Assembly (NCBI GenBank): GCA_009784975.1
Contig: WQXG01000001.1
Span: 1 to 64,000 of the forward strand
Reading direction: 5' to 3'
Length of the DNA stretch: 64,000 nucleotides
Source: Treponema sp.
GTDB lineage: Bacteria > Spirochaetota > Spirochaetia > Treponematales > Breznakiellaceae
The position numbers and the translations under genes are program-made. Below the pieces are notes generated by a model. That model did no database searches, was not told the DNA's origin, and saw nothing but the letters and a program-made list of their open reading frames with translations. Numbering within the stretch: the stretch's first letter is position 1; each line of letters starts with the position of its first letter. This document shows positions 1 to 64,000 of this stretch, in pieces.

Positions 1-59
1 ACCGCTTCTGTTTTAAATTCCTGTGTGTACTGTCGTCTTTCTTTCATTTTCTTTGCCAT
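1..59 (-). CDS. IS3-family transposase OrfA, N-terminal fragment (runs off left edge)
   Basis: Too short for the ORF track. On the minus strand an ATG preceded by AGGAGAGG opens a frame that reads MAKKMKERRQYTQEFKTEA and continues past base 1. The 'RR.YTQEFKTEA' pattern is the usual start of the helix-turn-helix OrfA protein of IS3/IS911-type insertion sequences, which binds the element ends. Only 19 residues are visible, so the family call rests on one motif. The element's end probably lies near base 117, where homology to the downstream repeat-protein gene starts, suggesting that the IS disrupted that gene. Confidence 0.6.
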   Translation of the reverse strand, partial: MAKKMKERRQYTQEFKTEA

Positions 60-117
60 TTTTCCTCTCCTTACATTGTAATTTGTGCTTATCTTTGTGT
101 ATACCGGAGGGGGGTAA

Positions 118-240
118 ACCCATAGTGTTACCCATAGAATAAACGGTAATGAAATCAGAGATGTTTCTGATAGGGTCGTCAGCAGATTGAATGATAATGA
201 AGTTAGAGACATTGGTGATTCTGTAACTCATAGGTTTTAA
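118..240 (+). pseudogene. 3' remnant of an EIRD-repeat protein gene
   Basis: The plus-strand frame ending in TAA at 238-240 reads THSVTHRINGNEIRDVSDRV and continues to NEVRDIGDSVTHRF. This matches the C-terminal half of the intact gene at 9099-9338. Upstream the frame meets TAA at 115-117, there is no start codon, and homology stops beside the IS3-like transposase start. It is therefore read as a 5'-truncated copy, probably cut by the insertion. It is followed by a 90-aa gene in the same arrangement as the second copy at 616-968. The minus-strand ORF 13-231 in the track is its antisense shadow. Confidence 0.7.
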
Positions 241-272
241 AAATATATAAATATCTATAGGAGGATATTAAA

Positions 273-545
273 ATGGTTTATTATGTTGTTGATTCATGTC
301 ATAATGACCGCTCGGGTGGCGGCGCAGAAGGATGGATGTATTTAAAAGAAGTGCAGGGAGAATCTATGCCAAAAAGTAGTTTGAATCATAACGCTAATGG
401 GTTCATAAGAATGGAATACTTTTCCACTTATAAAGAGGCAAAAGATTTTTTTCAAACGAATTTTATGGCATATTTGAATGGACGTAATTTTTATATAGAT
501 ACGCACGATATGGTAGGAAATGATAAATGTATTGTTGATAACTAG
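273..545 (+). CDS. Uncharacterised 90-aa protein, copy A
   Basis: Function not recognised. The start is fixed by AGGAGG eight bases upstream of ATG. The protein is soluble, with no signal peptide or membrane segment. It begins MVYYVVDSCHN, has a Gly-rich turn (GGGAEGW), a central 'NHNANGFIRMEYFSTYKEA' stretch and ends 'YIDTHDMVGNDKCIVDN'. It is paralogous to the gene at 696-968, with the closest identity at the N-terminus and in 'NANGF.R.EY.STYKEA'. Both copies follow an EIRD-repeat gene, so the two products may act together. An immunity or accessory role is possible but is only inference. Confidence 0.75.
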   Translation: MVYYVVDSCHNDRSGGGAEGWMYLKEVQGESMPKSSLNHNANGFIRMEYFSTYKEAKDFFQTNFMAYLNGRNFYIDTHDMVGNDKCIVDN

Positions 546-615
546 GTTAAATTAGATGTTTTCATAAAATATTTTACAAAAGTAAAAATAGAAGAACTAT
601 TTCAAGGAGCAAATT

Positions 616-663
616 ATGGCAGACATTAGAGACATTAATGGCAATGTTACCCATAGGTTTTAA
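616..663 (+). CDS. 15-aa mini version of the EIRD-repeat protein
   Basis: ATG with AAGGAG upstream opens a frame coding MADIRDINGNVTHRF and stopping at TAA. The first 14 residues match the first unit of the full protein at 9099 almost exactly, and the final 'VTHRF-stop' matches its end. The copy therefore has a start, one unit and a tail, with all middle units missing. This fits loss of the 48-bp repeats by slippage or recombination. Whether a 15-residue peptide is made is unknown; it may be a relic. Confidence 0.55.
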   Translation: MADIRDINGNVTHRF

Positions 664-695
664 AAAATATAAATATCTACTAGGAGGATATTAAA

Positions 696-968
696 ATGGT
701 TTATTATGTTTTTGATTCGTGTCATAACTATACCGCAAATGGTGGTGCAGAAGGCTGGATGGTACTTAAAGAGGAACAGGGAGAATCTATGCCCGAAGGT
801 AGTATGGTTCATAATGCTAATGGGTTCACAAGAACGGAATACTATTCCACTTATAAAGAGGCAGAAGAAATATTTCGAAGAAATTTTTCGGACTACTCGC
901 GTGCAAAAAATCAATATATAGAAACACACGATATGGTAATGAATGATAGATATATTATTAATACTTAA
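696..968 (+). CDS. Uncharacterised 90-aa protein, copy B
   Basis: Paralogue of 273-545 with the same length and the same AGGAGG-ATG context. It begins MVYYVFDSCHNYTANGG and ends 'YIETHDMVMNDRYIINT'. Differences cluster after residue 50 ('EEIFRRNFSDYSRAKNQ' against 'KDFFQTNFMAYLNGRNF'). No known domain, signal peptide or membrane helix was seen. The ORFs 660-929 (minus) and 706-921 (plus) in the track are shadows of this gene. The conserved N-terminal half with a divergent C-terminal half would suit a partner-specific protein, which is inference only. Confidence 0.75.
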   Translation: MVYYVFDSCHNYTANGGAEGWMVLKEEQGESMPEGSMVHNANGFTRTEYYSTYKEAEEIFRRNFSDYSRAKNQYIETHDMVMNDRYIINT

Positions 969-1005
969 GTTAAATCAGATATTTTTGTTAGTTGAAGTTA
1001 AAATA

Positions 1006-1028
1006 ATTAGTTTAGTTTTTAAACTAAT
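1006..1028. other. AT-rich inverted repeat between the 90-aa gene and the RiPP precursor
   Basis: ATTAGTTT and AAACTAAT are 8-bp arms with a 7-nt loop. It lies 38 bp after the 90-aa gene and 83 bp before the precursor gene. It could be a weak terminator or an operator. The arms are almost all A/T and no clear T-tract follows, so this is low confidence. The remainder of 969-1110 shows no gene. Confidence 0.3.
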
Positions 1029-1110
1029 AATGCCAAATATAAATAAGTATTTAGCATACTAATAAAAAGACTGCTTGTTGAGCGGGTATATTCTAGAAAA
1101 GGAGAAAAAA

Positions 1111-1224
1111 ATGACTTACAGCAAACCTCAGGTACTTGCACAAAACAGCAAGCAAGGATCATTTGCAGCGGGTTGTCCAGCTGAAAACAGATGGTGGTGT
1201 CAAAACTGCGAAATGAAACCGTAA
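1111..1224 (+). CDS. Probable RiPP precursor peptide, 37 aa
   Basis: Too short for the ORF track. ATG follows a strong AGGAG six to seven bases upstream. The peptide has a polar leader (MTYSKPQVLAQNSKQ), a 'GSFAAGCP' motif that looks like a leader/core boundary, and a compact C-terminus 'AENRWWCQNCEMKP' with three Cys in total and two adjacent Trp. The next gene, 64 bp downstream, encodes an RRE-bearing radical SAM/SPASM enzyme, the standard partner of such peptides. Thioether crosslinks from Cys (sactipeptide or ranthipeptide type), or Trp-based crosslinks, are the likeliest modifications, but chemistry cannot be read from sequence. No dedicated peptidase or transporter is visible nearby. 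Confidence 0.8.
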   Translation: MTYSKPQVLAQNSKQGSFAAGCPAENRWWCQNCEMKP

Positions 1225-1288
1225 TTTATTCTGAGAAAAAGAGTTTTTTCTGTTCTCTTGAAAAACAGAATTTAAAATAAGGAGTAAA

Positions 1289-2728
1289 ATGCTCTATCGG
1301 CAAAAATTCGATACCTTTATTCGCCGCTACGATGACGTGGGATATATTATGAATAAAAGCGACTTAAGTGACCGTGTCGTCGATCTAGCAGGAGCTGTTT
1401 TTCTCGAAGTGCTTTCTCGGAAAGGTCAGAGTATAGAAGTGCTTGCTGTGAAAATTGCACGAACATTTATTGACGTTGATATAAATACATTAGAAAAAGA
1501 TGCTGCAGAATTTTATGCCATGTTAGAAGAGGATGGCTTCATAGTCTCTGGCGAAACGGAAGAGGAACTTGACAGAAAAGATACACGCTTTTCGTATTCT
1601 ACGTTGAATCCTAAAACTGTCAGAACCGATTTTACCCCTGGAATTAAACGTGTGAACAAAACTACCCAAGAATTTCTTAATGAAAATTTCAAGGATAATC
1701 CGCATTTAGCTTCATTCCAAATAGAGCTTACAAGTCGTTGTAACGAGCGTTGTATTCATTGTTATATTCCACACAAATATAAACTCGAAGATATTGCTCC
1801 AGATTTTTTTTATGACGTGCTTGACCAATGTAGAAATATGGGATTACTCAGTTTAACTCTATCTGGTGGTGAACCGATGTTACATCCAATGTTTTGCGAT
1901 TTTTTGAGTAAAGCAAAGGAATATGATTTTTCTATCAACATTCTTTCTAACTTCACCCTTCTTAACGACGAAATAATTGCAGAAATGAAGGCAAACCGCC
2001 TTTCTAGTGTTCAGGTATCGCTGTACAGTATGAAACCAGAAATACACGATGGTATTACGAAACTTCCTGGCTCTTTTGAAAAAACGAAAAACTCAATTCT
2101 GAAGTTGATTGAAAACAATATACCATTGCAAATAAGCTGTCCCACCATGAAACAAAACAAAAATTGCTATATTGATGTAATGAAGTGGGCACGAGAGAAC
2201 AAATGTCGCACGGTATCTGACTTCATAATGATGGCACGCTACGACGGTTGTGTCGAAAATTTGGAAAACCGACTTTCTATTGATGAGACGGAAAAACTTA
2301 TAAATGATGTTCTTGACAACGATCAAGAATATAGGATGGAATTGCTAGGTGCAAATATCGATGCTATCAATGTTCGGGATATTTCCGAAGACAAAATTTG
2401 TGGTGTGTGTATTGATACTCTGTGCATGGTGGCAAATGGTAATGTCTATCCTTGCTCTGGTTGGCAGAGCTATGTTTGTGGCAATTTAAAAGAAACCCCA
2501 CTACGTGAGATTTGGGAAAACTCATCCAAGGTCATGTATTTGCGTAGCTTGCGTAAAAAAGATTTCCCAATATGCCTTGAATGTATAGATAGAAATTTCT
2601 GTGCGATGTGCATGGTTCGCAATGGTAATGAGGATCCTGATGGTAATTTTCTAAAAATTAACGAGCACTTCTGTAAGGTAGCAGCACTAAATCGTAAAAT
2701 CGTTTTAGAATGGAAAAAAGCACACTAG
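1289..2728 (+). CDS. Radical SAM/SPASM peptide maturase with N-terminal PqqD-like RRE
   Basis: A 479-aa protein with the layout of RiPP-modifying radical SAM enzymes. Residues ~1-110 resemble a PqqD-type RiPP recognition element that binds the leader peptide. Residues ~145-330 hold the radical SAM core with the 4Fe-4S motif CNERCIHC and the GGEP motif (LSGGEPMLHP). Residues ~365-465 form a SPASM domain rich in Cys (CGVC, NGNVYPCSGW, CLECIDRNFCAMC, FC) for auxiliary clusters. Start: ATG preceded by AAGGAG. Its place right after the Cys/Trp peptide at 1111 makes that peptide its probable substrate. Confidence 0.88.
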   Translation: MLYRQKFDTFIRRYDDVGYIMNKSDLSDRVVDLAGAVFLEVLSRKGQSIEVLAVKIARTFIDVDINTLEKDAAEFYAMLEEDGFIVSGETEEELDRKDTRFSYSTLNPKTVRTDFTPGIKRVNKTTQEFLNENFKDNPHLASFQIELTSRCNERCIHCYIPHKYKLEDIAPDFFYDVLDQCRNMGLLSLTLSGGEPMLHPMFCDFLSKAKEYDFSINILSNFTLLNDEIIAEMKANRLSSVQVSLYSMKPEIHDGITKLPGSFEKTKNSILKLIENNIPLQISCPTMKQNKNCYIDVMKWARENKCRTVSDFIMMARYDGCVENLENRLSIDETEKLINDVLDNDQEYRMELLGANIDAINVRDISEDKICGVCIDTLCMVANGNVYPCSGWQSYVCGNLKETPLREIWENSSKVMYLRSLRKKDFPICLECIDRNFCAMCMVRNGNEDPDGNFLKINEHFCKVAALNRKIVLEWKKAH

Positions 2729-2746
2729 TCAATTTGGAGATTAATT

Positions 2747-3190
2747 TTGCATTGTTCAGTATATGACATAGGTAAATTGACGGATTATAAATTCGTTGTT
2801 ATATTTGCTCGTTTTAATTATAAATGGGTATTATGCAAACATAAAGATAGAATTACCTGGGAGTTACCCGGAGGGGGTATCAAACTTGGTGAGACAACAA
2901 TAGATGCAGCAAAAAGAGAGTTATATGAGGAAACAGGAGCAATAAATTTCAGCATCATTCCTATTTGTGATTATAGTTTTTCATTATCAAACGCTCAGGT
3001 ATTTTTTGCAAGTATTGATAATATTGGTAATATCCCAGAAAGTGAAATTGATTATGTGCAATTTTTTGATACATTTCCTGAGGATATAACATATCCTGAG
3101 GATAAAAACGAATTAATACCATATGTTCTAAATAAAATAAAAGAGAGGAATATATATGATTGTAAAACATACTATAGACGATTTCAATAA
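2747..3190 (+). CDS. Nudix hydrolase (YtkD/MutT-like)
   Basis: A 147-aa protein with a full Nudix box (GGGIKLGETTIDAAKRELYEETG) spanning about residues 42-65, which binds Mg2+ and cleaves nucleoside-diphosphate-linked substrates. The 'TWELPGGG' lead-in is like YtkD-type nucleoside triphosphatases. The start is a TTG with GGAG upstream, 18 bp after the maturase stop. The gene overlaps the following methyltransferase by 35 bp, showing tight coupling. The substrate is unknown. It could handle a nucleotide cofactor or a pathway intermediate, or be a passenger resistance-type gene in the island. Confidence 0.82.
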   Translation: MHCSVYDIGKLTDYKFVVIFARFNYKWVLCKHKDRITWELPGGGIKLGETTIDAAKRELYEETGAINFSIIPICDYSFSLSNAQVFFASIDNIGNIPESEIDYVQFFDTFPEDITYPEDKNELIPYVLNKIKERNIYDCKTYYRRFQ

Positions 3191-4013
3191 CCTTTGGCAA
3201 TTATCAGAGGCTGGTAAATCCGCAAATTCAAAAGTGTTTTGGGCAGATATAGCCGACAATTGGATTTCTGAATTCGTTTCAGAGGAAAAAGGTAAGCCTT
3301 GGGTTCATCATAGAGTATGTGCAACATCAAATTATTTAAAACAAAACGATTTGATAAACTCGAAATGTTCTGTTGTTGATATTGGATGCGGTCCAGGTCT
3401 TTTTGTAATAGAATTTGCTAAAACTGCAAAATACGCAATGGGTATAGATTATTCAAATCGTTTTATTCAATATGGTCGCGATGTTGCAAAAATTCAAGGA
3501 ATACATAATGTAGAATTTTGTGAATATGATTTTGAAAATATAGATATTGATAGCATGGGACTTACAGGAGCCTTTGATTTAGCATTTTCTTGTATAAGTG
3601 GTGCGATTTGTTCTTTGGAATCAATTAATAAACTAATGAAGATGAGTCATTCATGGTGCTATTGTTCAAATTTTGTAAGTGTGAATGATAGTCTTATAAA
3701 AGCAATTTGTTATGATATTTTTGGAGAACATTATAAATCTCATCATAATGGAACTGGCTTCTACTCTCTTTTTAATATTCTTTGGTTAATGGGTTATCGT
3801 CCTGAAACAAACTACTTTGTAGAGTCTCATACAGAAGTAATTGTACCTACATGGGAAAAAGCACAAGAATTTGCAAATAGGTGTCATCATAAAACACCAG
3901 AAGAAACAGAAAAAATATTTAATTGGCTTAATTCACATAGAGAGATAGAGCGGAAGGTAGAATATGCCTACGGTGGAATTCTTTGGGATATTCGTATAAA
4001 GGATGGGCGCTAA
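3156..4013 (+). CDS. Class I SAM-dependent methyltransferase
   Basis: A 285-aa Rossmann-fold methyltransferase. Motif I is 'VVDIGCGPGLFVIEFA' at about residues 72-87, followed by an acidic end of beta-2 (AMGIDYS) and 'FDLAFSCISGAI' as the motif IV region. The N-terminal ~60 residues (WADIADNWISEF) form a cap as in small-molecule methyltransferases. It overlaps the Nudix gene by 35 bp and precedes the second radical SAM gene by 48 bp. The acceptor is unknown; in this context a modified peptide or small metabolite is possible. Confidence 0.82.
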   Translation: MIVKHTIDDFNNLWQLSEAGKSANSKVFWADIADNWISEFVSEEKGKPWVHHRVCATSNYLKQNDLINSKCSVVDIGCGPGLFVIEFAKTAKYAMGIDYSNRFIQYGRDVAKIQGIHNVEFCEYDFENIDIDSMGLTGAFDLAFSCISGAICSLESINKLMKMSHSWCYCSNFVSVNDSLIKAICYDIFGEHYKSHHNGTGFYSLFNILWLMGYRPETNYFVESHTEVIVPTWEKAQEFANRCHHKTPEETEKIFNWLNSHREIERKVEYAYGGILWDIRIKDGR

Positions 4014-4061
4014 GTAAATAAAGATACTGTGAAAGATAAATATTAACTAAGGAGTAATAAT

Positions 4062-5033
4062 ATGCAAAAAAACAATGTTTTAAATAATATTACAGTGGCA
4101 AAGATCGTTACTGGTACTTACGGACAAAAGGGTTGTACTTGTAATTGCCCTGGATGTTTTTTAGGAACTTATGATGCATTAGGTAAACCAAAATATCAAG
4201 GGACAATAGAGCAAGTTATTGAAATGGTATCCCTATTACCAAACTTGAAGTCTGTCATATTATATGGAAATCCGGATATATCTGTTGATCCGCAGTTTTG
4301 TAATGAAGCAGCAAAATATCTTCAATCCCTTAAAAAAAGTATAGTTATGTTTACTTCTGGTATTGGCGGTGCAAAAATAATTAAAGAAATTATGAATGGT
4401 ATTAATCCTGAATCTGTTTCAATAAATATTTCTGTTGATTCAATTGATGAGAAAAAACTTCGTATGTTACGGGGATGTAATATATCATTACAAAACATTG
4501 TTGATAGTATGATGTGTTGTAATGAAATAAAAGTTCCTTTTAGTATATCAACAAATATTTGGCCATTGACAGCAAATGATGACTTTTTTAATTTTAAAAA
4601 ATATTTTTTATCGTACGGTGCTCAAAAAATCCGTTTTCATTTTGGATCACCTGATGGTGCAATAACAGAAATGCCCCATATTAATGAAGATTCATTTTTA
4701 GAAATAAGAAATAAATTAAGAGAAGTGGGCGGCAGGGTACCTGCTATTCTTGTTACTAAAGAAGAATATGTCAAATGGAAGCTGGATACCTATCGCCCAC
4801 AGTGTATTAAAGCACATAAACTGCATGTTTTTCTTGAGCAAGATGGAATAAAAGCAGCAGCATGCTGCGGAATATTAGCACAACAAAATCCAGAAAAACA
4901 TATTGTTGACATCAGAAAAGTTGAACATCTTGAATCAAGCAATGTAAAACGGTGTCCTTGTGCAGAAAAAAGTTTGGGATATAAATGTAATTTTTTAATT
5001 CCTGTTTGCAGAAGTTTTAGCTGTCCGGAATAA
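4062..5033 (+). CDS. Second radical SAM protein with Cys-rich C-terminus
   Basis: A 323-aa protein. The cluster motif is CTCNCPGC (CxxxCxxC with an extra Cys) at about residues 26-33, and the core continues with 'SVILYGNPDIS' in place of the usual GGEP. The C-terminal ~80 residues carry about eight Cys (ACC, CPC, CNF, VCRSFSCPE), suggesting one or more auxiliary iron-sulfur clusters. It has no RRE domain. AAGGAG precedes the ATG. It sits 51 bp before a Cys-rich flavoprotein, so the two may form a redox pair. The substrate is not predictable. Confidence 0.8.
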   Translation: MQKNNVLNNITVAKIVTGTYGQKGCTCNCPGCFLGTYDALGKPKYQGTIEQVIEMVSLLPNLKSVILYGNPDISVDPQFCNEAAKYLQSLKKSIVMFTSGIGGAKIIKEIMNGINPESVSINISVDSIDEKKLRMLRGCNISLQNIVDSMMCCNEIKVPFSISTNIWPLTANDDFFNFKKYFLSYGAQKIRFHFGSPDGAITEMPHINEDSFLEIRNKLREVGGRVPAILVTKEEYVKWKLDTYRPQCIKAHKLHVFLEQDGIKAAACCGILAQQNPEKHIVDIRKVEHLESSNVKRCPCAEKSLGYKCNFLIPVCRSFSCPE

Positions 5034-5084
5034 GTTTTATAAGAAATAAAGAATCTAATTTAATATAAAATGAGGTAATGAAAA

Positions 5085-6434
5085 TTGTTTGATGTTGTAA
5101 TTATTGGTGCTGGTCCAGCAGGATTATCTGCGGCATATTCATTAGTAAAAAATAATTCTAAACTAAAGGTTGCATTATTTGAGGCTGGTAGTAGCAGAGA
5201 TAAAAGTATATGTAGTTTACCAACAGAATCACAATGTAAAAAATGTGAAAATTGCGAAACAATTACAGGTTTTGGTGGATGCTTTTTGCCCTTTCATGCA
5301 TCAAAACTCAGCTTTCCTCCATCGGGTAAGCGATTGGCAAAAATTATGGGAGATGATGAATACAAAAGAATTTGTAAAATTATTTGGTCTTTATATTGTG
5401 ATTTAATTAAAAAACCTGATTTGGTTTATCCAAAACTAATAGAGAACATCAATTTACTGGAACGTTCAATAATATCACGTAATTGTGAAATGGTTTTATA
5501 CAAATATCCAATTCATCTCTCAAATGAAAAAGAACATTCACTATTCATTAATGAAATATATAAAACATTGGTAGAAAATGATGTAGAAATATTTACTAAC
5601 CAGTTTATTGATATTGAACATAATATTGATATTAAAAATAAAACATTGACAATACGTGGAAATGACACTATTAAGTTCAAGAGTATCTTTTTGGCAACTG
5701 GAAGACGTGGTTTTAATCAAACGCAAAACTTTTTTAATGCAAATGGAATTTTAAGAAAAAAAGAAAATGCTAATTTTGGTATTAGATATATGATACCATC
5801 AAAATATCTCAATATAATATCCTCCTTACATCCAGATTTTAAAGTAAAACTTCAAACGCCAGAAGCAGAACTTGAGACGTTTTGTTTCAGTAATAGTCAT
5901 AACGGAGGACGTGTTGACTTTTTACAATATGATGAATTTTTAAATATAGATGGGCATATCTCTGTTAATGCTGAAGGTGATATGATAAAAAATATGGCTT
6001 ATGGAAATTTTGCAGTACTCTATAAAAACCTCAAAAAAATTATAACCTACAAAGAAATTGTTTCTCGTATAGATCAAATGACTATTCATAATTTTAAACG
6101 AATTCCCATTGGGAATTCTTTATTTGTATCAAACAATTCTGAGTTATCGCAATTTTTTCACGAATTTGAGTTTAAAAGCATAATTAAATTTTCTATGGAT
6201 ATTTTTAACATTATCGCAGACCTTAATAAGATTGATTTAGATAATCTTCTAAAAGAAATATATGTATATGGTCCTGAAATAGAAAATATCTGGGGTGAAA
6301 TTAAAATAATAAATAGCTCTTTTGAAATTGCTGATAATGTTTTTGCAATTGGCGATTGTACAGGTCTTGCTCAAGGGGTTATTTCATCCATGGCAATGGG
6401 ATATAAAGCAGGTGAAATGTATGGGTGTAAATAA
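5085..6434 (+). CDS. FAD-dependent oxidoreductase (COG2509-like)
   Basis: A 449-aa flavoprotein. The N-terminus 'VVIIGAGPAGLSAAYSL' is a dinucleotide-binding GxGxxG motif. Residues ~43-65 contain a Cys cluster (CSLPTESQCKKCENC) followed by 'GFGGCFLPFHASKLSF', which parallels the Cys-rich and 'GxGGAGAFSDGKL' region of COG2509 dehydrogenases. The C-terminus has the FAD-contact motif 'VFAIGDCTGLAQGVISSMAMG'. The start is TTG with GAGG ten bases upstream. Neighbouring radical SAM genes suggest a joint redox or dehydrogenation role in the island's pathway (inference). Confidence 0.82.
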   Translation: MFDVVIIGAGPAGLSAAYSLVKNNSKLKVALFEAGSSRDKSICSLPTESQCKKCENCETITGFGGCFLPFHASKLSFPPSGKRLAKIMGDDEYKRICKIIWSLYCDLIKKPDLVYPKLIENINLLERSIISRNCEMVLYKYPIHLSNEKEHSLFINEIYKTLVENDVEIFTNQFIDIEHNIDIKNKTLTIRGNDTIKFKSIFLATGRRGFNQTQNFFNANGILRKKENANFGIRYMIPSKYLNIISSLHPDFKVKLQTPEAELETFCFSNSHNGGRVDFLQYDEFLNIDGHISVNAEGDMIKNMAYGNFAVLYKNLKKIITYKEIVSRIDQMTIHNFKRIPIGNSLFVSNNSELSQFFHEFEFKSIIKFSMDIFNIIADLNKIDLDNLLKEIYVYGPEIENIWGEIKIINSSFEIADNVFAIGDCTGLAQGVISSMAMGYKAGEMYGCK

Positions 6435-6475
6435 TAAACCCCAGTCTATACTGTGGCTGAATGAAGGATAAAAGT

Positions 6476-7144
6476 ATGAATGAAGATATTAGGAAATATT
6501 TTGATAGAGCAGAAAAGTACGAAAAATCTCGCCCAGAATATCCAAAAATTATTTTGGATTATTTATTAAGTTTTGATTTTTCAAAAAATACAATAATCGC
6601 CGATATTGGTTCTGGTACAGGAAAATTATCAAAAATATTTCTGGAAAATGGTAATAAAGTATATACTGTAGAACCAAATGAAAATATGAGAAAAATGACT
6701 GATTCATTATTTGGTAAATATAGTAATTATCATTCAATGAATGGAACCGCAGAAAATACAGGATTACCAGATAAAAGCATTGATATCATTACTGTTGCAC
6801 AAGCATTTCACTGGTTTGATACAATAAAAGCATTAATGGAATTTAGAAAAATATTAAAAGATAATGGATTATTGATTTTATTATGGAATAAAAGTAATGC
6901 GAAAACGATATTCCAAAAAGAAATTAATAATATATTTAGTAATATTATTAATAAAAATGAAACGATTCATAACAAATTATCAGAAAATGACATAATAAAT
7001 ACATTTAAAATATTTTATAAAAAAGTTGTTATTGAAAATTATGCGGATAATGATTTCAATGATGTGATAGATGGAATATTTTCTTATCCTTATGCTCCGG
7101 AAAAAGGTACATCAGAATATAAAGAAATATATAATAAGATATAA
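6476..7144 (+). CDS. SAM-dependent methyltransferase, C-terminus cut by in-frame TAA
   Basis: A UbiE/YafE-like class I methyltransferase. The product starts MNEDIRKYFDRAEKYEKSRP, with motif I 'IADIGSGTGKLSKIF', 'VEPNENM', and 'AQAFHWFD'. ATG 6476 is preferred over 6461 because AAGGAT lies just before it. The protein ends '..YKEIYNKI' at TAA 7142-7144, but the same frame continues for 25 codons to TAA 7220-7222, directly abutting the next ATG. The downstream residues look like the normal C-terminal strands of this family. A nonsense mutation, possibly GAA to TAA, is the simplest reading. The shortened protein may have reduced or no activity. Confidence 0.75.
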   Translation: MNEDIRKYFDRAEKYEKSRPEYPKIILDYLLSFDFSKNTIIADIGSGTGKLSKIFLENGNKVYTVEPNENMRKMTDSLFGKYSNYHSMNGTAENTGLPDKSIDIITVAQAFHWFDTIKALMEFRKILKDNGLLILLWNKSNAKTIFQKEINNIFSNIINKNETIHNKLSENDIINTFKIFYKKVVIENYADNDFNDVIDGIFSYPYAPEKGTSEYKEIYNKI

Positions 7145-7222
7145 ATAATATTTAATAAATATAATAATAATGGAATAGTTAAATATAATTATGATACAGA
7201 AATATATATTGGGAGTATATAA
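7145..7222 (+). pseudogene. Detached C-terminal coding remnant of the methyltransferase
   Basis: Read in the frame of the upstream gene, this stretch encodes IIFNKYNNNGIVKYNYDTEIY and then IGSI before TAA. The 'FDKY..NG.V.F.Y.T..Y.G' pattern is the usual end of this methyltransferase family. It also holds the GGGAG ribosome-binding site of the next gene, explaining why it is otherwise preserved. There is no start codon for separate translation. Confidence 0.65.
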
Positions 7223-8143
7223 ATGATATACAAATTATTAAAAAATTGGGATATAGCCGAAATTCTTTCATATACAGAATTGAAGAAAAATATTTATAAA
7301 ATAGAAACAACAGGAAATTATTACATCTTGAAATCTAAAAATTATTCTAATAAAAATATATATGAAAACTATCATTTTAATGATAAAAATATTGAATTTC
7401 AAATTGAAAGTCCTATTTTAACTAAAGAAGGAAAATATTATATAGAAAATAAAGAGAAAATACATGTTCTGTTTAATTTTATAGATGGGAAACATATTAA
7501 TGAATATTATAACGATAACTATTTAATACAAGCAGAGTTAATAGGGAAGACAATCGCTTCTTTTCATTCTATTATTAGAGAAAAAGAGAAATATAACTTA
7601 AAAAATATGGATATAACTGAAAATATAATAAATAATGTGTATAATACAATATTAAATAATAAAACAATTATTGATTTTAATTTTATTTCTATGTTAATAG
7701 ATGACTTTAAGCATAACTTTATTTCATTATATAACGATTTACCAAAACAAATTATTCATAAAGATATTCATACAAAAAATATCTTGTTTAAAAACGGTAA
7801 AATATCTGGAATTATTGATTTGGAATTATTAACATATGGGATTAGAATATATGATGTATGTTATTGTTCTGCAAATATTTTATGTGATAAAATTGATGAC
7901 AACATAAATATAAATAAATGGTTCAAAATATTTTATCAGATAATTAAAGCATATAATAGTATTATAAAAATAACAGAAAATGAAAAGAAAGGTATAGTTT
8001 ATGTTCTTTATTCAAACGAATTAAAATATATAGATTTTTATATTAAACAAAAAAATATGAAAGGAATAAAAACAGCAGAAAAAATGTTAAAATGGTTATA
8101 CGGGAATCAACAAAAAATTAAAAATGAAATTGATAAAATATAA
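7223..8143 (+). CDS. APH-family phosphotransferase (aminoglycoside/choline kinase-like)
   Basis: A 306-aa kinase-fold protein. The catalytic loop 'IIHKDIHTKNILF' carries the HxDxxxxN pattern at about residues 176-187, and the metal-binding 'GIIDLELL' follows. 'YILKSK' near residue 33 may supply the ATP-contacting Lys. The family transfers phosphate to aminoglycosides, choline, homoserine, macrolides and related hydroxyl compounds; the acceptor here is unknown. The reading frame is extremely AT-rich (Ile, Asn, Lys dominate). Its ATG touches the stop of the extended methyltransferase frame, so the two were originally translationally coupled. Confidence 0.8.
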   Translation: MIYKLLKNWDIAEILSYTELKKNIYKIETTGNYYILKSKNYSNKNIYENYHFNDKNIEFQIESPILTKEGKYYIENKEKIHVLFNFIDGKHINEYYNDNYLIQAELIGKTIASFHSIIREKEKYNLKNMDITENIINNVYNTILNNKTIIDFNFISMLIDDFKHNFISLYNDLPKQIIHKDIHTKNILFKNGKISGIIDLELLTYGIRIYDVCYCSANILCDKIDDNININKWFKIFYQIIKAYNSIIKITENEKKGIVYVLYSNELKYIDFYIKQKNMKGIKTAEKMLKWLYGNQQKIKNEIDKI

Positions 8144-8158
8144 GAGGGTATTTTAAGT

Positions 8159-8677
8159 ATGGATAGAAAAAGAGTAATAGCAGCAATAATTTATGAAAGT
8201 AAAATTGCAATGATATACAATATTATTGAACCTAATAAAATGTTTTGGACTCTTCCTGGCGGAAGAGTAGAAAATGGAGAAAATCTGGAAGAAGCTGTAA
8301 TTCGTGAAGCATTAGAAGAAGTAAATTTAAATATAAAAATAATAAGATACCTATTCAGTCGAAAATACTCAGATGGAATTGAACATTGTTTTTTAGGAGA
8401 GCCATTAGATCCGGAAAATATTAAGACTGGAAGTGATCCAGAATATAAAGCAGAAAAACAAATAATTAAAAAAGCAGAATGGAAAAATATATTAGATGTT
8501 AAAAATGATATACAGGTATCAATTGTATTAAAACATTTAACTGAAATTGAATGTTTTAAATATAAAATTAATGATGGTTTTAAGAGTGATAAAGATTTAG
8601 TAATTTCAAATATTGAAATGGCAATTGAAATTGATTCCCAAAATAAAGATTATCGTGAAGCCCTTGAAGAATTATAA
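8159..8677 (+). CDS. Nudix hydrolase
   Basis: A 172-aa protein with the Nudix box 'GGRVENGENLEEAVIREA' followed by LEEV, at about residues 40-62; the preceding 'WTLPGGR' is typical of MutT-like enzymes. The last ~40 residues ('SNIEMAIEIDSQNKDYREAL') form a helical tail not needed for the fold. It lies 15 bp after the kinase gene and ends the AT-rich operon. The ORF 8613-9062 in the track starts inside this gene in another frame; the true next gene begins at 8745. Confidence 0.82.
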   Translation: MDRKRVIAAIIYESKIAMIYNIIEPNKMFWTLPGGRVENGENLEEAVIREALEEVNLNIKIIRYLFSRKYSDGIEHCFLGEPLDPENIKTGSDPEYKAEKQIIKKAEWKNILDVKNDIQVSIVLKHLTEIECFKYKINDGFKSDKDLVISNIEMAIEIDSQNKDYREALEEL

Positions 8678-8744
8678 AGGAAGTAGAACTTTACCTGTTG
8701 CCATTATGATAGTAAACTTGATAAAATTATCAAAGGAGACAAAA

Positions 8745-9062
8745 ATGGCAAATGAAAACTGGGAAGAAACCATAACAGCCGAAATTGAAAGATTACACGA
8801 ACAAGCAGATGAAGCAGCATTTGTAAGATTCATTGAATTATCAGATATGGGTAAGGATGCTGGTAATGACAATATGCAAATAATTGGATTAATGAATGCT
8901 GCTGCTATTGCCTGTAAAATGGGTAATTACGAACTTTGTCTTGCTGTAGTAGACAAAGCTAATACAGTTGACGAAGAAATATGTACAAATTATATGCAGA
9001 CACAACCCCGTATGTATGAAATGATGAAGACATTATCAGAAGCAGGCGAGTTTGATAAATAG
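8745..9062 (+). CDS. Uncharacterised 105-aa acidic helical protein
   Basis: Function not recognised. ATG 8745 is chosen over the track start 8613 because AAAGGAG precedes it and the earlier part overlaps the Nudix gene. The protein is acidic, predicted mostly helical ('EIERLHEQADEAAFVRFIEL', 'NAAAIACKMGNYELCLAVVD') and looks like a short TPR-type helical hairpin. No signal peptide. Base composition is more balanced than in the preceding operon. It stands 36 bp before the intact EIRD-repeat gene and may belong with it rather than with the RiPP operon. Confidence 0.7.
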   Translation: MANENWEETITAEIERLHEQADEAAFVRFIELSDMGKDAGNDNMQIIGLMNAAAIACKMGNYELCLAVVDKANTVDEEICTNYMQTQPRMYEMMKTLSEAGEFDK

Positions 9063-9098
9063 CTTAAAATATGATAAGCTTAAAAAAAGGAGCAAAAA

Positions 9099-9338
9099 AT
9101 GGCAGACATTAGAGACGTAAACGGCAATGTAACCCACAGGAGAAACGGAAATGAGATTAGGGATCTTTCTGACAGAGTAACTCACAGAATAAACGGCAAC
9201 GAAATCAGAGACGTTTCTGACAGGGTTACCCACAGGATTAACGGCGATGAAATCAGGGATATTAATGACAGAGTTGTTTATAGAATAAGCGGCAGCGAGA
9301 TAAGGGACGTTGGCGGTTCTGTAACTCATAGGTTTTGA
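9099..9338 (+). CDS. EIRD-repeat protein, intact five-unit copy
   Basis: A 79-aa protein made almost wholly of five 16-residue units with consensus EIRDxSDRVTHRINGN, starting MADIRDVNGN and ending SVTHRF. AAGGAG lies upstream. The D-x-x-x-x-V-x-x-R-x-x-G pattern resembles short beta-hairpin repeat proteins such as the '4-fold beta flower' type, which is a resemblance and not a proven match. Two other copies lie at 118-240 (truncated) and 616-663 (one unit), so the number of units changes. The minus ORF 9036-9329 is its antisense shadow, which is open because the 48-bp repeats keep it free of stops. Confidence 0.75.
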   Translation: MADIRDVNGNVTHRRNGNEIRDLSDRVTHRINGNEIRDVSDRVTHRINGDEIRDINDRVVYRISGSEIRDVGGSVTHRF

Positions 9339-9347
9339 TAAAACTTT

Positions 9348-9605
9348 ATGAACTTAAGAAATAGGAATTATACTAATCCTGACGGAAAAACATTTTACTT
9401 TATGACCAGTAAACCTACTGATGATGAAAAAATAGAAATTTACCTGGTTAACTCATCAAGCAAAGGAACAGATTATTCGTTATGGTATATTAAATCTTTG
9501 GATGATGAGCATTTTTCAATGCGTCCTTATGATGGGGACGATACCAAAGAACTAATTATGGAATTAACGGAAAAATTTCTAGAAACAGCATGGGAAATTT
9601 TGTAG
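9348..9605 (+). CDS. Uncharacterised 85-aa protein after the repeat gene
   Basis: Function not recognised. It begins MNLRNRNYTNPDGKTFYF, has mixed alpha/beta character and ends in an amphipathic helix 'DTKELIMELTEKFLETAWEIL'. It has no clear ribosome-binding site; its ATG is 10 bp after the repeat-protein stop, so coupled translation is likely. Like the 90-aa genes at 273 and 696 it directly follows an EIRD-repeat gene, but its sequence is unrelated to them. That makes the slot behind the repeat gene variable. Confidence 0.65.
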   Translation: MNLRNRNYTNPDGKTFYFMTSKPTDDEKIEIYLVNSSSKGTDYSLWYIKSLDDEHFSMRPYDGDDTKELIMELTEKFLETAWEIL

Positions 9606-9649
9606 CAGCGGCATTTGACTAAAAAATCGAGAAAAAAACTATATTGGAC

Positions 9650-9678
9650 TTGACAAAGTATATATCATGGTATATACT
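9650..9678 (+). promoter_or_regulatory. vapBC promoter with operator-like palindrome
   Basis: TTGACA (9650-9655) and TATACT (9673-9678) are separated by exactly 17 bp. An 8-bp inverted repeat, AGTATATA / TATATACT with a 6-bp centre, covers 9657-9678 and so overlaps the -10 box. This is where a VapB dimer or VapBC complex normally binds for autorepression. The ATG lies 19 nt after the -10 box with AGGGG in between. Confidence 0.75.
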
Positions 9679-9697
9679 AGAAGCATAGGGGTACAAT

Positions 9698-9928
9698 ATG
9701 CAAACTGCAAAATTATTTTTAAATGGCAGAAGCCAAGCCGTAAGACTTCCAAAAGAATATCAATTTAATGGAAATAATGTTTATATCAGAAGGATTGGAG
9801 AGGCTGTTATGTTATTTCCGGTTGATAAAGAATGGGAAGTGTTTTTACATGGATTAAATAATTTCTCGGATGATTTTATGGCAGAAGGCAGAAATCAGGG
9901 AATTGATCAAAAAAGAGAAGGATTTTAA
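9698..9928 (+). CDS. vapB: Antitoxin VapB (AbrB/MazE-type)
   Basis: A 76-aa protein. Residues 1-45 form an AbrB-type swapped-hairpin DNA-binding domain ('AKLFLNGRSQAVRLPKEYQF') as in VapB/MazE antitoxins; the C-terminal ~30 residues are the disordered toxin-neutralising tail. It shares the TAATG junction with vapC, so the two are translationally coupled. It probably represses its own promoter through the palindrome at 9657-9678. Length is normal for the family. Confidence 0.88.
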   Translation: MQTAKLFLNGRSQAVRLPKEYQFNGNNVYIRRIGEAVMLFPVDKEWEVFLHGLNNFSDDFMAEGRNQGIDQKREGF

Positions 9929-10329
9929 TGTACTTATTTGATACAAACATGTGCATATTCATAATTAAAAGAAAATTCCCAAATGTTATGGATAAATTAA
10001 AGAAAAACAGGAAAAAAGGACTTTATTTATCAAGTATTACTCTTGCTGAACTGGAATTTGGAATAGAAAATGCAAATCCGGATTATAAAGAAAAAAATAC
10101 AATAGCCTTAATGGAATTTTTATCAATTTTTGAAGTAAAAAGTTTTGATGAAAATGCAGCAAAAGAATATGGGATAATCAAAAAGGACCTAAAAGACAGA
10201 AATTGTTTAATTGGTCCTTATGATATGTTAATAGGAGCTCATGCAAAATCACTAAAAATGATATTGGTTACAAATAATACAGACGAATTTCAAAGAATAA
10301 AAGGTCTAAAAATAGAAGATTGGAAATAA
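9928..10329 (+). CDS. vapC: Toxin VapC (PIN-domain ribonuclease)
   Basis: A 133-aa PIN-domain protein. The acidic catalytic residues are visible: D5 in 'MYLFDTNMCIF', E in 'LAELEFGI', D in 'GPYDMLIGAHA' and D/E in 'TNNTDEFQRI'. VapC toxins cut tRNA or rRNA in a Mg2+-dependent way when free of VapB. ATG 9928 overlaps the vapB stop. All key residues are present, so it should be active. It closes the accessory island; the region beyond to 10463 has no gene. Confidence 0.88.
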   Translation: MYLFDTNMCIFIIKRKFPNVMDKLKKNRKKGLYLSSITLAELEFGIENANPDYKEKNTIALMEFLSIFEVKSFDENAAKEYGIIKKDLKDRNCLIGPYDMLIGAHAKSLKMILVTNNTDEFQRIKGLKIEDWK

Positions 10330-10463
10330 AGAATAGCGCAGCATTATTACCCCCAACTATAGAAGTATCTCAATGCCGTACGCATTATGGGGATAAACCA
10401 TACATGCGCTAATCTGAAATGTGAAGCTCTTGAAATTCCGCGAAGCGGCTACAGTTGTTTTCT

Positions 10464-10598
10464 CCACCGGTTTCAGAAATGTATGCCCAGAAACATACTT
10501 GAGGGGTGTCGGGTGGCAAAAAGTGCCGTGTGCGGAGCATACGGTGCTTTTTGGCCCCCGACAGGACCCCAAGCATAATCTTTAGGCATACATTTCTG
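10464..10598. repeat. Palindromic dispersed element, copy 1
   Basis: It is bounded by CAGAAATGTATGCC and GGCATACATTTCTG, with inner complementary blocks 'CTTGAGGGGTGTCGGG' and 'CCCGACAGGACCCCAAG' around a further hairpin (GTGCCGTGTGC..GCATACGGTGC). The whole 125 bp can fold into one long stem. The 10 bp CCACCGGTTT on the left are shared with copy 3. It lies between convergent vapC and the cyclase gene, six bases beyond the cyclase TAG stop. The ORFs called here (10357-10578) are not genes. Confidence 0.85.
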
Positions 10599-10604
10599 GA
10601 TAGC

Positions 10605-12587
10605 CTACTTTTCCGTAAGATTAAAAACCCCGTCCCAATCAGCCACTGGCGGATTATCCTGGAATTTAGTACATCGTTTTAAATATACGCGGGAAGGACC
10701 ATCGTTGGGGAATTGTTTAAGTATCTCTTTAAAGCTTGATTCCGCGTCTTTCCATTTGCGCGCTTCAAAAAGAGAAAAACCTTCATTAAAAAGCTGTACC
10801 AGTTTTCGTAAATCTTCGGAAGCGTCATCCATTGTTTCCAGAATTTCGTAAATGCGGATAGGTTCCTGAATTCCTACAACTCTGATACGATCAAGCTGCC
10901 GTGTAAGAAGATGATCCCCTGTTTCCTGTATTGTCGCTTCAGAGGCAAGAATCCACGTTCCGTATTGTTTGTTTACGCCTTCTAGCCGCGCCGCCAGGTT
11001 TACAGCATTGCTGATTATCGTATAGTTCATCTTTTTCTGTGTACCCATGTTTCCTACTATCATTTCGCCGGAGTTAATTCCAATTCTGGTATAGATAGGT
11101 ATGGGGCTGATATTTTTTTCGCGAATATCTTTATTTACTTTTTTTTCTATCCGTTTCATTATAATTGCGGCGACACAGGCTCTGAGCGCGTGATCTTTTA
11201 ATTCCAAAGGCGCGCCGAAGAACGAAATTATCGCATCGCCCTGATATTTGTCTATCGTTCCTTTTTGCTCAAGGATTATATCGCTCATGGTAGAAAGATA
11301 GTAGTTAAGCAAATCTACCAGCTGCTTTGGATTTAATGCTTCTGATATACTGGCAAACTTTCTTATATCAGTAAACAATGCCGTCATGTGACGGTTTATT
11401 CCGCCAAGCTGCAGCTTGGAAGGATCGCTTACAATTTCTTCGACAACTTCTTCTGACAGATAAGTGTTAAATGCGCGGCGCAGGTTCTCGTTAAAATACT
11501 GAAGTTTTTGATGCGCTTCCTCGATATTAAGAATCAATGTCTTGGTCTCGGTTATATCCTGAACCATAATGATCCAGCCCAGTGTAGCTCCCGATTCAGA
11601 TTTTATTCTATTTTGCCAGCTTGAATAAATTTTCCCCGGCTTATGGGTCAAAGTAAACTCAAGTTCCTTGTCAACATCTACATCGTCGGTGGCATTTTTT
11701 AACTTATCTGACAGTTCCAATGGCCAGTTCTTAAACGAAAAAATAGAAGAGCCTTTTTGATGTTCTTTTATACCGGGAAAAAGTTCATTTGCTCTTTTAT
11801 TTGATCCGGTATAAGCCATGCCGTTATCAAGAACTACGAAGGCATCCCGGATTAAATCCAGGGTGATGGCGTGCGCCTTGGGCGCAAGATCAAACATATC
11901 GCTTCTTATTATATTGTAATAAAAAATAAAATTGGTCAGGATCATCATAAAAGCGGTAAAGTTAACCCCTTTTAAAGTTGATTCAAAAAAGAACATTAGT
12001 AAAACATAGGTAAAATTGGCGACTAATGGAGCCAGGGCGCTTATCAGAAGAAGTACAAGGCCGTATCGCCGCCCCCGGCTTTGTTGTATTATGCTGCGAA
12101 TCAGAACAATACAGGAAAAAATTATACAAAAAAGAGGGTAAAAAGTGCCCACAAGATACAAAGGACCCGGTTTAATGGTCATACTTTGGATTGCGCTGTC
12201 CGGATTGTAATAATAATTTGTGTAAAGCAGCTGATGACGATCAAAGGTTAGTACAACCGCATAAAGAAGAATAGGTATTATAAGCAGAGGAATTTGGTAA
12301 TATTTCTTTGGTATTCGAACTTCGCAGTAATCGGCTACAAAGAAGAAAAAGAAGGGAGACATAAAACAGCTTCCGGCATACATTATCTTTATTGCAACTA
12401 CAGCCCCCTCGGTATTTCCGCAGGTTATTTCAATAAAATAGCCCAGTGTATACAGGAAGACTGTAACGATACAATAAACAAAGCCAAACCTTTTTTCGCT
12501 TCGGCACCGCTGCAGGGTAACTGCGATCATATAACCCGAAAGGACAAGGGAGGCTAAAATCAGAACTTGTATAATTATTAACAGCAT
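10605..12587 (-). CDS. Membrane-bound class III adenylyl cyclase with 7TM and PAS domains
   Basis: A 660-aa protein. Residues ~1-230 hold about seven hydrophobic helices (histidine-kinase-type 7TM sensor), ~240-355 a PAS-like domain, ~385-585 the cyclase domain, and ~595-650 a TPR-like helical tail. Metal-binding Asp are seen in 'ALFTDIRKF' and 'KYQGDAIISFFG'. The purine-selecting pair is Lys ('TIDKYQGD') and Thr ('MNYTIISNAVN'), as in bacterial class IIIb adenylyl cyclases, and the Asn/Arg of 'NAVNLAARLE' is kept. It should make cAMP in response to a membrane or cytoplasmic signal. No Shine-Dalgarno precedes the ATG; a TACAAT box ends six bases upstream. Confidence 0.88.
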   Translation of the reverse strand: MLLIIIQVLILASLVLSGYMIAVTLQRCRSEKRFGFVYCIVTVFLYTLGYFIEITCGNTEGAVVAIKIMYAGSCFMSPFFFFFVADYCEVRIPKKYYQIPLLIIPILLYAVVLTFDRHQLLYTNYYYNPDSAIQSMTIKPGPLYLVGTFYPLFCIIFSCIVLIRSIIQQSRGRRYGLVLLLISALAPLVANFTYVLLMFFFESTLKGVNFTAFMMILTNFIFYYNIIRSDMFDLAPKAHAITLDLIRDAFVVLDNGMAYTGSNKRANELFPGIKEHQKGSSIFSFKNWPLELSDKLKNATDDVDVDKELEFTLTHKPGKIYSSWQNRIKSESGATLGWIIMVQDITETKTLILNIEEAHQKLQYFNENLRRAFNTYLSEEVVEEIVSDPSKLQLGGINRHMTALFTDIRKFASISEALNPKQLVDLLNYYLSTMSDIILEQKGTIDKYQGDAIISFFGAPLELKDHALRACVAAIIMKRIEKKVNKDIREKNISPIPIYTRIGINSGEMIVGNMGTQKKMNYTIISNAVNLAARLEGVNKQYGTWILASEATIQETGDHLLTRQLDRIRVVGIQEPIRIYEILETMDDASEDLRKLVQLFNEGFSLFEARKWKDAESSFKEILKQFPNDGPSRVYLKRCTKFQDNPPVADWDGVFNLTEK

Positions 12588-12593
12588 ATAAAA

Positions 12594-12599
12594 ATTGTA
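12594..12599 (-). promoter_or_regulatory. -10 box of the cyclase gene, leaderless spacing
   Basis: TACAAT on the minus strand ends six nt before the ATG at 12587. No Shine-Dalgarno and no good -35 hexamer are visible. Transcription would start at or very near the ATG. Confidence 0.45.
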
Positions 12600-12651
12600 C
12601 TCGAATTTACGATAAAATGGTATACTTATTTATTGATAGGATGGCTGGGGC

Positions 12652-12731
12652 GAGGGTTTTGACCCTCCTACACTAGATGTAGTGTATATCAGGATATATA
12701 GACGCTATGGATAGCGGTGGCGGCTGTCACC
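12652..12731 (+). other. Chain of four small hairpins upstream of rpsL
   Basis: Consecutive inverted repeats: GAGGGT-TTTG-ACCCTC (12652-12667), TACACTA-GATG-TAGTGTA (12669-12686), CGCTAT-GG-ATAGCG (12703-12716) and GGTGGC-GGCT-GTCACC (12716-12731). A long A-rich tract follows. The 293-bp gap between the divergent cyclase gene and rpsL holds nothing else that can be named. This could be a structured leader of the ribosomal operon or a multi-part operator. No known leader family was recognised. Confidence 0.5.
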
Positions 12732-12880
12732 AAAAAAAAATAAAAAAAAAATAAAAACCACTTGATCTTTTTTTTACATTTTGTTACATTTTGAATCCAG
12801 CCTCTTGTTTTTCTTTAGGGGCTTAGGGGACAGTCTAGGACTGTGTCCGTAAATACGAGCTTTTTAGGAGTTTTTAACGA

Positions 12881-13255
12881 ATGCCTACTATTAACCAATT
12901 GGTTCGCTTTGGACGAAAAAAGATTACTTCCAAAACGAAATCCCCGGCTTTACATTCCTGCCCGCAGAGACGCGGTGTTTGTACTCGTGTAATGACTGTA
13001 ACGCCGAAAAAGCCCAATTCAGCCCTTCGTAAAGTAGCCCGTGTACGCCTTTCCCATGGAACCGAAGTTACCGCCTATATCCCCGGAATCGGGCATAATT
13101 TGCAGGAACACTCGGTGGTTTTGGTCAGGGGCGGACGTGTAAAAGACCTTCCAGGCGTAAGGTACCATATTATCCGCGGAGCGAAAGATACCTTAGGTGT
13201 AACAGATCGGAAACGCGGCCGGTCAAAATACGGCGCTAAACGGCCCAAGGCTTAG
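12881..13255 (+). CDS. rpsL: 30S ribosomal protein S12
   Basis: A 124-aa protein of normal length that sits at the decoding centre of the 30S subunit. The conserved '[11 protein letters not shown]' loop and '[15 protein letters not shown]' loop are intact, with Lys at the positions linked to streptomycin sensitivity. TTAGGAG precedes the ATG. It is the first gene of the ribosomal run, eight bases before rpsG. Confidence 0.98.
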
Positions 13256-13263
13256 GTGTATTT

Positions 13264-13734
13264 ATGGGTAGAAAGAAAAAGACAATCGACAGGGGAATAC
13301 TTCCGGACCCGAAATACAACAGTGTCGTGGTTTCAAAGTTTGTAAACCGCATGATGTGGGAGGGGAAACGTTCTCTTGGTCTTCGCATTGTTCATGAAGC
13401 GCTTAATGTTCTTCATACAAAAACCGAGAAAGAACCCCTTGAAGTTTTTTTAAAAGCTTTAGATAATGTAAAGCCGATGATCGAAGTTAAGTCCCGGCGC
13501 GTTGGCGGCGCGACTTATCAGGTTCCCGTAGAAATCCGGGAAACCAGGCGTGAAGCACTTGGAATGCGGTGGATAATCAGTGCGGCGCGCGCCCGTTCAG
13601 GAAAAGGCATGGGAGACCGTCTTGCAGCGGAACTCCTGGATGCATATAATAATACAGGTACTGCTTTCAAAAAGAAAGAAGATACTCATAAAATGGCGGA
13701 AGCCAACAAAGCTTTCGCTCATTATCGCTGGTAG
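13264..13734 (+). CDS. rpsG: 30S ribosomal protein S7
   Basis: A 156-aa protein that nucleates assembly of the 30S head. Recognised by '[18 protein letters not shown]' and the C-terminal '[20 protein letters not shown]'. In most bacteria fusA follows rpsG in this operon; here the next gene is tuf after a 357-bp spacer, so EF-G must be encoded elsewhere. The start is close to the rpsL stop with only a weak Shine-Dalgarno, suggesting translational coupling. Confidence 0.98.
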
Positions 13735-13756
13735 TACCTGCGGTAAATTAATGATT

Positions 13757-13846
13757 TTGGTTTCCAAACCGATCATGGCAAACTGCAAAGCGGTTAAACC
13801 GCCTTACGGTTTGCCCCATAGTTAAAACCAACAAGTTGGTTTTAAC
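13757..13846 (+). other. Three successive inverted repeats in the rpsG-tuf spacer
   Basis: GGTTT-CC-AAACC (13759-13770); GGCAAAC..GTTTGCC (13777-13815) enclosing GCGGTT-A-AACCGC; and a perfect 12-bp palindrome GTTAAAACCAAC-AA-GTTGGTTTTAAC (13821-13846). The GGTTT/AAACC blocks can pair in several alternative ways, as in attenuator-type leaders. The rest of the spacer to 14091 has no gene; a weak promoter (TTGTTC at 13934) may start tuf transcription. Confidence 0.6.
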
Positions 13847-14091
13847 TAGTGAGATAGGTGGAACGAGAGTGGATAGAATTTGCTGAACGTTAAGCTTGCA
13901 AACAGGCAGCGTTCGATGTCAGAATTCCCGCCTTTGTTCATTTCTAATCTCATAATTTATGTACACTGCGGTACAGGGCTTAAGTGCGCTTTACCTCAGA
14001 TATTTTACAATCTAATCGCATACCGTTGGTTTAATTTGCGGTTATTTTGAAAGAAGTATTTTATTAAGTGCCCATTAAGGAGGACACACAA

Positions 14092-15282
14092 ATGGCAAAG
14101 GATAAATTCAATCGGACTAAACCCCACATGAATGTTGGAACGATTGGTCACGTAGATCATGGTAAGACCACTCTTTCTGCGGCTATAACTCAGCACTGCG
14201 CAAAAAAATTCGGCGACAAGGTTATGAGTTATGATCAAATCGACAATGCTCCGGAGGAAAAAGCCCGCGGTATTACCATTAATACCCGTCACCTGGAGTA
14301 TCAGTCAACAAAGCGCCATTATGCGCATATCGACTGTCCCGGACACGCCGACTATATCAAAAACATGATAACAGGCGCCGCTCAGATGGACGGAGCTATT
14401 CTTGTAGTTTCCGCGCCCGACTCGGTTATGCCCCAGACACGCGAGCATATCATTCTTGCCCGTCAGGTAGGCGTTCCTCACATGATCGTATTTCTTAACA
14501 AAATCGATCTTCTTGACGATCCCGATCTCGTGGAACTTGTAGAAGAAGAAGTAAAAGATGTTCTTTCCGCAAACGGATTCCCCGGCGACAAAACTCCCAT
14601 CATTAAAGGTTCTGCTTTTAAAGCCATGTCCGAACCGGATAACCCCGAAGCAACAAAATGCATTGACGATCTTCTTGAAGCAATGGACTCCTATTTCCCG
14701 GATCCCGTACGTGATGCAGATAAGCCCTTTATTATGCCTATCGAAGACGTGTTCACCATTCAGGGACGCGGTACAGTTGTTACCGGTAAAGTGGAACGCG
14801 GTATTCTTAAGCTTAACGAAGAAGTTGAAATTGTCGGTATCAGACCTACCAAAAAGACAGTTATTACCGGTATCGAAATGTTCAATAAGCTGCTTGAAGA
14901 TGCACAGGCCGGCGATAACGTTGGCACACTTCTGCGCGGCGTAGACAAAAAAGATGTTGAACGCGGTCAGGTTCTTGCGAAACCGGGTTCAATTCAGCCC
15001 CATAAAAAATTCAAAGGTCAGATTTACTGTCTGTCCAAAGAAGAAGGCGGAAGGCATAAGCCGTTTATCACCGGTTATCGTCCGCAGTTCTATTTCCGCA
15101 CTACAGACATTACCGGAACTGTTGTGCTCCCGGATGGCGTAGCGATGGTTATGCCCGGTGACAATACCGAAGTTATCGGCGAACTTCTTAATCCAATCGC
15201 CATGGAAAAGGGCTTGCGTTTCGCTATTCGCGAAGGCGGCAAAACAGTAGCCTCCGGTCAGGTTACCGAGATTATCGAATAA
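14092..15282 (+). CDS. tuf: Elongation factor Tu
   Basis: A 396-aa GTPase that delivers aminoacyl-tRNA to the ribosome. G1 'GHVDHGKTT', switch-region 'RGITINTRH', G3 'DCPGHADY', G4 'NKID' and the later domains 2 and 3 are complete. ATG 14092 with AAGGAGG is chosen; the track start at 14068 adds eight unlikely residues. Located at the head of the S10 cluster as in other treponemes, 48 bp before rpsJ. Confidence 0.98.
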
Positions 15283-15292
15283 GGCGATTTGT

Positions 15293-15318
15293 CTGACCGC
15301 TTCTTGCGAAGTGGTCAG
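15293..15318 (+). other. Stem-loop between tuf and rpsJ
   Basis: CTGACCGCTTC and GAAGTGGTCAG are 11-bp arms (one G-U pair) with a TTGC loop. It lies 12 bp before the rpsJ start and just upstream of its GGAGG. No T-tract follows, so a processing or regulatory hairpin is more likely than a terminator. Confidence 0.6.
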
Positions 15319-15330
15319 ATTGGAGGAACA

Positions 15331-15639
15331 ATGGCTAAGGAAGGAATTCGCGTAAGGCTGCGCGGTTTTGATGTTGAACTAATTGATCAGAGCGCGAAAT
15401 CTATCGCCATGGCAGTGCGGAAAGCAGGAGCAAAAGTTACAGGTCCTATCCCTCTGCCGACACGAATTAACAAGGTGACTGTGTTACGTTCACCGCATGT
15501 AAACAAAAAGAGCCGCGAGCAATTTGAAATGCGGACTCACAAGAGGTTGATTGATATCATTAACCCTTCTGCAGAAGTAATGGATTCTTTAATGAAACTT
15601 GAACTTCCTGCCGGTGTGGATGTAGAGATCAAACAATAA
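15331..15639 (+). CDS. rpsJ: 30S ribosomal protein S10
   Basis: A 102-aa protein of the 30S head, also the NusE partner of NusB in transcription antitermination. Recognised by '[18 protein letters not shown]', '[20 protein letters not shown]' and 'THKRLIDI'. The start at 15331 follows TTGGAGG; the longer track ORF (15289) reads through the hairpin and is rejected. It opens the S10 part of the cluster. Confidence 0.97.
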
Positions 15640-15695
15640 AATACCCGTAGACGGTGTGGCTGCCTGGAACCAGACGGTCACATAACGTGCGGTAT

Positions 15696-15714
15696 GCTTG
15701 GCCGCCGGTCAAGC
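15696..15714 (+). other. Stem-loop before rplC
   Basis: GCTTGGCC-GCC-GGTCAAGC (one G-T pair) sits five bases before the AGGAG of rplC, in an 89-bp gap after rpsJ. It could tune rplC translation or be a leader element. A second small palindrome (CTGGAACCAG) lies just upstream. Confidence 0.45.
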
Positions 15715-15728
15715 TTAGGAGAGCAACG

Positions 15729-16355
15729 ATGTTAGGGCTATATGCCAGAAAAGTTGGAATGACACAGGTTTTCGACGACGCAGGTAATCAGTTTCCGGTT
15801 ACTGTGATGAGGATAGAACCGAATGTTGTTCTTGGCACAAGAACAAAGGATGCAGACGGTTATGCTGCTGTTGTAGTTGGTATTGACGATGTAAAGAAAA
15901 ATCGGATAACAAAACCAAATGCAGGTCAGTTTCCGGAAGCTATCCCGCCAAAGAAAAAAATTCGCGAATTGCGCGATTTTGAAAAAGAAGTAGCTGTTGG
16001 AGATACGCTTGGAATTGAATTGCTGGAAGGCATCAGATATGTTGATGTTTCCGGTGTTTCAAAAGGCAAGGGATTTCAGGGTGTTGTAAAACGCTTTGGT
16101 TTTAGCGGCGGACGCAAAACTCACGGCTCCAAGTTTCATCGTGAACCTGGTTCAACAGGTCAGAATACTTATCCGGCAAGAACATTCAAAAACAAAAAAT
16201 TGCCGGGACGCATGGGACGTGAAAAAGTAACGGTTTTGAGCCTCAAGGTAGTTAAAATGGATATTGAGAAACAGCTCATTATGGTCAGGGGCGCGGTTCC
16301 CGGCATCAACAAAGGGTTGGTGTTTGTTCGTTCTGCGGTTAAAAAGGGACGGTAA
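15729..16355 (+). CDS. rplC: 50S ribosomal protein L3
   Basis: A 208-aa protein binding near the peptidyl-transferase centre. The start MLGLYARKVGMTQVF is diagnostic; 'SKGKGFQGVVKRFGFSGG' and 'PGSTGQNTYPARTFKNKKLPG' form the extended loop. The track start 15654 is rejected because the AGGAG lies before ATG 15729. Stop is two bases before rplD. Confidence 0.97.
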   Translation: MLGLYARKVGMTQVFDDAGNQFPVTVMRIEPNVVLGTRTKDADGYAAVVVGIDDVKKNRITKPNAGQFPEAIPPKKKIRELRDFEKEVAVGDTLGIELLEGIRYVDVSGVSKGKGFQGVVKRFGFSGGRKTHGSKFHREPGSTGQNTYPARTFKNKKLPGRMGREKVTVLSLKVVKMDIEKQLIMVRGAVPGINKGLVFVRSAVKKGR

Positions 16356-16357
16356 AC

Positions 16358-17011
16358 ATGAACTTTAAAGTGTATTCAAAAGAAGGCAAAGAACTGCGGA
16401 CAATTGATTTAGACAATAATGTTTTTGGTCTTCCTGTAAATGAAGACCTTATATGGTATGCGATAAACAATGAACTTGCCAACAGACGGCAAGGCAGCGC
16501 CTGTACAAAAGGCCGCGCCGAAATTCATGGTTCAAATGCAAGGCCATTTAAACAAAAAGGCACAGGTCGCGCGCGTCAGGGTGATAAAAAATCTCCTATT
16601 CTTGTAGGCGGCGGTACAATTTTTGGACCTAAACCAAGAGATTTTTCCTATTCAATGCCAAAAAAAGCAAAACGTTTAGCGCTTAAAACAATTCTTAGTT
16701 TAAAAGCACAAAGCGATATTTTAAAAGTAATCGAAGATTTTTCTGTCGAATCAGGAAAAACCAAAGATTTGGCAGGTCTGCTTGATAATTTTAAAAATGC
16801 AGGATTTGAACCCGGTTTAAGAACTGTATTGATTTTAAAAGATGATGATCCAATGCTTAAGAGAGCAGCGGCAAACATTCCCTGGCTTAAATATCTTTCC
16901 TATAATCGTTTGGAAGCGCATGAGCTGTTTTACGGACGCCAGGTTATTATTCTTGAAACTGCCGTAAAAAAACTTAATGAATTTTATAATGAGAGGGAGG
17001 CCGGGCAGTAA
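16358..17011 (+). CDS. rplD: 50S ribosomal protein L4
   Basis: A 217-aa protein lining the exit tunnel and, in some bacteria, autoregulating the S10 operon. 'RQGSACTKGRAEIHGS' and 'PFKQKGTGRARQGDKKSPILVGGG' give the conserved tunnel loop. Its end overlaps the start of rplW (TAATG), giving coupled translation. Slightly more AT-rich than neighbours. Confidence 0.97.
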   Translation: MNFKVYSKEGKELRTIDLDNNVFGLPVNEDLIWYAINNELANRRQGSACTKGRAEIHGSNARPFKQKGTGRARQGDKKSPILVGGGTIFGPKPRDFSYSMPKKAKRLALKTILSLKAQSDILKVIEDFSVESGKTKDLAGLLDNFKNAGFEPGLRTVLILKDDDPMLKRAAANIPWLKYLSYNRLEAHELFYGRQVIILETAVKKLNEFYNEREAGQ

Positions 17012-17295
17012 TGTATTACGAAGATATTTTGATTGAACCTGTGCTTTCTGAAAAGGCGAATCAATTACGCGAAGAAGGAAAGTATGTCTTTAAAGTTGCC
17101 CAATCGGCGAACAAGACGCAGATCAAGGAAGCGGTTGCTAAATTATTCAATGTGCACCCTGTTTCTTGTACAACAATGGTGGTAGGCGGAAAGCCCAAAA
17201 GGCTGCGCTACCGGAAAGGTCTTACTTCCACCTGGAAGAAGGCAATTGTCAAGCTTCCCAAAGATGAGAAGATTACAATTTTTGAGGGCGTGTAA
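17011..17295 (+). CDS. rplW: 50S ribosomal protein L23
   Basis: A 94-aa protein at the tunnel exit, docking site for trigger factor and SRP. Recognised by '[21 protein letters not shown]' and '[20 protein letters not shown]'. Overlaps rplD by one base and ends two bases before rplB, as expected within the S10 operon. Confidence 0.97.
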
Positions 17296-17297
17296 AT

Positions 17298-18128
17298 ATG
17301 GCAATTAAGACATATAAACCAATAACGCCGGGAATGCGTCAGTATACAAGTCTGGATTATTCAGAACTTACAAAAGGCGCAAAACCGGAAAAGTCTCTTA
17401 CAAAGGGCAAAAAAAACAGAGCCGGACGTGATGCGAATGGCCGTATCAGTATGTGGCATAAGGGCGGCGGTCACAAGCGCAAATACCGAATAATAGATTT
17501 TAAACGTGACAAGATCGGTATTCCGGGTAAAGTTGCCTCTCTTGAATACGATCCCAACCGCAGCGCAAACATCGCTCTCATTTTTTACAAAGACGGCGAA
17601 AAACGCTACATTATTGCTCCCAAAACATTAAAGGTCGGCGCAACAATTATCAGCGGTCCGGATGCTTCCATTGAGCCGGGCAATGCTCTTCCTTTGGAAA
17701 ATATTCCTCTTGGCTTTACTGTTTACAATATAGAGCTGACACTCGGTAAGGGCGGTCAGATAGCCCGTTCCGCAGGAGCAGGCGCTCTTATCGCCGCAAA
17801 AGAAGGCGATTATGTCACCATAAAACTGCCGTCCGGCGAAATGAGAATGGTATTTAAGAAATGTTATGCGACGATTGGAAGCGTAGGCAACGAAGACCAT
17901 ATGAATACTGTTGACGGCAAAGCGGGCCGCAAACGCTGGAGAGGCATTCGCCCGACAGTTCGCGGCATGTCGATGAATCCGGTAGATCATCCGCATGGCG
18001 GCGGCGAAGGAAGGAGCAAGGGCGGTCACCCTGTTACACCATGGGGCCAGCCTACAAAGGGATATAAAACCCGCAAAAAGCACAAACCGTCATCCCGGTT
18101 TATTGTAAGCCGCGGTAAGAAGAAATAG
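17298..18128 (+). CDS. rplB: 50S ribosomal protein L2
   Basis: A 276-aa core protein needed for subunit association and peptidyl transfer. The conserved His region '[18 protein letters not shown]' and the basic tail '[18 protein letters not shown]' are present. Normal length. The minus-strand ORF 17628-18083 is a shadow. Spacing to rpsS is 16 bp with a GGAAGG site. Confidence 0.98.
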
Positions 18129-18144
18129 AGGTTAGGAAGGAAGT

Positions 18145-18426
18145 ATGTCAAGATCCGTTAAGAAGGGTCCTTTTATCGAAAAGAGCCTGTATAAAAAAGT
18201 GCTGGAGTTGAGTAAGTCCGGGGAAAGGAAAATGATTAAAACATATTCCCGGTGTTCCACTATTATTCCTGAAATGGTAGGAGGAACCATCTCTGTTTAT
18301 AACGGCAAAACATGGATCCCCGTGTATATTACGGAGAACCTTGTTGGCCATAAGCTTGGTGAGTTTGCACCTACCCGTATTTTCCGGGGGCATGCAGGTT
18401 CTGACAAGAAGGCCGGAGGCAAATAG
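18145..18426 (+). CDS. rpsS: 30S ribosomal protein S19
   Basis: A 93-aa protein of the 30S head that contacts the A-site tRNA and S13. Recognised by '[18 protein letters not shown]', '[12 protein letters not shown]' and '[18 protein letters not shown]'. Located between rplB and rplV as in the standard S10 order, with AGGAAGG upstream. Confidence 0.98.
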
Positions 18427-18434
18427 GCAATATT

Positions 18435-18830
18435 ATGAAAGATAAGAAATCAGGTTACAGGGCTATAAGTAAATACCTCATTGGTTCGCCCTATAAAGTC
18501 AGACCAGTTGCCGATCTTGTGCGCCGTTTGCCGTATCCGGAAGCAATTTCCATTTTGGAAAATATGCCTCATAAGGGGGCGGAGCTTATAAGCAAGACTG
18601 TAAAATCCGCAGCTTCGAATGCTCTTGCGGATAACAAGAAACTTGATGAGGATATGCTTTATGTACGCGAAATTTATATTGACGAGGGACCGCGTCTTAA
18701 AAGAATTTGGTTCCGCGGCAGAGGTCGTGCGGATATGCAGTTAAAACGAATGTGTCATATAACTGTAGTGGTCGATGAAACGGTAGGCTCGAATTCAAAG
18801 AGCGCACCTTCCAAAAAGGCGGCTAAATAA
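18435..18830 (+). CDS. rplV: 50S ribosomal protein L22
   Basis: A 131-aa protein whose long hairpin reaches into the exit tunnel. '[22 protein letters not shown]' and the hairpin '[20 protein letters not shown]' are clear. A ~12-residue Ser/Lys tail extends past the usual end. Its TAA overlaps the rpsC ATG (TAATG). Confidence 0.97.
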
Positions 18831-19534
18831 TGGGACAAAAAGTTAACCCTACAGGGCTTAGAATAGGTATTAATAAAACATGGAGTTCCCGCTGGTATGT
18901 TGACCCAAGGGAGTATGTTGATGCTCTTCACGAAGATTTAAAACTTCGTGAGCTTATCATGGATATGCCGGAAACCAAGGGAGCGGATATTGCTGAACTG
19001 GAAATCATCAGGCATCCGCAGAGAATTACAATTACCATTCATACGGCGCGTCCCGGCGTAATCATTGGTGTTAAAGGCGCCAATATCGAAAAGATAGGCA
19101 ATGATTTACAAAAGAAAGTCAGTAAAAAAGTTCAAATTAAAATTAAAGAAGTAAGAAACCCCGATAACAACGCGCAGATTATCGCGCAGAATATTGCACG
19201 TCAGCTTTTGGCACGTTCATCATTCAGGCGGACAATGAAACAGGCGATAACCAATGCAATCAAGAAAGGCAATGCACAGGGTGTAAAAGTGCGGCTTTCC
19301 GGAAGGCTTGGCGGCGCGGAAATGTCCCGTACAGAAGAAGCAAAAGAAGGACGCATTCCTCTTCATACCTTGCGTGCGGATATAGATTATGGTTTTGCCG
19401 AAGCTCATACTCCTTTTGGTTCAATTGGCGTAAAGGTTTGGGTTTACAACGGCATGAAATACGGTAAAGAACAGAAAGAAGACGCAGGCGCTCTTGTTCG
19501 CAAACGGCGGGAAAGAGCTCCCGCCAGGAGTTAA
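18830..19534 (+). CDS. rpsC: 30S ribosomal protein S3
   Basis: A 234-aa mRNA-entry protein. A KH domain is marked by '[18 protein letters not shown]', and the C-terminal domain by '[19 protein letters not shown]' and '[21 protein letters not shown]'. Full length with a basic tail. Overlaps rplV by one base and is followed by rplP after six bases. Confidence 0.98.
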
Positions 19535-19540
19535 TATAAT

Positions 19541-19969
19541 ATGCTTAGTCCAAAACGTGTAAAGCGCCGCAAGGTGCAAAGAGGCAATATGCCGGGTAAT
19601 GCTACCAGATGCAACAGTGTTGTATTTGGTGATTTTGCTCTGGTTGCATTGGACAGAATGTGGATCACAAACCGTCAGCTGGAAGCGGCTCGTGTTGCCA
19701 TTAACCGTCATGTAAAACGCGGCGGTAAAATGTGGATTCGTATTTTCCCGGATAAGCCGTTTTCAAAGAAACCGGCAGAAACCCGCATGGGTAAAGGGAA
19801 AGGCGCTCCCGAATATTGGGTAGCTGTTGTAAAACCAGGTACTGTTATGTTTGAACTGGGCGGCGGTATTACCCGCGCTCTTGCGGAAGAAGCAATGGCT
19901 TTGGCAGGATCAAAATTGCCGATTAAAACAAAATTTGTGGCTCGTTCAGAAATGGAACTTGGGGCTTAG
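19541..19969 (+). CDS. rplP: 50S ribosomal protein L16
   Basis: A 142-aa protein near the A-site tRNA elbow. Begins [19 protein letters not shown]; '[26 protein letters not shown]' and '[19 protein letters not shown]' hold the conserved Arg (hydroxylated in E. coli). Normal length. The minus ORF 19421-19711 is a shadow. Confidence 0.98.
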
Positions 19970-19977
19970 GGGGATAC

Positions 19978-20208
19978 ATGAAGAACTCATTCAAAAATCT
20001 GTCATATCCTGAACTGAAAGCCAAGCGGGATGAGCTTAAAAGAAAGTTTATGGAATTTCGTTTTAAGCTTGTTATAGGTCATGTGGATAATCCTCTGCAA
20101 AAGCGTACAATGCGCCGGCAAATTGCAAGGCTCAACACTTTGATACACGCGCATGAAACTATGGTTGAGGCATCCGATTCAAAACAAAAAGCTGCGGAGG
20201 CTAAATAA
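19978..20208 (+). CDS. rpmC: 50S ribosomal protein L29
   Basis: A 76-aa helical hairpin protein near the tunnel exit. '[22 protein letters not shown]' and '[15 protein letters not shown]' identify it. A short Ala/Glu/Lys tail follows. TAATG overlap with rpsQ. Confidence 0.95.
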
Positions 20209-20468
20209 TGCCAGAAAAAACAACTAGCAAAAAAGAATTTATCGGCATTGTAAAAAGTGACAAGATGGAAAAGTCGATTGTAGTTTCTATCGAAACTCTG
20301 ACCCTTCATCCTCTTTATAAAAAATATGTCAAACGGTCTAAAAAAGTAAAAGCCCATGACGAGAAAAACGAAGCTAAGATCGGCGATCGAGTTCGTGTAA
20401 TAGAATGCAGGCCAATCAGCAAGGAAAAATGCTGGACGCTTGTAGAAATTATTGAGCGCGCCAAATAA
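20208..20468 (+). CDS. rpsQ: 30S ribosomal protein S17
   Basis: An 86-aa OB-fold protein binding the 5' domain of 16S rRNA. '[20 protein letters not shown]', '[19 protein letters not shown]' and '[18 protein letters not shown]' are the family signature. Overlaps rpmC by one base; rplN follows after 12 bp with a GGGGAG site. Confidence 0.97.
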
Positions 20469-20480
20469 GGGGAGATAGAG

Positions 20481-20852
20481 ATGATTCAAGTAGAAAGCTT
20501 CCTGAATGTGGCAGATAATTCAGGCGCCAAAAAAGCCCAGTGCATCAAAGTTTTGGGCGGTACCCGCAGAAGATATGCCGGGATTGGCGATATTGTTGTT
20601 GTGGCAGTAAAAGAAGCATTGCCCACATCAACCATAAAAAAAGGCACTATTGAGAAGGCGGTTGTAGTACGCATAAGTAAAGAGTACCGCCGCCCTGATG
20701 GAACCTATATCAGGTTTGATGATAATGCCTGCGTCATTATTGATGCTGCATTAAATCCAAAGGGTAAGCGTATCTTTGGACCTGTGGCGCGGGAATTGAG
20801 GGAAAGAAGTGAATTTATGAAAATCATTTCTCTTGCCCCAGAGGTTCTGTAA
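20481..20852 (+). CDS. rplN: 50S ribosomal protein L14
   Basis: A 123-aa subunit-interface protein. Begins [20 protein letters not shown]; '[17 protein letters not shown]' and '[13 protein letters not shown]' are typical. Normal length, 11 bp before rplX. First gene of the spc half of the cluster. Confidence 0.98.
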
Positions 20853-20863
20853 AGGAGAGAACG

Positions 20864-21187
20864 ATGGCAGAAGCATTGCATAAATTTAAACTTAAAAAAG
20901 AAGATACTGTCGAAGTTATTGCCGGTAAAGACAAGGGAAAACGCGGCAGGATTTTAAAGGTAGTACGTGATGCAGACCGGATTCTTGTTGAAGGTTTGAA
21001 CATGGTTAAAAAAGCGAAGAAAAAAAGAAAGCAGCAGGATCGCGGCGGTATTGTCGAGATAGAAGCGGCTATTCATTCTTCCAACCTTATGATTGTCTGT
21101 AAAAAATGCGGACCGACACGTATTGGTTATAAGCTTGATGGTGACAAGAAAATCAGAATTTGCAAAAAATGCGGGGAGGCCCTTTAA
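20864..21187 (+). CDS. rplX: 50S ribosomal protein L24
   Basis: A 107-aa KOW-domain protein that starts 50S assembly. '[20 protein letters not shown]' is the KOW motif, and the C-terminus carries two Cys pairs ('[12 protein letters not shown]', '[10 protein letters not shown]') that could bind zinc. The stop overlaps the rplE start (TAATG at 21185-21189). Confidence 0.97.
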
Positions 21188-21741
21188 TGGATAAAAACTA
21201 TGTGCCTCGGTTAAAAAAGATTTACAAGGAAACAATTGCGCCTGAAATGCTCAAGGAATTTGCTTATAAGTCCAGTATGCAGATACCAAAGCTGCAAAAG
21301 ATAATAGTAAGTATGGGAGTTGGCGAAGCTCTTCAGAATAAAAAGCTTTTGGATGCTGCTGTTGGAACATTGTCGCAGATAACCGGGCAAAAAGCGGTTA
21401 AAACAAAAGCAAAAAAGAGTATCGCGAATTTCAAGATCAGGGCAGGTCAGGAAATCGGAACAAAGGTAACTTTACGCGGAGCCATGATGTATGAGTTTTT
21501 TGACAGGCTTGTAAATGTTGCGCTTCCGCGCGTTAAGGACTTCCATGGCATTAATCAAAATGCTTTTGACGGTCATGGAAATTATTCGCTGGGTATTCAG
21601 GAACAGATTATATTTCCGGAAATTGATTTTGATAAAATAGAAAAAATTGCCGGATTAAATATTGTTATAGTTACATCGGCAAAAACTGATGCAGAAGCAA
21701 AAGCATTCCTTAGCAAGTTTGGAATGCCTTTCAGGAAATAA
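21187..21741 (+). CDS. rplE: 50S ribosomal protein L5
   Basis: A 184-aa protein that binds 5S rRNA and the P-site tRNA. '[17 protein letters not shown]', '[18 protein letters not shown]' and '[16 protein letters not shown]' are diagnostic. ATG 21187, coupled to the rplX stop, is chosen; the track start 21160 lies inside rplX. Confidence 0.97.
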
Positions 21742-21750
21742 GGGGTAAAA

Positions 21751-21936
21751 ATGGCAAGAAAAGCTATGATGATTAAAGCGCAGCGGACTCCAAAGTATAA
21801 AACACGAAAAGTGAATCGCTGCAGGATCTGCGGAAGGCCAAGGGGTTTTTTGCGGAAATATGAAATGTGCCGTCTTTGCTTCCGAAAACTCGCGAGCGAA
21901 GGGCTAATTCCCGGCGTAACAAAATCAAGTTGGTAG
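21751..21936 (+). CDS. rpsN: 30S ribosomal protein S14, zinc-binding type
   Basis: A 61-aa short form (type Z) with two Cys pairs, 'CRICGRP' and 'CRLCFRKLA', that hold zinc, unlike the ~100-aa zinc-free form. Begins [19 protein letters not shown]. Located between rplE and rpsH as in the spc operon. Confidence 0.97.
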
Positions 21937-21946
21937 GAGAATACGG

Positions 21947-22345
21947 ATGAGCATATCAGATCCCGTTGCGGACATGCTGACAAAGATTAGAAATGCCGGC
22001 ATGGCAAGACATGAAAAAGTCGATATTCCCACATCCAGGCTTAAGCTTGAGATAGTCAAGATTTTAAAGACTGAAGGGTATATTAAGAATTTTAAAAAGG
22101 CAAATCAGGAAGGCGCAAATGTTATCCGGGTTTTCCTTAAATATGATGACAATACCGTACCGATTATTCACGGTATTGAAAAGGTTTCAAAACCAGGACG
22201 CCGTGTTTACATGGGCTATAAAAAAATGCCGAGGGTATTGAACGGCTACGGAACCCTGATCGTTTCTACGTCACAGGGTGTTACAACAGGCAAGAAAGCT
22301 GCCGAGAAAAAAGTCGGCGGTGAAGTAATTTGTACTGTCTGGTAA
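21947..22345 (+). CDS. rpsH: 30S ribosomal protein S8
   Basis: A 132-aa protein binding the central domain of 16S rRNA; in E. coli S8 represses the spc operon. '[22 protein letters not shown]' and '[31 protein letters not shown]' are the conserved ends. Full length; rplF follows after 25 bp. Confidence 0.98.
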
Positions 22346-22370
22346 GATTGGTCAAACGATAGAGGTTAAT

Positions 22371-22910
22371 ATGTCGAGAATTGGAAAAATACCAGTTAAG
22401 GTTCCCAGCGGGGTGAAAGTTACTTTTCTAAACGAAGAGATTACCGTTGAAGGTCCAAAGGGAAAACTTAAACAAAAGTTCCATCCCGTAATTACTTTTG
22501 AAGATAAGGGCGGGGAAATAGTAGTTGGCCGGCAAAATGAAGAAAAGCAGGCGAAGGCATTTCATGGCCTTTACCGCAATCTTCTTAATAATATGGTAAT
22601 AGGTGTTTCTGTCGGTTTTAACAGATCGCTTATTGTTAACGGTGTTGGTTACCGCGCTGAAGTTCAGGGAAAGCTTCTTTCCATGAGCCTTGGGTACTCA
22701 AATGATATTTTTGTCGCCATTCCGGAAGGACTTTCTGTCTCTACAGATCCGGGCGGAAAAATTGTAATTAGCGGAATTGACAAACAGCGGGTAGGTGAGT
22801 TTGCAGCTCAAGTGCGTAAATTAAGAGGACCTGAACCTTACAAGGGCAAAGGTATCCGTTATGACGATGAAATCATCAGGCGGAAAGTCGGTAAATCAGG
22901 CGTAAAATAG
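22371..22910 (+). CDS. rplF: 50S ribosomal protein L6
   Basis: A 179-aa two-domain protein near the sarcin-ricin loop. '[17 protein letters not shown]', '[22 protein letters not shown]' and the end '[23 protein letters not shown]' are standard. No insertion or truncation. Confidence 0.98.
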
Positions 22911-22930
22911 ACGGAGTTTGAGGTAGGTAT

Positions 22931-23293
22931 ATGTTACAGAAAATGTTGGAAAAAAGCAGAAAACGGCTCAGAAGAAAGGTTCATATCCGCAAAAGAATAT
23001 CAGGAACTGCGGAACGTCCGCGGATGACTGTTACAAAAAGCAACCGCCGTCTTTCGGTTCAGATTATTGATGATATAAAGGGGCATACTCTTGTTTCTGC
23101 CTCTACCCTGGAAGGGGAACTTAAAAATATCAAGGTTACCGTTGAAGGCGCAGGACAGCTTGGTGAAATAATTGGTAAACGTCTGTTGGAAAACAATATC
23201 AAAACTGTGGTTTTTGATCGCAATGGATATTTATATCATGGAATTATTAAGGCATTAGCCGATGGAACCCGGAAAGCCGGGATAGTTTTCTAG
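22931..23293 (+). CDS. rplR: 50S ribosomal protein L18
   Basis: A 120-aa 5S-rRNA-binding protein of the central protuberance. '[23 protein letters not shown]' and '[26 protein letters not shown]' match the family. Located between rplF and rpsE; nine bases separate it from the next ORF. Confidence 0.97.
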
Positions 23294-23301
23294 GGGGTAC
23301 A

Positions 23302-23940
23302 ATGGCACATATTAAAGATGTCGTAGATAAAGATAACGAAGTTGATGCGGATGCATCAGCAGAAGCGGGCGCCGGCGATACTTTTGAAGATACCCGTGCA
23401 GAGAGCAAGGGGGGCAGAAGAGGCCGCGGACATCGTGATCGCGGTGATCGTGAGCCGATAGAAAAAGAATTTGTTGAAAAACTGGTAAAGCTTAACCGCA
23501 CTGCGAAAGTAGTAAAAGGCGGACGGCGTTTTTCCTTCTCGGCGCTTACAGTTATTGGCGACAGAAAAGGAAAAGTAGGTTTTGGCTTTGGCAAAGCGAA
23601 CGATGTTTCTGAAGCGATTCGCAAAAGTATAGATAAGGCAAAACGTAAAATGATCCTTTTGCCTGTTAAAAACGGCACCATTCCACATGAAGTAACCGGG
23701 TTTTTTAAAGCTTCCCGCGTTCTTCTTAAACCTGCCTGTTCAGGAACCGGCATTATAGCGGGAGGACCTGTGCGGGCAATCATGGAAGCCGGCGGCGTTA
23801 CCGATGTACTCTCCAAGTCAATCGGTTCGTCAAGTCAATATAACGTGGTCAAGGCAACATTTGATTGCATTAGCAGGATGATGGATGCCAGGACAATATC
23901 AAGAAACCGGGGTAAGTCCCTGAATGAATTATGGGGTTAA
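23302..23940 (+). CDS. rpsE: 30S ribosomal protein S5 with long N-terminal extension
   Basis: A 212-aa protein, about 45 residues longer than the usual ~165. The S5 core runs from 'EFVEKLVKLNRTAKVVKGGRRFSF' through 'GKVGFGFGKANDVSEAI' to 'GKSLNELWG'. The extra N-terminus is first acidic/Ala-rich ('KDNEVDADASAEAGAGD') and then Arg/Gly-rich ('GGRRGRGHRDRGDRE'). GGGGG before ATG 23302 supports this start, so the extension is probably real. S5 acts in translational accuracy. Confidence 0.95.
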   Translation: MAHIKDVVDKDNEVDADASAEAGAGDTFEDTRAESKGGRRGRGHRDRGDREPIEKEFVEKLVKLNRTAKVVKGGRRFSFSALTVIGDRKGKVGFGFGKANDVSEAIRKSIDKAKRKMILLPVKNGTIPHEVTGFFKASRVLLKPACSGTGIIAGGPVRAIMEAGGVTDVLSKSIGSSSQYNVVKATFDCISRMMDARTISRNRGKSLNELWG

Positions 23941-23953
23941 TTGGAGGATTGGT

Positions 23954-24157
23954 ATGGCAAAGATAAAAATCCGTCTGGTTCGCAGTACTATCGGCGCTCT
24001 TCCTAAACATCGTGCCACAGTCCGTTCCTTGGGTCTTCGCAAAATTGGTTCCAGTAAAGTGCAGGAAGATTCTCCTGAAATACTTGGAATGGTCAGACAT
24101 GTATCTCATTTAGTTGAAGTCGAAAAAGTAAATGAAGAAAACGGTAAGGTAAAATAA
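23954..24157 (+). CDS. rpmD: 50S ribosomal protein L30
   Basis: A 67-aa protein. 'AKIKIRLVRSTIGALPKHRATVRSLGLRKIG' is diagnostic. ATG 23954 follows TTGGAGGATTGGT; the track start 23924 lies within rpsE and is rejected. Stop overlaps the rplO ATG (TAATG). Confidence 0.96.
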   Translation: MAKIKIRLVRSTIGALPKHRATVRSLGLRKIGSSKVQEDSPEILGMVRHVSHLVEVEKVNEENGKVK

Positions 24158-24657
24158 TGGCGCACGATTTTAATTTACACGCGCCCGAAGGTGCGAACAA
24201 GAAAAAAAAGATACTGGGACGCGGTCAGGGTTCCGGCAAGGGAACTACATCCGGCAAGGGGCACAAGGGTCAGAAAGCCCGTTCCGGCGGTAAAACTTAT
24301 GTTGGTTTTGAAGGCGGACAGATGCCTCTTTACCGCAGAATTGCACGCAGAGGGTTTTCCAATTATCCGTTCAAGCAGGAATGGCAGGTCATTAACCTGA
24401 GCGAAATTGAAAAACGCTATGAAGCAGGCGAGACTGTTGATCTTTCATCCCTTGTTAAAAAGGGACTGGTTAAGAGTTCTGCCAATGTTCCAATAAAGAT
24501 TTTGGCAAACGGTGAGCTTACAAAAAAACTTAGCTTTAAGGTTGATGCAGCGTCTGAAGCTGCAAAGGCAAAAATTGAAAAACCGGGAGGCGATATATCA
24601 GTTATTCCTCCTGTACAAAAGGCGCAGCCAAAAAATAAAAAGGCAGGCGGGAAATAA
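24157..24657 (+). CDS. rplO: 50S ribosomal protein L15
   Basis: A 166-aa late-assembly protein. 'GRGQGSGKGTTSGKGHKGQKARSGG' and 'FEGGQMPLYRRIARRGFSN' are the conserved N-terminus; the end has a Lys/Asn/Ala tail. Ends directly before the secY ATG. Confidence 0.97.
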   Translation: MAHDFNLHAPEGANKKKKILGRGQGSGKGTTSGKGHKGQKARSGGKTYVGFEGGQMPLYRRIARRGFSNYPFKQEWQVINLSEIEKRYEAGETVDLSSLVKKGLVKSSANVPIKILANGELTKKLSFKVDAASEAAKAKIEKPGGDISVIPPVQKAQPKNKKAGGK

Positions 24658-25986
24658 ATGGCTAATCCTATAGTTGGAATTTTTAGAATTAAAGAACTGC
24701 GTGAGCGCATCCTCTTTACTATTGGAATGTTAACGGTATTCAGGATTGGCGCAGTGTTTCCGATACCCGGAATCAATGTAAGGGAATTATCCCGCTATTT
24801 CATGGATCAGGTAAATACCGGAAACCCGATAGTTGACTATCTGGACTTCTTTGCCGGCGGTGCATTCTCGAACTTCTCGGTATTCATGCTTGGAATTATG
24901 CCTTACATCTCCATGTCCATTATCATGCAGCTCTTGCTTATTGTTTTCCCAAGTCTTAAAAAAATATCTCAGGAAGACGGCGGCAAAAAGAAAATTCAAA
25001 AATGGCAGAGATACGGAACCGTTCTTGTTTGTTTAATTCAATCTTATGCAGTTACCCAGTATGCTCAGGCTATCTCCCGCAGTGTTGATAACCTTCTTAA
25101 TATCGGTATATTGCCGTTTACCCTGATTGCCATGCTTACCGTTACAACGGGAACCATGTTCCTTATGTGGATTGGCGAGCAGATCACAAAACGAGGTGTC
25201 GGTAACGGTATATCGCTTTTAATATTTGCGGGAATTGTCGCGCGGCTGCCTCAGGCTGTTTGGGAATTAATCGATATGATGAGGAAGGGAAACCTTAACC
25301 CTGTCTTTGTAATTATTGTTCTTGTAATGTTTGTTGCTATAATTGCTCTTGTTGTTTTTGAACAGCAAGGTCAGCGTAAAATTCCTGTAAATTATGCAAA
25401 GAGGGTTGTTGGCAGAAAAATGTTCGGGGCGCAGAATACATACATCCCGTTTAAAATTAACCCGTCCGGCGTTATTCCTGTAATTTTCGCTTCATCAATT
25501 CTTACCTTTCCGCTGCAAATAGCGCAGACTGTCGGCGGTAATGTTGCATGGCTTGGCGCTGTTGCAAATGCATTGAGCCCCAGGGGTATGCTTTACAATG
25601 TTATTTATGTGCTATTGATTATTTTCTTTGCATATTTTTATACACAGGTAACGCTTAACCCCATAGAAATAGCAAAGCAAATTCGTGAAAATGGCGGTTC
25701 CATTCCCGGGATTAGGACAGATCGTATTGAAGATCACCTCACTAAAATCCTGAACCGCATTGTACTTCCGGGCGCAATATATCTTGCCTTTATTGCCGTT
25801 ATTCCGACCATTATTCAATGGGCGTTTAACTTTCCAACTTCAATTTCGTACCTGATGGGCGGTACATCGCTGCTCATTTTGGTTGGCGTTGATTTGGATA
25901 CAATGAGTCAGATAGAAGGGCTTTTAAAGATGCATCATCATGAAGGTTTGGTAAAGCGCGGTCGGTTACGCGGCAGGAACTTGTAG
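24658..25986 (+). CDS. secY: Protein translocase channel subunit SecY
   Basis: A 442-aa inner-membrane protein with ten hydrophobic segments, forming the Sec channel with SecE/SecG. 'FRIGAVFPIPGIN' at the start, the plug-region 'FSNFSVFMLGIMPYISMSIIMQLL', 'RGVGNGISLLIFAGI' and 'YTQVTLNPIEIAKQIRENGG' are typical. Length is normal. adk and infA, often found next in other phyla, are absent; rpmJ follows. Confidence 0.98.
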   Translation: MANPIVGIFRIKELRERILFTIGMLTVFRIGAVFPIPGINVRELSRYFMDQVNTGNPIVDYLDFFAGGAFSNFSVFMLGIMPYISMSIIMQLLLIVFPSLKKISQEDGGKKKIQKWQRYGTVLVCLIQSYAVTQYAQAISRSVDNLLNIGILPFTLIAMLTVTTGTMFLMWIGEQITKRGVGNGISLLIFAGIVARLPQAVWELIDMMRKGNLNPVFVIIVLVMFVAIIALVVFEQQGQRKIPVNYAKRVVGRKMFGAQNTYIPFKINPSGVIPVIFASSILTFPLQIAQTVGGNVAWLGAVANALSPRGMLYNVIYVLLIIFFAYFYTQVTLNPIEIAKQIRENGGSIPGIRTDRIEDHLTKILNRIVLPGAIYLAFIAVIPTIIQWAFNFPTSISYLMGGTSLLILVGVDLDTMSQIEGLLKMHHHEGLVKRGRLRGRNL

Positions 25987-26029
25987 GAATAGGTATTGTA
26001 AAGATTATGGATTTAGGAGATTATAAGTA

Positions 26030-26143
26030 ATGAAAGTCAGAACCAGCGTAAAACCCATTTGCGATAAATGTAAAATTATTAAACGTAATGGGATTATTCG
26101 CATTATATGCCAGAATCCCAAGCATAAACAAAAGCAGGGCTAG
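26030..26143 (+). CDS. rpmJ: 50S ribosomal protein L36
   Basis: Too short for the ORF track. A 37-aa protein: '[20 protein letters not shown]' then a basic tail with 'CQNPKHKQ'. The CxxC..C..H ligands for zinc are all present (C+ form). TTAGGAG lies upstream. Position between secY and rpsM is standard. Confidence 0.96.
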
Positions 26144-26158
26144 GAAGGAGTATAAATA

Positions 26159-26524
26159 ATGGCGCGTCTTGTGGGAGTTGACCTCCCGAATAAACATGTG
26201 AATATCGCATTGACCTACATTTTTGGAATTGGTCGTTCCAGTGCGGATAAAATTGTTGAAAAAGCAAAACTGGATCCCATGCGGCGGATTAATGATTTAT
26301 CTCAGGAAGAGTTAAATGAACTGAGAAATATCATTGAAAGTGATTATAAGGTAGAAGGCCGTCTGCGCACGGAAGTTGCGCTGAATATCAAACGGCTTAT
26401 GGATATTGGCTGTTACCGCGGTTTGCGGCATCGTAAAGGATTGCCTCTGCGCGGTCAGCGTACAAGGACAAATGCGCGTACTCGCAAGGGTAAAAAGAAA
26501 ACCGTCGCCGGTAAAAAGAAATAA
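26159..26524 (+). CDS. rpsM: 30S ribosomal protein S13
   Basis: A 121-aa 30S-head protein contacting the P-site tRNA. '[25 protein letters not shown]' and '[25 protein letters not shown]' are the family signature. Followed by rpsK after 12 bp. Starts the alpha part of the cluster. Confidence 0.98.
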
Positions 26525-26536
26525 TTGGAGGAGTAA

Positions 26537-26929
26537 GTGGCAGCAGCTTCAAAAGCTACAAAGAAAAAGAAAGAGAAAAAATCAGTTTATGAAGGCAATG
26601 TCTATATTCAGGCAACCTTTAATAATACTATTGTTACAATTACTGATCTTATGGGAAACGCTGTTTCCTGGGCGAGTTCGGGTATGCTGCAGTTTAGAGG
26701 AGCGAAAAAATCAACTCCTTTTGCTGCCCAGTCTGTAACCGAAACTGCCGCTCAAAAAGCTCTTCAGGCGGGTTTGCGTGAAGTGCATGTATTTGTAAAG
26801 GGACCAGGCATTGGCAGGGAATCAGCAATCCGGCAGCTTGGTGTAATGGGTATCAAAGTAAAATCAATAAGTGATGTTACTCCTATACCTCACAATGGCT
26901 GTAGGCCGAGAAAAACTCGTCGAATATAA
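26537..26929 (+). CDS. rpsK: 30S ribosomal protein S11
   Basis: A 130-aa platform protein binding 16S rRNA near the Shine-Dalgarno site. '[20 protein letters not shown]', '[21 protein letters not shown]' and '[18 protein letters not shown]' are diagnostic. The start codon is GTG with GGAGG upstream. Normal length. Confidence 0.97.
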
Positions 26930-26941
26930 GGGAGAAGGAAT

Positions 26942-27577
26942 ATGGCAAGATATACCGGCCCTGTTTGCAGGATGTGCCGAGTTGAACAGAAAAAATTGAT
27001 GTTGAAAGGGAACCGCTGTAAAAGTGATAAATGCCCAATGAATAAAAAGCGGGCAGCACCAGGGAAGGATCCAAAATCCCGGCCCGGCAAGCGTTCCGAT
27101 TACGGCGTGCAATTACGTGAAAAACAAAAGTTAAAAAGAATTTACGGAATGCTGGAAAAGCAGTTTAGTCTTTTCTTTGACCGTGCTATGCGTATGCCCG
27201 GCATTACAGGTGAAAACCTTTTAGCATTGCTGGAACGCCGACTTGATAACGTTGTTTACCGCATGCGGTTTGCTTCATCAAGAAGCCAGGCTCGCCAGCT
27301 TGTATTACATGGACATATATGTGTTAACGGAAAAAAAATTACTATTCCTTCCTATCTTGTGGATCCGGAAAATGAAATTAGCATAGCAGAAGGAAGCCGT
27401 AAGATGGCTATTATCAGGGAATCATTAAAAGAATTTGGAAAGTCAGGCGTGATGCCGTGGCTTAGTCTTGATCCTGATACTATGAAAGGGAAGTTCCTTT
27501 TAATCCCCAAACGTATTGATATTTCAGACCTTGGTGATATTAAGGAACAAATGATTATTGAGTTGTATTCGAAATAA
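26942..27577 (+). CDS. rpsD: 30S ribosomal protein S4, zinc-type
   Basis: A 211-aa protein that nucleates 30S assembly. The N-terminus has four Cys ('CRMCRVEQKK', 'CKSDKCPM') that could form a zinc site, then 'RPGKRSDYGVQLREKQKLKRIYG' and an S4 RNA-binding domain ('LERRLDNVVYRMRFASSRSQARQLV'). In E. coli S4 regulates the alpha operon; whether it does here is unknown. rpoA follows nine bases later. Confidence 0.97.
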   Translation: MARYTGPVCRMCRVEQKKLMLKGNRCKSDKCPMNKKRAAPGKDPKSRPGKRSDYGVQLREKQKLKRIYGMLEKQFSLFFDRAMRMPGITGENLLALLERRLDNVVYRMRFASSRSQARQLVLHGHICVNGKKITIPSYLVDPENEISIAEGSRKMAIIRESLKEFGKSGVMPWLSLDPDTMKGKFLLIPKRIDISDLGDIKEQMIIELYSK

Positions 27578-27586
27578 GGAGTGACA

Positions 27587-28642
27587 ATGGCTCGTAAGAA
27601 TCTTATGCAAGGATTAAAACGCCCTAAAAGTTTTACATTTGAGCATAGTGAACTCAATCAAAATTATGGTAAATTTGTTGCTTCCCCGTTTGAGCCGGGT
27701 TTTGGCACAACGGTAGGCAATACTTTACGAAGAGTTCTTCTTTCCTCAATTCAGGGCTATGCTATTACTGCGGTAAAGATAGAATCTATAGATGCAAATG
27801 GAACTGCTCACAGTGTATCCAGCGAATTTGAAACAATTCCAAACATTATAGAAGATACTCTTGAAGTAATAAATAACCTTAAGCAAATTCGCATTAAACT
27901 GCCGGAGGACAACGAGCAGGATGTTCTGCTCTATGAATGGTCCGGTAAACGCGAAATTAAAAGCGATGATTTTGCCCGTCTTGGTCAGGTAGAAATACTT
28001 TCAACCGGTCAGCACATAATGTCTTTAATGGATAATGCAAATATCAGGTTTGAGATTCAGATTGATCTTGGACGCGGTTATATGCCTTCTGAAGTTAACG
28101 AACGCTATATCGAAGTTATCAATACTATTCCGGTAGATGCAATTTATTCGCCTGTTAAAAAGGTTAAGTTTAATGTTGAGTCAACGCGTGTTGGGCAGCG
28201 CAATGATTATGATAAATTGGTTCTGGAAATCTGGACAGACGGAACAATTAAGCCGGAAGATGCGCTGGCAGAAGCCGCAAAAATAGCAAAAGATCATTTT
28301 TCGGTATTTATTAATTTTGATGAAAACAATCTGGGTATCGAAGATGATATTGACGATGAAAACGACCATATCAGGAAAATTCTTGGCACTCCGGTAGAGG
28401 AACTTGAGCTTTCGGTACGCTCTTCAAATTGTTTAAAAAATGCAAATATAAAAACAATTGGGGAACTTACGCGCAAAACCGAAGATGATATTGCCAGAAC
28501 GCGTAACTTTGGCAAGAAATCACTTCAGGAGATCAAGGAAAAGCTTAAAGAGTGGAACTTAAGTCTCGGGATAACCGATTTGAATGTTCTTAAGAATGCC
28601 CGTATAGAAACCAAAGTAAAGGAAGCAGAAAATGAAGCATAG
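27587..28642 (+). CDS. rpoA: DNA-directed RNA polymerase subunit alpha
   Basis: A 351-aa subunit. The N-terminal dimerisation domain (~1-235; '[22 protein letters not shown]') is linked by an acidic stretch (DDIDDENDH) to the C-terminal domain (~265-330; '[22 protein letters not shown]') that contacts UP elements and activators. ATG 27587 follows AGGAGTGACA; an alternative GTG start at 27581 is less likely. It overlaps rplQ by 11 bp. Confidence 0.97.
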
Positions 28643-29066
28643 AAGCGGGTTTAATCCCCTGGGAATGATGGCGGCGCACCGTAAATCAATGCACCGCAAC
28701 ATGGTTACAAGCCTGTTTAGACAGGAACGAATTAAAACAACCAAGGCAAAAGCGCTGGAAGTTCGCCGGACAGCAGAAAAAATGATTACACGCGCAAAGA
28801 TCGATTCAGTTCATAACAGGCGAATTGTTTCCAGCCGCCTTTTTGATGAAGCCATTGTTGCCAAGCTTTTTACTAATATTGCGCCCAGAATGAAAGAACG
28901 TAACGGCGGTTATACCCGTATTATTAAACTTGGTGAACGCAAGGGAGATGCGGCAGAAATCGTTATTTTGGAACTGGTAGATTATAAACTTGATACCGGT
29001 GATGATAAAAAGAAGGCAAAAAAGAAAGAAGAAAAGTCTGCCGGCAAAGGCGATAAGGGGAAATAG
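28632..29066 (+). CDS. rplQ: 50S ribosomal protein L17
   Basis: A 144-aa protein near the tunnel exit. '[29 protein letters not shown]' and '[21 protein letters not shown]' identify it. A Lys/Glu-rich tail of about 20 residues extends beyond the usual end. Its start overlaps rpoA and its stop is followed at once by the next ATG. Confidence 0.97.
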
Positions 29067-29294
29067 ATGTCAAAAAACCACAGAGGCAAGGGAATTCGGG
29101 ATCAATTTGCTCATGGCCGCGGCGAATGTCCGGTTTGTAAAAGAAATAGTGTTAAAATTCTTTACGAGCAGGAAGCCGAGGGGCAGAAATTTAAGATATG
29201 CAAAGTTTGTAAGGCTGCAGTTAAAAACGGCAAAAAAAGCCTTCCTGTTGTAAAATCTGCAGAAGCTCCAAAAACTGATGCTACAGCCGGGTAG
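29067..29294 (+). CDS. Small zinc-ribbon-like protein after rplQ
   Basis: A 75-aa basic protein starting directly after the rplQ stop. It has two Cys pairs, 'CPVCKRNSVKIL' and 'CKVCKAAVKNGKK', about 25 residues apart, as in a zinc ribbon, and starts 'SKNHRGKGIRDQFAHGRGE'. No function is recognised. Being the last gene of the ribosomal run and basic, it may bind ribosomal RNA or the ribosome (inference). A GGCTGT hairpin follows at its stop codon. Confidence 0.8.
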   Translation: MSKNHRGKGIRDQFAHGRGECPVCKRNSVKILYEQEAEGQKFKICKVCKAAVKNGKKSLPVVKSAEAPKTDATAG

Positions 29295-29304
29295 GCTGTT
29301 TCTA
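29283..29304 (+). terminator. Possible weak terminator of the ribosomal cluster
   Basis: ACAGCC-GGGTA-GGCTGT followed by TTTCT overlaps the stop codon of 29067-29294. The stem is only six bp and the T-run is short, so read-through is likely. The next gene has its own promoter. Confidence 0.4.
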
Positions 29305-29309
29305 TGTAA

Positions 29310-29339
29310 TTGACAAAATTATTGTTTTTTGTCTATAAT
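29310..29339 (+). promoter_or_regulatory. Strong sigma70 promoter for the PilZ gene
   Basis: TTGACA (29310-29315), 18-bp spacer, TATAAT (29334-29339), both perfect consensus. The ATG at 29348 is eight bases after the -10 box, and no Shine-Dalgarno fits between, so the mRNA is probably leaderless. Confidence 0.75.
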
Positions 29340-29347
29340 TATAAAGC

Positions 29348-30202
29348 ATGGGATTACTTACCAGCCAAAAAATATCATCTTATTATGAACGCTTTAAGGA
29401 TATATCTGTAACTTTTACCAAAGAAATAATACAGGTTACGGGGCTTTTGACTCAGCAAATTCATATAAAGTGCGGAAATGATTTTTGGCCTTGTGTTGTT
29501 TATTCCGCATCTTTTGAAAATGCAAAGATAGTCGCAAATGTAAAAACCGGTTTGCTTGGAAAACTTCAGGCAACCAATAACTTTATAAACCTTCGTTTTT
29601 GTTTTAGGCCTTCCGGAGAGACAAATACCGTCACATTTTTTGTTGCAGCCCGTGTTCTTGCCAGTGTTCCCTATGGAAATTCTCAGGATGTAAATATGTT
29701 TACGCTTCAGTTTTCCAACAGGCCGCCGGATGATTTTATAGAAATTATGGGACGTGTTCTGGACGCAAATGTAAACTCTGCAAAACGCAAGGATGTCCGC
29801 ATTCCGTTAACTCAGGATAATATGCGCAAATTGAATATCATGTCAACTGAAACGGCTGTCTTTATTCAGGGGCTTCCGCGCCGCTGTATATTAAGGGATA
29901 TATCCTTTTCCGGCTCCAAAATAATTATGATGGGTGTTGCAAAATTTCTGCTTGATAAAGAAGCTTCAATACGAATTGATTTTAACGACCCAAGGGAAGC
30001 TTTTTCTTTAAAAGGAAGTTTTGTCCGTGCCGAAGCCGTTGAAGGAAAAAAAGAAATGGTTGCTTTGGGCCTTAATTTTGATGAAACGGCAGTTCCCATG
30101 GCTTTTAAAATTCGTCTGAATGAAATGATTGCGTCAACGCGCGCTGATTTCCGCGGCGCTTTGGAAGAAGGGCAGGAGATTCAGCGGGTTCCCAATAAAT
30201 AA
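29348..30202 (+). CDS. PilZ-domain protein (probable c-di-GMP receptor)
   Basis: A 284-aa protein. The C-terminal half (from ~135) has the PilZ c-di-GMP-binding signature: RxxxR ('KRKDVRIP') and DxSxxG ('LRDISFSGSKI'), followed by a beta-barrel. The N-terminal half resembles a YcgR-N-like partner domain. The family changes motility, secretion or adhesion on binding c-di-GMP. Its stop overlaps the start of the TPR gene (TAATG). With the cyclase at 10.6 kb the window has parts of both cAMP and c-di-GMP signalling. Confidence 0.82.
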   Translation: MGLLTSQKISSYYERFKDISVTFTKEIIQVTGLLTQQIHIKCGNDFWPCVVYSASFENAKIVANVKTGLLGKLQATNNFINLRFCFRPSGETNTVTFFVAARVLASVPYGNSQDVNMFTLQFSNRPPDDFIEIMGRVLDANVNSAKRKDVRIPLTQDNMRKLNIMSTETAVFIQGLPRRCILRDISFSGSKIIMMGVAKFLLDKEASIRIDFNDPREAFSLKGSFVRAEAVEGKKEMVALGLNFDETAVPMAFKIRLNEMIASTRADFRGALEEGQEIQRVPNK

Positions 30203-30918
30203 TGAAAAGTTCCCTTGTTTTTTTAAAAGTTCCCCCAAATTTTCCCAAACAATTAAAAGGGGGCTCCCTCAGAGATGATGATGTTTTTTTAATTAATTCC
30301 GATATCCCGATCCCTGTAGAAATTTCCGGAGAGATTGATTTTGCAGATCTTACAATGGATATGATACTTGCCGGAATGTTACGCGCTATTGAAGAACGTC
30401 AGGCAAAACAGGAATGGATAGATTATTACAGCGCCTTTGTGCTTTTTTTGCGGCCGGATATTATTACCAAATTAAATGAAATGAAAGATATGGGTCTTGC
30501 AGAAGAAAGTTATTTGAATGCATATAAATTTGTAAGAGACGGCAAGGCAGAAGAAGGTCTTGCCAGTATCCGTGATTTTCTTGAAGATTACCCCGGCTCC
30601 TGGAACGGCTGGTTCATTTTGGGCTGGGCTCTTCGGCTGCTTGGCAGATGGCAGGATGCTTTGGCTGCTTTAAAAAAAGCTATCGAACTCGGCGGCGATT
30701 ACAGCAACACAAGAAATGAGCTTGCTATTTGCAAGATGGAAATGGCAGATTATGCCGGTGCAAAACAGGAACTTGAAATTGCTATTAAGGATGACCCAGA
30801 AAATGTAACAATAATTTCCAATCTGGGGGTGCTTGCTCTTAAAACCGGTTATGAAAATGAAGCAGCATCGTATTTTAAAAAAGTGCTTGAGCTGGATGAA
30901 GATGACCCGGTCGCGTAA
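30202..30918 (+). CDS. TPR-repeat protein
   Basis: A 238-aa soluble protein. After an ~85-residue N-terminal domain of unknown fold there are about four TPR motifs ('WNGWFILGWALRLLGRWQDALAALKKAIEL', 'NTRNELAICKMEMADYAGAKQELEIAI', 'VTIISNLGVLALKTGYENEAASYFKKVLEL'). It is translationally coupled to the PilZ gene, so it may be a scaffold for the same output. Converges on lon. Confidence 0.8.
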   Translation: MKSSLVFLKVPPNFPKQLKGGSLRDDDVFLINSDIPIPVEISGEIDFADLTMDMILAGMLRAIEERQAKQEWIDYYSAFVLFLRPDIITKLNEMKDMGLAEESYLNAYKFVRDGKAEEGLASIRDFLEDYPGSWNGWFILGWALRLLGRWQDALAALKKAIELGGDYSNTRNELAICKMEMADYAGAKQELEIAIKDDPENVTIISNLGVLALKTGYENEAASYFKKVLELDEDDPVA

Positions 30919-30941
30919 ATGTTTTTTACCTGAGATTAAAT

Positions 30942-33368
30942 TTAAACCGGAAGCGCCAGTTTCAGCACTTCTTCGAATCTTTCTACCGCGTGGAACTCTA
31001 TTCCTTTTTTTACATGATCCGGTATTTCATCCAAATCGCGTTCGTTTTGTTTAGGGAAAATAATATGCTTTGATTTATTGCGCCGGGCTGCGATTGTTTT
31101 TTCCTTAAGGCCGCCTATGCCCAAAATTAAACCGGTCAGGGATAACTCTCCTGTCATTGCCAGTTTTGGCGTGATGATTTTTCCGCGCATAAGGGAAAGA
31201 AGCGCTGTTGCCATTGTAATGCCGGCAGAGGGACCGTCTTTTGGGGTAGCGCCTTCCGGGATATGCAGATGAATGTGGTTTTTTTCAAACCATTCGCGTT
31301 TAACTCCGTAGTGTTCAACAGCAAGTTTGCGCGCGACTGTCATGGCTATTATGGCGCTTTCTTTCATTGTGTCGCCCATTTTGCCGGTGAGGGTAAGTCC
31401 TTCTTCGCCGGGGATGGATGTTGCTTCAATTACAAGAGTGTCGCCTCCCATGCTTGTCCAGGCTAAACCTACAGACATTCCCGGTTTATCCGCTGTTTTA
31501 ATATCGTCTTCGCGGAATAAAGGTTTGCCAAGCTGTTTTTCTACAAATTTTCTATCGATATTAAAATGAAAAGATTTAGCTTGCCCTGTTTCATTGATTT
31601 TTTCTTCTTCTTCCACAATTTGTTTTGCCAGCTTGCGGTGAATCTTGTCAAGGTTTTTTTCAAAATTACGCACTCCCGCTTCGCGTGCATAGGAATTTGC
31701 TATAAACAAAAGGCTTTCTTTTGTATATTTTATTTGATTCTTTTTTAGCCCGTTTTTTTCTATGCTTTTTGGAACAAGATAACGTTTTGCAATTTCCAGT
31801 TTTTCCGTATCAATGTATCCGGGCAATTGGATTATTTCCATACGATCCAAAAGCGGCGGCGGAATAGTATCCATTGTGTTTGCTGTAACAATAAAAAAAA
31901 CATTGGAAATATCAAATGGTAAATCCAGGTAATGGTCGCGGAATGCGTTGTTTTGCTCGGGGTCAAGCACTTCAAGCAGAGCGCTTGCAGGATCTCCGTG
32001 ATAACTGGAACTCATTTTATCGATTTCGTCGATCATAAAGACGGGGTCTTTGGTTTTAACGATTTTAAGCCCCTGTATTATTTTGCCCGGTAATGCGCCG
32101 ATATAAGTGCGCCTGTGCCCTTTTATTTCCGCTTCGTCTCTCATGCCGCCGACAGAAAAACGGAAAAATTGCTTGCCAAGAGCGCGCGCTATAGATTTGC
32201 CAACAGAGGTTTTTCCTACTCCGGGCGGTCCCACAAGGCAGACAATAGAACCCGCGCTCTGCTGCACAGCACCCTGCTGTACACCGCTGCTTTGCTGCGC
32301 AGCACTCTGCTGCGCAGTACGCAGTTTTCTGACAGCCAGGTATTCTATAATACGCTCTTTTACATCTTTTAGCCCGTAATGATCGGCTTCCAGAATAGCC
32401 CGCGCGTTTTTTAATTCAAAGTTTTCCGCAGGAGGATTATTCCATGGAAGAGCGGCAATAACGTCAAGATAATTGCGCGTAACTGTAAATTCCGCCGAAT
32501 TAGGCTCCATTAGCTGAAACTTTTCCAGCTCTTGTTCCACTGTTTCCTTTACTTCGCCTTCAAAATTAAAAGCGTCAAATTTTTCTTTTAAGCGCTGATA
32601 GTCTGAACTTTTGGCATCGGTTGTCATTCCAAGTTCTGTTTTAATGGCTTTAAGTTCTTCTTTTAAGAAGTAATCGCGCTGGGATTTTTCTATTTTTTCG
32701 TTTATTTCTTTTTGAATTTTTTTCTGAATGCGCAGGAGTTCCTGTTCTTTTTTTATAAAAACAAGCACCTGTTCCATGCGTTTTCGTACATTTAATATTT
32801 CCAGTATTTTTTGCTGTTCTGCCTTGTCAATGTTAAGAATGCTGGCGATAAAGTCTGCGATTTTTCCGGGATGATCGATATTGATCATATTAAGGCGCAT
32901 TTCTTCGGAAAACAGCGGGTTGTTTTCGCTGATTTGCTTCATTTCAGAAATCAATGCGCGTGTAAGCGCTTTAACTTCGCTTGTATTGTCTTCTTCTTCG
33001 TCAAGGTATTCAACTGCGGCAACAATGGGATTGGACGAATGAAGGGTTTTCTTTATCTTAAACCGTTTAAGCGTAGAAATAAAAATATTAACGCCGCCGT
33101 CCGGCAAATTTATTTTTTTTACAATTTTGGCGGCTGTACCTATCGTATATAAATCTGAGATAGACGGAGCATCGGTTTCATTTAACATCATCACAAGCCC
33201 GATAAGTCCGTTGCCGGAATTGGCGTCTTCTACAACTTTTACATCAGTAGGGTTGCCGATCATGATGGGCGTAAAAATTCCCGGAAAGATAGGTCTCCCC
33301 AAAAGAGCCACAAGCGGCAGCTTGTTGGGTAAAATTTGATCAATAGGCACTACACTTTGTTCTGACAT
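30942..33368 (-). CDS. lon: ATP-dependent protease Lon with Gln-rich insert
   Basis: An 808-aa cytosolic AAA+ protease. The substrate-binding N-domain, coiled coil, AAA+ module (Walker A 'GPPGVGKTS', Walker B 'VFMIDEIDKM') and the Ser-Lys protease domain ('PKDGPSAGITM' and 'GGLKEKTIAARR') are complete. Just before Walker A there is an extra ~18-residue low-complexity stretch of AQQSA/AQQSS-type repeats where other Lon proteins have a short linker. No Shine-Dalgarno is seen; TAATAT/TATAAT boxes lie 3-6 bases upstream of ATG. Confidence 0.95.
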   Translation of the reverse strand: MSEQSVVPIDQILPNKLPLVALLGRPIFPGIFTPIMIGNPTDVKVVEDANSGNGLIGLVMMLNETDAPSISDLYTIGTAAKIVKKINLPDGGVNIFISTLKRFKIKKTLHSSNPIVAAVEYLDEEEDNTSEVKALTRALISEMKQISENNPLFSEEMRLNMINIDHPGKIADFIASILNIDKAEQQKILEILNVRKRMEQVLVFIKKEQELLRIQKKIQKEINEKIEKSQRDYFLKEELKAIKTELGMTTDAKSSDYQRLKEKFDAFNFEGEVKETVEQELEKFQLMEPNSAEFTVTRNYLDVIAALPWNNPPAENFELKNARAILEADHYGLKDVKERIIEYLAVRKLRTAQQSAAQQSSGVQQGAVQQSAGSIVCLVGPPGVGKTSVGKSIARALGKQFFRFSVGGMRDEAEIKGHRRTYIGALPGKIIQGLKIVKTKDPVFMIDEIDKMSSSYHGDPASALLEVLDPEQNNAFRDHYLDLPFDISNVFFIVTANTMDTIPPPLLDRMEIIQLPGYIDTEKLEIAKRYLVPKSIEKNGLKKNQIKYTKESLLFIANSYAREAGVRNFEKNLDKIHRKLAKQIVEEEEKINETGQAKSFHFNIDRKFVEKQLGKPLFREDDIKTADKPGMSVGLAWTSMGGDTLVIEATSIPGEEGLTLTGKMGDTMKESAIIAMTVARKLAVEHYGVKREWFEKNHIHLHIPEGATPKDGPSAGITMATALLSLMRGKIITPKLAMTGELSLTGLILGIGGLKEKTIAARRNKSKHIIFPKQNERDLDEIPDHVKKGIEFHAVERFEEVLKLALPV

Positions 33369-33388
33369 AATATTATATTATTTTTTTT

Positions 33389-33483
33389 GCGCAGAGACGC
33401 AAAAACGCAGAGAACAAGGAGATAATAATTCTCTCTTTATTCTTCTCTGCGATCTCTGCGCCTCTGCGTCTCTGCGAGAGGTC
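33389..33483. repeat. CGCAGAG-type dispersed repeat with inverted arms
   Basis: GCGCAGAGACGC..CGCAGAGAA on one side and TTCTCTGCG..CTCTGCGTCTCTGCGAGAGG on the other form a long imperfect inverted repeat between lon and eno. It abuts the lon promoter region and the eno 3' end, so it may act as a terminator for eno and may supply a -35 (TTGCGT) for lon. Confidence 0.8.
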
Positions 33484-33491
33484 TTACCCAA

Positions 33492-34811
<1,320 letters not shown>

Positions 34812-34926
34812 TTATATGATAATGTTGCGATATTTTGGGAAGTAAGTCAATGTGCTATCGGGTGTTTCTCCGGCGAAAACACCTATTCAAATGTTTAAAA
34901 AAACGTTAAAATTACCTTAACTATTT

Positions 34927-36543
34927 ATGGAATTTAAAAACTTCAACCTACACCAGGATTTACAAAGAGGCATAGATGAAGCCGGATATATCACATGTAT
35001 GCCTGTTCAGGAACAGGTGTTGTCTAATACGTTCGGCGGGAGCAGACCGGCAAGCGACCTCTATGTGCAATCTCAGACGGGGACGGGAAAAACGGCTGCT
35101 TTTTTAATCGTTATTTTTCAGCGGATGCTGACAGAAGATCCCCTGTTTAAGCGCAAAGCCCTTATAATGGCTCCGACAAGGGAGCTGGCTGTACAAATAG
35201 AAGAAGAAGCGAAAATGCTGGGTAAATATCTGCCTTTTAAAACCGGCGCATTTTACGGCGGCGTGGGTTATGCCCAGCAGGAAAAATTATTAAGGGATAA
35301 CGCGCAAATTCTGGTGGGAACACCCGGACGTGTTCTAGATCTGAATAAATCCGGGAAAATGAATTTGATGGATATTTCGTTTCTGGTTCTTGATGAGGCT
35401 GATCGTATGTTTGATATGGGTTTTTATCCCGATTTACGCAAACTTATCAAAGTAGTGCCTGCGGTTGATCGCCGCCAGACTATGCTGTTCAGCGCGACAT
35501 TGAATGCATGGGTTAAAAATCTTGCCTGGGAATATACTAAATCGCCCATTGAGATTGAGATTAAACCTGAAATTGTTACAGTAGAAGAAATTACCCAGAT
35601 TCTTTATCATGTTCCTTCCGAAGAAAAGATGCCGCTTTTGCTTGGTATTATCGAACGCGAAAAACCGGAAAGCATGATTGTTTTCTGCAATACCAAAAAA
35701 CATACCGAAATTATTGCAAAGCGTTTACGCCTGAACGGAATCCCTTGCGAGTTTATAATCGGCGATTTGCCGCAGGTAAAACGGCTTAAGGTGATAAATA
35801 ATGTTAAAGCCGGAAAAATTAAAACGCTTGTCGCTACCGATGTTGCGGCGCGCGGTCTTGATATTGAAAGTCTTTCAATGGTAATTAATTACGATGTGCC
35901 TACAGAGGCAGAAAATTATGTTCACCGTATCGGCAGGACGGCGCGCGCGGGAAAAACAGGAAAAGCGGTAACTCTTGCAAGTGAGCAGGATGTATACGAG
36001 CTGCCCGCCATTGAGCGCTATATCGGCAAAAAGGTGCCGTCGGAAATGGCGGGGCAGGAACTTTATGCAGAAGATAAAAGCGCGCATCAGTATATACAGA
36101 CCGATTATTATGAAGGCAGACAAAAAGACGACAGGCGCGGTGCAAAGCCGAAAGGAAAACCTCCTCGCCGGGATGCCGAGCCGCCGAGAAATAATATCAG
36201 GAAAGATTCTCGAAGAGACGTACGTCAAGACGTGCGTCAAGACGTGCGCAATGATGCGCGTGGAAAACGGAAAGAGACTTGGGGTACAGCTCCGGGGAAA
36301 GTTCAAATTGTTGCCGCAGACAAGGACTTGTCAGACAAGTATTTGTCACAGCTATCCATGGAAGAGCGGATGGCTCTTTATAAAAAGAAATATGCCAGGA
36401 CAGGAAAGCCTGCCGCCGTCAGTGAAACCAAAAAACATGAAGAAATACCTTTGGCTGAAGTAAAGCAGGAAGTATCACCCAGGAATGCCGGTACTGCCGG
36501 AGGATTCTTTTCTAAACTTATAGGACTATTCAGAAAAAAATGA
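34927..36543 (+). CDS. DEAD-box RNA helicase
   Basis: A 538-aa protein. Motif I 'SQTGTGKTAAF', Ia 'PTRELAVQIEE', II 'LDEADRMFD', III 'LFSATLN', IV-VI 'VATDVAARGLDIE' and 'HRIGRTARAGKTG' are intact. After ~375 comes a basic, Arg/Lys-rich disordered tail with short repeats ('RRDVRQDVRQDVRNDARGKR'), typical of RNA-binding tails in RhlE/CsdA-like helicases. Its last four bases overlap the ABC-F gene start (ATGA). Likely acts in ribosome assembly or mRNA decay. Confidence 0.93.
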   Translation: MEFKNFNLHQDLQRGIDEAGYITCMPVQEQVLSNTFGGSRPASDLYVQSQTGTGKTAAFLIVIFQRMLTEDPLFKRKALIMAPTRELAVQIEEEAKMLGKYLPFKTGAFYGGVGYAQQEKLLRDNAQILVGTPGRVLDLNKSGKMNLMDISFLVLDEADRMFDMGFYPDLRKLIKVVPAVDRRQTMLFSATLNAWVKNLAWEYTKSPIEIEIKPEIVTVEEITQILYHVPSEEKMPLLLGIIEREKPESMIVFCNTKKHTEIIAKRLRLNGIPCEFIIGDLPQVKRLKVINNVKAGKIKTLVATDVAARGLDIESLSMVINYDVPTEAENYVHRIGRTARAGKTGKAVTLASEQDVYELPAIERYIGKKVPSEMAGQELYAEDKSAHQYIQTDYYEGRQKDDRRGAKPKGKPPRRDAEPPRNNIRKDSRRDVRQDVRQDVRNDARGKRKETWGTAPGKVQIVAADKDLSDKYLSQLSMEERMALYKKKYARTGKPAAVSETKKHEEIPLAEVKQEVSPRNAGTAGGFFSKLIGLFRKK

Positions 36544-38192
36544 TTACAGTTACAGATTTAAGCCTAATCTTCGGAGAGCGGACGCTCTTTAAAGATGTTA
36601 ATTTAAAGTTCACGCCCGGTAACTGTTACGGGATAATCGGCGCAAACGGAGCGGGGAAGTCTACTTTTTTAAAAATACTTTCCGGCGAAATAGAACATGA
36701 CAAAGGTGATGTAAGTATCGGGAAAAATCAGCGTATTGCTGTTCTTAAGCAGGATCACTTTGCATTCGAGGAATATACCGCGCTGGAAACAGTTGTTATG
36801 GGTTACCAGAAACTTTACGCAGTGCAAAAAGAACGCGAAGCAATTTATGCAAAAGAAGATTTTACAGAAGAGGATGGTCTTCGCGCAAGTGAGCTTGAGG
36901 CGGACTTTGCAGAGCTGGGCGGCTGGGAAGCCGAAGCGCAGGCAGGTCAGCTTCTTTCCGGTCTAGGTCTTGATGAAGCTGATCATGAACGCCTGATGGC
37001 AGAACTGGATGAATCAAAAAAAGTGCGTGTGCTTTTGGCGCAGGCTCTTTTCGGCAATCCTGACATTTTGCTATTGGACGAACCAACCAACGGTTTGGAT
37101 CTTGAATCGATTTCATGGCTGGAAGATTTTTTAATTGAATTTCCAAATACGGTAATTGTCGTATCTCACGACCGTCACTTTTTAAATGCTGTTTGCACAA
37201 ATGTCTGCGATATCGACTACGGCAAAATTACTCCTTATTCCGGCAACTATGATTTCTGGTATCAGATGAGCCAGATTCTCCAAAGGCAGGCGCGGGATCA
37301 GTTAAAAAAGATGGAAGATAAAGCAAGGGAACTGAAAGAATTTATTCAGCGGTTTTCGTCTAACGCAAGCAAGAGCCGGCAGGCAACTAGCCGTAAAAAA
37401 GTGCTGGAAAAACTCAACCTTGATAATGTGCCTGTAACAAGCCGAAAGTTTCCCTATGTCGGTTTTAAACCGGATCGCGAAATCGGCAATAATGTGCTTC
37501 ATGCAGAAAACCTGAATTTTTCATTTGAAAACAAAGCGCTTTTAAAAGATTTTTCGCTGACAGTGAACAAGGGCGATAAGATATCTTTTGTGGGGCTGGA
37601 ACATTCTTCTAAGACCGCGTTATTTGACATTATTGCAGGCGTAAAACCTGCGGAAAACGGCGATTACTCCTGGGGGCAAACAACATCGGTTTCCTACTTT
37701 CCAAAAGAAAACTCATCTTTTTTTGATTCCGATTTATCTATTACCGACTGGTTAAGGCAATATTCGCAGGATCAGGATGAAACCTATGTGCGCAGTTTTT
37801 TGGGGCGGATGCTTTTTTCCGGCGAAGAAGCTCTTAAACCTGTGCGGGTTTTAAGCGGCGGCGAAAAAGTGCGCTGCATGCTTTCCATGATGATGCTCTC
37901 CGGCGCCAATGTTTTAATCCTGGACGAACCGACCAACCATTTAGACCTGGAAGCCATCACAGCTCTTAATGACGGTCTTATTGCCTTTCCCGGCGTGATA
38001 CTTTTTAATTCGCACGATCACGAATTTATCAATTCTATCGCAAACCGAATAATAGAAATTTTACCTCAGGAAAAAAATCCCGGCGGTCTTATCGATCGCA
38101 TGATGCCGTTTGACGATTACCTAAAAGACGCCAATGTGAAGCAGCTTCGAAGCGCTGCGTACCAGGAGGGGAACCTTCGCCTGCGGCTATAA
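36540..38192 (+). CDS. ABC-F ATPase, YbiT-type, with one degenerate ATP site
   Basis: A 550-aa soluble protein with two nucleotide-binding domains joined by the ABC-F linker ('FIQRFSSNASKSRQATSRKK'). NBD1 has a good Walker A ('GANGAGKST') but a degenerate signature ('LDESKKVRVLLAQALF'). NBD2 has an intact signature ('LSGGEKVRCML') but a degenerate Walker A ('GLEHSSKTALFD'). Both Walker B 'LDEPTN' motifs are kept. 'DHFAFEEYTALETVVMGYQKL' matches YbiT. ABC-F proteins act on the ribosomal E site. Coupled to the helicase gene by a 4-bp overlap. Confidence 0.9.
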   Translation: MITVTDLSLIFGERTLFKDVNLKFTPGNCYGIIGANGAGKSTFLKILSGEIEHDKGDVSIGKNQRIAVLKQDHFAFEEYTALETVVMGYQKLYAVQKEREAIYAKEDFTEEDGLRASELEADFAELGGWEAEAQAGQLLSGLGLDEADHERLMAELDESKKVRVLLAQALFGNPDILLLDEPTNGLDLESISWLEDFLIEFPNTVIVVSHDRHFLNAVCTNVCDIDYGKITPYSGNYDFWYQMSQILQRQARDQLKKMEDKARELKEFIQRFSSNASKSRQATSRKKVLEKLNLDNVPVTSRKFPYVGFKPDREIGNNVLHAENLNFSFENKALLKDFSLTVNKGDKISFVGLEHSSKTALFDIIAGVKPAENGDYSWGQTTSVSYFPKENSSFFDSDLSITDWLRQYSQDQDETYVRSFLGRMLFSGEEALKPVRVLSGGEKVRCMLSMMMLSGANVLILDEPTNHLDLEAITALNDGLIAFPGVILFNSHDHEFINSIANRIIEILPQEKNPGGLIDRMMPFDDYLKDANVKQLRSAAYQEGNLRLRL

Positions 38193-38240
38193 TCATTGAA
38201 TTTTTTTATTATCTATAATATAATGTTATAAGGAGAAAAT

Positions 38241-38618
38241 ATGAATATAAAGAATATTTTAAAAGATAAGAAAAAAATGAGAATTATCGGGATAATTGTA
38301 ATGATAATAGCAGTTGTGATTTTTACAACTAACGAAAAGGCTCACTCGCTTCTTGCTCCCATTATTAATGCGGCGCAGATAATAGCCGGAACAGAATCAA
38401 CTCCGGCAGCAAGCCAAAGGTCAACCTCAGCTCCGGCTTCAACGGGTTCTTCAACAGGCTCTTCAGCTTCAGGCAGCTCCGTACTGCCATCGACAACTCC
38501 CAATTACTCAACTACAAACAGTCAGCAGCTGTGGACAGAAATAAGAAGAGGTTACGCAGACGGGGATCAGGCTGCGGAAGCAGAAATGCAGAAAACACGC
38601 AGGTATAGGGATAGGTAG
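38241..38618 (+). CDS. Uncharacterised membrane-anchored protein with Ser/Thr-rich region
   Basis: A 125-aa protein. Lys-rich N-terminus, one hydrophobic helix at ~12-30 ('MRIIGIIVMIIAVVIFTT'), then a low-complexity Ser/Thr/Ala/Pro stretch (~60-100) and a short charged tail. Probably tethered in the inner membrane with the tail in the periplasm. AAGGAG upstream. Its TAG stop is two bases from a palindromic element half-copy. No known domain. Confidence 0.65.
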   Translation: MNIKNILKDKKKMRIIGIIVMIIAVVIFTTNEKAHSLLAPIINAAQIIAGTESTPAASQRSTSAPASTGSSTGSSASGSSVLPSTTPNYSTTNSQQLWTEIRRGYADGDQAAEAEMQKTRRYRDR

Positions 38619-38620
38619 CC

Positions 38621-38676
38621 CAGAAATGTATGCCTAAAGATTTTGCTTGGGGTCCTGTCGGCGGCCATTAAGCGCC
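38621..38676 (+). repeat. Palindromic dispersed element, copy 2 (half copy)
   Basis: CAGAAATGTATGCCTAAAGA continues to TTTTGCTTGGGGTCCTGTC and GGCCATTAAGCGCC, matching the right half of copy 3 in reverse complement with two or three differences. The other half is missing. It starts two bases after the TAG stop of 38241-38618, the same placement and orientation as the other copies. Confidence 0.85.
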
Positions 38677-38713
38677 CATAAAAATGGTAGTTGCTGCCAG
38701 TTTTCTATTTTTC

Positions 38714-38742
38714 TTGCTAAATGAACAAAAAAATGATAAGAT
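38714..38742 (+). promoter_or_regulatory. Probable promoter for the lipoprotein gene at 38770
   Basis: TTGCTA (38714-38719), 17-bp spacer, TAAGAT (38737-38742). AAAGGAG then lies in a normal position before ATG 38770. Confidence 0.5.
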
Positions 38743-38769
38743 AAACTACCACGATAAAGGAGCGAAAGC

Positions 38770-39528
38770 ATGAAAAAAGGAATTATATTGGTTTTAATTT
38801 TGTTATTGGTTTTAACTGCATGTTTTAATAAAGGGAAGCCGGAAGGTGCCTCAACTGACCTGCAAACGCTTTCTTTTGAGTTCAGGTTTAATTTGCTTGA
38901 AGATGATCCGGCAAATAATTACTTCGCCTGGACACTGGAAAGAACAGGTGCCAATGGAGCAAGGGAAAAAAGAGTTGTAAAGGACACTCTTGATCCTGCA
39001 AGAACAACGGTTCCTCAGGGGCTTGTTGACATGCAAACAGGCGCAAGCGTATTTTTATCAACATTTGAGTTTAATAGGGCAAGAAATGATATTCATGGCA
39101 GAAGTGTTTTTCCCGGGTCGCTTCGCGGGCTTTTACTGTTTGCGGTTTCTCCCTGGAGCTATGTGATTGATGAAGATCTTCGCGTTGAAAAGGACGGTAA
39201 AAAACTCACATTCTTCTGGACACACCATGCAACATCGCACATGCTTTGGACAGATGAAAACGGCAAGATCGATCTTTCCAGCTGCAGCGCAACGCTTACT
39301 ACCTGCGACAGAGCTGCTCCCGGAATAATTCGCGTTAAACCCGAATTTCTTAAAGACGGTGCTGATGCTTCGAACAGAGCCAGTATTGATTGGGAAAAAG
39401 TTATCCCCAACATGAACACAAGCAGCCTTGCTTCAACCGATTTTCATTACACCGGCAAAACAACCGCAGAATATAACAATGGAATAATCTTAATTAAAGG
39501 CGACCTTGTTTTGGAACCTAAAGAATAA
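38770..39528 (+). CDS. Uncharacterised lipoprotein
   Basis: A 252-aa protein with a lipoprotein signal peptide: Lys-rich start, hydrophobic core and lipobox 'LVLTACFNKG' with Cys at about residue 18. The mature part is mainly beta and shows no recognised domain; 'WSYVIDEDLRVEKDGKKLTFFWTHHATSHMLWTDENG' is notable. AAAGGAG before ATG. Probably an outer- or inner-membrane-anchored periplasmic protein. Confidence 0.7.
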   Translation: MKKGIILVLILLLVLTACFNKGKPEGASTDLQTLSFEFRFNLLEDDPANNYFAWTLERTGANGAREKRVVKDTLDPARTTVPQGLVDMQTGASVFLSTFEFNRARNDIHGRSVFPGSLRGLLLFAVSPWSYVIDEDLRVEKDGKKLTFFWTHHATSHMLWTDENGKIDLSSCSATLTTCDRAAPGIIRVKPEFLKDGADASNRASIDWEKVIPNMNTSSLASTDFHYTGKTTAEYNNGIILIKGDLVLEPKE

Positions 39529-39536
39529 TATTATTT

Positions 39537-40253
39537 ATGGCTTGGGTATTCGGCGGTAAAAAATTCGGACAATATACTTATGAACATTGGTTTGATCATG
39601 AGTATGAAGATAACCTTTTGGAAAATGTTATACTGCGGCTGGAAGAAGAAAAAGATTACAGAAATGTCGAAGATTTAACAAGGGAAGCATTCTGGAACGA
39701 ACATTTTCCCGGATGCGATGAACATTTGCTGATACACAATTTAAGAAAAGCCAAAGAATTTGTTAAAGAATTGGATTTTGTTGCAATTCACGAAAATTTA
39801 ATTGTTGGAAATATTGTTTATGTTAAAACAACAGTTAAAGACGATGATAAAGAACATGATATGCTGACATTTGGACCTGTGAGCGTACTGCCGGAGTATC
39901 AAAAAAAAGGCATAGGTAAAAAACTAATAATTCATACTATTAATATATCCAGAACAATGGGATACAAAGCGATAATAATTTACGGGGATCCTGAATACTA
40001 CAAAAAATTCGGCTTCTTTGAATCTAAAAAATATAATATTACAAATAAAGAAGGTAAATTTCCTGCGGCGCTCCTTGTTTTGGAATTATATCCCGATGCA
40101 TTAAACGGCATAAAAGGAATATTCGACGAAGGAAAAGCCTATGAAATAAATGCAGATGAATTGCCGGAGTTTGATTTACTGTTTGGCAAAAAAGAAAAGG
40201 GGTATAAGGCATCACAGGATAGATTTAAAGTGTTGGCTGATAAGTATGTATAA
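39537..40253 (+). CDS. GNAT-family N-acetyltransferase
   Basis: A 238-aa protein. The GNAT acetyl-CoA loop is 'VLPEYQKKGIGKKLIIHTI' at about residues 120-138, followed by 'AIIIYGDPEYYKKFGF', as in YhbS-like acetyltransferases. The first ~30 residues ('MAWVFGGKKFGQYTYEHWFD') are an extra N-terminal part not found in most relatives. The substrate is unknown. It is eight bases after the lipoprotein gene. Confidence 0.82.
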   Translation: MAWVFGGKKFGQYTYEHWFDHEYEDNLLENVILRLEEEKDYRNVEDLTREAFWNEHFPGCDEHLLIHNLRKAKEFVKELDFVAIHENLIVGNIVYVKTTVKDDDKEHDMLTFGPVSVLPEYQKKGIGKKLIIHTINISRTMGYKAIIIYGDPEYYKKFGFFESKKYNITNKEGKFPAALLVLELYPDALNGIKGIFDEGKAYEINADELPEFDLLFGKKEKGYKASQDRFKVLADKYV

Positions 40254-40261
40254 AAGCCGCG

Positions 40262-40290
40262 TTGACATTTATTAAAAAACATTATATAAA
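40262..40290 (+). promoter_or_regulatory. Sigma70 promoter, leaderless spacing
   Basis: TTGACA (40262-40267), 17-bp spacer, TATAAA (40285-40290). The ATG at 40297 is six bases after the -10 box, with no Shine-Dalgarno. Confidence 0.65.
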
Positions 40291-40296
40291 CTATAC

Positions 40297-40773
40297 ATGG
40301 AAATAATTGTTTATTATTCGCCTAAAAAGTACAGAGTTATCGCGATTAGAGATTATCTAATAAAAAACAACATCCCGGTAACAAGTATAAAACTTGGTTT
40401 TTATATGGCAATGCGTTCCGGAAGGAGCGGAAGAAATGATGAATTAGATATATCAATCGAAGATTTTAACGAAGAATTAAATGATGCTCAGGTTTTTGAG
40501 ATATATATTGACGAAAAACATGAAGACAATGTTCAGCAATTATTTGAAAACTTTGATATAGAAACATTTTTTAACGACTGTATTTATAAATCAAATGATT
40601 ACGACGAAGCATTTGAAGTATGCCGGTTATTAAATAAAAGCGGTTTTAAATGCGACGACGTTTTTACCGTCACCGATATAGACACAAATACCGAAGAATA
40701 CTTATTATTCATCGACCCGGAAATAAAAGAAGACGCCATGAAAATAATTGAAGAATATCAAGCAAAAAGGTAG
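40297..40773 (+). CDS. Uncharacterised 158-aa acidic protein
   Basis: Function not recognised. Acidic, mixed alpha/beta; two similar halves may exist ('YRVIAIRDYLIKNNIPVTS' / 'AFEVCRLLNKSGFKCDD'; 'EKHEDNVQQLFENF' / 'PEIKEDAMKIIEEY'), suggesting an internal duplication of a DUF2007-like fold (a putative signal-transducing domain), which is tentative. No signal peptide. Own promoter with leaderless start. The stop lies inside the terminator stem that follows. Confidence 0.65.
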   Translation: MEIIVYYSPKKYRVIAIRDYLIKNNIPVTSIKLGFYMAMRSGRSGRNDELDISIEDFNEELNDAQVFEIYIDEKHEDNVQQLFENFDIETFFNDCIYKSNDYDEAFEVCRLLNKSGFKCDDVFTVTDIDTNTEEYLLFIDPEIKEDAMKIIEEYQAKR

Positions 40774-40811
40774 CAGCTACCATTTTTGGAAGTGGTAGCT
40801 GCTACCTTTTT
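40764..40811. terminator. Bidirectional intrinsic terminator
   Basis: A 19-bp perfect stem (AAAAAGGTAGCAGCTACCA / TGGTAGCTGCTACCTTTTT) with a 10-nt loop. It has A5 on one side and T5 on the other, so it works on both strands. It lies between the convergent genes 40297-40773 and 40822-41694. Confidence 0.92.
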
Positions 40812-40821
40812 ACATCATTTT

Positions 40822-41694
40822 TTAATTTTTCGCTGACTGCAGCCTGTTTGACATCATTTGCCGCCGTGTTTGAAACCCGGTCATTTCTCTTTTATCCAAT
40901 ACCGTGTCAGTAATATTAATTGACTGCGACATATAATTTTGCAATAACCATCTGAGAGAAGGATTTCTCAAAGAGAAGGTTCTAGTTTCGGTACTTGTTA
41001 TGCTTGTAGGATTTTCAAATGACCCTTCTGTTATTACGTCTAACCGTTCAATTTTTTGATAAATGGCATTCCAACCTGTTTTTAATGAAAGAGAAAAGTT
41101 GTTTGCAATAGAAATATAGGTGTAGGTTGTTCCACCATTTATCTCAGTTTGTGGGTCAAATGTCCCACCAATTCCTGTTATTGTAATATCATCATCAACA
41201 TACACATAGAAAACTTCCTCAAATGTACCTGTAGAAGAATTATTATTTATACTTCTCCCTGAAGAACCCTTATATATATATCCTCCAGAATTTTCTATAC
41301 GCAAATTAAAAAGAGTATAACCTTGTAATACTGGTGTACTCAAGATTATTTGATAATAACCATCAAGCAAATATTCAACATCTTCCTGATCAAATGCGTA
41401 CAAAACAGACGGTATCCCGACTGAATAACTGAGATTCCCGTTAGTAACCGTTCCGCTTCCGCCAATACCACCATCGTCAATAGTTAGATTGTCGCCGTTG
41501 TAATTGCTGTAGGAAACACTGTAGTCGGAATCGTTATAGGTCTGCAAATATACCTTACCAGAAAGATTCAGCGTGTCCATACCAGATGCAATGCCGTCAC
41601 CATCGCCATTGCCGTCTTCATCGCAGGCGGTAAAAGAAAGCCCGATTATTACTGCCAATGTAATAATCTCTAAAAGTTTAATTGTGTTTTTCAT
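40822..41694 (-). CDS. Uncharacterised lipoprotein
   Basis: A 290-aa protein starting MKNTIKLLEIITLAVIIG with lipobox 'LSFTACDED'. The start at 41694 has AGGAGG upstream; the track start 41721 adds nine residues without one. After a Gly/Asp spacer (DGNGDGDG) the mature part is Ser/Thr/Tyr/Asn-rich and beta-like ('GKVYLQTYNDSDYSVSYSNYNG'), as in surface-exposed spirochaete lipoproteins. No named domain. It ends at the bidirectional terminator. Confidence 0.7.
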   Translation of the reverse strand: MKNTIKLLEIITLAVIIGLSFTACDEDGNGDGDGIASGMDTLNLSGKVYLQTYNDSDYSVSYSNYNGDNLTIDDGGIGGSGTVTNGNLSYSVGIPSVLYAFDQEDVEYLLDGYYQIILSTPVLQGYTLFNLRIENSGGYIYKGSSGRSINNNSSTGTFEEVFYVYVDDDITITGIGGTFDPQTEINGGTTYTYISIANNFSLSLKTGWNAIYQKIERLDVITEGSFENPTSITSTETRTFSLRNPSLRWLLQNYMSQSINITDTVLDKREMTGFQTRRQMMSNRLQSAKN

Positions 41695-41847
41695 TGAAAA
41701 ACCTCCTGTTTGTAATATCAATACAGACTTTAACTAGCTGTTTGACTATAATACTTAATATAACTTGCTGTACGCAGGTTGTCAACTGGTTTAATAGTCC
41801 ATTAGCATATAAATTGAACAAAAATATGGCAAAAGCAGGTAAAATGG

Positions 41848-42150
41848 ATGACTTTTCAGGAACTTTTTATTATAAATTTGAAGGATTTACGAAAATCGCG
41901 TAAAATTTCACAGGCAAAACTGGCAGAAATGTGTGAATCTTCACAGGCATATATTGCAGAAATTGAAGTAGGAAAGAAATTCCCTTCTCCCGAAATGATT
42001 GAAAGAATAGCGGCTGCATTTGAAATTGAATCCTATTATCTATTCCAAAATACTTCTTCTGTAAACAACCGGACACTAACACCAACACAAAAAAAAGAAA
42101 TAACAAATAGAATTTTTGAATACACAAAAAAAGTTATCAATGAATATTAG
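41848..42150 (+). CDS. XRE-family transcriptional regulator
   Basis: A 100-aa protein. Residues ~8-63 are a Cro/C1-type helix-turn-helix ('LRKSRKISQAKLAEMCESSQAYIAEIEVGKKFPSPEMIERIAAAF'). The C-terminal ~35 residues are a helical tail. Divergent from the lipoprotein gene with a 153-bp AT-rich region between them that could hold its operator. Ligand unknown. Confidence 0.87.
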   Translation: MTFQELFIINLKDLRKSRKISQAKLAEMCESSQAYIAEIEVGKKFPSPEMIERIAAAFEIESYYLFQNTSSVNNRTLTPTQKKEITNRIFEYTKKVINEY

Positions 42151-42180
42151 TTTCTATCTGACTACGGCAAGGTTGCCCAC

Positions 42181-42314
42181 CCACCGGTTTCAGAAATGTA
42201 TGTCCAATAACATACTTGAGGGGTGTCAGGGGCATTAAGTGTCGTGTGCGAAGCGCACGGCGCTTAATGGCCGCTGACAGGACCCCAAGTAAAATCTTTA
42301 GGCATACATTTCTG
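42181..42314. repeat. Palindromic dispersed element, copy 3
   Basis: CCACCGGTTT then CAGAAATGTATG..GGCATACATTTCTG, with inner arms CTTGAGGGGTGTCAG / CTGACAGGACCCCAAG and a central hairpin (GCATTAAGTGTCGTGTGCG / CGCACGGCGCTTAATG). It matches copy 1 closely at the ends while the centre differs by paired changes. It lies between the convergent XRE and 42317-43720 genes, two bases beyond the TAG stop of the latter. Confidence 0.88.
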
Positions 42315-42316
42315 GC

Positions 42317-43720
42317 CTACTGAATATTAATATAAAACCTTTCCAAATAAGCAATCCGTCTTCGCGCATCAGTTAAACGGCTGCTTTGGGGGAACTCGTT
42401 TGCCAAGCGGCGGTAGTATTCCAGAGAAAGAAGAATGTTTCTGCTTGGAGTGTTGGCTTCGTAGAACTGTCCGTACAGCCAATAAACTTCGTCGCTGCCG
42501 CCGGGGAAATGCGTCATGTATTGATCGAGTAATGAAATGGCGGCTGCGGTGTTTCCGTCATCAAATGTTTGTTTGGCTCTCTGCAGCAATAAGTCAGGTG
42601 AAACAGACGGTTCTTCGCGGGCAGTTTCCTGCGTCCTCTGCGCTGCTGATTCCTGGGCAGGTGTCGTCCTCTGCGCTGCCGATGATTCCTGAGCGGGAGT
42701 TGTCCTCTGCGCTGCCGATGATTCCTCTTCAGGTGTTGTTCTCTGCGCTGACGATTCCTGGGCAGGCGTTGATGATCCTCCTCTTTGGATTTCTGCTTCT
42801 TCGGCTGCGGACGGCCAGCGGGGCTGTGCTATTACTCTGCCGCGATCGTAGGGCGGATTAAACCAGCCGGTGCCGGCTGCCGGCGCTTCGCCTGCGATTA
42901 CCTGAACATAGTCATTGAGAATGTAGCCTCTTGTAAAATCTTCACGGAAGAATTTTAGTGCATAGGTTCCGGCTTCTTCTATGTTAAAAATAAAACTTAA
43001 TCCCTGAGGATCATTGCGGCGGGAATTATAGGCTATGCCGCGCCGGGAAGCCAGTTCTCCCAAAAATACCCAGCCGTTTCCGCGGAACGGGATTTCCAGT
43101 ATTTGCCCCACCGTGACGCTTACTGTTCGTGAAAAAACAACTTCATCGTTTTGCGGTTCGTGTCTGACTGCAGGTGCAGTTGGCAGGTGACGGAATTGCT
43201 GTTCTGTTTGCTGCTGTTCCTGCTCCTGAGCAGCTTGCTCCTGGATAACCGGCTCTTGCTCCCGGGCAACCGGCTCCTGAGGATGCACAGGTTGTGTTTG
43301 ACGTTCCTGCTGTTCCCGGGCAACCGGCTCCTGAGGACGTGGTTGTGTTTGACGTTCCTGCTGTTCTCTGGCAACCGGTTCCTGAGGACGCACCGGTTGT
43401 GTCTGACGTTCCTGCTCCTGAGTAACCTGCTCCTGTTGTACCGGTTGTGTCTGGGGAACCTGTTCCGGCTGTTCCTGGGGAATTGACTCCGGAAAGACCG
43501 GCTCTACAGCAATTTCTGTCAAATATTCATCTGCTTCCGCTTCTCCCAGGGGGGATACCCATTCTTCCGGTATAATTTCTTCGATTACTTCGATTGCTTC
43601 AATCTCTTCGATTTCTTTAATTATTTCTTCTTCGCTTGTTATTGGCTGTTCATTGTTTGCTGTTGCACAGGAAAAAACAAACATTGTTATAAAGGTTAAT
43701 GTTATAATCTTCTTGATCAT
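42317..43720 (-). CDS. Repeat-rich lipoprotein with C-terminal TPR-like domain
   Basis: A 467-aa protein with lipobox 'FVFSCATAN'. It contains a Glu-rich N-terminus, then three tandem ~18-residue units (QERQTQPVRPQEPVAREQ), a globular domain (~200-290; 'VTVGQILEIPFRGNGWVFLGE'), a second tandem array (ESSAAQRTTPAQ, ~12 residues) and a YbgF/TPR-like end ('LLQRAKQTFDDGNTAAAISLLDQYM'). Probably a periplasmic envelope protein with flexible spacers that span the periplasm. It shares a 4-bp overlap with the upstream gene. Confidence 0.78.
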   Translation of the reverse strand: MIKKIITLTFITMFVFSCATANNEQPITSEEEIIKEIEEIEAIEVIEEIIPEEWVSPLGEAEADEYLTEIAVEPVFPESIPQEQPEQVPQTQPVQQEQVTQEQERQTQPVRPQEPVAREQQERQTQPRPQEPVAREQQERQTQPVHPQEPVAREQEPVIQEQAAQEQEQQQTEQQFRHLPTAPAVRHEPQNDEVVFSRTVSVTVGQILEIPFRGNGWVFLGELASRRGIAYNSRRNDPQGLSFIFNIEEAGTYALKFFREDFTRGYILNDYVQVIAGEAPAAGTGWFNPPYDRGRVIAQPRWPSAAEEAEIQRGGSSTPAQESSAQRTTPEEESSAAQRTTPAQESSAAQRTTPAQESAAQRTQETAREEPSVSPDLLLQRAKQTFDDGNTAAAISLLDQYMTHFPGGSDEVYWLYGQFYEANTPSRNILLSLEYYRRLANEFPQSSRLTDARRRIAYLERFYINIQ

Positions 43721-44109
43721 GGGACACGCTCCAAAAATTTATCAATTTCGGCTTCTATTTTTTCCCGCCATTGTTCTTCGCCGGATTTTAACGGATCCTG
43801 CCAATGTTCGGCGGCATCTTCATCTGTCCAGCTTGTTCTTCTTTCCCGCTGCAGAAGCACTTGCGGAAGGAAATCCGGTTCTTCGGGTATAAACAGCTCG
43901 CCTGCCGGTATCGGCAAATTAATCATTGTTCTTTCGGGTTCCGTCTGTTCTGCTGTACTGTCTTTGCCTGTAATTGAAATTATAACAGATAATGTTAATA
44001 GCAGGGCAAAAACCGCAGTGCAGACAAGGATGAGCCGCTGCTTTTGTACAGCGGTTAATTTCTGAAGAAATTCCTGAATAGATTGTATTATTTTCCCCCA
44101 AAATCCCAT
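43717..44109 (-). CDS. Uncharacterised single-pass membrane protein
   Basis: A 130-aa protein with one transmembrane helix at ~27-47 ('LILVCTAVFALLLTLSVIISI') and an acidic C-terminal part ('DAAEHWQDPLKSGEEQWREKIEAEIDKF'). Overlaps the repeat-rich lipoprotein gene by 4 bp (ATGA), so both are likely made together and may work in the same envelope complex. No known domain. Divergent from the VanY-like gene. Confidence 0.7.
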   Translation of the reverse strand: MGFWGKIIQSIQEFLQKLTAVQKQRLILVCTAVFALLLTLSVIISITGKDSTAEQTEPERTMINLPIPAGELFIPEEPDFLPQVLLQRERRTSWTDEDAAEHWQDPLKSGEEQWREKIEAEIDKFLERVP

Positions 44110-44152
44110 TACTGAATATTATATCAAAAGAATCGTTTTAATGACACTATTA

Positions 44153-44181
44153 TTGTGATTTATTGTGTGATATTGTATAGA
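44153..44181 (+). promoter_or_regulatory. Promoter for the VanY-like peptidase
   Basis: TTGTGA (44153-44158), 17-bp spacer, TATAGA (44176-44181), then AAGGAGG before ATG 44198. The surrounding sequence repeats TATTGTG. Confidence 0.55.
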
Positions 44182-44197
44182 TGTTTAAGGAGGAAAA

Positions 44198-45061
44198 ATG
44201 AGCAAAAAACGGCGGTCTAAAGCTGGGGCCATAATGCTTGTTTTTGCTGCCGGGATGCTGGTTTTAATTTTTGCCTGCAGAAAATCGGTTCAGGATATAC
44301 CCCCGCAGGAAATAAATGAATCTTCATATGTAGATTTAATAACGGTTCATATTTTGGATGTTTTATCCAATTCGCAGCTGCCTGAGCATATATCAGGCAA
44401 TATTCAGGAAAATATGGCTGAAAGCCCGGATTTTATTTTTGAGCTCTTTACGATTCTTCAAAAAGATCCTTTTTTATGGAAACTTGTAGATAAAAAAAAT
44501 TCTCTTGGCAGCGGTTATGAACCCTATGATCTTGTTGATTTAAGGAGCGGTTCTTACGGGGTTGTTTCCAACCGTATGCTTCGCAGAGCCGCTTACAATT
44601 CACTGCAGGAAATGCAGGATGCTGCAAGAAGCGAAAGGTTAACATTAACGGTTTTATCGGCTTACAGATCGCATTTATATCAGGGGAGAGTTTATACTTA
44701 CAATGTAATAACGATGGGTCAAAAGGAAGCGGACAGGGAGTCTGCACGTCCCGGTTACAGTCAGCACCAGCTTGGGTTAGCCGCTGATTTTAATTCCCTG
44801 GAAAATGCTTTTGCGAAGACCCCTGAAGGTATCTGGCTTGCCAATAATGCTTCCCGCTTTGGATGGTCTCTTTCATACCCTGACGGTTATGAAGACGTAA
44901 CAGGTTATATGTGGGAAAGCTGGCATTACCGCTATGTCGGCAAGGAACTTACCGGGTTTATAGATAATTATTTTGACGGCATTCAGCAGTATGCGCTTCA
45001 GTTTATTCATAATATTGATGAACGCCTGGATAGAGAAAATCTGACTTTGGGCTGGCACTAA
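44198..45061 (+). CDS. VanY-like D-alanyl-D-alanine carboxypeptidase (M15), lipoprotein
   Basis: A 287-aa protein with a lipoprotein signal ('VLIFACRKS'). The M15B catalytic region runs from ~145 to 260: 'LSAYRSHLYQG', zinc ligands in 'SQHQLGLAADFN' (SxHxxGxAxD) and 'MWESWHYRYVG' (ExWHxR). It trims the terminal D-Ala from peptidoglycan stem peptides in the periplasm. All metal and catalytic residues are kept. AAGGAGG precedes ATG. Confidence 0.9.
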   Translation: MSKKRRSKAGAIMLVFAAGMLVLIFACRKSVQDIPPQEINESSYVDLITVHILDVLSNSQLPEHISGNIQENMAESPDFIFELFTILQKDPFLWKLVDKKNSLGSGYEPYDLVDLRSGSYGVVSNRMLRRAAYNSLQEMQDAARSERLTLTVLSAYRSHLYQGRVYTYNVITMGQKEADRESARPGYSQHQLGLAADFNSLENAFAKTPEGIWLANNASRFGWSLSYPDGYEDVTGYMWESWHYRYVGKELTGFIDNYFDGIQQYALQFIHNIDERLDRENLTLGWH

Positions 45062-45062
45062 A

Positions 45063-46094
45063 CTATCTGCCGGAAGATAGAATCCCTGTTTCGAATCTGC
45101 TGCGAATATCTTCTTTTTGCCTGAATATATTATCCCAGATTACCGGAATGCTGTTTGCAAGAATTTCTTCTGTGGGAATTGAGCCATTGGGAATTCTTGG
45201 GAAATCTGCTCTTACAGAATGCATCCATCCGTTTACGATAGCGTTCTGTCCTTCTTCGCCAAGAAACCAGTTTGTTATTGCTTCTGCCGCAGAAGTATTC
45301 TTGTTTGCGCTCCATTTGTTGTTGATAATCATTATTGTAGACGGAATTACTACAACGCCGTCTGTAGGATAAATTATTTCCAGCCTGGAATTGTTCACCT
45401 GACGTATTCTAAGAATTGACTCTTCCAGGATCATTGCAACTCTGCATTCTCCCGATTCCAGTTTTGACAGGGTTTCATCGGAGCCGTAATCTATCTTTAC
45501 CCTCTGGCTGCCGAGTGCATCAAAGTATCCATGGCCGTATTTATCTCTTAGCGCGGTGACTGTTGCCATTGTTGTTCCGGAAACAAGGGGATTTCTCATT
45601 GAAATAGCGCCTCTTGCGCCGGTATTATGTGCAAAATCATAAAAAGAATTTGGGACGGTGTTTCTCGCGTTTCTTGCCGGATTGAATGCAAGTACCATGT
45701 TGCTTATTCTGACAGGATACCAGCAGCCTTCCGGATCGTAATCAAAAGCAAGGCTGGATCTTTCGCTGGAAATAAAGGGGTGCAGCATTCCTTTTTCTTT
45801 GAGTTCCAGAGAATAGGCAGGTTCCGCTACCATCAATATGTCGCAGCCAAGTCTGCCGGATGCCTGCTCTGATGCAATTCTTGCCTGAAGAACGCCTGTT
45901 CCGCCGTAGACAAATTCTATTGTGCATCCGGGAAACCGTTTTTGCAGATCGGCTTTTACGGCTTCTGTAACATACTCGTACATGGATGTGTAGATTGTTA
46001 TTTTACCCGATGGTTTTTTATCCTTGCTGCCGGAAGCAAAGGCAAGCGGGATCGCAAAAGCAAGAATTATTAAAATACATATTATTTTTTTCAT
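45063..46094 (-). CDS. ABC transporter substrate-binding protein (iron/thiamine/polyamine type)
   Basis: A 343-aa periplasmic protein with signal peptide 'MKKIICILIILAFAIPLAFASGSKDKK'. The 'GKITIYTSMYEYVTEAVKADLQKRFPG' and 'FVYGGTGVLQARIASE' stretches match family-1-type Fe3+ binding proteins (FbpA/FutA-like, SBP_bac_6). No permease or ATPase gene is adjacent, so partners must be elsewhere. It follows the OmpA-like gene by nine bases, and the two probably form an operon. Confidence 0.85.
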   Translation of the reverse strand: MKKIICILIILAFAIPLAFASGSKDKKPSGKITIYTSMYEYVTEAVKADLQKRFPGCTIEFVYGGTGVLQARIASEQASGRLGCDILMVAEPAYSLELKEKGMLHPFISSERSSLAFDYDPEGCWYPVRISNMVLAFNPARNARNTVPNSFYDFAHNTGARGAISMRNPLVSGTTMATVTALRDKYGHGYFDALGSQRVKIDYGSDETLSKLESGECRVAMILEESILRIRQVNNSRLEIIYPTDGVVVIPSTIMIINNKWSANKNTSAAEAITNWFLGEEGQNAIVNGWMHSVRADFPRIPNGSIPTEEILANSIPVIWDNIFRQKEDIRSRFETGILSSGR

Positions 46095-46103
46095 GTGTTC
46101 CTC

Positions 46104-47135
46104 CTAATTTGAATCAAGCTGAATTATCATCATTTCTACACGGCGGTTTCTGTTCCTGACATCCCAGTCGCTGGTTGCAGTTCTTGTTCCGCCGAAACCC
46201 ACAACAACGATTTGATCATCGCTTACACCCCTTGATCTTAGCTCCTGTGCAACTGTGTTTGCGCGCATCATGCTAAGCGCCATTAGATCATCCGCTTCGC
46301 TGCGGTTTATGGTAAAGGGATTGGCATGTCCTTCTATCCTTACGCGGTACTCTGGATTTTCCCTAAGTTCTTTTGCGACAGAATTAAGAACGAGCTGATT
46401 TAATTCGCGGGCATCACGATCAATTCCTACATTATAACTTCCTATATCAGGTCCAAATAAAACAAACTCAATGGAAGAAATTTTTATTAGTTTGATAATT
46501 TCACTGGGAGGAAGAGTTTTTACAACTTCGATATATTCATATTTATATTCGTATTCGTATTCGGTTGTGAATCTTGTTTTTTGCGGCAGCGGGAATTTGT
46601 ACCCGGCTGTTACGGAAAATCCAAAGATATGAGGATATCCGCCGCGTACCAGCGGTTCAATATGCCATCTGGATGTAAGAGGTATTGTGACACCGAATGC
46701 GGCATCTGCCAGTACGGAACCGCGGGTTAATTTTGGATTATCGAACGGGTTGCTGTCTCCCCTGTATGCTGCAAGTAAACCCAGCCCCCCCTGAACAAAT
46801 AAATTGATTTTTCTGTCTTCGTTTCGCCCAAGCTTCAGGAAATTCCAGCGCAGATATACCTGGCCTTCCAGCGTGAGTATTTGATCGGTGCTGAAATTTA
46901 TACCCACTTTGCTGCCGACCATTAATGCCGGTGACAGCCAAAGTTTTGGATCCACGATTAATTGATATGATGTTCCTTCTACAAGGATATCACTCATTCC
47001 CGTTCCAATATCAAGCGACCAGAAATCACCTGCCGGAAAATCTGTTTGGGCGTATAGTCCGTTTATAAAAGCAAATAATAATATTAGAAGTAAAACGCCT
47101 TTAATATTGAATGTATTTTTTTTTGATAATCTCAT
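46104..47135 (-). CDS. OmpA-family outer membrane protein
   Basis: A 343-aa protein. Signal peptide 'GVLLLILLFAFINGLYAQ', an N-terminal ~190-residue beta-barrel-like domain, then an OmpA-like peptidoglycan-binding domain (~230-340) with 'RVRIEGHANPF', 'LSMMRANTVAQELRSRGV' and 'RNRRVEMMII'. ATG 47135 with AAGGTGAG is preferred over the TTG at 47159. Likely anchors the outer membrane to peptidoglycan. Confidence 0.87.
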   Translation of the reverse strand: MRLSKKNTFNIKGVLLLILLFAFINGLYAQTDFPAGDFWSLDIGTGMSDILVEGTSYQLIVDPKLWLSPALMVGSKVGINFSTDQILTLEGQVYLRWNFLKLGRNEDRKINLFVQGGLGLLAAYRGDSNPFDNPKLTRGSVLADAAFGVTIPLTSRWHIEPLVRGGYPHIFGFSVTAGYKFPLPQKTRFTTEYEYEYKYEYIEVVKTLPPSEIIKLIKISSIEFVLFGPDIGSYNVGIDRDARELNQLVLNSVAKELRENPEYRVRIEGHANPFTINRSEADDLMALSMMRANTVAQELRSRGVSDDQIVVVGFGGTRTATSDWDVRNRNRRVEMMIIQLDSN

Positions 47136-47218
47136 TGTTTTTCTCACCTTAATTAACAAAATTATATAATAACATTATAAAGGTTAAACTTGTTATTTAC
47201 AAGTGAGCAATTTGGAAC

Positions 47219-47247
47219 TTGCCTCTATAATGCATTTTTGCTACAAT
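47219..47247 (+). promoter_or_regulatory. prfA promoter, leaderless spacing
   Basis: TTGCCT (47219-47224), 17-bp spacer, TACAAT (47242-47247); ATG 47254 is six bases later and has no Shine-Dalgarno. A second TATAAT lies at 47226-47231 and would give a ~20-nt leader. Confidence 0.5.
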
Positions 47248-47253
47248 TAAACC

Positions 47254-48348
47254 ATGCAAAATGAACGGTTAAATTCCCTGTTAAAACGATATAACGAGTT
47301 AAATCTTTTAATTCAGGATCCGCAGCTGGTAAAGGATCAAAACCGTTATCGCGCTGTAATGAAAGAACATTCGCATCTTAGCGAAATTGCCCAGTCGCAT
47401 GAAGGTATTGAGCTGCTGGAAAAGCAGGTTAATGAGACCAAAACCCTTGTTCATGAAGAAAAAGACCCTCAAATGCGGGAACTGGCTCGTGAAGAACTCA
47501 AGGAGCTGGAAACCAGGCTCGTCTCTGAAAATGAAAAGCTCAAATTTCTGCTAATTCCAAAAGATCCCCTTGATGAAAAAAATATAATCATGGAAATAAG
47601 GGCGGGAACCGGAGGCGAAGAAGCGGCGCTTTTTGCGGCAGACCTTTACCGTATGTACTCCCGTTTTGCGGAAAACAGGGGCTGGAAATTCGAGATTATG
47701 AATTCCAATGAAACAGAACTTGGCGGCATAAAAGAAATTGTTTTTTCCATTAGCGGAAACAATGTGTACGAAAATCTCCGTTATGAGTCCGGGGTTCACA
47801 GGGTGCAAAGAGTTCCTGATACCGAAGCCTCCGGGAGGATTCACACCTCGGCTGTTACTGTCGCTGTTTTGCCGGAAGCAGACGAAACTGAACTTGATAT
47901 AAAGCAGGATGATCTTCGCATAGATGTAATGCGCGCAGGAGGTCCCGGAGGACAAAGCGTTAATACGACGGACTCTGCTGTGCGGATAACGCACCTGCCT
48001 ACGGGAGTTACTGTTCATTGTCAGGATGAAAAGAGCCAGATTAAAAATAAAGCAAAGGCTATGCGCATATTGCGGGCGCGCATTTTCGAGATGGAAGAAG
48101 CAAAAGCCGCAGCGCAGAGGGCGGAGGCAAGGAAGAGCCAGGTAGGTTCAGGAGATCGTTCGCAGAGAATAAGGACGTATAATTTTCCGCAGAACCGCCT
48201 TACGGATCATCGTATAAACCTTACTCTTTATAAACTTGAACTTATCATGCAGGGTGATACAGCCGAACTTTTTGACGCATTGAAACTTTCTGCCAAAGAA
48301 GAACTTTTGCAAAGCAGCGCAAGCACATCCGCAGATTCAGAAGATTGA
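47254..48348 (+). CDS. prfA: Peptide chain release factor 1
   Basis: A 364-aa protein that reads UAA/UAG and triggers hydrolysis. The GGQ motif is in '[20 protein letters not shown]'; the codon-reading PxT-type loop lies in '[20 protein letters not shown]'. Normal length. Followed after three bases by prmC, the usual pairing. Confidence 0.97.
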
Positions 48349-48351
48349 GCC

Positions 48352-49197
48352 ATGAATGTTCGTGAAGCAATCGCGCAAGGGAGCGCCGATTTAAAATTTG
48401 CAGACATTCAGTCTCCGGGGCTTGATGCCTCGCTTTTGCTGGCGTTTGTTTTAAAAACCAGCCGCACATCTTTAATTGCCTCAGGAACAAAAAAGGTTTC
48501 GGAAGATGACTGCGCTGCATTTTGCGAACTTATAGAAAGAAGGTGTAATGGTGAATGTGTCGCGTACCTGACAGGTAAAAAAGAATTCAGAGGTCTTGAG
48601 TTTGAGGTAAATAAATCCGTGCTTGTTCCGCGCCCGGATACGGAAACTTTGGTAGAGGCAGCATTGGAATTACTGCCCGCTGCCAGCAGCGGCGCTGTTC
48701 TTGATCTTTGTACCGGTACGGGAGCTGTTGCGGTTTCCCTAAAAAATGAAAGACCTGAGCTTGAAGTTTGGGCGGCAGATATATCAATTGAAGCTTTGGA
48801 AACTGCCAAAAGAAACGCAAAGCGGCTTGGTAAAGATGTTCGCTTCCATAACGGCGATTTGTATGCGGCGCTTCCGTCTTTGAATAACCCATTCAACATG
48901 ATTGTTTCCAACCCTCCCTATATTCCTACCCGCGAAATACAATCGCTGGCGGCAGAAGTGCAGAATGAACCGCGCATTGCTCTTGACGGAGGAGACAGCG
49001 GACTTGATATAATTGAACGTATCATAGACGGTGCGCCTGATCACCTGCTAAACGGCGGATACCTTTTGCTGGAAATTCATCCGCCCTTAGTGCAGGAAAT
49101 TAAAGTTCTGCTTGAAAAAAAAGGTTTTAAAGATATACAATTATATAAAGACCTTTCCGGTTTGCAGAGAGTGATTGGAGGCAGGTATGAAAATTAA
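48352..49197 (+). CDS. prmC: Release factor glutamine methyltransferase PrmC
   Basis: A 281-aa protein that methylates the Gln of the release-factor GGQ motif. Motif I 'VLDLCTGTGAVAVSL' and the catalytic 'MIVSNPPYIPTREI' (NPPY) are present with the N-terminal helical domain. Directly downstream of prfA. Its 3' end overlaps the start of the CapA-type gene by 11 bp. Confidence 0.95.
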   Translation: MNVREAIAQGSADLKFADIQSPGLDASLLLAFVLKTSRTSLIASGTKKVSEDDCAAFCELIERRCNGECVAYLTGKKEFRGLEFEVNKSVLVPRPDTETLVEAALELLPAASSGAVLDLCTGTGAVAVSLKNERPELEVWAADISIEALETAKRNAKRLGKDVRFHNGDLYAALPSLNNPFNMIVSNPPYIPTREIQSLAAEVQNEPRIALDGGDSGLDIIERIIDGAPDHLLNGGYLLLEIHPPLVQEIKVLLEKKGFKDIQLYKDLSGLQRVIGGRYEN

Positions 49198-50317
49198 AAT
49201 CGGTTTTTTACTGGCAATCATTATAGTAAATATGTCTTGTCATTCAAGACCCATAACCGCCTCAAATGAAATTGAAATACAGCCCCAGCCATTCACTGTT
49301 ACTCTTGTTGCCGCAGGAGATAATTTATATCACGACTCAACAATACGATCCGCGCTGGCGGGAAATGTTTATAATTTTGCTCCGGTTTATTCGGAGATAA
49401 AGAGCATTGTAGAAAATGCGGACCTTGCATTTATAAATCAGGAAACTGTGATGGCAGGAACCCGCTTTGGTTATTCGGGATATCCTTCGTTCAATACGCC
49501 TCAAGCTCTTGCTTACGGTTTGGTTGAAACGGGTTTTAATATTTTAAATTTGGCGAATAATCATGCCATGGATATGGGAGCCGCCGGGCTTTACGCTACG
49601 CTTGATTTTCTGGATACTATAGAAGAATTTACTGTAATAGGAGCCAGAAGGGAAGGGGAAAGCGCCAGGATAATTATAAAAAACAATATCACTTTTGGAT
49701 TTTTAGCCTATACGTTCAGCCTTAACGGGATTCCGCTTCCCAGGAATAATCCAAATCTTGTTTCCATGATTAACAGGGAAACAATGGCGCAGGAGATTGA
49801 AGCTCTGCGTCCGTTATGTGATTTTTTAATTGTTTCGGTTCATTGGGGCGAGGAATACCGGCTGGAACCGGACAGGGATCAAACCTCCCTTGCGCTTTTT
49901 CTTGCCGAGCAAAATGTAGATTTAATTATCGGCCATCATCCGCATGTGCTCCAGAAGGCAGAAACCATCACTTTGCCGGACGGAAGAAAAACTTTATGCT
50001 ATTATTCGCTTGGGAATTTTGTTTCGCATCAGCGGGAAAGAGAAAGAATTATCGGCGGAATGATGGTTGTTACGTTTACCAAAGATGATACAACCGGAGA
50101 ACTAAATATTTCAGATCATGGGATGCTGCCTATAGTAACTCATTTTGACCGTAATTTTAGAAATACAAAAGTATATCCGCTGTATTCATACACGGAAGAA
50201 TTACTGGAAACTCATGCTTTAAAAAGATTTGATGCAGCTCTTTCCATGGACTTTTTTAATACTGTGTTAAACAGGCTGCAAACCAAAGTGTATACGCAAA
50301 ATCCTTTTATCGATTAA
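49187..50317 (+). CDS. CapA-family (PGA_cap) lipoprotein
   Basis: A 376-aa protein with lipobox 'IVNMSCHSR'. The calcineurin-like fold of CapA poly-gamma-glutamate proteins is marked by 'TLVAAGDNLYHDS', 'LANNHAMDMG', 'LIVSVHWGEEY' and 'LIIGHHPHVLQ'. ATG 49187 has GGAGGCAGGT upstream; the track start 49175 is four residues longer. The exact substrate is uncertain; many such proteins are not involved in capsule. Converges with the M18 peptidase gene, overlapping by 4 bp. Confidence 0.87.
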   Translation: MKIKIGFLLAIIIVNMSCHSRPITASNEIEIQPQPFTVTLVAAGDNLYHDSTIRSALAGNVYNFAPVYSEIKSIVENADLAFINQETVMAGTRFGYSGYPSFNTPQALAYGLVETGFNILNLANNHAMDMGAAGLYATLDFLDTIEEFTVIGARREGESARIIIKNNITFGFLAYTFSLNGIPLPRNNPNLVSMINRETMAQEIEALRPLCDFLIVSVHWGEEYRLEPDRDQTSLALFLAEQNVDLIIGHHPHVLQKAETITLPDGRKTLCYYSLGNFVSHQRERERIIGGMMVVTFTKDDTTGELNISDHGMLPIVTHFDRNFRNTKVYPLYSYTEELLETHALKRFDAALSMDFFNTVLNRLQTKVYTQNPFID

Positions 50318-51723
50318 GCATCCCGCAGGAATGCGATGTATCCCTTGTACGTCGTATAAAGATCTATTTTACTGATTACTTCAAACGGGGAGTGCATTGA
50401 TAAAACAGGCACGCCGCAGTCAAGAACATCCATTCCCAAATTAGCGGCATAAAGCGCGATTGTTCCGCCGCCGCCCTTGTCTACTTTACCCAATGCGCCG
50501 AACTGCCACTGGATATTATTGCGGTTTAAAATTGCCTGTACCTTTGCGCAGAATTCCGCATTGGCATCGCTTGCGCCGTATTTGCCGCCGGAGCCGGTGT
50601 AATTGCTGAGCGCAATTCCTTTTCCTATGTATGAAGAGTTTCTTTTATCAAAGACACCGGCATAGGTGGGATCGAAAGCCGCATTGACATCAGAGGAGAG
50701 CATGGAAGATCGTGAAAAACAAAGCCGCAGAGACGATTCGTTTTCGCCGCAAAGGAGAGCCAGAAAATTTTCAAAGTTACGCGAGCGGGCGCCTGTGTTT
50801 CCTGCCGATCCTGTTTCTTCCTTGTCTGATAAATAGCAAACCAAAGTTTTTGCGGGTATTGTTTTAAAAGCGATAAGCGCCTGAAGAGCAGGCCATGCGC
50901 AGCAGCGGTCGTCGTGTCCGTAAGCGCCGATCATGCTGCGGTCAAGACCTACATCGCTTGCTTTAAAAGCCGGAACAAATTCAATTTCTGCGCCGGCAAA
51001 ATCTTTTTCTGTTACGCCGTATTTTTCGTGCAGCAGGGCAAGAAGAGCAAGTTTTACTTTTTCTTTTGCGTCTTTGTCAGAATGAGGACGGGAGCCGGCA
51101 AGAATATCAAGGTCTTCTGCTTCTACAGCAGCTGATGCTTTTTTTTCCATCTGCTCTTTGGCAAGATGCGGTAAAAGGTCTGTAATGGTAAAGACAGGAT
51201 CGCCGGGCTCTTCGCCGATTCTTATCGCTGTTTTTTTGCCGTTTTCGTTTACAAATACACCGTGCATCGCAAGCGGAATTGTTGTCCACTGATATTTTTT
51301 AATGCCGCCGTAATAGTGCGTATCAAAGAGAGCGAGCTCGTTATCTTCGTATAGCGGGTTTTGTTTTAAATCCAGACGGGGAGAATCCAGATGAGCGCCG
51401 AGTATATTGCATCCTTCTGCGGCGGATTTTTTTCCAATTACGGCAGCAAGGATGGATTTGCCCCGGATATTCTGATAAACCTTCATGCCCGGTTTAAAAG
51501 TTTTTTGTTTAAGCGTGTCTATGTTTATAAAACCGTTTTTTTCCAGCAGGACGTTTATTACATCAACACATTCGCGTTCTGTTTTTCCCTTGTCCAGAAA
51601 TTGTTTATATGATGAAGCCAGATCCTCAACTTCTTTTTCTGTTTTTTTGTCGATTCCTTCCCAGCCGTTTTTTAGATTTAAAAAGAGCTTGTCAGACAGT
51701 TTTTCTTTTTTGCCTTTTGCCAT
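50314..51723 (-). CDS. M18 family aminopeptidase
   Basis: A 469-aa zinc aminopeptidase that removes N-terminal (often acidic) residues in the cytosol. Metal-binding motifs: 'LGAHLDSPRLDLK', 'YGHDDRCCAWPALQA', 'DKEETGSAGNTGARS' and the terminal 'SMHSPFEV'. AGGAGG before ATG. Complete, with a typical length for the larger M18 subgroup. Confidence 0.93.
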   Translation of the reverse strand: MAKGKKEKLSDKLFLNLKNGWEGIDKKTEKEVEDLASSYKQFLDKGKTERECVDVINVLLEKNGFINIDTLKQKTFKPGMKVYQNIRGKSILAAVIGKKSAAEGCNILGAHLDSPRLDLKQNPLYEDNELALFDTHYYGGIKKYQWTTIPLAMHGVFVNENGKKTAIRIGEEPGDPVFTITDLLPHLAKEQMEKKASAAVEAEDLDILAGSRPHSDKDAKEKVKLALLALLHEKYGVTEKDFAGAEIEFVPAFKASDVGLDRSMIGAYGHDDRCCAWPALQALIAFKTIPAKTLVCYLSDKEETGSAGNTGARSRNFENFLALLCGENESSLRLCFSRSSMLSSDVNAAFDPTYAGVFDKRNSSYIGKGIALSNYTGSGGKYGASDANAEFCAKVQAILNRNNIQWQFGALGKVDKGGGGTIALYAANLGMDVLDCGVPVLSMHSPFEVISKIDLYTTYKGYIAFLRDA

Positions 51724-51784
51724 GTTATCCTCCTGTAAAATAGGTGCCTGTTACCATTTATTACTTTATGATACTATATATTCT

Positions 51785-53395
51785 ATGAATATACGAGTAC
51801 GCTATGCGCCTTCCCCGACAGGTCTTCAGCACGTGGGCGGGATACGAACTGCCCTTTTTAACTATCTTTATGCCCGTTGTAATGGGGGCAAATTTATCCT
51901 CCGCCTGGAAGATACGGACAGAACCCGGTTTGACGAAAGTTATGTAAAAAACCTTTATGATACATTTGAATGGCTGGGCTTTAAATGGGACGAAGGTCCG
52001 GTACCTGACAACGAGGTCGAAGACCGAAGTTTCCAGTCTCGCGGCGGGCTTTATAGTCCTTATATTCAATCCGAGCGTACTGTTTTGTACAAAAAGTATG
52101 CGCAGGAACTGCTCGATAAAGGACAGGCTTATTATTGTTTTTGTTCCGCGCAAAGGATAGAAGAAGTGCGCCTGCAAAGGGAAGCCGCCCGTTCCTCGCA
52201 AAGCGGTTATGATCGTTTTTGCCGGAATATCGATCCGCAGGAAGCTGCCAAAAGAGCGGCATCAGGCGAGGTTTGCACCGTCAGGCTGAAAATCCCGCTC
52301 GGCGAAACTACGCTTTTTAATGACCATCTGCTTGGCGGCATTGAATGGAAAAATGATGATGTTAACCCCGATCCTGTACTGTTAAAATCTGACGGGTTTC
52401 CTACCTATCATCTTGCGAATGTGGTAGATGATCATTTAATGGAAGTGACTCATGTGTTACGTGCACAGGAGTGGCTTGCGTCAACTCCGCTTCATGTAAT
52501 TATGTACCGCGCTTTTGGATGGACGCCGCCTGAATTCTGCCATCTTCCGATGGTAATGGGCCAGGACGGAAAAAAACTTTCCAAACGGCACGGAGCGACA
52601 AGTATTGATGAATTCCGAAAGCAGGGATACCTTCCCGAAGCGCTGATAAATTACATTGCTCTTTTGGGCGCATCCTACGAGGAAGGCAAAGATGTTTACA
52701 CGTTAGGTGAACTTGCGCAGCATTTCAGCCTTGAAAAACTGAATAAAGCACCCGCTGTTTTTGATTATAAAAAGCTGGAATGGTACAATGGCTTGTATAT
52801 ACGGATGAAAAGCGATGAGGAACTTGCTGCTCTTTGCTTGCCGTTTGCTGTTGAGGCTGGACTGATTGGGAAAATTGGCGAAGAGGTTCTCGCGGAGGCG
52901 CGGAGACGCAGAGGACGCGGAGAAGAGGAAGAAGAAGAGGGAATAGGGAAGAGGGGAGAAGAGGAAGAGGAAGAGGAAGAGGGGAGAGAGGGGTTTGCTA
53001 AGTTTGTTGGGGCGATGGGGCTTGTTAGGGAGAGGTTGGTTTTGCTTGGGGAGGTTACAGAGAAGATTGGCTACTTGTTTAAGGAGCCGGAGATTCCTGA
53101 AGCACAGGAATTTATTCCCAAAAAGTGCGACCTTGCCAAAACGATTGAACTTTTGCAGACAGGAATGGAACTTGTGCGCCGGTTGGCAGAAATGCCGGAT
53201 GATGAGCAGGCGGAAAATTTTATAAAGGCGGAAGCGGAAAAACGAGAAATAAAACTTGGAGACCTTATGATGCCGCTGCGTGTTGCCATTACGGGCAGCC
53301 GTGTTAGTCCTCCGCTGTTTGGGTCTTTGCGGCTACTTGGAGCGGAATGTTCTGCGAAGCGGGTGCAAAATGCGCTTGATATGCTAAATAAATAG
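51785..53395 (+). CDS. gltX: Glutamyl-tRNA synthetase with repeat-derived insertion
   Basis: A 536-aa class I synthetase. 'VRYAPSPTGLQHVGGIRTALFN' is the HIGH region and 'KKLSKRHG' the KMSKS loop. The track start at 51485 is rejected: the protein begins MNIRVRYAPSPTG at 51785. No Shine-Dalgarno; TACTAT ends seven bases upstream. Residues ~366-403 are an Arg/Glu-only insert ('EARRRRGRGEEEEEEG') in the C-terminal half. Its DNA matches the intergenic CGCAGAG repeat at 58440. The frame is kept, so the enzyme, which is essential, is presumably functional. Confidence 0.95.
   Translation: MNIRVRYAPSPTGLQHVGGIRTALFNYLYARCNGGKFILRLEDTDRTRFDESYVKNLYDTFEWLGFKWDEGPVPDNEVEDRSFQSRGGLYSPYIQSERTVLYKKYAQELLDKGQAYYCFCSAQRIEEVRLQREAARSSQSGYDRFCRNIDPQEAAKRAASGEVCTVRLKIPLGETTLFNDHLLGGIEWKNDDVNPDPVLLKSDGFPTYHLANVVDDHLMEVTHVLRAQEWLASTPLHVIMYRAFGWTPPEFCHLPMVMGQDGKKLSKRHGATSIDEFRKQGYLPEALINYIALLGASYEEGKDVYTLGELAQHFSLEKLNKAPAVFDYKKLEWYNGLYIRMKSDEELAALCLPFAVEAGLIGKIGEEVLAEARRRRGRGEEEEEEGIGKRGEEEEEEEEGREGFAKFVGAMGLVRERLVLLGEVTEKIGYLFKEPEIPEAQEFIPKKCDLAKTIELLQTGMELVRRLAEMPDDEQAENFIKAEAEKREIKLGDLMMPLRVAITGSRVSPPLFGSLRLLGAECSAKRVQNALDMLNK
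52882..52995 (+). repeat. CGCAGAG-type repeat inserted in frame in gltX
   Basis: GAGGTTCTCGCGGAGGCGCG and the following GAGACGCAGAGGACGCGGAG align with the reverse complement of the intergenic repeat at 58440-58490. It continues as a purine-only GAAGAGG tract. It adds about 38 codons rich in Arg and Glu. Confidence 0.82.
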
Positions 53396-53403
53396 GAGGC
53401 AGT

Positions 53404-54048
53404 ATGGATAAGTTTTTAAAATTAGCGCAGGAAATTAAAAGTTTTACTTCTGTAAAAAGAAGCTCAAATGAATATAACAAATTTGTTACAAATATTTTCC
53501 GGCAGGTTTTAAACAGGGATCTTTTTGATCCTGTCTGGGAATTGCTTGAATATCTGGAAAAAGAAACAGATTTTTTTATTGCTCCGGCATCAACAAAATA
53601 TCATAGCAGCGAAGAAAACGGCCTTATTCGCCATTCGCTTTTGGTAACCGCAAACGGAATAAATCTGGCTCCTGCCATGCTTGGCGGCGATGTTGATATG
53701 TATTATCTGATAGTTTCCTGCCTGTTTCACGATTTTTGCAAAGTAAATATGTACGAAATTAAATTAAGAAATGCAAAAAATGAGGAAAGCGGGGTTTGGG
53801 AAAAAGTACCGTTTTATAAAGTAAGGGATGATTATCTGTCTTACGGACACGGCATTGAATCAATACTGCGTCTTAATAAATATATTGCAATTCCGGAGCC
53901 ATGGAACCACGCCATACGCTGGCACATGGGCGCTTACGATATGAGTCAGATGGATAAGCATTCCCATGAAAAAGCCCTGGTCGCATACAGGGAAGTATTA
54001 TTTTTACACACAGCCGATATGTTAGCCGGATTTGCCGACGAGACTTAA
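53404..54048 (+). CDS. HD-domain phosphohydrolase-like protein
   Basis: A 214-aa protein. Histidines in 'TKYHSS', 'GLIRHSLLV', the HD pair in 'SCLFHDFCKVNM' and 'GHGIESI' / 'AIRWHMGAYD' fit an HD-type metal site, as in hydrolases acting on nucleotides or nucleic acids. The substrate is unknown. GGAGGC before ATG; nine bases after gltX, so probably co-transcribed. Its 3' end overlaps the convergent gene by 4 bp. Confidence 0.8.
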   Translation: MDKFLKLAQEIKSFTSVKRSSNEYNKFVTNIFRQVLNRDLFDPVWELLEYLEKETDFFIAPASTKYHSSEENGLIRHSLLVTANGINLAPAMLGGDVDMYYLIVSCLFHDFCKVNMYEIKLRNAKNEESGVWEKVPFYKVRDDYLSYGHGIESILRLNKYIAIPEPWNHAIRWHMGAYDMSQMDKHSHEKALVAYREVLFLHTADMLAGFADET

Positions 54049-54821
54049 TGGAAACTTGCGAATATTTTCTGCATTGTGCCGTCTGCGAATAATTCATCCA
54101 GCGCATTGTTCAGCGCGTCTGTAAGTGCATCGTTTCCTTTTTTCAGCGCGATGCCGATATATTCATCTGCCTGGCCCTGCCAGATAACTTCAAAATAAGA
54201 GTTTTCTTTTTCTGCATAATTAAAAGCTACGATGTTATCAACCGCAATTAAGTCCGCACGTCCAAGCAGAAGATCGTCAAAACAATTTAATATTTTGTCA
54301 TAGGCAAATGATGTAAAATTGATACCCTGTTCTTTTAATCTTTCTGTAAAATACTGCGCGGTTGTATCTCCCTGAAAAGCCACCCGGTATCCCGCTATAT
54401 CCTGCAGATTTTCTATTTTTAAAGAGGAGCTTTTTAAAGCAACGATGGTCATGGAACTGCTGATGTATGGCTTTGTAAAATTATATCTTTTTTCACGTTC
54501 AGGCAGAATAGTAATATTGACGGCAACATCGTATCTGTTTGCATCCAGCCCCGCAAGGATACCTTCCCATGCTGTATCAATAAAATTAACCTTAAGCCCG
54601 AGTTTTTGCGCAAGCGCTTTTATCATTTCGATGTTATACCCGATTGGAGTTACTCCGTCTGTATCATAATACTCCATTGGAGGGTAGCCGATTTCAACGC
54701 CGATAGACAGTGTGTCTTTTATAATTGTTAAGCCTTCACTTTTTTGTTTTGCGCGCGGTTCGCAACCGAAGGAGAGCAAAGTTAACAGGATGATAACTAC
54801 AGCGGCGAGGATGTTTTTCAT
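54045..54821 (-). CDS. Amino-acid-type ABC substrate-binding lipoprotein
   Basis: A 258-aa SBP_bac_3 protein. Lipobox 'LLSFGCEPR'; 'LSIGVEIGYPPMEYYD' and 'GYNIEMIKALAQKLGLKVNFIDTAWEGILAGLDANRYDV' are the classic polar amino-acid-binding signature. No permease or ATPase nearby. Three bases separate it from the ATPase gene upstream, so the two may share a transcript by chance. Confidence 0.9.
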   Translation of the reverse strand: MKNILAAVVIILLTLLSFGCEPRAKQKSEGLTIIKDTLSIGVEIGYPPMEYYDTDGVTPIGYNIEMIKALAQKLGLKVNFIDTAWEGILAGLDANRYDVAVNITILPEREKRYNFTKPYISSSMTIVALKSSSLKIENLQDIAGYRVAFQGDTTAQYFTERLKEQGINFTSFAYDKILNCFDDLLLGRADLIAVDNIVAFNYAEKENSYFEVIWQGQADEYIGIALKKGNDALTDALNNALDELFADGTMQKIFASFH

Positions 54822-54824
54822 GGT

Positions 54825-56060
54825 TTATGCCCACAATGCCGCTGTGGGAACAGCAAGCATATTTTCTGCGAATTGAATTGTTCTGTCTCCTGAGTATAAA
54901 ACAATTCCCGTAAATAGTTTTTGATTTTTAAGTATATTTTCTATAAACCATTCCTGCGGGGCAAAATCACTTTTAGACACATTATGCCCGGCTTTCACTT
55001 CTATACCAAGTATCGCCCCGTCTTCGCGTTCGATAATAAAATCAATTTCTTTATCTGTTCTGTCACGATACTGATAAAGCGTATATTGATTGTCAAGATC
55101 GACAAGAGTCGCCAATTCCTGAAAAACAAATGTTTCTATCAATTTACCGGATCGATCCTGATTCATAAAAACCTCTTTAGGATTCCAGCCAAGCACAGAT
55201 GTCATAATCCCGGTATCTGCTGCATAGAACTTTGCTCTTTTTCCAACACGTTCATAATCTGTTTTTAGCCAGGGAGATACTTTTTCAAACATAAACATTG
55301 AAACAAGCGTGTTGATATAACTATCAAGCGTTATTTTATTTATGGACATAGCCGTTGTTATTTTTGAAACTTCCATAAACTTTGCAGACCATGAAGCCAA
55401 AATACCGATTAAATCCTGCAAATCATCTTTTCTGCGGATATTGGAAATATCTTTTAAATCACGTTCAACTATCGCCTGCAAATAATCTTTATGCCAGTCT
55501 TTTCTGTGCCGTATAGTTTTAAGCGCAACTGCTTCGGGATAACCGCCGCGAAAAGCAAGGTCGATAATGGCTTCCTTATTGTATCCTGTTATCCTGTCCG
55601 GAAAATCCCGATTAAACGCACGAGTCAAAAAAACAGGCTTTTTATGGAGCGTTTCCCCGACAGTTAACTGGTGCAAACGCATATATTTAACCCGCCCTGC
55701 AAGGCTGTCTGAAATAGCCGGTAGGGTAAGAATATTGGCGGAACCTGTAAGCAAAAACTGTCCCGCCCTGTTATTTTTATCAACAACCAGTTTTATTTCC
55801 GGAATGAGTTTAGGCGCTTTCTGGATTTCATCAATAACCATTGTACCGGCTTTATTTCTGACAAATCCATTAGGATCCTGCAATGCAAAATCCAATATAT
55901 CAGTTTCATCCAGAGATCGATAATCGTCCGTCTTGGAAATAACCTGCTGCAAAAGCGTAGTTTTACCTGTCTGCCTGGCACCGGAAACAACCACAATACG
56001 CCGCAATTTCAGCGCTTCCTTAACACACCCAGCCTGCCATCTTTTATATTCATCAGCCAT
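54825..56060 (-). CDS. AAA-type ATPase with DUF4143 domain
   Basis: A 411-aa protein. Walker A 'SGARQTGKTTLLQQVI', Walker B 'GTMVIDEIQKAP', sensor 'FLLTGSANILTLP', then the C-terminal DUF4143 nuclease-like region ('DKEIDFIIEREDGAILGIEVKAG', with D..E..K residues). ATG 56060 is preferred over the TTG at 56078. These genes are common in mobile or accessory DNA and their role is unknown. A TATACT box ends six bases upstream of ATG, and three more copies lie at 23-bp intervals. Confidence 0.87.
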   Translation of the reverse strand: MADEYKRWQAGCVKEALKLRRIVVVSGARQTGKTTLLQQVISKTDDYRSLDETDILDFALQDPNGFVRNKAGTMVIDEIQKAPKLIPEIKLVVDKNNRAGQFLLTGSANILTLPAISDSLAGRVKYMRLHQLTVGETLHKKPVFLTRAFNRDFPDRITGYNKEAIIDLAFRGGYPEAVALKTIRHRKDWHKDYLQAIVERDLKDISNIRRKDDLQDLIGILASWSAKFMEVSKITTAMSINKITLDSYINTLVSMFMFEKVSPWLKTDYERVGKRAKFYAADTGIMTSVLGWNPKEVFMNQDRSGKLIETFVFQELATLVDLDNQYTLYQYRDRTDKEIDFIIEREDGAILGIEVKAGHNVSKSDFAPQEWFIENILKNQKLFTGIVLYSGDRTIQFAENMLAVPTAALWA

Positions 56061-56066
56061 GCAATA

Positions 56067-56141
56067 AGTATAATACAAGTCCTGCGAAAAGTATAGTAGA
56101 GGGCTTGCGAAAAGTATAGTAGAAGGGGTGCGAAAAGTATA
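56067..56141 (-). promoter_or_regulatory. Four TATACT boxes at exact 23-bp spacing upstream of the ATPase
   Basis: On the minus strand TATACT occurs at 56067-56072, 56090-56095, 56113-56118 and 56136-56141. The three distal copies share ACTATACTTTTCGCA; the proximal one is ATTATACTTATTGCATG and ends in the start codon. The -10 to -35 distance is also 23 bp, so each box sits at the -35 position of the next. Confidence 0.7.
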
Positions 56142-56162
56142 GTTGGGGAGGGGGATTTTGAG

Positions 56163-56477
56163 TTAAAAATCCTTTAGCTGGTTTAAAACGGTTAAAACGG
56201 CTTTCATATTTTCATTGGCATATTGTTTTAAAACGTCTTTTTCCTTGATAGTTAAAAGCGCATCTGGCTTTAAAAGCTCATAGGGTTCTATATTCAATGC
56301 GGCAGCAAGCTTTACAAGGGTATCCGGGGAAACCCATGCCTTACAGCGTTCAATATCGCTTAAGAAATTTGTCGAAATTTCCAGTTTTTCGGCTAGAGCC
56401 ATCTGGGACAGGTTATCCCGAAGCCGGCAACGTTTGATATTGCTGCTCAAAATACCCCTTAATTCTTGTTCTTTCAT
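56163..56477 (-). CDS. XRE-family transcriptional regulator
   Basis: A 104-aa protein. Helix-turn-helix at ~10-62 ('IKRCRLRDNLSQMALAEKLEISTNFLSDIERCKAWVSPDTLVKLAAAL') and a C-terminal helix. Divergent from the transglutaminase-like gene. A TCGGTA-T-TACCGA palindrome and a TACCGA half-site in between suggest autoregulation and control of the neighbour. Related in type, not identical, to the regulator at 41848. Confidence 0.88.
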   Translation of the reverse strand: MKEQELRGILSSNIKRCRLRDNLSQMALAEKLEISTNFLSDIERCKAWVSPDTLVKLAAALNIEPYELLKPDALLTIKEKDVLKQYANENMKAVLTVLNQLKDF

Positions 56478-56504
56478 GTAAATATCTCTATAAATTCAGT
56501 CTTA

Positions 56505-56575
56505 TACCGAATAATTATGTTAATAGCTTGACTGTTTTTCAAACAAGTGATAGCATGAAATATCGGTATTACCGA
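56505..56575. promoter_or_regulatory. Divergent promoters and XRE operator candidate
   Basis: Minus strand: TTGAAA (56537-56542), 17 bp, CATAAT (56514-56519) for the XRE gene. Plus strand: TTGACT (56528-56533), 17 bp, TAGCAT (56551-56556) for the transglutaminase-like gene, with a further TATAAT at 56600-56605. TCGGTATTACCGA (56563-56575) is a perfect palindrome; TACCGA recurs at 56505-56510 next to the XRE -10 box. Confidence 0.55.
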
Positions 56576-56640
56576 AATTATAAAGACGTTTTTATGGTGT
56601 ATAATGGAAATATAAGCAGAATTTGTTAAAGGAGAAAGCT

Positions 56641-58311
56641 ATGAAAAAAAATCTAATAATTTTTGTATTTTTTATTGTTATGATAAATAATGCATATTCT
56701 CAGGATTCTGATGCAATAAACAGAGCCATAAGCGAAGGAGATATCGAAACTTTATATAACTTTGTTAACAATCCGGATGGTAAAGATCAAAGATTGTTAA
56801 CCAGCGTAAATCAGGCAATTAGAAGATACACAACAAACGATTCTGCGACTGTAAGATATCGAACGAATAGAATGGATTCCAGGGTTAGAAATGTTGGAAA
56901 TGAACTAATGGAAAATGTTTTTAAGGATCCTGAAAGATATTTGCCAGATGTTGTAACAAGATTAACGACAGGTATCAGCGATCAATTTCAAAGGGCAAAA
57001 ACAATCAATGATTGGATATGTGACAATATAGCTTATGATGTAGATACGGCTTTTAATAGGGCAAACAGGAGGCAGGATTATGTTTCCGTTTTGAGGATAA
57101 AAAGAGCTGTATGTTCCGGATATACAAATTTATTTAATCAAATGTGCAGGTTAGCGTCAATTGAATCAATCGGAATAAGCGGCTTCTCGAAAGGGTTAGG
57201 ATATACCGGTAGTATAGGGTCTCGTCCTGATCATGATTGGAATGCTGTAAAGATAAACAACAAATGGTATTTAATAGATGTTACCTGGAATGCCGGTCAT
57301 GTAGATCAAAGAACATTTATAAAAAAATATTCAACAGATTATTTGTTTTTAGACTCAAGAGCGTTTTTATATTCTCATTTACCGCTTAATAATAAGCATC
57401 AATTTTTTGCTCCAATAATTACTAAAGAGCAATTTACGGAAGAACCTTATATTTCCGGCGCTTTCTTTAGATATCAGCTTGGACTTAAAAACGAATTTCC
57501 TAAATATAATAATTCTGTTAATGAAGGCGGTTTTATTGTTGAGTTAATAAGTAACAATAACAATGTACAATTAAACAGTACATTAAGAACACCGCAGCAA
57601 CAAAACATTGATGGAGCCACATGGCAAGGAAAAACCGGAAATACAGTTTCTTTTATTTTTGATGTTCCGGATAATCGGGCATATAAAGGTTTTATATTTG
57701 CCAGGTTAAATAATGAAAGGAGAATACAGGACAGAATTGCAACAAGTTTATATGAGCAGAGAATTATTCCTTTATTGGAAGGATTATTGCAAAGCAGAAG
57801 AATCACAGAAAGAGAAAAAGAATTGTTTATTAATTCATACTTTAAAGTTCAAGAAAACGGAAATTACTACTTTATTGAAGATCAATTTGATACAGCAAGG
57901 AATAATGCCGTAATTAAGATACACCCGCTTGTTGAATTGTCTCTTGAAATGTTAGAGCCTGTTCTGGATTTTAATTTAAGGACATCTGCCGGTTATTCAG
58001 GTTTTAGAACCAATTATATTAGAAGATTTCCAGATACATATACGACTTTTCAGGGAGTATCTAATACCAACCTAATTTCACCAATTAATGGGGTTTTAAA
58101 ATCAGGTGCTGTAGAAAAATTCCTTATTGAATCCAGAGATTTTCAGAGATTTGCAATTATAATTGACGGACAATTCACTTTTTTTGAAAGAAATAATAGC
58201 GGAGTGTTTGAATTAGAATTTGAGATTCCTTCCGGGATAAATGAATTACAAATATTTGGGACAAGAAATAATAGAAATTATGAAGGTCTTTTAAAATATA
58301 ATGTAGAATAA
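56641..58311 (+). CDS. Secreted transglutaminase-like (cysteine protease fold) protein
   Basis: A 556-aa protein with signal peptide 'NLIIFVFFIVMINNAYSQ'. The transglutaminase-like core is at ~110-220: 'RAVCSGYTNLFNQMC' (Cys), 'RPDHDWNAVKIN' (His) and 'WYLIDVTWNAG' (Asp), a complete catalytic triad. The remaining ~340 residues are of unknown fold. ATG 56641 follows AAAGGAG; the track start 56623 adds six residues. Probably processes peptides or cell-wall material in the periplasm. Possibly controlled by the divergent XRE regulator. Confidence 0.83.
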   Translation: MKKNLIIFVFFIVMINNAYSQDSDAINRAISEGDIETLYNFVNNPDGKDQRLLTSVNQAIRRYTTNDSATVRYRTNRMDSRVRNVGNELMENVFKDPERYLPDVVTRLTTGISDQFQRAKTINDWICDNIAYDVDTAFNRANRRQDYVSVLRIKRAVCSGYTNLFNQMCRLASIESIGISGFSKGLGYTGSIGSRPDHDWNAVKINNKWYLIDVTWNAGHVDQRTFIKKYSTDYLFLDSRAFLYSHLPLNNKHQFFAPIITKEQFTEEPYISGAFFRYQLGLKNEFPKYNNSVNEGGFIVELISNNNNVQLNSTLRTPQQQNIDGATWQGKTGNTVSFIFDVPDNRAYKGFIFARLNNERRIQDRIATSLYEQRIIPLLEGLLQSRRITEREKELFINSYFKVQENGNYYFIEDQFDTARNNAVIKIHPLVELSLEMLEPVLDFNLRTSAGYSGFRTNYIRRFPDTYTTFQGVSNTNLISPINGVLKSGAVEKFLIESRDFQRFAIIIDGQFTFFERNNSGVFELEFEIPSGINELQIFGTRNNRNYEGLLKYNVE

Positions 58312-58439
58312 ATACTTTCGGGCGATTGCCGCTATTTCTGGGAATACTCTCGCAGAGCAGTGGTGCGATATCTTACATTAAAACCAGAAATCTTCGAGCC
58401 ACATCAAATATTTCTTGGGAAAAAATAAAAAAAATCAAA

Positions 58440-58575
58440 CAATCCCTCCGCGCCCTCCGCGTCTCTGCGCCCCCGCGAGAACCTCTCCCACTTTCCCCCC
58501 GTTCGTGCCCGTTCGTGTGGTTCGTGGTAGAATCTCTTCCCTCTTCCCCTGTGCGTTCTGGTGGCAGAAACCTAT
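58440..58575. repeat. CGCAGAG/TTCGTG composite dispersed repeat
   Basis: CCGCGTCTCTGCGCCCCCGC then CGAGAACCTCTCCCACTTTC then CGTTCGTGCCCGTTCGTGTG and GTTCGTGGTAGAATCTCTTC. The same blocks recur at 59945, 61513 and 62092, and the reverse complement lies in gltX. The ORF 58326-58598 in the track is made of this repeat and is not a gene. Confidence 0.82.
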
Positions 58576-58594
58576 CTGACTTTCAAATAAACTC

Positions 58595-58623
58595 TTGATA
58601 GAATGTAGCTTTTAGGCTACGCT
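58595..58623 (+). promoter_or_regulatory. Relict promoter/operator of a HigB-type toxin gene
   Basis: TTGATA (58595-58600), 17 bp, TACGCT (58618-58623), with an inverted repeat GTAGC-TTTTAG-GCTAC at 58605-58620 between the boxes, a common layout for higBA-type self-repressed operons. Confidence 0.45.
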
Positions 58624-58629
58624 AAAAAT

Positions 58630-58800
58630 ATGTACAGAATTAAAAATACAGACTATTACCAGAATTGGTACGATAATCTCAAAGATACCAGAGCGAAAGC
58701 CAGAATAGACTTGCGCTTAAACTCAGTAAGTAAAGGCACAATGTACAAGACAGCAATAGTGAAAAATTTAATCAGAATCAAACATTATCATTTTCAATGA
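58630..58800 (+). pseudogene. Truncated HigB/RelE-type toxin gene
   Basis: Just below the ORF-track cut-off. ATG opens 56 codons: MYRIKNTDYYQNWYDNLKDT then RAKARIDLRLNSVSKG, which matches the N-terminal third of phage-Gp49-like HigB toxins ('F..W...L.D..AKARI..RI'). After about residue 36 the homology ends; the tail is unrelated and runs antisense into the nucleotidyltransferase gene. No antitoxin gene follows. Read as the remnant of a toxin-antitoxin locus broken by the insertion or rearrangement that brought in the next gene pair. Confidence 0.65.
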
Positions 58801-59509
58801 GCTTTTTCAAAATGTTATTAATATTATCTTTGTTAATAACATTAGGGTAATCAGCTGTAAAATTGTCAAGAATATTTTTTGCATTATTTTCATCATATAC
58901 AATTTGATAAAACATGTTTTCAATATTATTGCATGCCAGAACATTTTCTATAAAAATTACAGAATCTTTGGGCAGATTATTCATACTCCCATATAGATAA
59001 TTTACAGCATTTTCTATATTTTCTTTTTTTAAAGGCTTGTTGTTTTTCTGTTGTTCCCAAAAAATACCAACAATATCTGATAGATCATGTTTATATAAAC
59101 GTCCTGCCATAAGTTTCATTGCAACAAGATATTCAGCATCAACAGTTCTTATTTCTAATATTTTAGATAAAGTTTTATAGTGCCTGGATATTTCCCGTAA
59201 TTTTGGAGAATATAACGGACTTTTTTCAAAATCAGTATTTAACCAGTCATTTGGTAAATTATATCGATCTTTTATTATTTGTATTGCTTCTTTTACAACA
59301 GAAGATGATTTTATAATTGCATCAATATCTCCTGTAGAATTTCTAAAATTATAATTAACCAATACAGATGCACCTCCGATTAAAATAATTTCAGCAGGCA
59401 TTTTTGAACCATTTAACTTTTTAAATACTTTTGAAAATTCTTTTAAATAAAAATCAACATTATCTTTAGTTATTTTACCATTTCTTTCATTAGCAAACAT
59501 TTCTAACAT
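58778..59509 (-). CDS. Nucleotidyltransferase-like protein (DUF6036/AbiEii-like)
   Basis: A 243-aa protein. 'EIILIGGASVLVNYNFRNSTGDIDAIIKS' is a nucleotidyltransferase-type active site (GG..., R-T-x-DID) as in AbiEii and DUF6036 proteins; 'YLVAMKLMAGRLYKHDLSDI' is the conserved second part, also typical of these families. Such enzymes modify tRNA or proteins in toxin-antitoxin or phage-defence settings. It overlaps the upstream partner by 20 bp. Very AT-rich. Confidence 0.82.
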   Translation of the reverse strand: MLEMFANERNGKITKDNVDFYLKEFSKVFKKLNGSKMPAEIILIGGASVLVNYNFRNSTGDIDAIIKSSSVVKEAIQIIKDRYNLPNDWLNTDFEKSPLYSPKLREISRHYKTLSKILEIRTVDAEYLVAMKLMAGRLYKHDLSDIVGIFWEQQKNNKPLKKENIENAVNYLYGSMNNLPKDSVIFIENVLACNNIENMFYQIVYDENNAKNILDNFTADYPNVINKDNINNILKKLIENDNV

Positions 59510-59891
59510 CCGCTTCTATAATATTAAAATGTTTGAATTCCGGTATACATTCTTTTATGCTTCTTTCTTTTGGTTCGTTATTATTCAATGCTAAACACAT
59601 TGCTTTAACGCTTAATGGGAAAACAGGGTTTTCTAACTTATACTTACGAATATAATCATATTCAACACATAAAGGTATATTATTTTCACGGGAAATATAG
59701 TCTAACATAGCTAAAAGATAAAAACATTCATAATACATTTCTTTATTATAATATTTTTTTATGTTATTTTTTTTCAAAACTGATATTAAAAATTTTAAAT
59801 CTCCCATATTTTTTAAGTCATGGCAGATACTACTTTTAAAAATCTCAAAATTTTGAGAAAACGATATTTTGTTTTTTAAAACAGTTTTCAT
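59490..59891 (-). CDS. Conserved partner of the nucleotidyltransferase
   Basis: A 133-aa protein. 'YYNKEMYYECFYLLAMLDYISRENNIPL' and the end 'ECIPEFKHFNIIEADVRNVC' are features I associate with a family usually found just upstream of this nucleotidyltransferase type in Firmicutes and other gut bacteria. No DNA-binding motif is visible. The 20-bp gene overlap and shared promoter point to a two-component module; by analogy it may be the antitoxin (inference). Confidence 0.75.
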   Translation of the reverse strand: MKTVLKNKISFSQNFEIFKSSICHDLKNMGDLKFLISVLKKNNIKKYYNKEMYYECFYLLAMLDYISRENNIPLCVEYDYIRKYKLENPVFPLSVKAMCLALNNNEPKERSIKECIPEFKHFNIIEADVRNVC

Positions 59892-59909
59892 AATTAAATA
59901 CCTTTTTGA

Positions 59910-59939
59910 ATCGTATCATATTAAAAAAGTATCTGTCAA
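59910..59939 (-). promoter_or_regulatory. Promoter of the nucleotidyltransferase pair
   Basis: TTGACA (59934-59939), 18-bp spacer, TACGAT (59910-59915), then AAAAGG ten bases before ATG 59891. The -35 box lies only about five bases from a GC-rich dispersed repeat. Confidence 0.6.
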
Positions 59940-59944
59940 GGATG

Positions 59945-60020
59945 GTACGCCCCCGCGAGAACCTCTCCCACTCTTCCCCCTCGTTCGTGCTCATTCGTGT
60001 TTTGCCAACGAAGTTTCCAG
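59945..60020. repeat. CGAGAAC/TTCGTG composite dispersed repeat
   Basis: CCGCGAGAACCTCTCCCACT then CCCCCTCGTTCGTGCTCATTCGTG. Matches the middle of the 58440 copy. Located between the divergent promoters of the nucleotidyltransferase pair and the collagen-like lipoprotein. Confidence 0.78.
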
Positions 60021-60125
60021 ACGGTTTGCGGTAAAAACTCTTCATTATAGTTGCCCAAAAAAAATTGTTGAAAATTTAGAAAAAGTATAGTAAAATATTG
60101 TATAGAAATAATAAGGAGCGTCTTC

Positions 60126-61454
60126 ATGAAAAAAACAGCTATTTTAATTGGAATTTTATGTATTATTTTTTCTGCCTGCGAAGGTCCTATGGGTTTGGAT
60201 GGAGAGCAAGGTATACAGGGCGAGCAGGGCGAACAAGGACAATCCGGCGCCACTCCCTGGATTTGCATTGACGGCTTCTGGCATATTGGCGGCACTCCCA
60301 ATGAATGCAACGAAAACTGCACCGGCATACCGGCAACACCCGAAACGATAGGACAAAGCCAGTTATCTATAACTGAGCCAACCAGAACAACATATTGCAA
60401 AGATATAGCATTTAACAATGCAGGTTTGATAGTAAATTTTATATTTGGAAACATTCTTATCCCTATCCCTGCTGCAAATTACGTCCTTGTATGGAATGAG
60501 GGATTATTAGCTAACGGCAGCACTGACATTACAGCGGAAACCGGAACTAAAACAATCTATGTCGTTGACTTTGCCGGCAGAATCGCAGAATTTGAAATAA
60601 CTGTATTGGAACATGACTACCCGACAATAATACCAGCAACCTGTACAACAGATAGTGAACCAGGAACTTGTATCAATGAAAGCTGTGGTTTAATGGATCC
60701 TACCCCGGTAGTACCAGCGTTTGAACACGCTTTCTCTCCAACAATACCCGCTACTTGTAATGAAGACAGCATACCAGGTACATGTACCCATGAAGGCTGT
60801 GGTGAGAAAGCGGCGCCGATAGTATTGGCACATCATGATATTATAAACGGAATAATAATTACTCCCCCTGACTTCGCAACGTTAACCGCCGGTGTTGCAT
60901 CTGGAATTTGTTCAATCTGCGGAGTAGATAGAGAGCAGCCATATACAATTCGCGCGATTGGTGATGTAGGTCCCGGCGGCGGTAGAATTTTCTATGTCGC
61001 AGACGGCCTGGACGGCAGGACACACGGCTTTACTGTACAAGGTTATGGAGCCCCCGGTGACACAGGCTATTTTGTTTCTTATACAGCTTACTATCTTGAA
61101 GCCGCGCCTGAAAATTTTGCCGGAGATTATCAATGGTCAACAAGCGAGTATGTAGCTACTTTAAATGGTATTGGCGCAGGGAGAAGAAACACAGCGTTAA
61201 TGAATGCGCCAGCGGCTTCAGTATGCCTGAATTACAATGGAGGAGGTAAGAGCGATTGGTTCCTTCCGAGTATGGAAGAACTTAATGAACTTTATTTAAG
61301 TAAAGATAATGTTGGTATGGGGTCAGAATGGAGAGTTTTCTGGTCTTCGTCGCAGTACATTAGTTATTACGTGTGGAATCAGAATTTCAGCACTGGCGCT
61401 CAGTACTACGACTGGGACGTCGAAGTTAGTGTCCGTGCTGTCCGGGCTTTTTAA
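60126..61454 (+). CDS. Lipoprotein with short collagen-like stretch and DUF1566 domain
   Basis: A 442-aa protein with lipobox 'IIFSACEGP'. Directly after the Cys comes a Gly-x-y stretch ('GPMGLDGEQGIQGEQGEQGQ', then SG). The middle contains a repeated Cys-rich unit ('ATCTTDSEPGTCINESCG' / 'ATCNEDSIPGTCTHEGCG'). The C-terminal ~150 residues are DUF1566/Lcl-C-like ('GGGKSDWFLPSMEELNELY', 'WSSSQY', 'VSVRAVRAF'), related to the FGE/C-type-lectin-like fold. Likely surface-exposed, perhaps an adhesin. AAGGAG upstream; a strong terminator follows. Confidence 0.82.
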   Translation: MKKTAILIGILCIIFSACEGPMGLDGEQGIQGEQGEQGQSGATPWICIDGFWHIGGTPNECNENCTGIPATPETIGQSQLSITEPTRTTYCKDIAFNNAGLIVNFIFGNILIPIPAANYVLVWNEGLLANGSTDITAETGTKTIYVVDFAGRIAEFEITVLEHDYPTIIPATCTTDSEPGTCINESCGLMDPTPVVPAFEHAFSPTIPATCNEDSIPGTCTHEGCGEKAAPIVLAHHDIINGIIITPPDFATLTAGVASGICSICGVDREQPYTIRAIGDVGPGGGRIFYVADGLDGRTHGFTVQGYGAPGDTGYFVSYTAYYLEAAPENFAGDYQWSTSEYVATLNGIGAGRRNTALMNAPAASVCLNYNGGGKSDWFLPSMEELNELYLSKDNVGMGSEWRVFWSSSQYISYYVWNQNFSTGAQYYDWDVEVSVRAVRAF

Positions 61455-61458
61455 CATT

Positions 61459-61490
61459 TTATTTTTACCGCCTTTTGGCGGTAAAAATAA
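61459..61490 (+). terminator. Intrinsic terminator after the collagen-like lipoprotein
   Basis: TTATTTTTACCGCC / GGCGGTAAAAATAA with a TTTT loop: a 14-bp stem with a GC-rich tip and A/T-rich base, five bases after the stop codon. Confidence 0.75.
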
Positions 61491-61512
61491 AAAATATTAG
61501 GGGACGCCTTGG

Positions 61513-61626
61513 TAAACTCTCCCACTTTCCCCCCGTTCGTGCCCGTTCGTGTGGTTCGTGGTAAAAAAATCTTCTCTCTTTTCCGTGTCTTTGTGGTTCG
61601 TGGCAGAATCTCTGTTCGTGGTAAAA
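61513..61626. repeat. TTCGTG-type dispersed repeat
   Basis: AAACTCTCCCACTTTCCCCC then CGTTCGTGCCCGTTCGTGTG and two further GTGGTTCGTGG blocks. Nearly identical over ~50 bp to the copy at 58480-58530. Confidence 0.82.
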
Positions 61627-61632
61627 CCTGTA

Positions 61633-61660
61633 TTGACATTATCAAGATAAACATAATAAA
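61633..61660 (+). promoter_or_regulatory. Promoter for the DUF3788 gene, short or no leader
   Basis: TTGACA (61633-61638), 16-bp spacer, AATAAA (61655-61660). ATG 61669 is eight bases after this box and no Shine-Dalgarno is seen. Confidence 0.45.
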
Positions 61661-61668
61661 GTATAAAC

Positions 61669-62085
61669 ATGGAAAACCAATTACTAAAAGACCCAAAAAT
61701 AAAACCAAACAAAAACACATTAGAAGAAGCATTAGGGAAAAAACATGATTTATTCATGGAATTTACAGATAAATTAAAAGAGCAAAATCTAATAATAGAA
61801 TGGAATTATTACAATGACGGAAAAAGCTGGCTTGGGAAATTATTAAATAAAAAGAAAAATCTATGCTGGATCTCGATATGGGACACAGGTTTTAAAGTAA
61901 CAGTATTTTTTACAGAAAAAACAATAAGCGGCTTTTATGAATTAAAAATAGATGAACAAATAAAAAATACGGCAAAAAATACAAAACAAACAGGAAAACT
62001 AATGCCGGTAATATTATCAGTAGGAAGCAAAAAACATTTAAATGATTGTTTAAAAATACTAGAGTATAAAAAACAATTAAAATAA
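61669..62085 (+). CDS. DUF3788 family protein
   Basis: A 138-aa cytosolic protein. 'LGKKHDLFMEFTDKL', 'EWNYYNDGKSWLGKLLNKKKNLCWISIWDTGFKVTVFF' and the C-terminal 'LMPVILSVGSKKHLNDCLKIL' follow the DUF3788 pattern. Function unknown; the fold resembles small ligand-binding domains. AT-rich, flanked on both sides by TTCGTG repeats, so it may have moved with them. Confidence 0.75.
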   Translation: MENQLLKDPKIKPNKNTLEEALGKKHDLFMEFTDKLKEQNLIIEWNYYNDGKSWLGKLLNKKKNLCWISIWDTGFKVTVFFTEKTISGFYELKIDEQIKNTAKNTKQTGKLMPVILSVGSKKHLNDCLKILEYKKQLK

Positions 62086-62091
62086 CAGAGA

Positions 62092-62132
62092 GAACCTCTT
62101 CCCCCGTTCGTGTCCGTTCGTGCGGTTTGTGG
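62092..62132. repeat. TTCGTG-type dispersed repeat, short copy
   Basis: GAACCTCTTCCCCCGTTCGT then GTCCGTTCGTGCGGTTTGTGG. Same family as the copies at 58440, 59945 and 61513. Confidence 0.75.
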
Positions 62133-62219
62133 TAAAAAATTATTCCAAAAAACAGTAAATTTTTATACCCGGCAGCAATAAAAATGCTTATATTCTAAAT
62201 ATAAACATAGGAGGAAACC

Positions 62220-62705
62220 ATGAGATACTCAAATGAATTAATAAGCTGGTCTTCAAAATTTGCATGCGGTATAAATCTGATAGATGAGCAGCACAAAGGA
62301 TTAGTGAAACTGGTTAACGAAATGTTTAACCATGTAACCGGAAACAATATACAGGAAAATAATTATTTTAACAGAGTCATTAAAGAAGCGGTAGATTATA
62401 TAAAGGTGCATTTTGCAACAGAAGAAAAAATAATGCTTGCAACCAATTTTAATGGGTACGCAGAACATAAAAAGAAACATGATTGTTTTGTACTTGCCGT
62501 AGTGGAAAATATACGCGATTACAGATACGGAAAACGGGTATCTTTATATTCTTTTACCAAGTTTCTTAAAGAATGGGTTTTAACGCATATAGCGGTAATG
62601 GATAAACAGTATTTTGAATACTTAAGAATAATAGCATCCCGCAAGGCAAACGGGAAATTGAGCATTACTTCTGAAGATATAGCATCTGCGCATAAATACG
62701 GTTAA
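62220..62705 (+). CDS. Bacteriohemerythrin
   Basis: A 161-aa O2-binding di-iron protein. The iron ligands are visible: H in 'IDEQHKGLVKL', H and E in 'KVHFATEEKIM', two H in 'AEHKKKHDCF', and H/D in 'LTHIAVMDKQYF'. All seven expected ligands appear to be kept. Cytosolic, no fused signalling domain. In an anaerobic or microaerophilic spirochaete it would sense, store or scavenge oxygen. AGGAGG before ATG. Confidence 0.92.
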   Translation: MRYSNELISWSSKFACGINLIDEQHKGLVKLVNEMFNHVTGNNIQENNYFNRVIKEAVDYIKVHFATEEKIMLATNFNGYAEHKKKHDCFVLAVVENIRDYRYGKRVSLYSFTKFLKEWVLTHIAVMDKQYFEYLRIIASRKANGKLSITSEDIASAHKYG

Positions 62706-62708
62706 AGA

Positions 62709-63479
62709 TTATATATTGATAAGTTTCAGCCAATCGGCGAATAATCTGAAAGGGAGAGCTTTATCCGCCGCGCAGTCAATATATTGAAACTGCCAGCTTA
62801 AAAGAGCGCTGTTAAGCATGGAAAAACGGTTTGTTAAAATAAGTACGCCGATAATGATGAGCACACAGCCGCTGATTTTTTTTATTAAGGGCAGTTTTTC
62901 ACGAAACCATTTAGCCGGGACAAGGTAACGGTCAAAAAATAATGCCGCAAGGAGAAAGGGGAGCCCGAGCCCAAGAGAGTAAATTGCAAGATATAAAGCG
63001 GCAATTCCTGTTTTGCCGGTTTGACCTGCGAGAAATAATACACCGGCAAGAATAGGACCAATGCAGGGAGTCCATCCGGCGCCAAAAGCGGCTCCGGCAA
63101 GAAACGCGCCGATTAAACTGCGCGGTCTGGCAGTTTGGAGACGTTTTTCATAGTTAAGAATTGCAAGAAAATCAAAAATATAATTTATACCAAGAACTAT
63201 TATAATTATTCCTGCGATTATTTGAATATATTTTCCAGCTCCTCCCATCAGTAAAACAGTAGCAGAGATAATAATACTAAAGATAATGAAAACTACGGTA
63301 AACCCAAGAATAAAGAAGAGGGTAGTAACAACCAGAACAAAACGTTTTTTATCGGTATGTTCCAGGGATGGTATTCCTCCGCCAAGAATGCTGAGGTATG
63401 ACGGAATCAGCGGCAGTACGCATGGGGAAAAAAATGAGAGTAAACCGGCAGCAAAAACCAACAGTATAGAAGGAGCCAT
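62709..63479 (-). CDS. ccdA: CcdA-type thiol-reducing membrane protein
   Basis: A 256-aa inner-membrane protein with about six transmembrane helices. The two redox Cys sit in 'LLSFFSPCVLPLIPSYLS' and 'FGAGWTPCIGPILAG', as in CcdA/DsbD, which carry electrons from thioredoxin to the periplasm. ATG 63479 (MAPSILLVF) is chosen over 63554, which overlaps the HEAT gene. It starts one base after that gene's stop. Periplasmic partners are not in the window. Confidence 0.9.
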   Translation of the reverse strand: MAPSILLVFAAGLLSFFSPCVLPLIPSYLSILGGGIPSLEHTDKKRFVLVVTTLFFILGFTVVFIIFSIIISATVLLMGGAGKYIQIIAGIIIIVLGINYIFDFLAILNYEKRLQTARPRSLIGAFLAGAAFGAGWTPCIGPILAGVLFLAGQTGKTGIAALYLAIYSLGLGLPFLLAALFFDRYLVPAKWFREKLPLIKKISGCVLIIIGVLILTNRFSMLNSALLSWQFQYIDCAADKALPFRLFADWLKLINI

Positions 63480-63480
63480 T

Positions 63481-64000
63481 TTATTCCATTGAAAGTGAAT
63501 CCAGTCTTTCCAATGCCCAGTAGGTATATTTGCGAATACGGCTGTCCGGATCATCTTTTAATTTTTCCAGAATATCGCGGCTTGGAGAGGTACCCTTATC
63601 ATTTTTTAGTTTTTCCAGCGCTTTAACTACGCAAACACGCACTTCCTGATCCGGATCTTTTGCGGCAAGAACAAGTCCGCGGAAAGCAGGCAAAGTATCA
63701 AGAAGCGAAAGCAGCATGGCGGCTTCTCGTCTTATTTCTACATTTCTTTTGGAAAGCCTGCGTTTTGTTTCGTCAATATAACCTGTTTCTTCCAGTATTT
63801 TTACAAGATAGGGTTTAAAAGATGAAACATCGTCTTTTAAAATTTCCAGTATCTGCGGCTCGGCTTTTTTGCCCTGCGCTTTAAAAACCGGGATTAATTT
63901 TTCTCTAAGATGAGGTTCTGCATCTTTGAAGATTTCGATTAACTGGGTTATGTCGCGCCTTGTTGTTCTCATTGCAAGAGCTTTTTCCGCATGGATACGG
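63481..64000 (-). CDS. HEAT-repeat protein, partial (runs off right edge)
   Basis: The frame stays open to base 64000 ('RIHAEKALAMRTTRRDITQL'), so the ATG at 63972 is probably internal. The visible 173 residues consist of HEAT/Armadillo-like helical pairs ('KYTYWALERLDSL', 'VRVCVVKALEKLKND', 'EIRREAAMLLSLLDTL'). Usually a protein-binding scaffold. Coupled to ccdA by a one-base gap. Which larger family it belongs to cannot be told from this part. Confidence 0.78.
   Translation of the reverse strand, partial: RIHAEKALAMRTTRRDITQLIEIFKDAEPHLREKLIPVFKAQGKKAEPQILEILKDDVSSFKPYLVKILEETGYIDETKRRLSKRNVEIRREAAMLLSLLDTLPAFRGLVLAAKDPDQEVRVCVVKALEKLKNDKGTSPSRDILEKLKDDPDSRIRKYTYWALERLDSLSME

What the first reader, a model, noticed from the sequence alone, without database searches (positions are those of the whole stretch)
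118..968. Small repeat-protein genes with changing unit number, each followed by a variable small gene
Seen: three copies of a gene made of 16-residue EIRD units, with five units (9099), one unit (616) or a truncated end (118). Each is followed by a small gene: two 90-aa paralogues and one unrelated 85-aa protein. Leader sequences are near identical. Inferred: a modular locus where the repeat gene expands and contracts and the second slot is exchanged, as in polymorphic effector/immunity or adhesion cassettes. The relation to beta-flower-type repeats is only a resemblance.
Basis: partly seen in the sequence, partly recalled or inferred. Interest (0 to 1): 0.7.

Follow-up and report, generated by a model that had tools for sequence, protein, structure and literature searches.

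The report
Five-petal beta-flower gene with decaying copies
A termite-gut-type Treponema genome carries one intact gene for a tiny, probably ring-shaped beta-flower protein made of five similar units, plus two broken relatives of it (one cut by a transposon, one shrunk by exactly four units), in a fast-rearranging patch of small genes; it is a new variant of a known but functionally uncharacterised protein fold rather than a proven effector/immunity system.

Summary
The repeats are real. The 9099 gene encodes five 16-residue units and is very likely a five-fold beta-flower: AlphaFold gives ten strands at pLDDT 96; its profile matches Pfam-positive beta-flowers in register (hhalign 97%, E 4e-11); 1zxu, the Tubby-like structure to which beta-flowers were compared, is among its best structural matches. 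Alone it stays below Pfam's Bflower_2 cut-off. The other two copies are relics: the one at 118 is cut by the end of an IS3-like element at the contig start (flower sequence begins at about 123), and the one at 616 is a 15-aa ORF lacking exactly four units (192 bp). Whole-unit loss and nonsense truncation recur in two related Treponema genomes. The 'exchanged second slot' is not supported: the 85-aa family exists in 7 of 39 genus genomes, lies upstream of the flower in one, and in four genomes forms a conserved pair with a 105-aa gene; in the window the flower sits inside that pair. The 90-aa genes are a tandem duplication found only here. No effector, immunity or adhesion signature was found. 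Best reading: a cytosolic beta-flower binding module in a hypervariable, TPR- and toxin-antitoxin-rich island. Its function is unproven.

The parts
1..122 (-). End of an IS3-like insertion sequence (start of orfA, MAKKMKERRQYTQEFKTEA...) that interrupts flower copy 1; also the end of the contig
   Evidence: Same IS end at 75-90% identity with different flanks in G159, G180, G181, G150; orfA/orfB frames in G159; contig C1 starts at window base 1
123..240 (+). Flower copy 1, 3' remnant (SVTHRINGNEIRDVSDRVVSRLNDNEVRDIGDSVTHRF), no start codon left
   Evidence: 68% protein identity to the intact copy over the overlap
273..545 (+). 90-aa protein, paralogue 1, orphan family
   Evidence: Found only in this genome among 195 family genomes; a phylum sample of 296 gave only weak, chance-level hits elsewhere
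616..663 (+). Flower copy 2, collapsed to one unit: MADIRDINGNVTHRF, exactly four units (192 bp) shorter than the intact copy
696..968 (+). 90-aa protein, paralogue 2 (63% identity to paralogue 1; dN/dS about 0.45)
8582..8674 (+). C-terminal tail of the Nudix gene 8159-8677 that matches a TPR protein found next to the 85-aa gene in G163; probable rearrangement scar
   Evidence: Local alignment score 92 versus a maximum of 46 in 300 shuffles
8745..9062 (+). 105-aa protein, conserved partner of the 85-aa gene
   Evidence: 4 of 39 genus genomes; in all four it precedes an 85-aa gene, with the flower in between only here
9099..9338 (+). Intact beta-flower gene, 79 aa, five 16-residue units
   Evidence: AlphaFold pLDDT 96.2, ten strands; hhalign 97.2% to beta-flowers; pN/pS about 0.15 against G166
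9348..9605 (+). 85-aa protein, genus-restricted family, five strands plus a C-terminal helix, starts 9 nt after the flower stop
9698..10329 (+). VapB antitoxin and VapC toxin pair directly downstream (neighbour, not part of the flower unit)
   Evidence: NCBIfam NF047862 and NF047863 above cut-off

Best explanation
The 79-aa gene encodes a small cytosolic five-fold beta-flower: five beta-hairpin units that close into a shallow ten-stranded ring and most likely work as a binding module for a small hydrophobic ligand or a partner protein. Because the units are 48-bp direct repeats, recombination or slippage removes whole units in frame; copies with fewer units, and copies hit by stops or insertion sequences, are decaying relics, while the five-unit form is kept by purifying selection. 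The gene sits in a rearranging island next to small accessory genes (105-aa, 85-aa, 90-aa), TPR/Sel1 genes and a VapBC pair, and ends up beside different neighbours through insertion-sequence and recombination events. Shown here: the repeats, the relics, the IS cut, the neighbour changes, the predicted fold. Inferred: ring closure in vivo, ligand or partner binding, cytosolic location (no signal peptide or lipobox visible by eye).
For: AlphaFold with 11 natural homologues: pLDDT 96.2, pTM 0.78, ten strands in five hairpins. Profile comparison of the EIRD proteins with beta-flowers over the Pfam cut-off: 97.2%, E 4.2e-11, 72 of 79 columns, no gaps. 10 of 11 aligned members hit Bflower_2, best E 3.2e-20. 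Structural second look: 1zxu, the protein used as comparator in the beta-flower paper PMC10584680, Z 5.2, rmsd 3.4, 76 residues. Whole-unit changes and stops in G166 and G153. Purifying selection: pS 0.63 and pN 0.095 against G166; pS 0.37 and pN 0.08 against the G153 remnant. IS cut. 105-aa/85-aa pair conserved in four genomes and split by the flower only here. TPR scar.
Against: Pfam Bflower_2 gives only 16.1 bits for the window protein (cut-off 38). Structural Z values near 5 are not decisive by the tool's own notes, and anti-sigma factor RsfG scores equally. AlphaFold can over-regularise repeat proteins. Even the remnants show low pN/pS, which may reflect recent decay or residual function. 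No experiment known to me links any beta-flower to a ligand.
Confidence: 0.62

Rival explanations
1. Polymorphic effector/immunity-type cassette: the flower is a constant head gene and the following small gene (90-aa or 85-aa) is an exchangeable partner or immunity protein.
For: Short spacing (9 and 32 nt) and same strand; the flower is adjacent to an 85-aa family member in two genomes; all five flower-bearing genus genomes also carry the 85-aa family (P 3.6e-5 in 39 genomes; 0.005 in the 16 genomes at least 90% complete, not corrected for phylogeny); the island also holds toxin-antitoxin genes.
Against: Gene order flips in G166; no flower is seen beside the 85-aa gene in five of seven genomes; the flower hits in two of the five genomes belong to another subfamily on other contigs; no secretion signal, toxin or immunity family hit. 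EIRD flowers alone give only P 0.06.
Confidence: 0.12
2. The flower works with the 85-aa protein as an accessory of the 105-aa/85-aa pair; for example the C-terminal helix of the 85-aa protein fills the ring in trans, replacing the C-terminal hydrophobic helix that other beta-flowers carry and EIRD flowers lack.
For: EIRD flowers end at VTHRF without the hydrophobic tail seen in L011, L012 and L034; the 85-aa model has a conserved C-terminal helix 66-81; adjacency in two genomes in either order.
Against: No complex prediction was possible; most 85-aa genes have no flower beside them; the G153 flower remnant lies on another contig near an Mrr-type endonuclease gene.
Confidence: 0.15
3. The EIRD repeat is not a ring but a trimeric beta-helix of the phage gp5/VgrG needle type, whose repeat is eight residues (16 = 2 x 8).
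For: The phmmer hits in the PDB are led by gp5-type needle chains, best E 8.8e-4.
Against: The alignment-based search weakens that to E 0.045; profile match to beta-flowers E 4e-11; confident ten-strand hairpin model; no phage or secretion genes around.
Confidence: 0.05
4. Unit-number differences are partly assembly artefacts of short-read metagenome binning of tandem repeats.
For: The named relatives are metagenome assemblies, and several contigs break inside or next to these genes.
Against: Units differ at 21-42% of bases and the whole array is only 240 bp; the one-unit copy has its own distinct flanks; G153 and G166 carry independent stop codons.
Confidence: 0.06

Closest known systems
Five-fold beta-flower protein, Pfam Bflower_2 (PF21785), Durairaj et al. 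2023 (PMC10584680)
   Same: Five 16-residue hairpin units, ten strands, in-register profile match; family members with 3 to 6 units in related spirochaetes
   Different: Below the Pfam cut-off on its own; [DNEQ]xxG tip motif in only two of five units; no C-terminal hydrophobic helix, no lipobox or signal peptide seen
Four-fold beta-flower, Pfam Bflower (PF21784)
   Same: Six of 11 aligned relatives also hit it; four-unit forms exist (L009, and G166 up to its TGA)
   Different: The window protein has five units
Tubby C-terminal / LURP-one-like barrel (1zxu), clan CL0395
   Same: 1zxu aligns over residues 1-76, Z 5.2; the Tubby domain is in the same Pfam clan as beta-flowers
   Different: About twice as long, central helix present in Tubby-like barrels, low sequence identity (17%)
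Bacteriophage T4 gp5 / VgrG needle beta-helix
   Same: Period-8 V/I-x-G pattern gives weak hits
   Different: Predicted as a hairpin ring, no phage or secretion context

Membership tests
Bflower_2 (PF21785), five-fold beta-flower | Score above the Pfam gathering cut-off (38 bits) | tested here: not met
   16.1 bits, E 0.011 for the 79-aa protein; homologues L012, L011, L030, L033, L034 exceed it
Bflower_2 (PF21785), five-fold beta-flower | Five repeated beta-hairpins, ten strands | tested here: met
   AlphaFold strands E2-6 to E75-78, pLDDT 96.2
Bflower_2 (PF21785), five-fold beta-flower | Homology to accepted members along the whole length | tested here: met
   hhalign 97.2%, E 4.2e-11, 72 columns without gaps; 10 of 11 aligned members hit the model
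Bflower_2 (PF21785), five-fold beta-flower | Semi-conserved [DNEQ]xxG motif at the hairpin tip | tested here: inconclusive
   Present in units 1 (DVNG) and 5 (DVGG), DxxD in units 2 to 4 (sequence; motif)
Bflower_2 (PF21785), five-fold beta-flower | Closed, shallow barrel | tested here: inconclusive
   Model coordinates not available; full-length alignment to barrels such as 1zxu and FABPs is consistent
Polymorphic effector/immunity cassette | Recognisable toxin, secretion or immunity domain | tested here: not met
   No such hit in Pfam, NCBIfam, PADLOC or PHROGs for the flower, 85-aa, 90-aa or 105-aa proteins
Polymorphic effector/immunity cassette | Conserved head gene followed by an exchangeable downstream gene | tested here: not met
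   85-aa relative is upstream in G166; downstream genes unrelated in G166 and G153
Two-gene toxin-antitoxin module (flower plus 85-aa) | Obligate pairing of the two genes | tested here: not met
   No flower seen beside the 85-aa gene in five of seven genomes, though in G152 the contig ends inside the 85-aa gene

The most novel reading that the evidence does not exclude
This locus catches beta-flower symmetry evolving in nature: 48-bp units are gained or lost whole, so that a five-petal ring turns into a four-petal one (as the G166 protein up to its stop codon might be) while staying functional, and the EIRD flowers, which lack a central helix, use a neighbouring small protein to fill or gate the ring.
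Probability: 0.15. Interest if true: 0.6.

Novelty: new variant of a known kind. Interest (0 to 1): 0.33.

Why it matters
Beta-flowers were named in 2023 from predicted structures, and the papers found here report no experimental function for them. A minimal 79-aa member without signal or helix, with closely similar units and closely related 4-, 3- and 1-unit derivatives, is a good system to test how ring symmetry changes by unit gain and loss and what such rings bind. The genus-restricted 105-aa/85-aa pair is an unannotated gene module in termite-gut-type Treponema.

Tried and rejected
Viral contigs (flower, 90-aa): no relatives. Plasmids (flower, 90-aa) and phages (85-aa, 90-aa): none. PADLOC: nothing; PHROGs: only weak hits. 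85-aa family outside the genus: nothing convincing in 394 class genomes. 85-aa versus 90-aa as distant relatives: rejected. Foldseek against PDB and BFVD for the flower, and PDB for the 85-aa model: no significant match; VIA-align gave only middling Z for the 85-aa model, mostly kinase N-lobes, taken as a common sheet arrangement. The first L006 pN/pS calculation was one codon out of register and was redone. A flower plus 85-aa toxin-antitoxin pair was considered and set aside because the 85-aa gene mostly occurs without a flower beside it.

Full report
Observation. The window is bases 1-64000 of contig C1 of a 2.6 Mb, 73-contig assembly whose nearest named relatives are Treponema metagenome assemblies (that they come from termite guts is my inference from the isolate names). 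The 79-aa gene at 9099-9338 has five 16-residue units (MADIRDVNGNVTHRRN / GNEIRDLSDRVTHRIN / GNEIRDVSDRVTHRIN / GDEIRDINDRVVYRIS / GSEIRDVGGSVTHRF). The copy at 616-663 is a 15-aa ORF, MADIRDINGNVTHRF, with its own ribosome-binding site; it is exactly 192 bp, or four units, shorter. The copy in the first 240 bases keeps only the last two and a half units. The two 90-aa genes lie in a 300-nt direct repeat, 78% identical and 423 bases apart, so the left part of the locus is a tandem duplication of [flower + 90-aa gene].

Why the first copy is short. The first 117-122 bases match, at 75-90% identity, the end of an IS3-like element in four other genomes of the genus, and there the similarity stops at the same place and the flanks differ. 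In G159 the element has orfA and orfB frames. Read outward from the gene, the element's end begins TGGGTTTACCC, with the TG expected for this kind of element. The contig begins inside the element, as is usual for repeated elements in short-read assemblies.

What the protein is. Pfam's Bflower_2 (five-fold beta-flower) is the most plausible hit but is below its cut-off (16.1 of 38 bits). Relatives in the same bacterial family bridge the gap: L009 (E 1.3e-12), L010, L011, L012, L013, some of which exceed the Pfam cut-off. A profile of four EIRD sequences aligned with a profile of five relatives that are over the Pfam cut-off at 97.2% probability, E 4.2e-11, over 72 columns without a gap. AlphaFold, using 11 natural sequences, gave pLDDT 96.2 and ten strands arranged as five hairpins. 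Among solved structures the second-best alignment is 1zxu (Z 5.2, rmsd 3.4, 76 residues), the very Tubby-like protein against which the beta-flower paper compared its fold (PMC10584680). The EIRD subfamily differs from many beta-flowers in having no visible signal peptide or lipobox and no C-terminal hydrophobic helix.

Unit number. Across relatives the number of units ranges from 3 to 6, in line with the four-, five- and six-fold forms in the literature. Within the EIRD subfamily: window 5; G166 has 4 units, a TGA, and a degenerate fifth; G153 has a stop at codon 8 and only 3 units; the 616 copy has 1. Purifying selection is visible (pS 0.63, pN 0.095 against G166; pS 0.37, pN 0.08 against G153), so the full-length gene has been useful, while most other copies look like relics. 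Units are 58-79% identical in DNA, enough for unequal exchange to be plausible.

Neighbours. The 85-aa gene has a 42%-identical relative in G166 that directly precedes the flower, so order is not fixed. Its family occurs in 7 of 39 genus genomes and nowhere convincing outside the genus. The 105-aa gene at 8745-9062 occurs in 4 of 39 genomes and in all four it precedes an 85-aa gene; only in the window does a flower lie between them. All genus genomes with a flower hit also have the 85-aa family (hypergeometric P 3.6e-5 for 39 genomes, 0.005 for the 16 that are at least 90% complete, 0.06 for EIRD flowers alone), which is suggestive but not corrected for phylogeny. The Nudix gene upstream ends in 31 residues that match a TPR protein found beside the 85-aa gene in G163 (score 92, shuffled maximum 46): a likely scar of rearrangement. 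A VapBC pair follows. The 90-aa family is an orphan of this genome.

Mechanism. The most likely reading is a small cytosolic ring protein that binds something (ligand or partner), whose gene changes by whole-unit loss and is carried around in a hypervariable island rich in TPR/Sel1 and toxin-antitoxin genes. The effector/immunity reading is not excluded by experiment but lacks every positive signature tested. Anything about ligand or partner is inference.

Limits. The relatives are metagenome assemblies; contigs often break at these genes (in G152 the 85-aa gene runs off the contig, so its downstream neighbour is unseen); no reads, no complex prediction and no coordinates of the model were available.

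Noticed in passing
window 1111-8677: RiPP-like cluster: a 37-aa peptide MTYSKPQVLAQNSKQGSFAAGCPAENRWWCQNCEMKP followed by a radical SAM/SPASM protein with a PqqD-like N-terminus, Nudix, methyltransferases, a second radical SAM protein, an FAD oxidoreductase and a kinase-like phosphotransferase. The peptide matches no NCBIfam or Pfam family.
   Followed up: partly
window 9698-10329: VapB/VapC pair that scores above the NCBIfam cut-offs for the Leptospira-type VapBC.
   Followed up: yes
window 8582-8674: Nudix gene appears fused in frame to the last 31 residues of a TPR repeat stretch, a likely junction of an inserted cluster.
   Followed up: partly
L006 4878-11599: In G153 the broken flower lies between an Mrr-type restriction endonuclease gene and a 1151-aa HD-CE/AAA protein that looks defence-like, with transposon remnants between.
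   Followed up: no
L011, L012, L034: Beta-flowers with 3 or 5 units and a C-terminal hydrophobic tail such as HAGAALLLLL, one with a signal-like N-terminus, near leucine-rich-repeat, TPR-like or other repeat genes.
   Followed up: partly
L022, L025, L026, L029: 85-aa/105-aa genes repeatedly lie at contig ends in G153, G152 and G154, suggesting that they are multi-copy or strain-variable.
   Followed up: no
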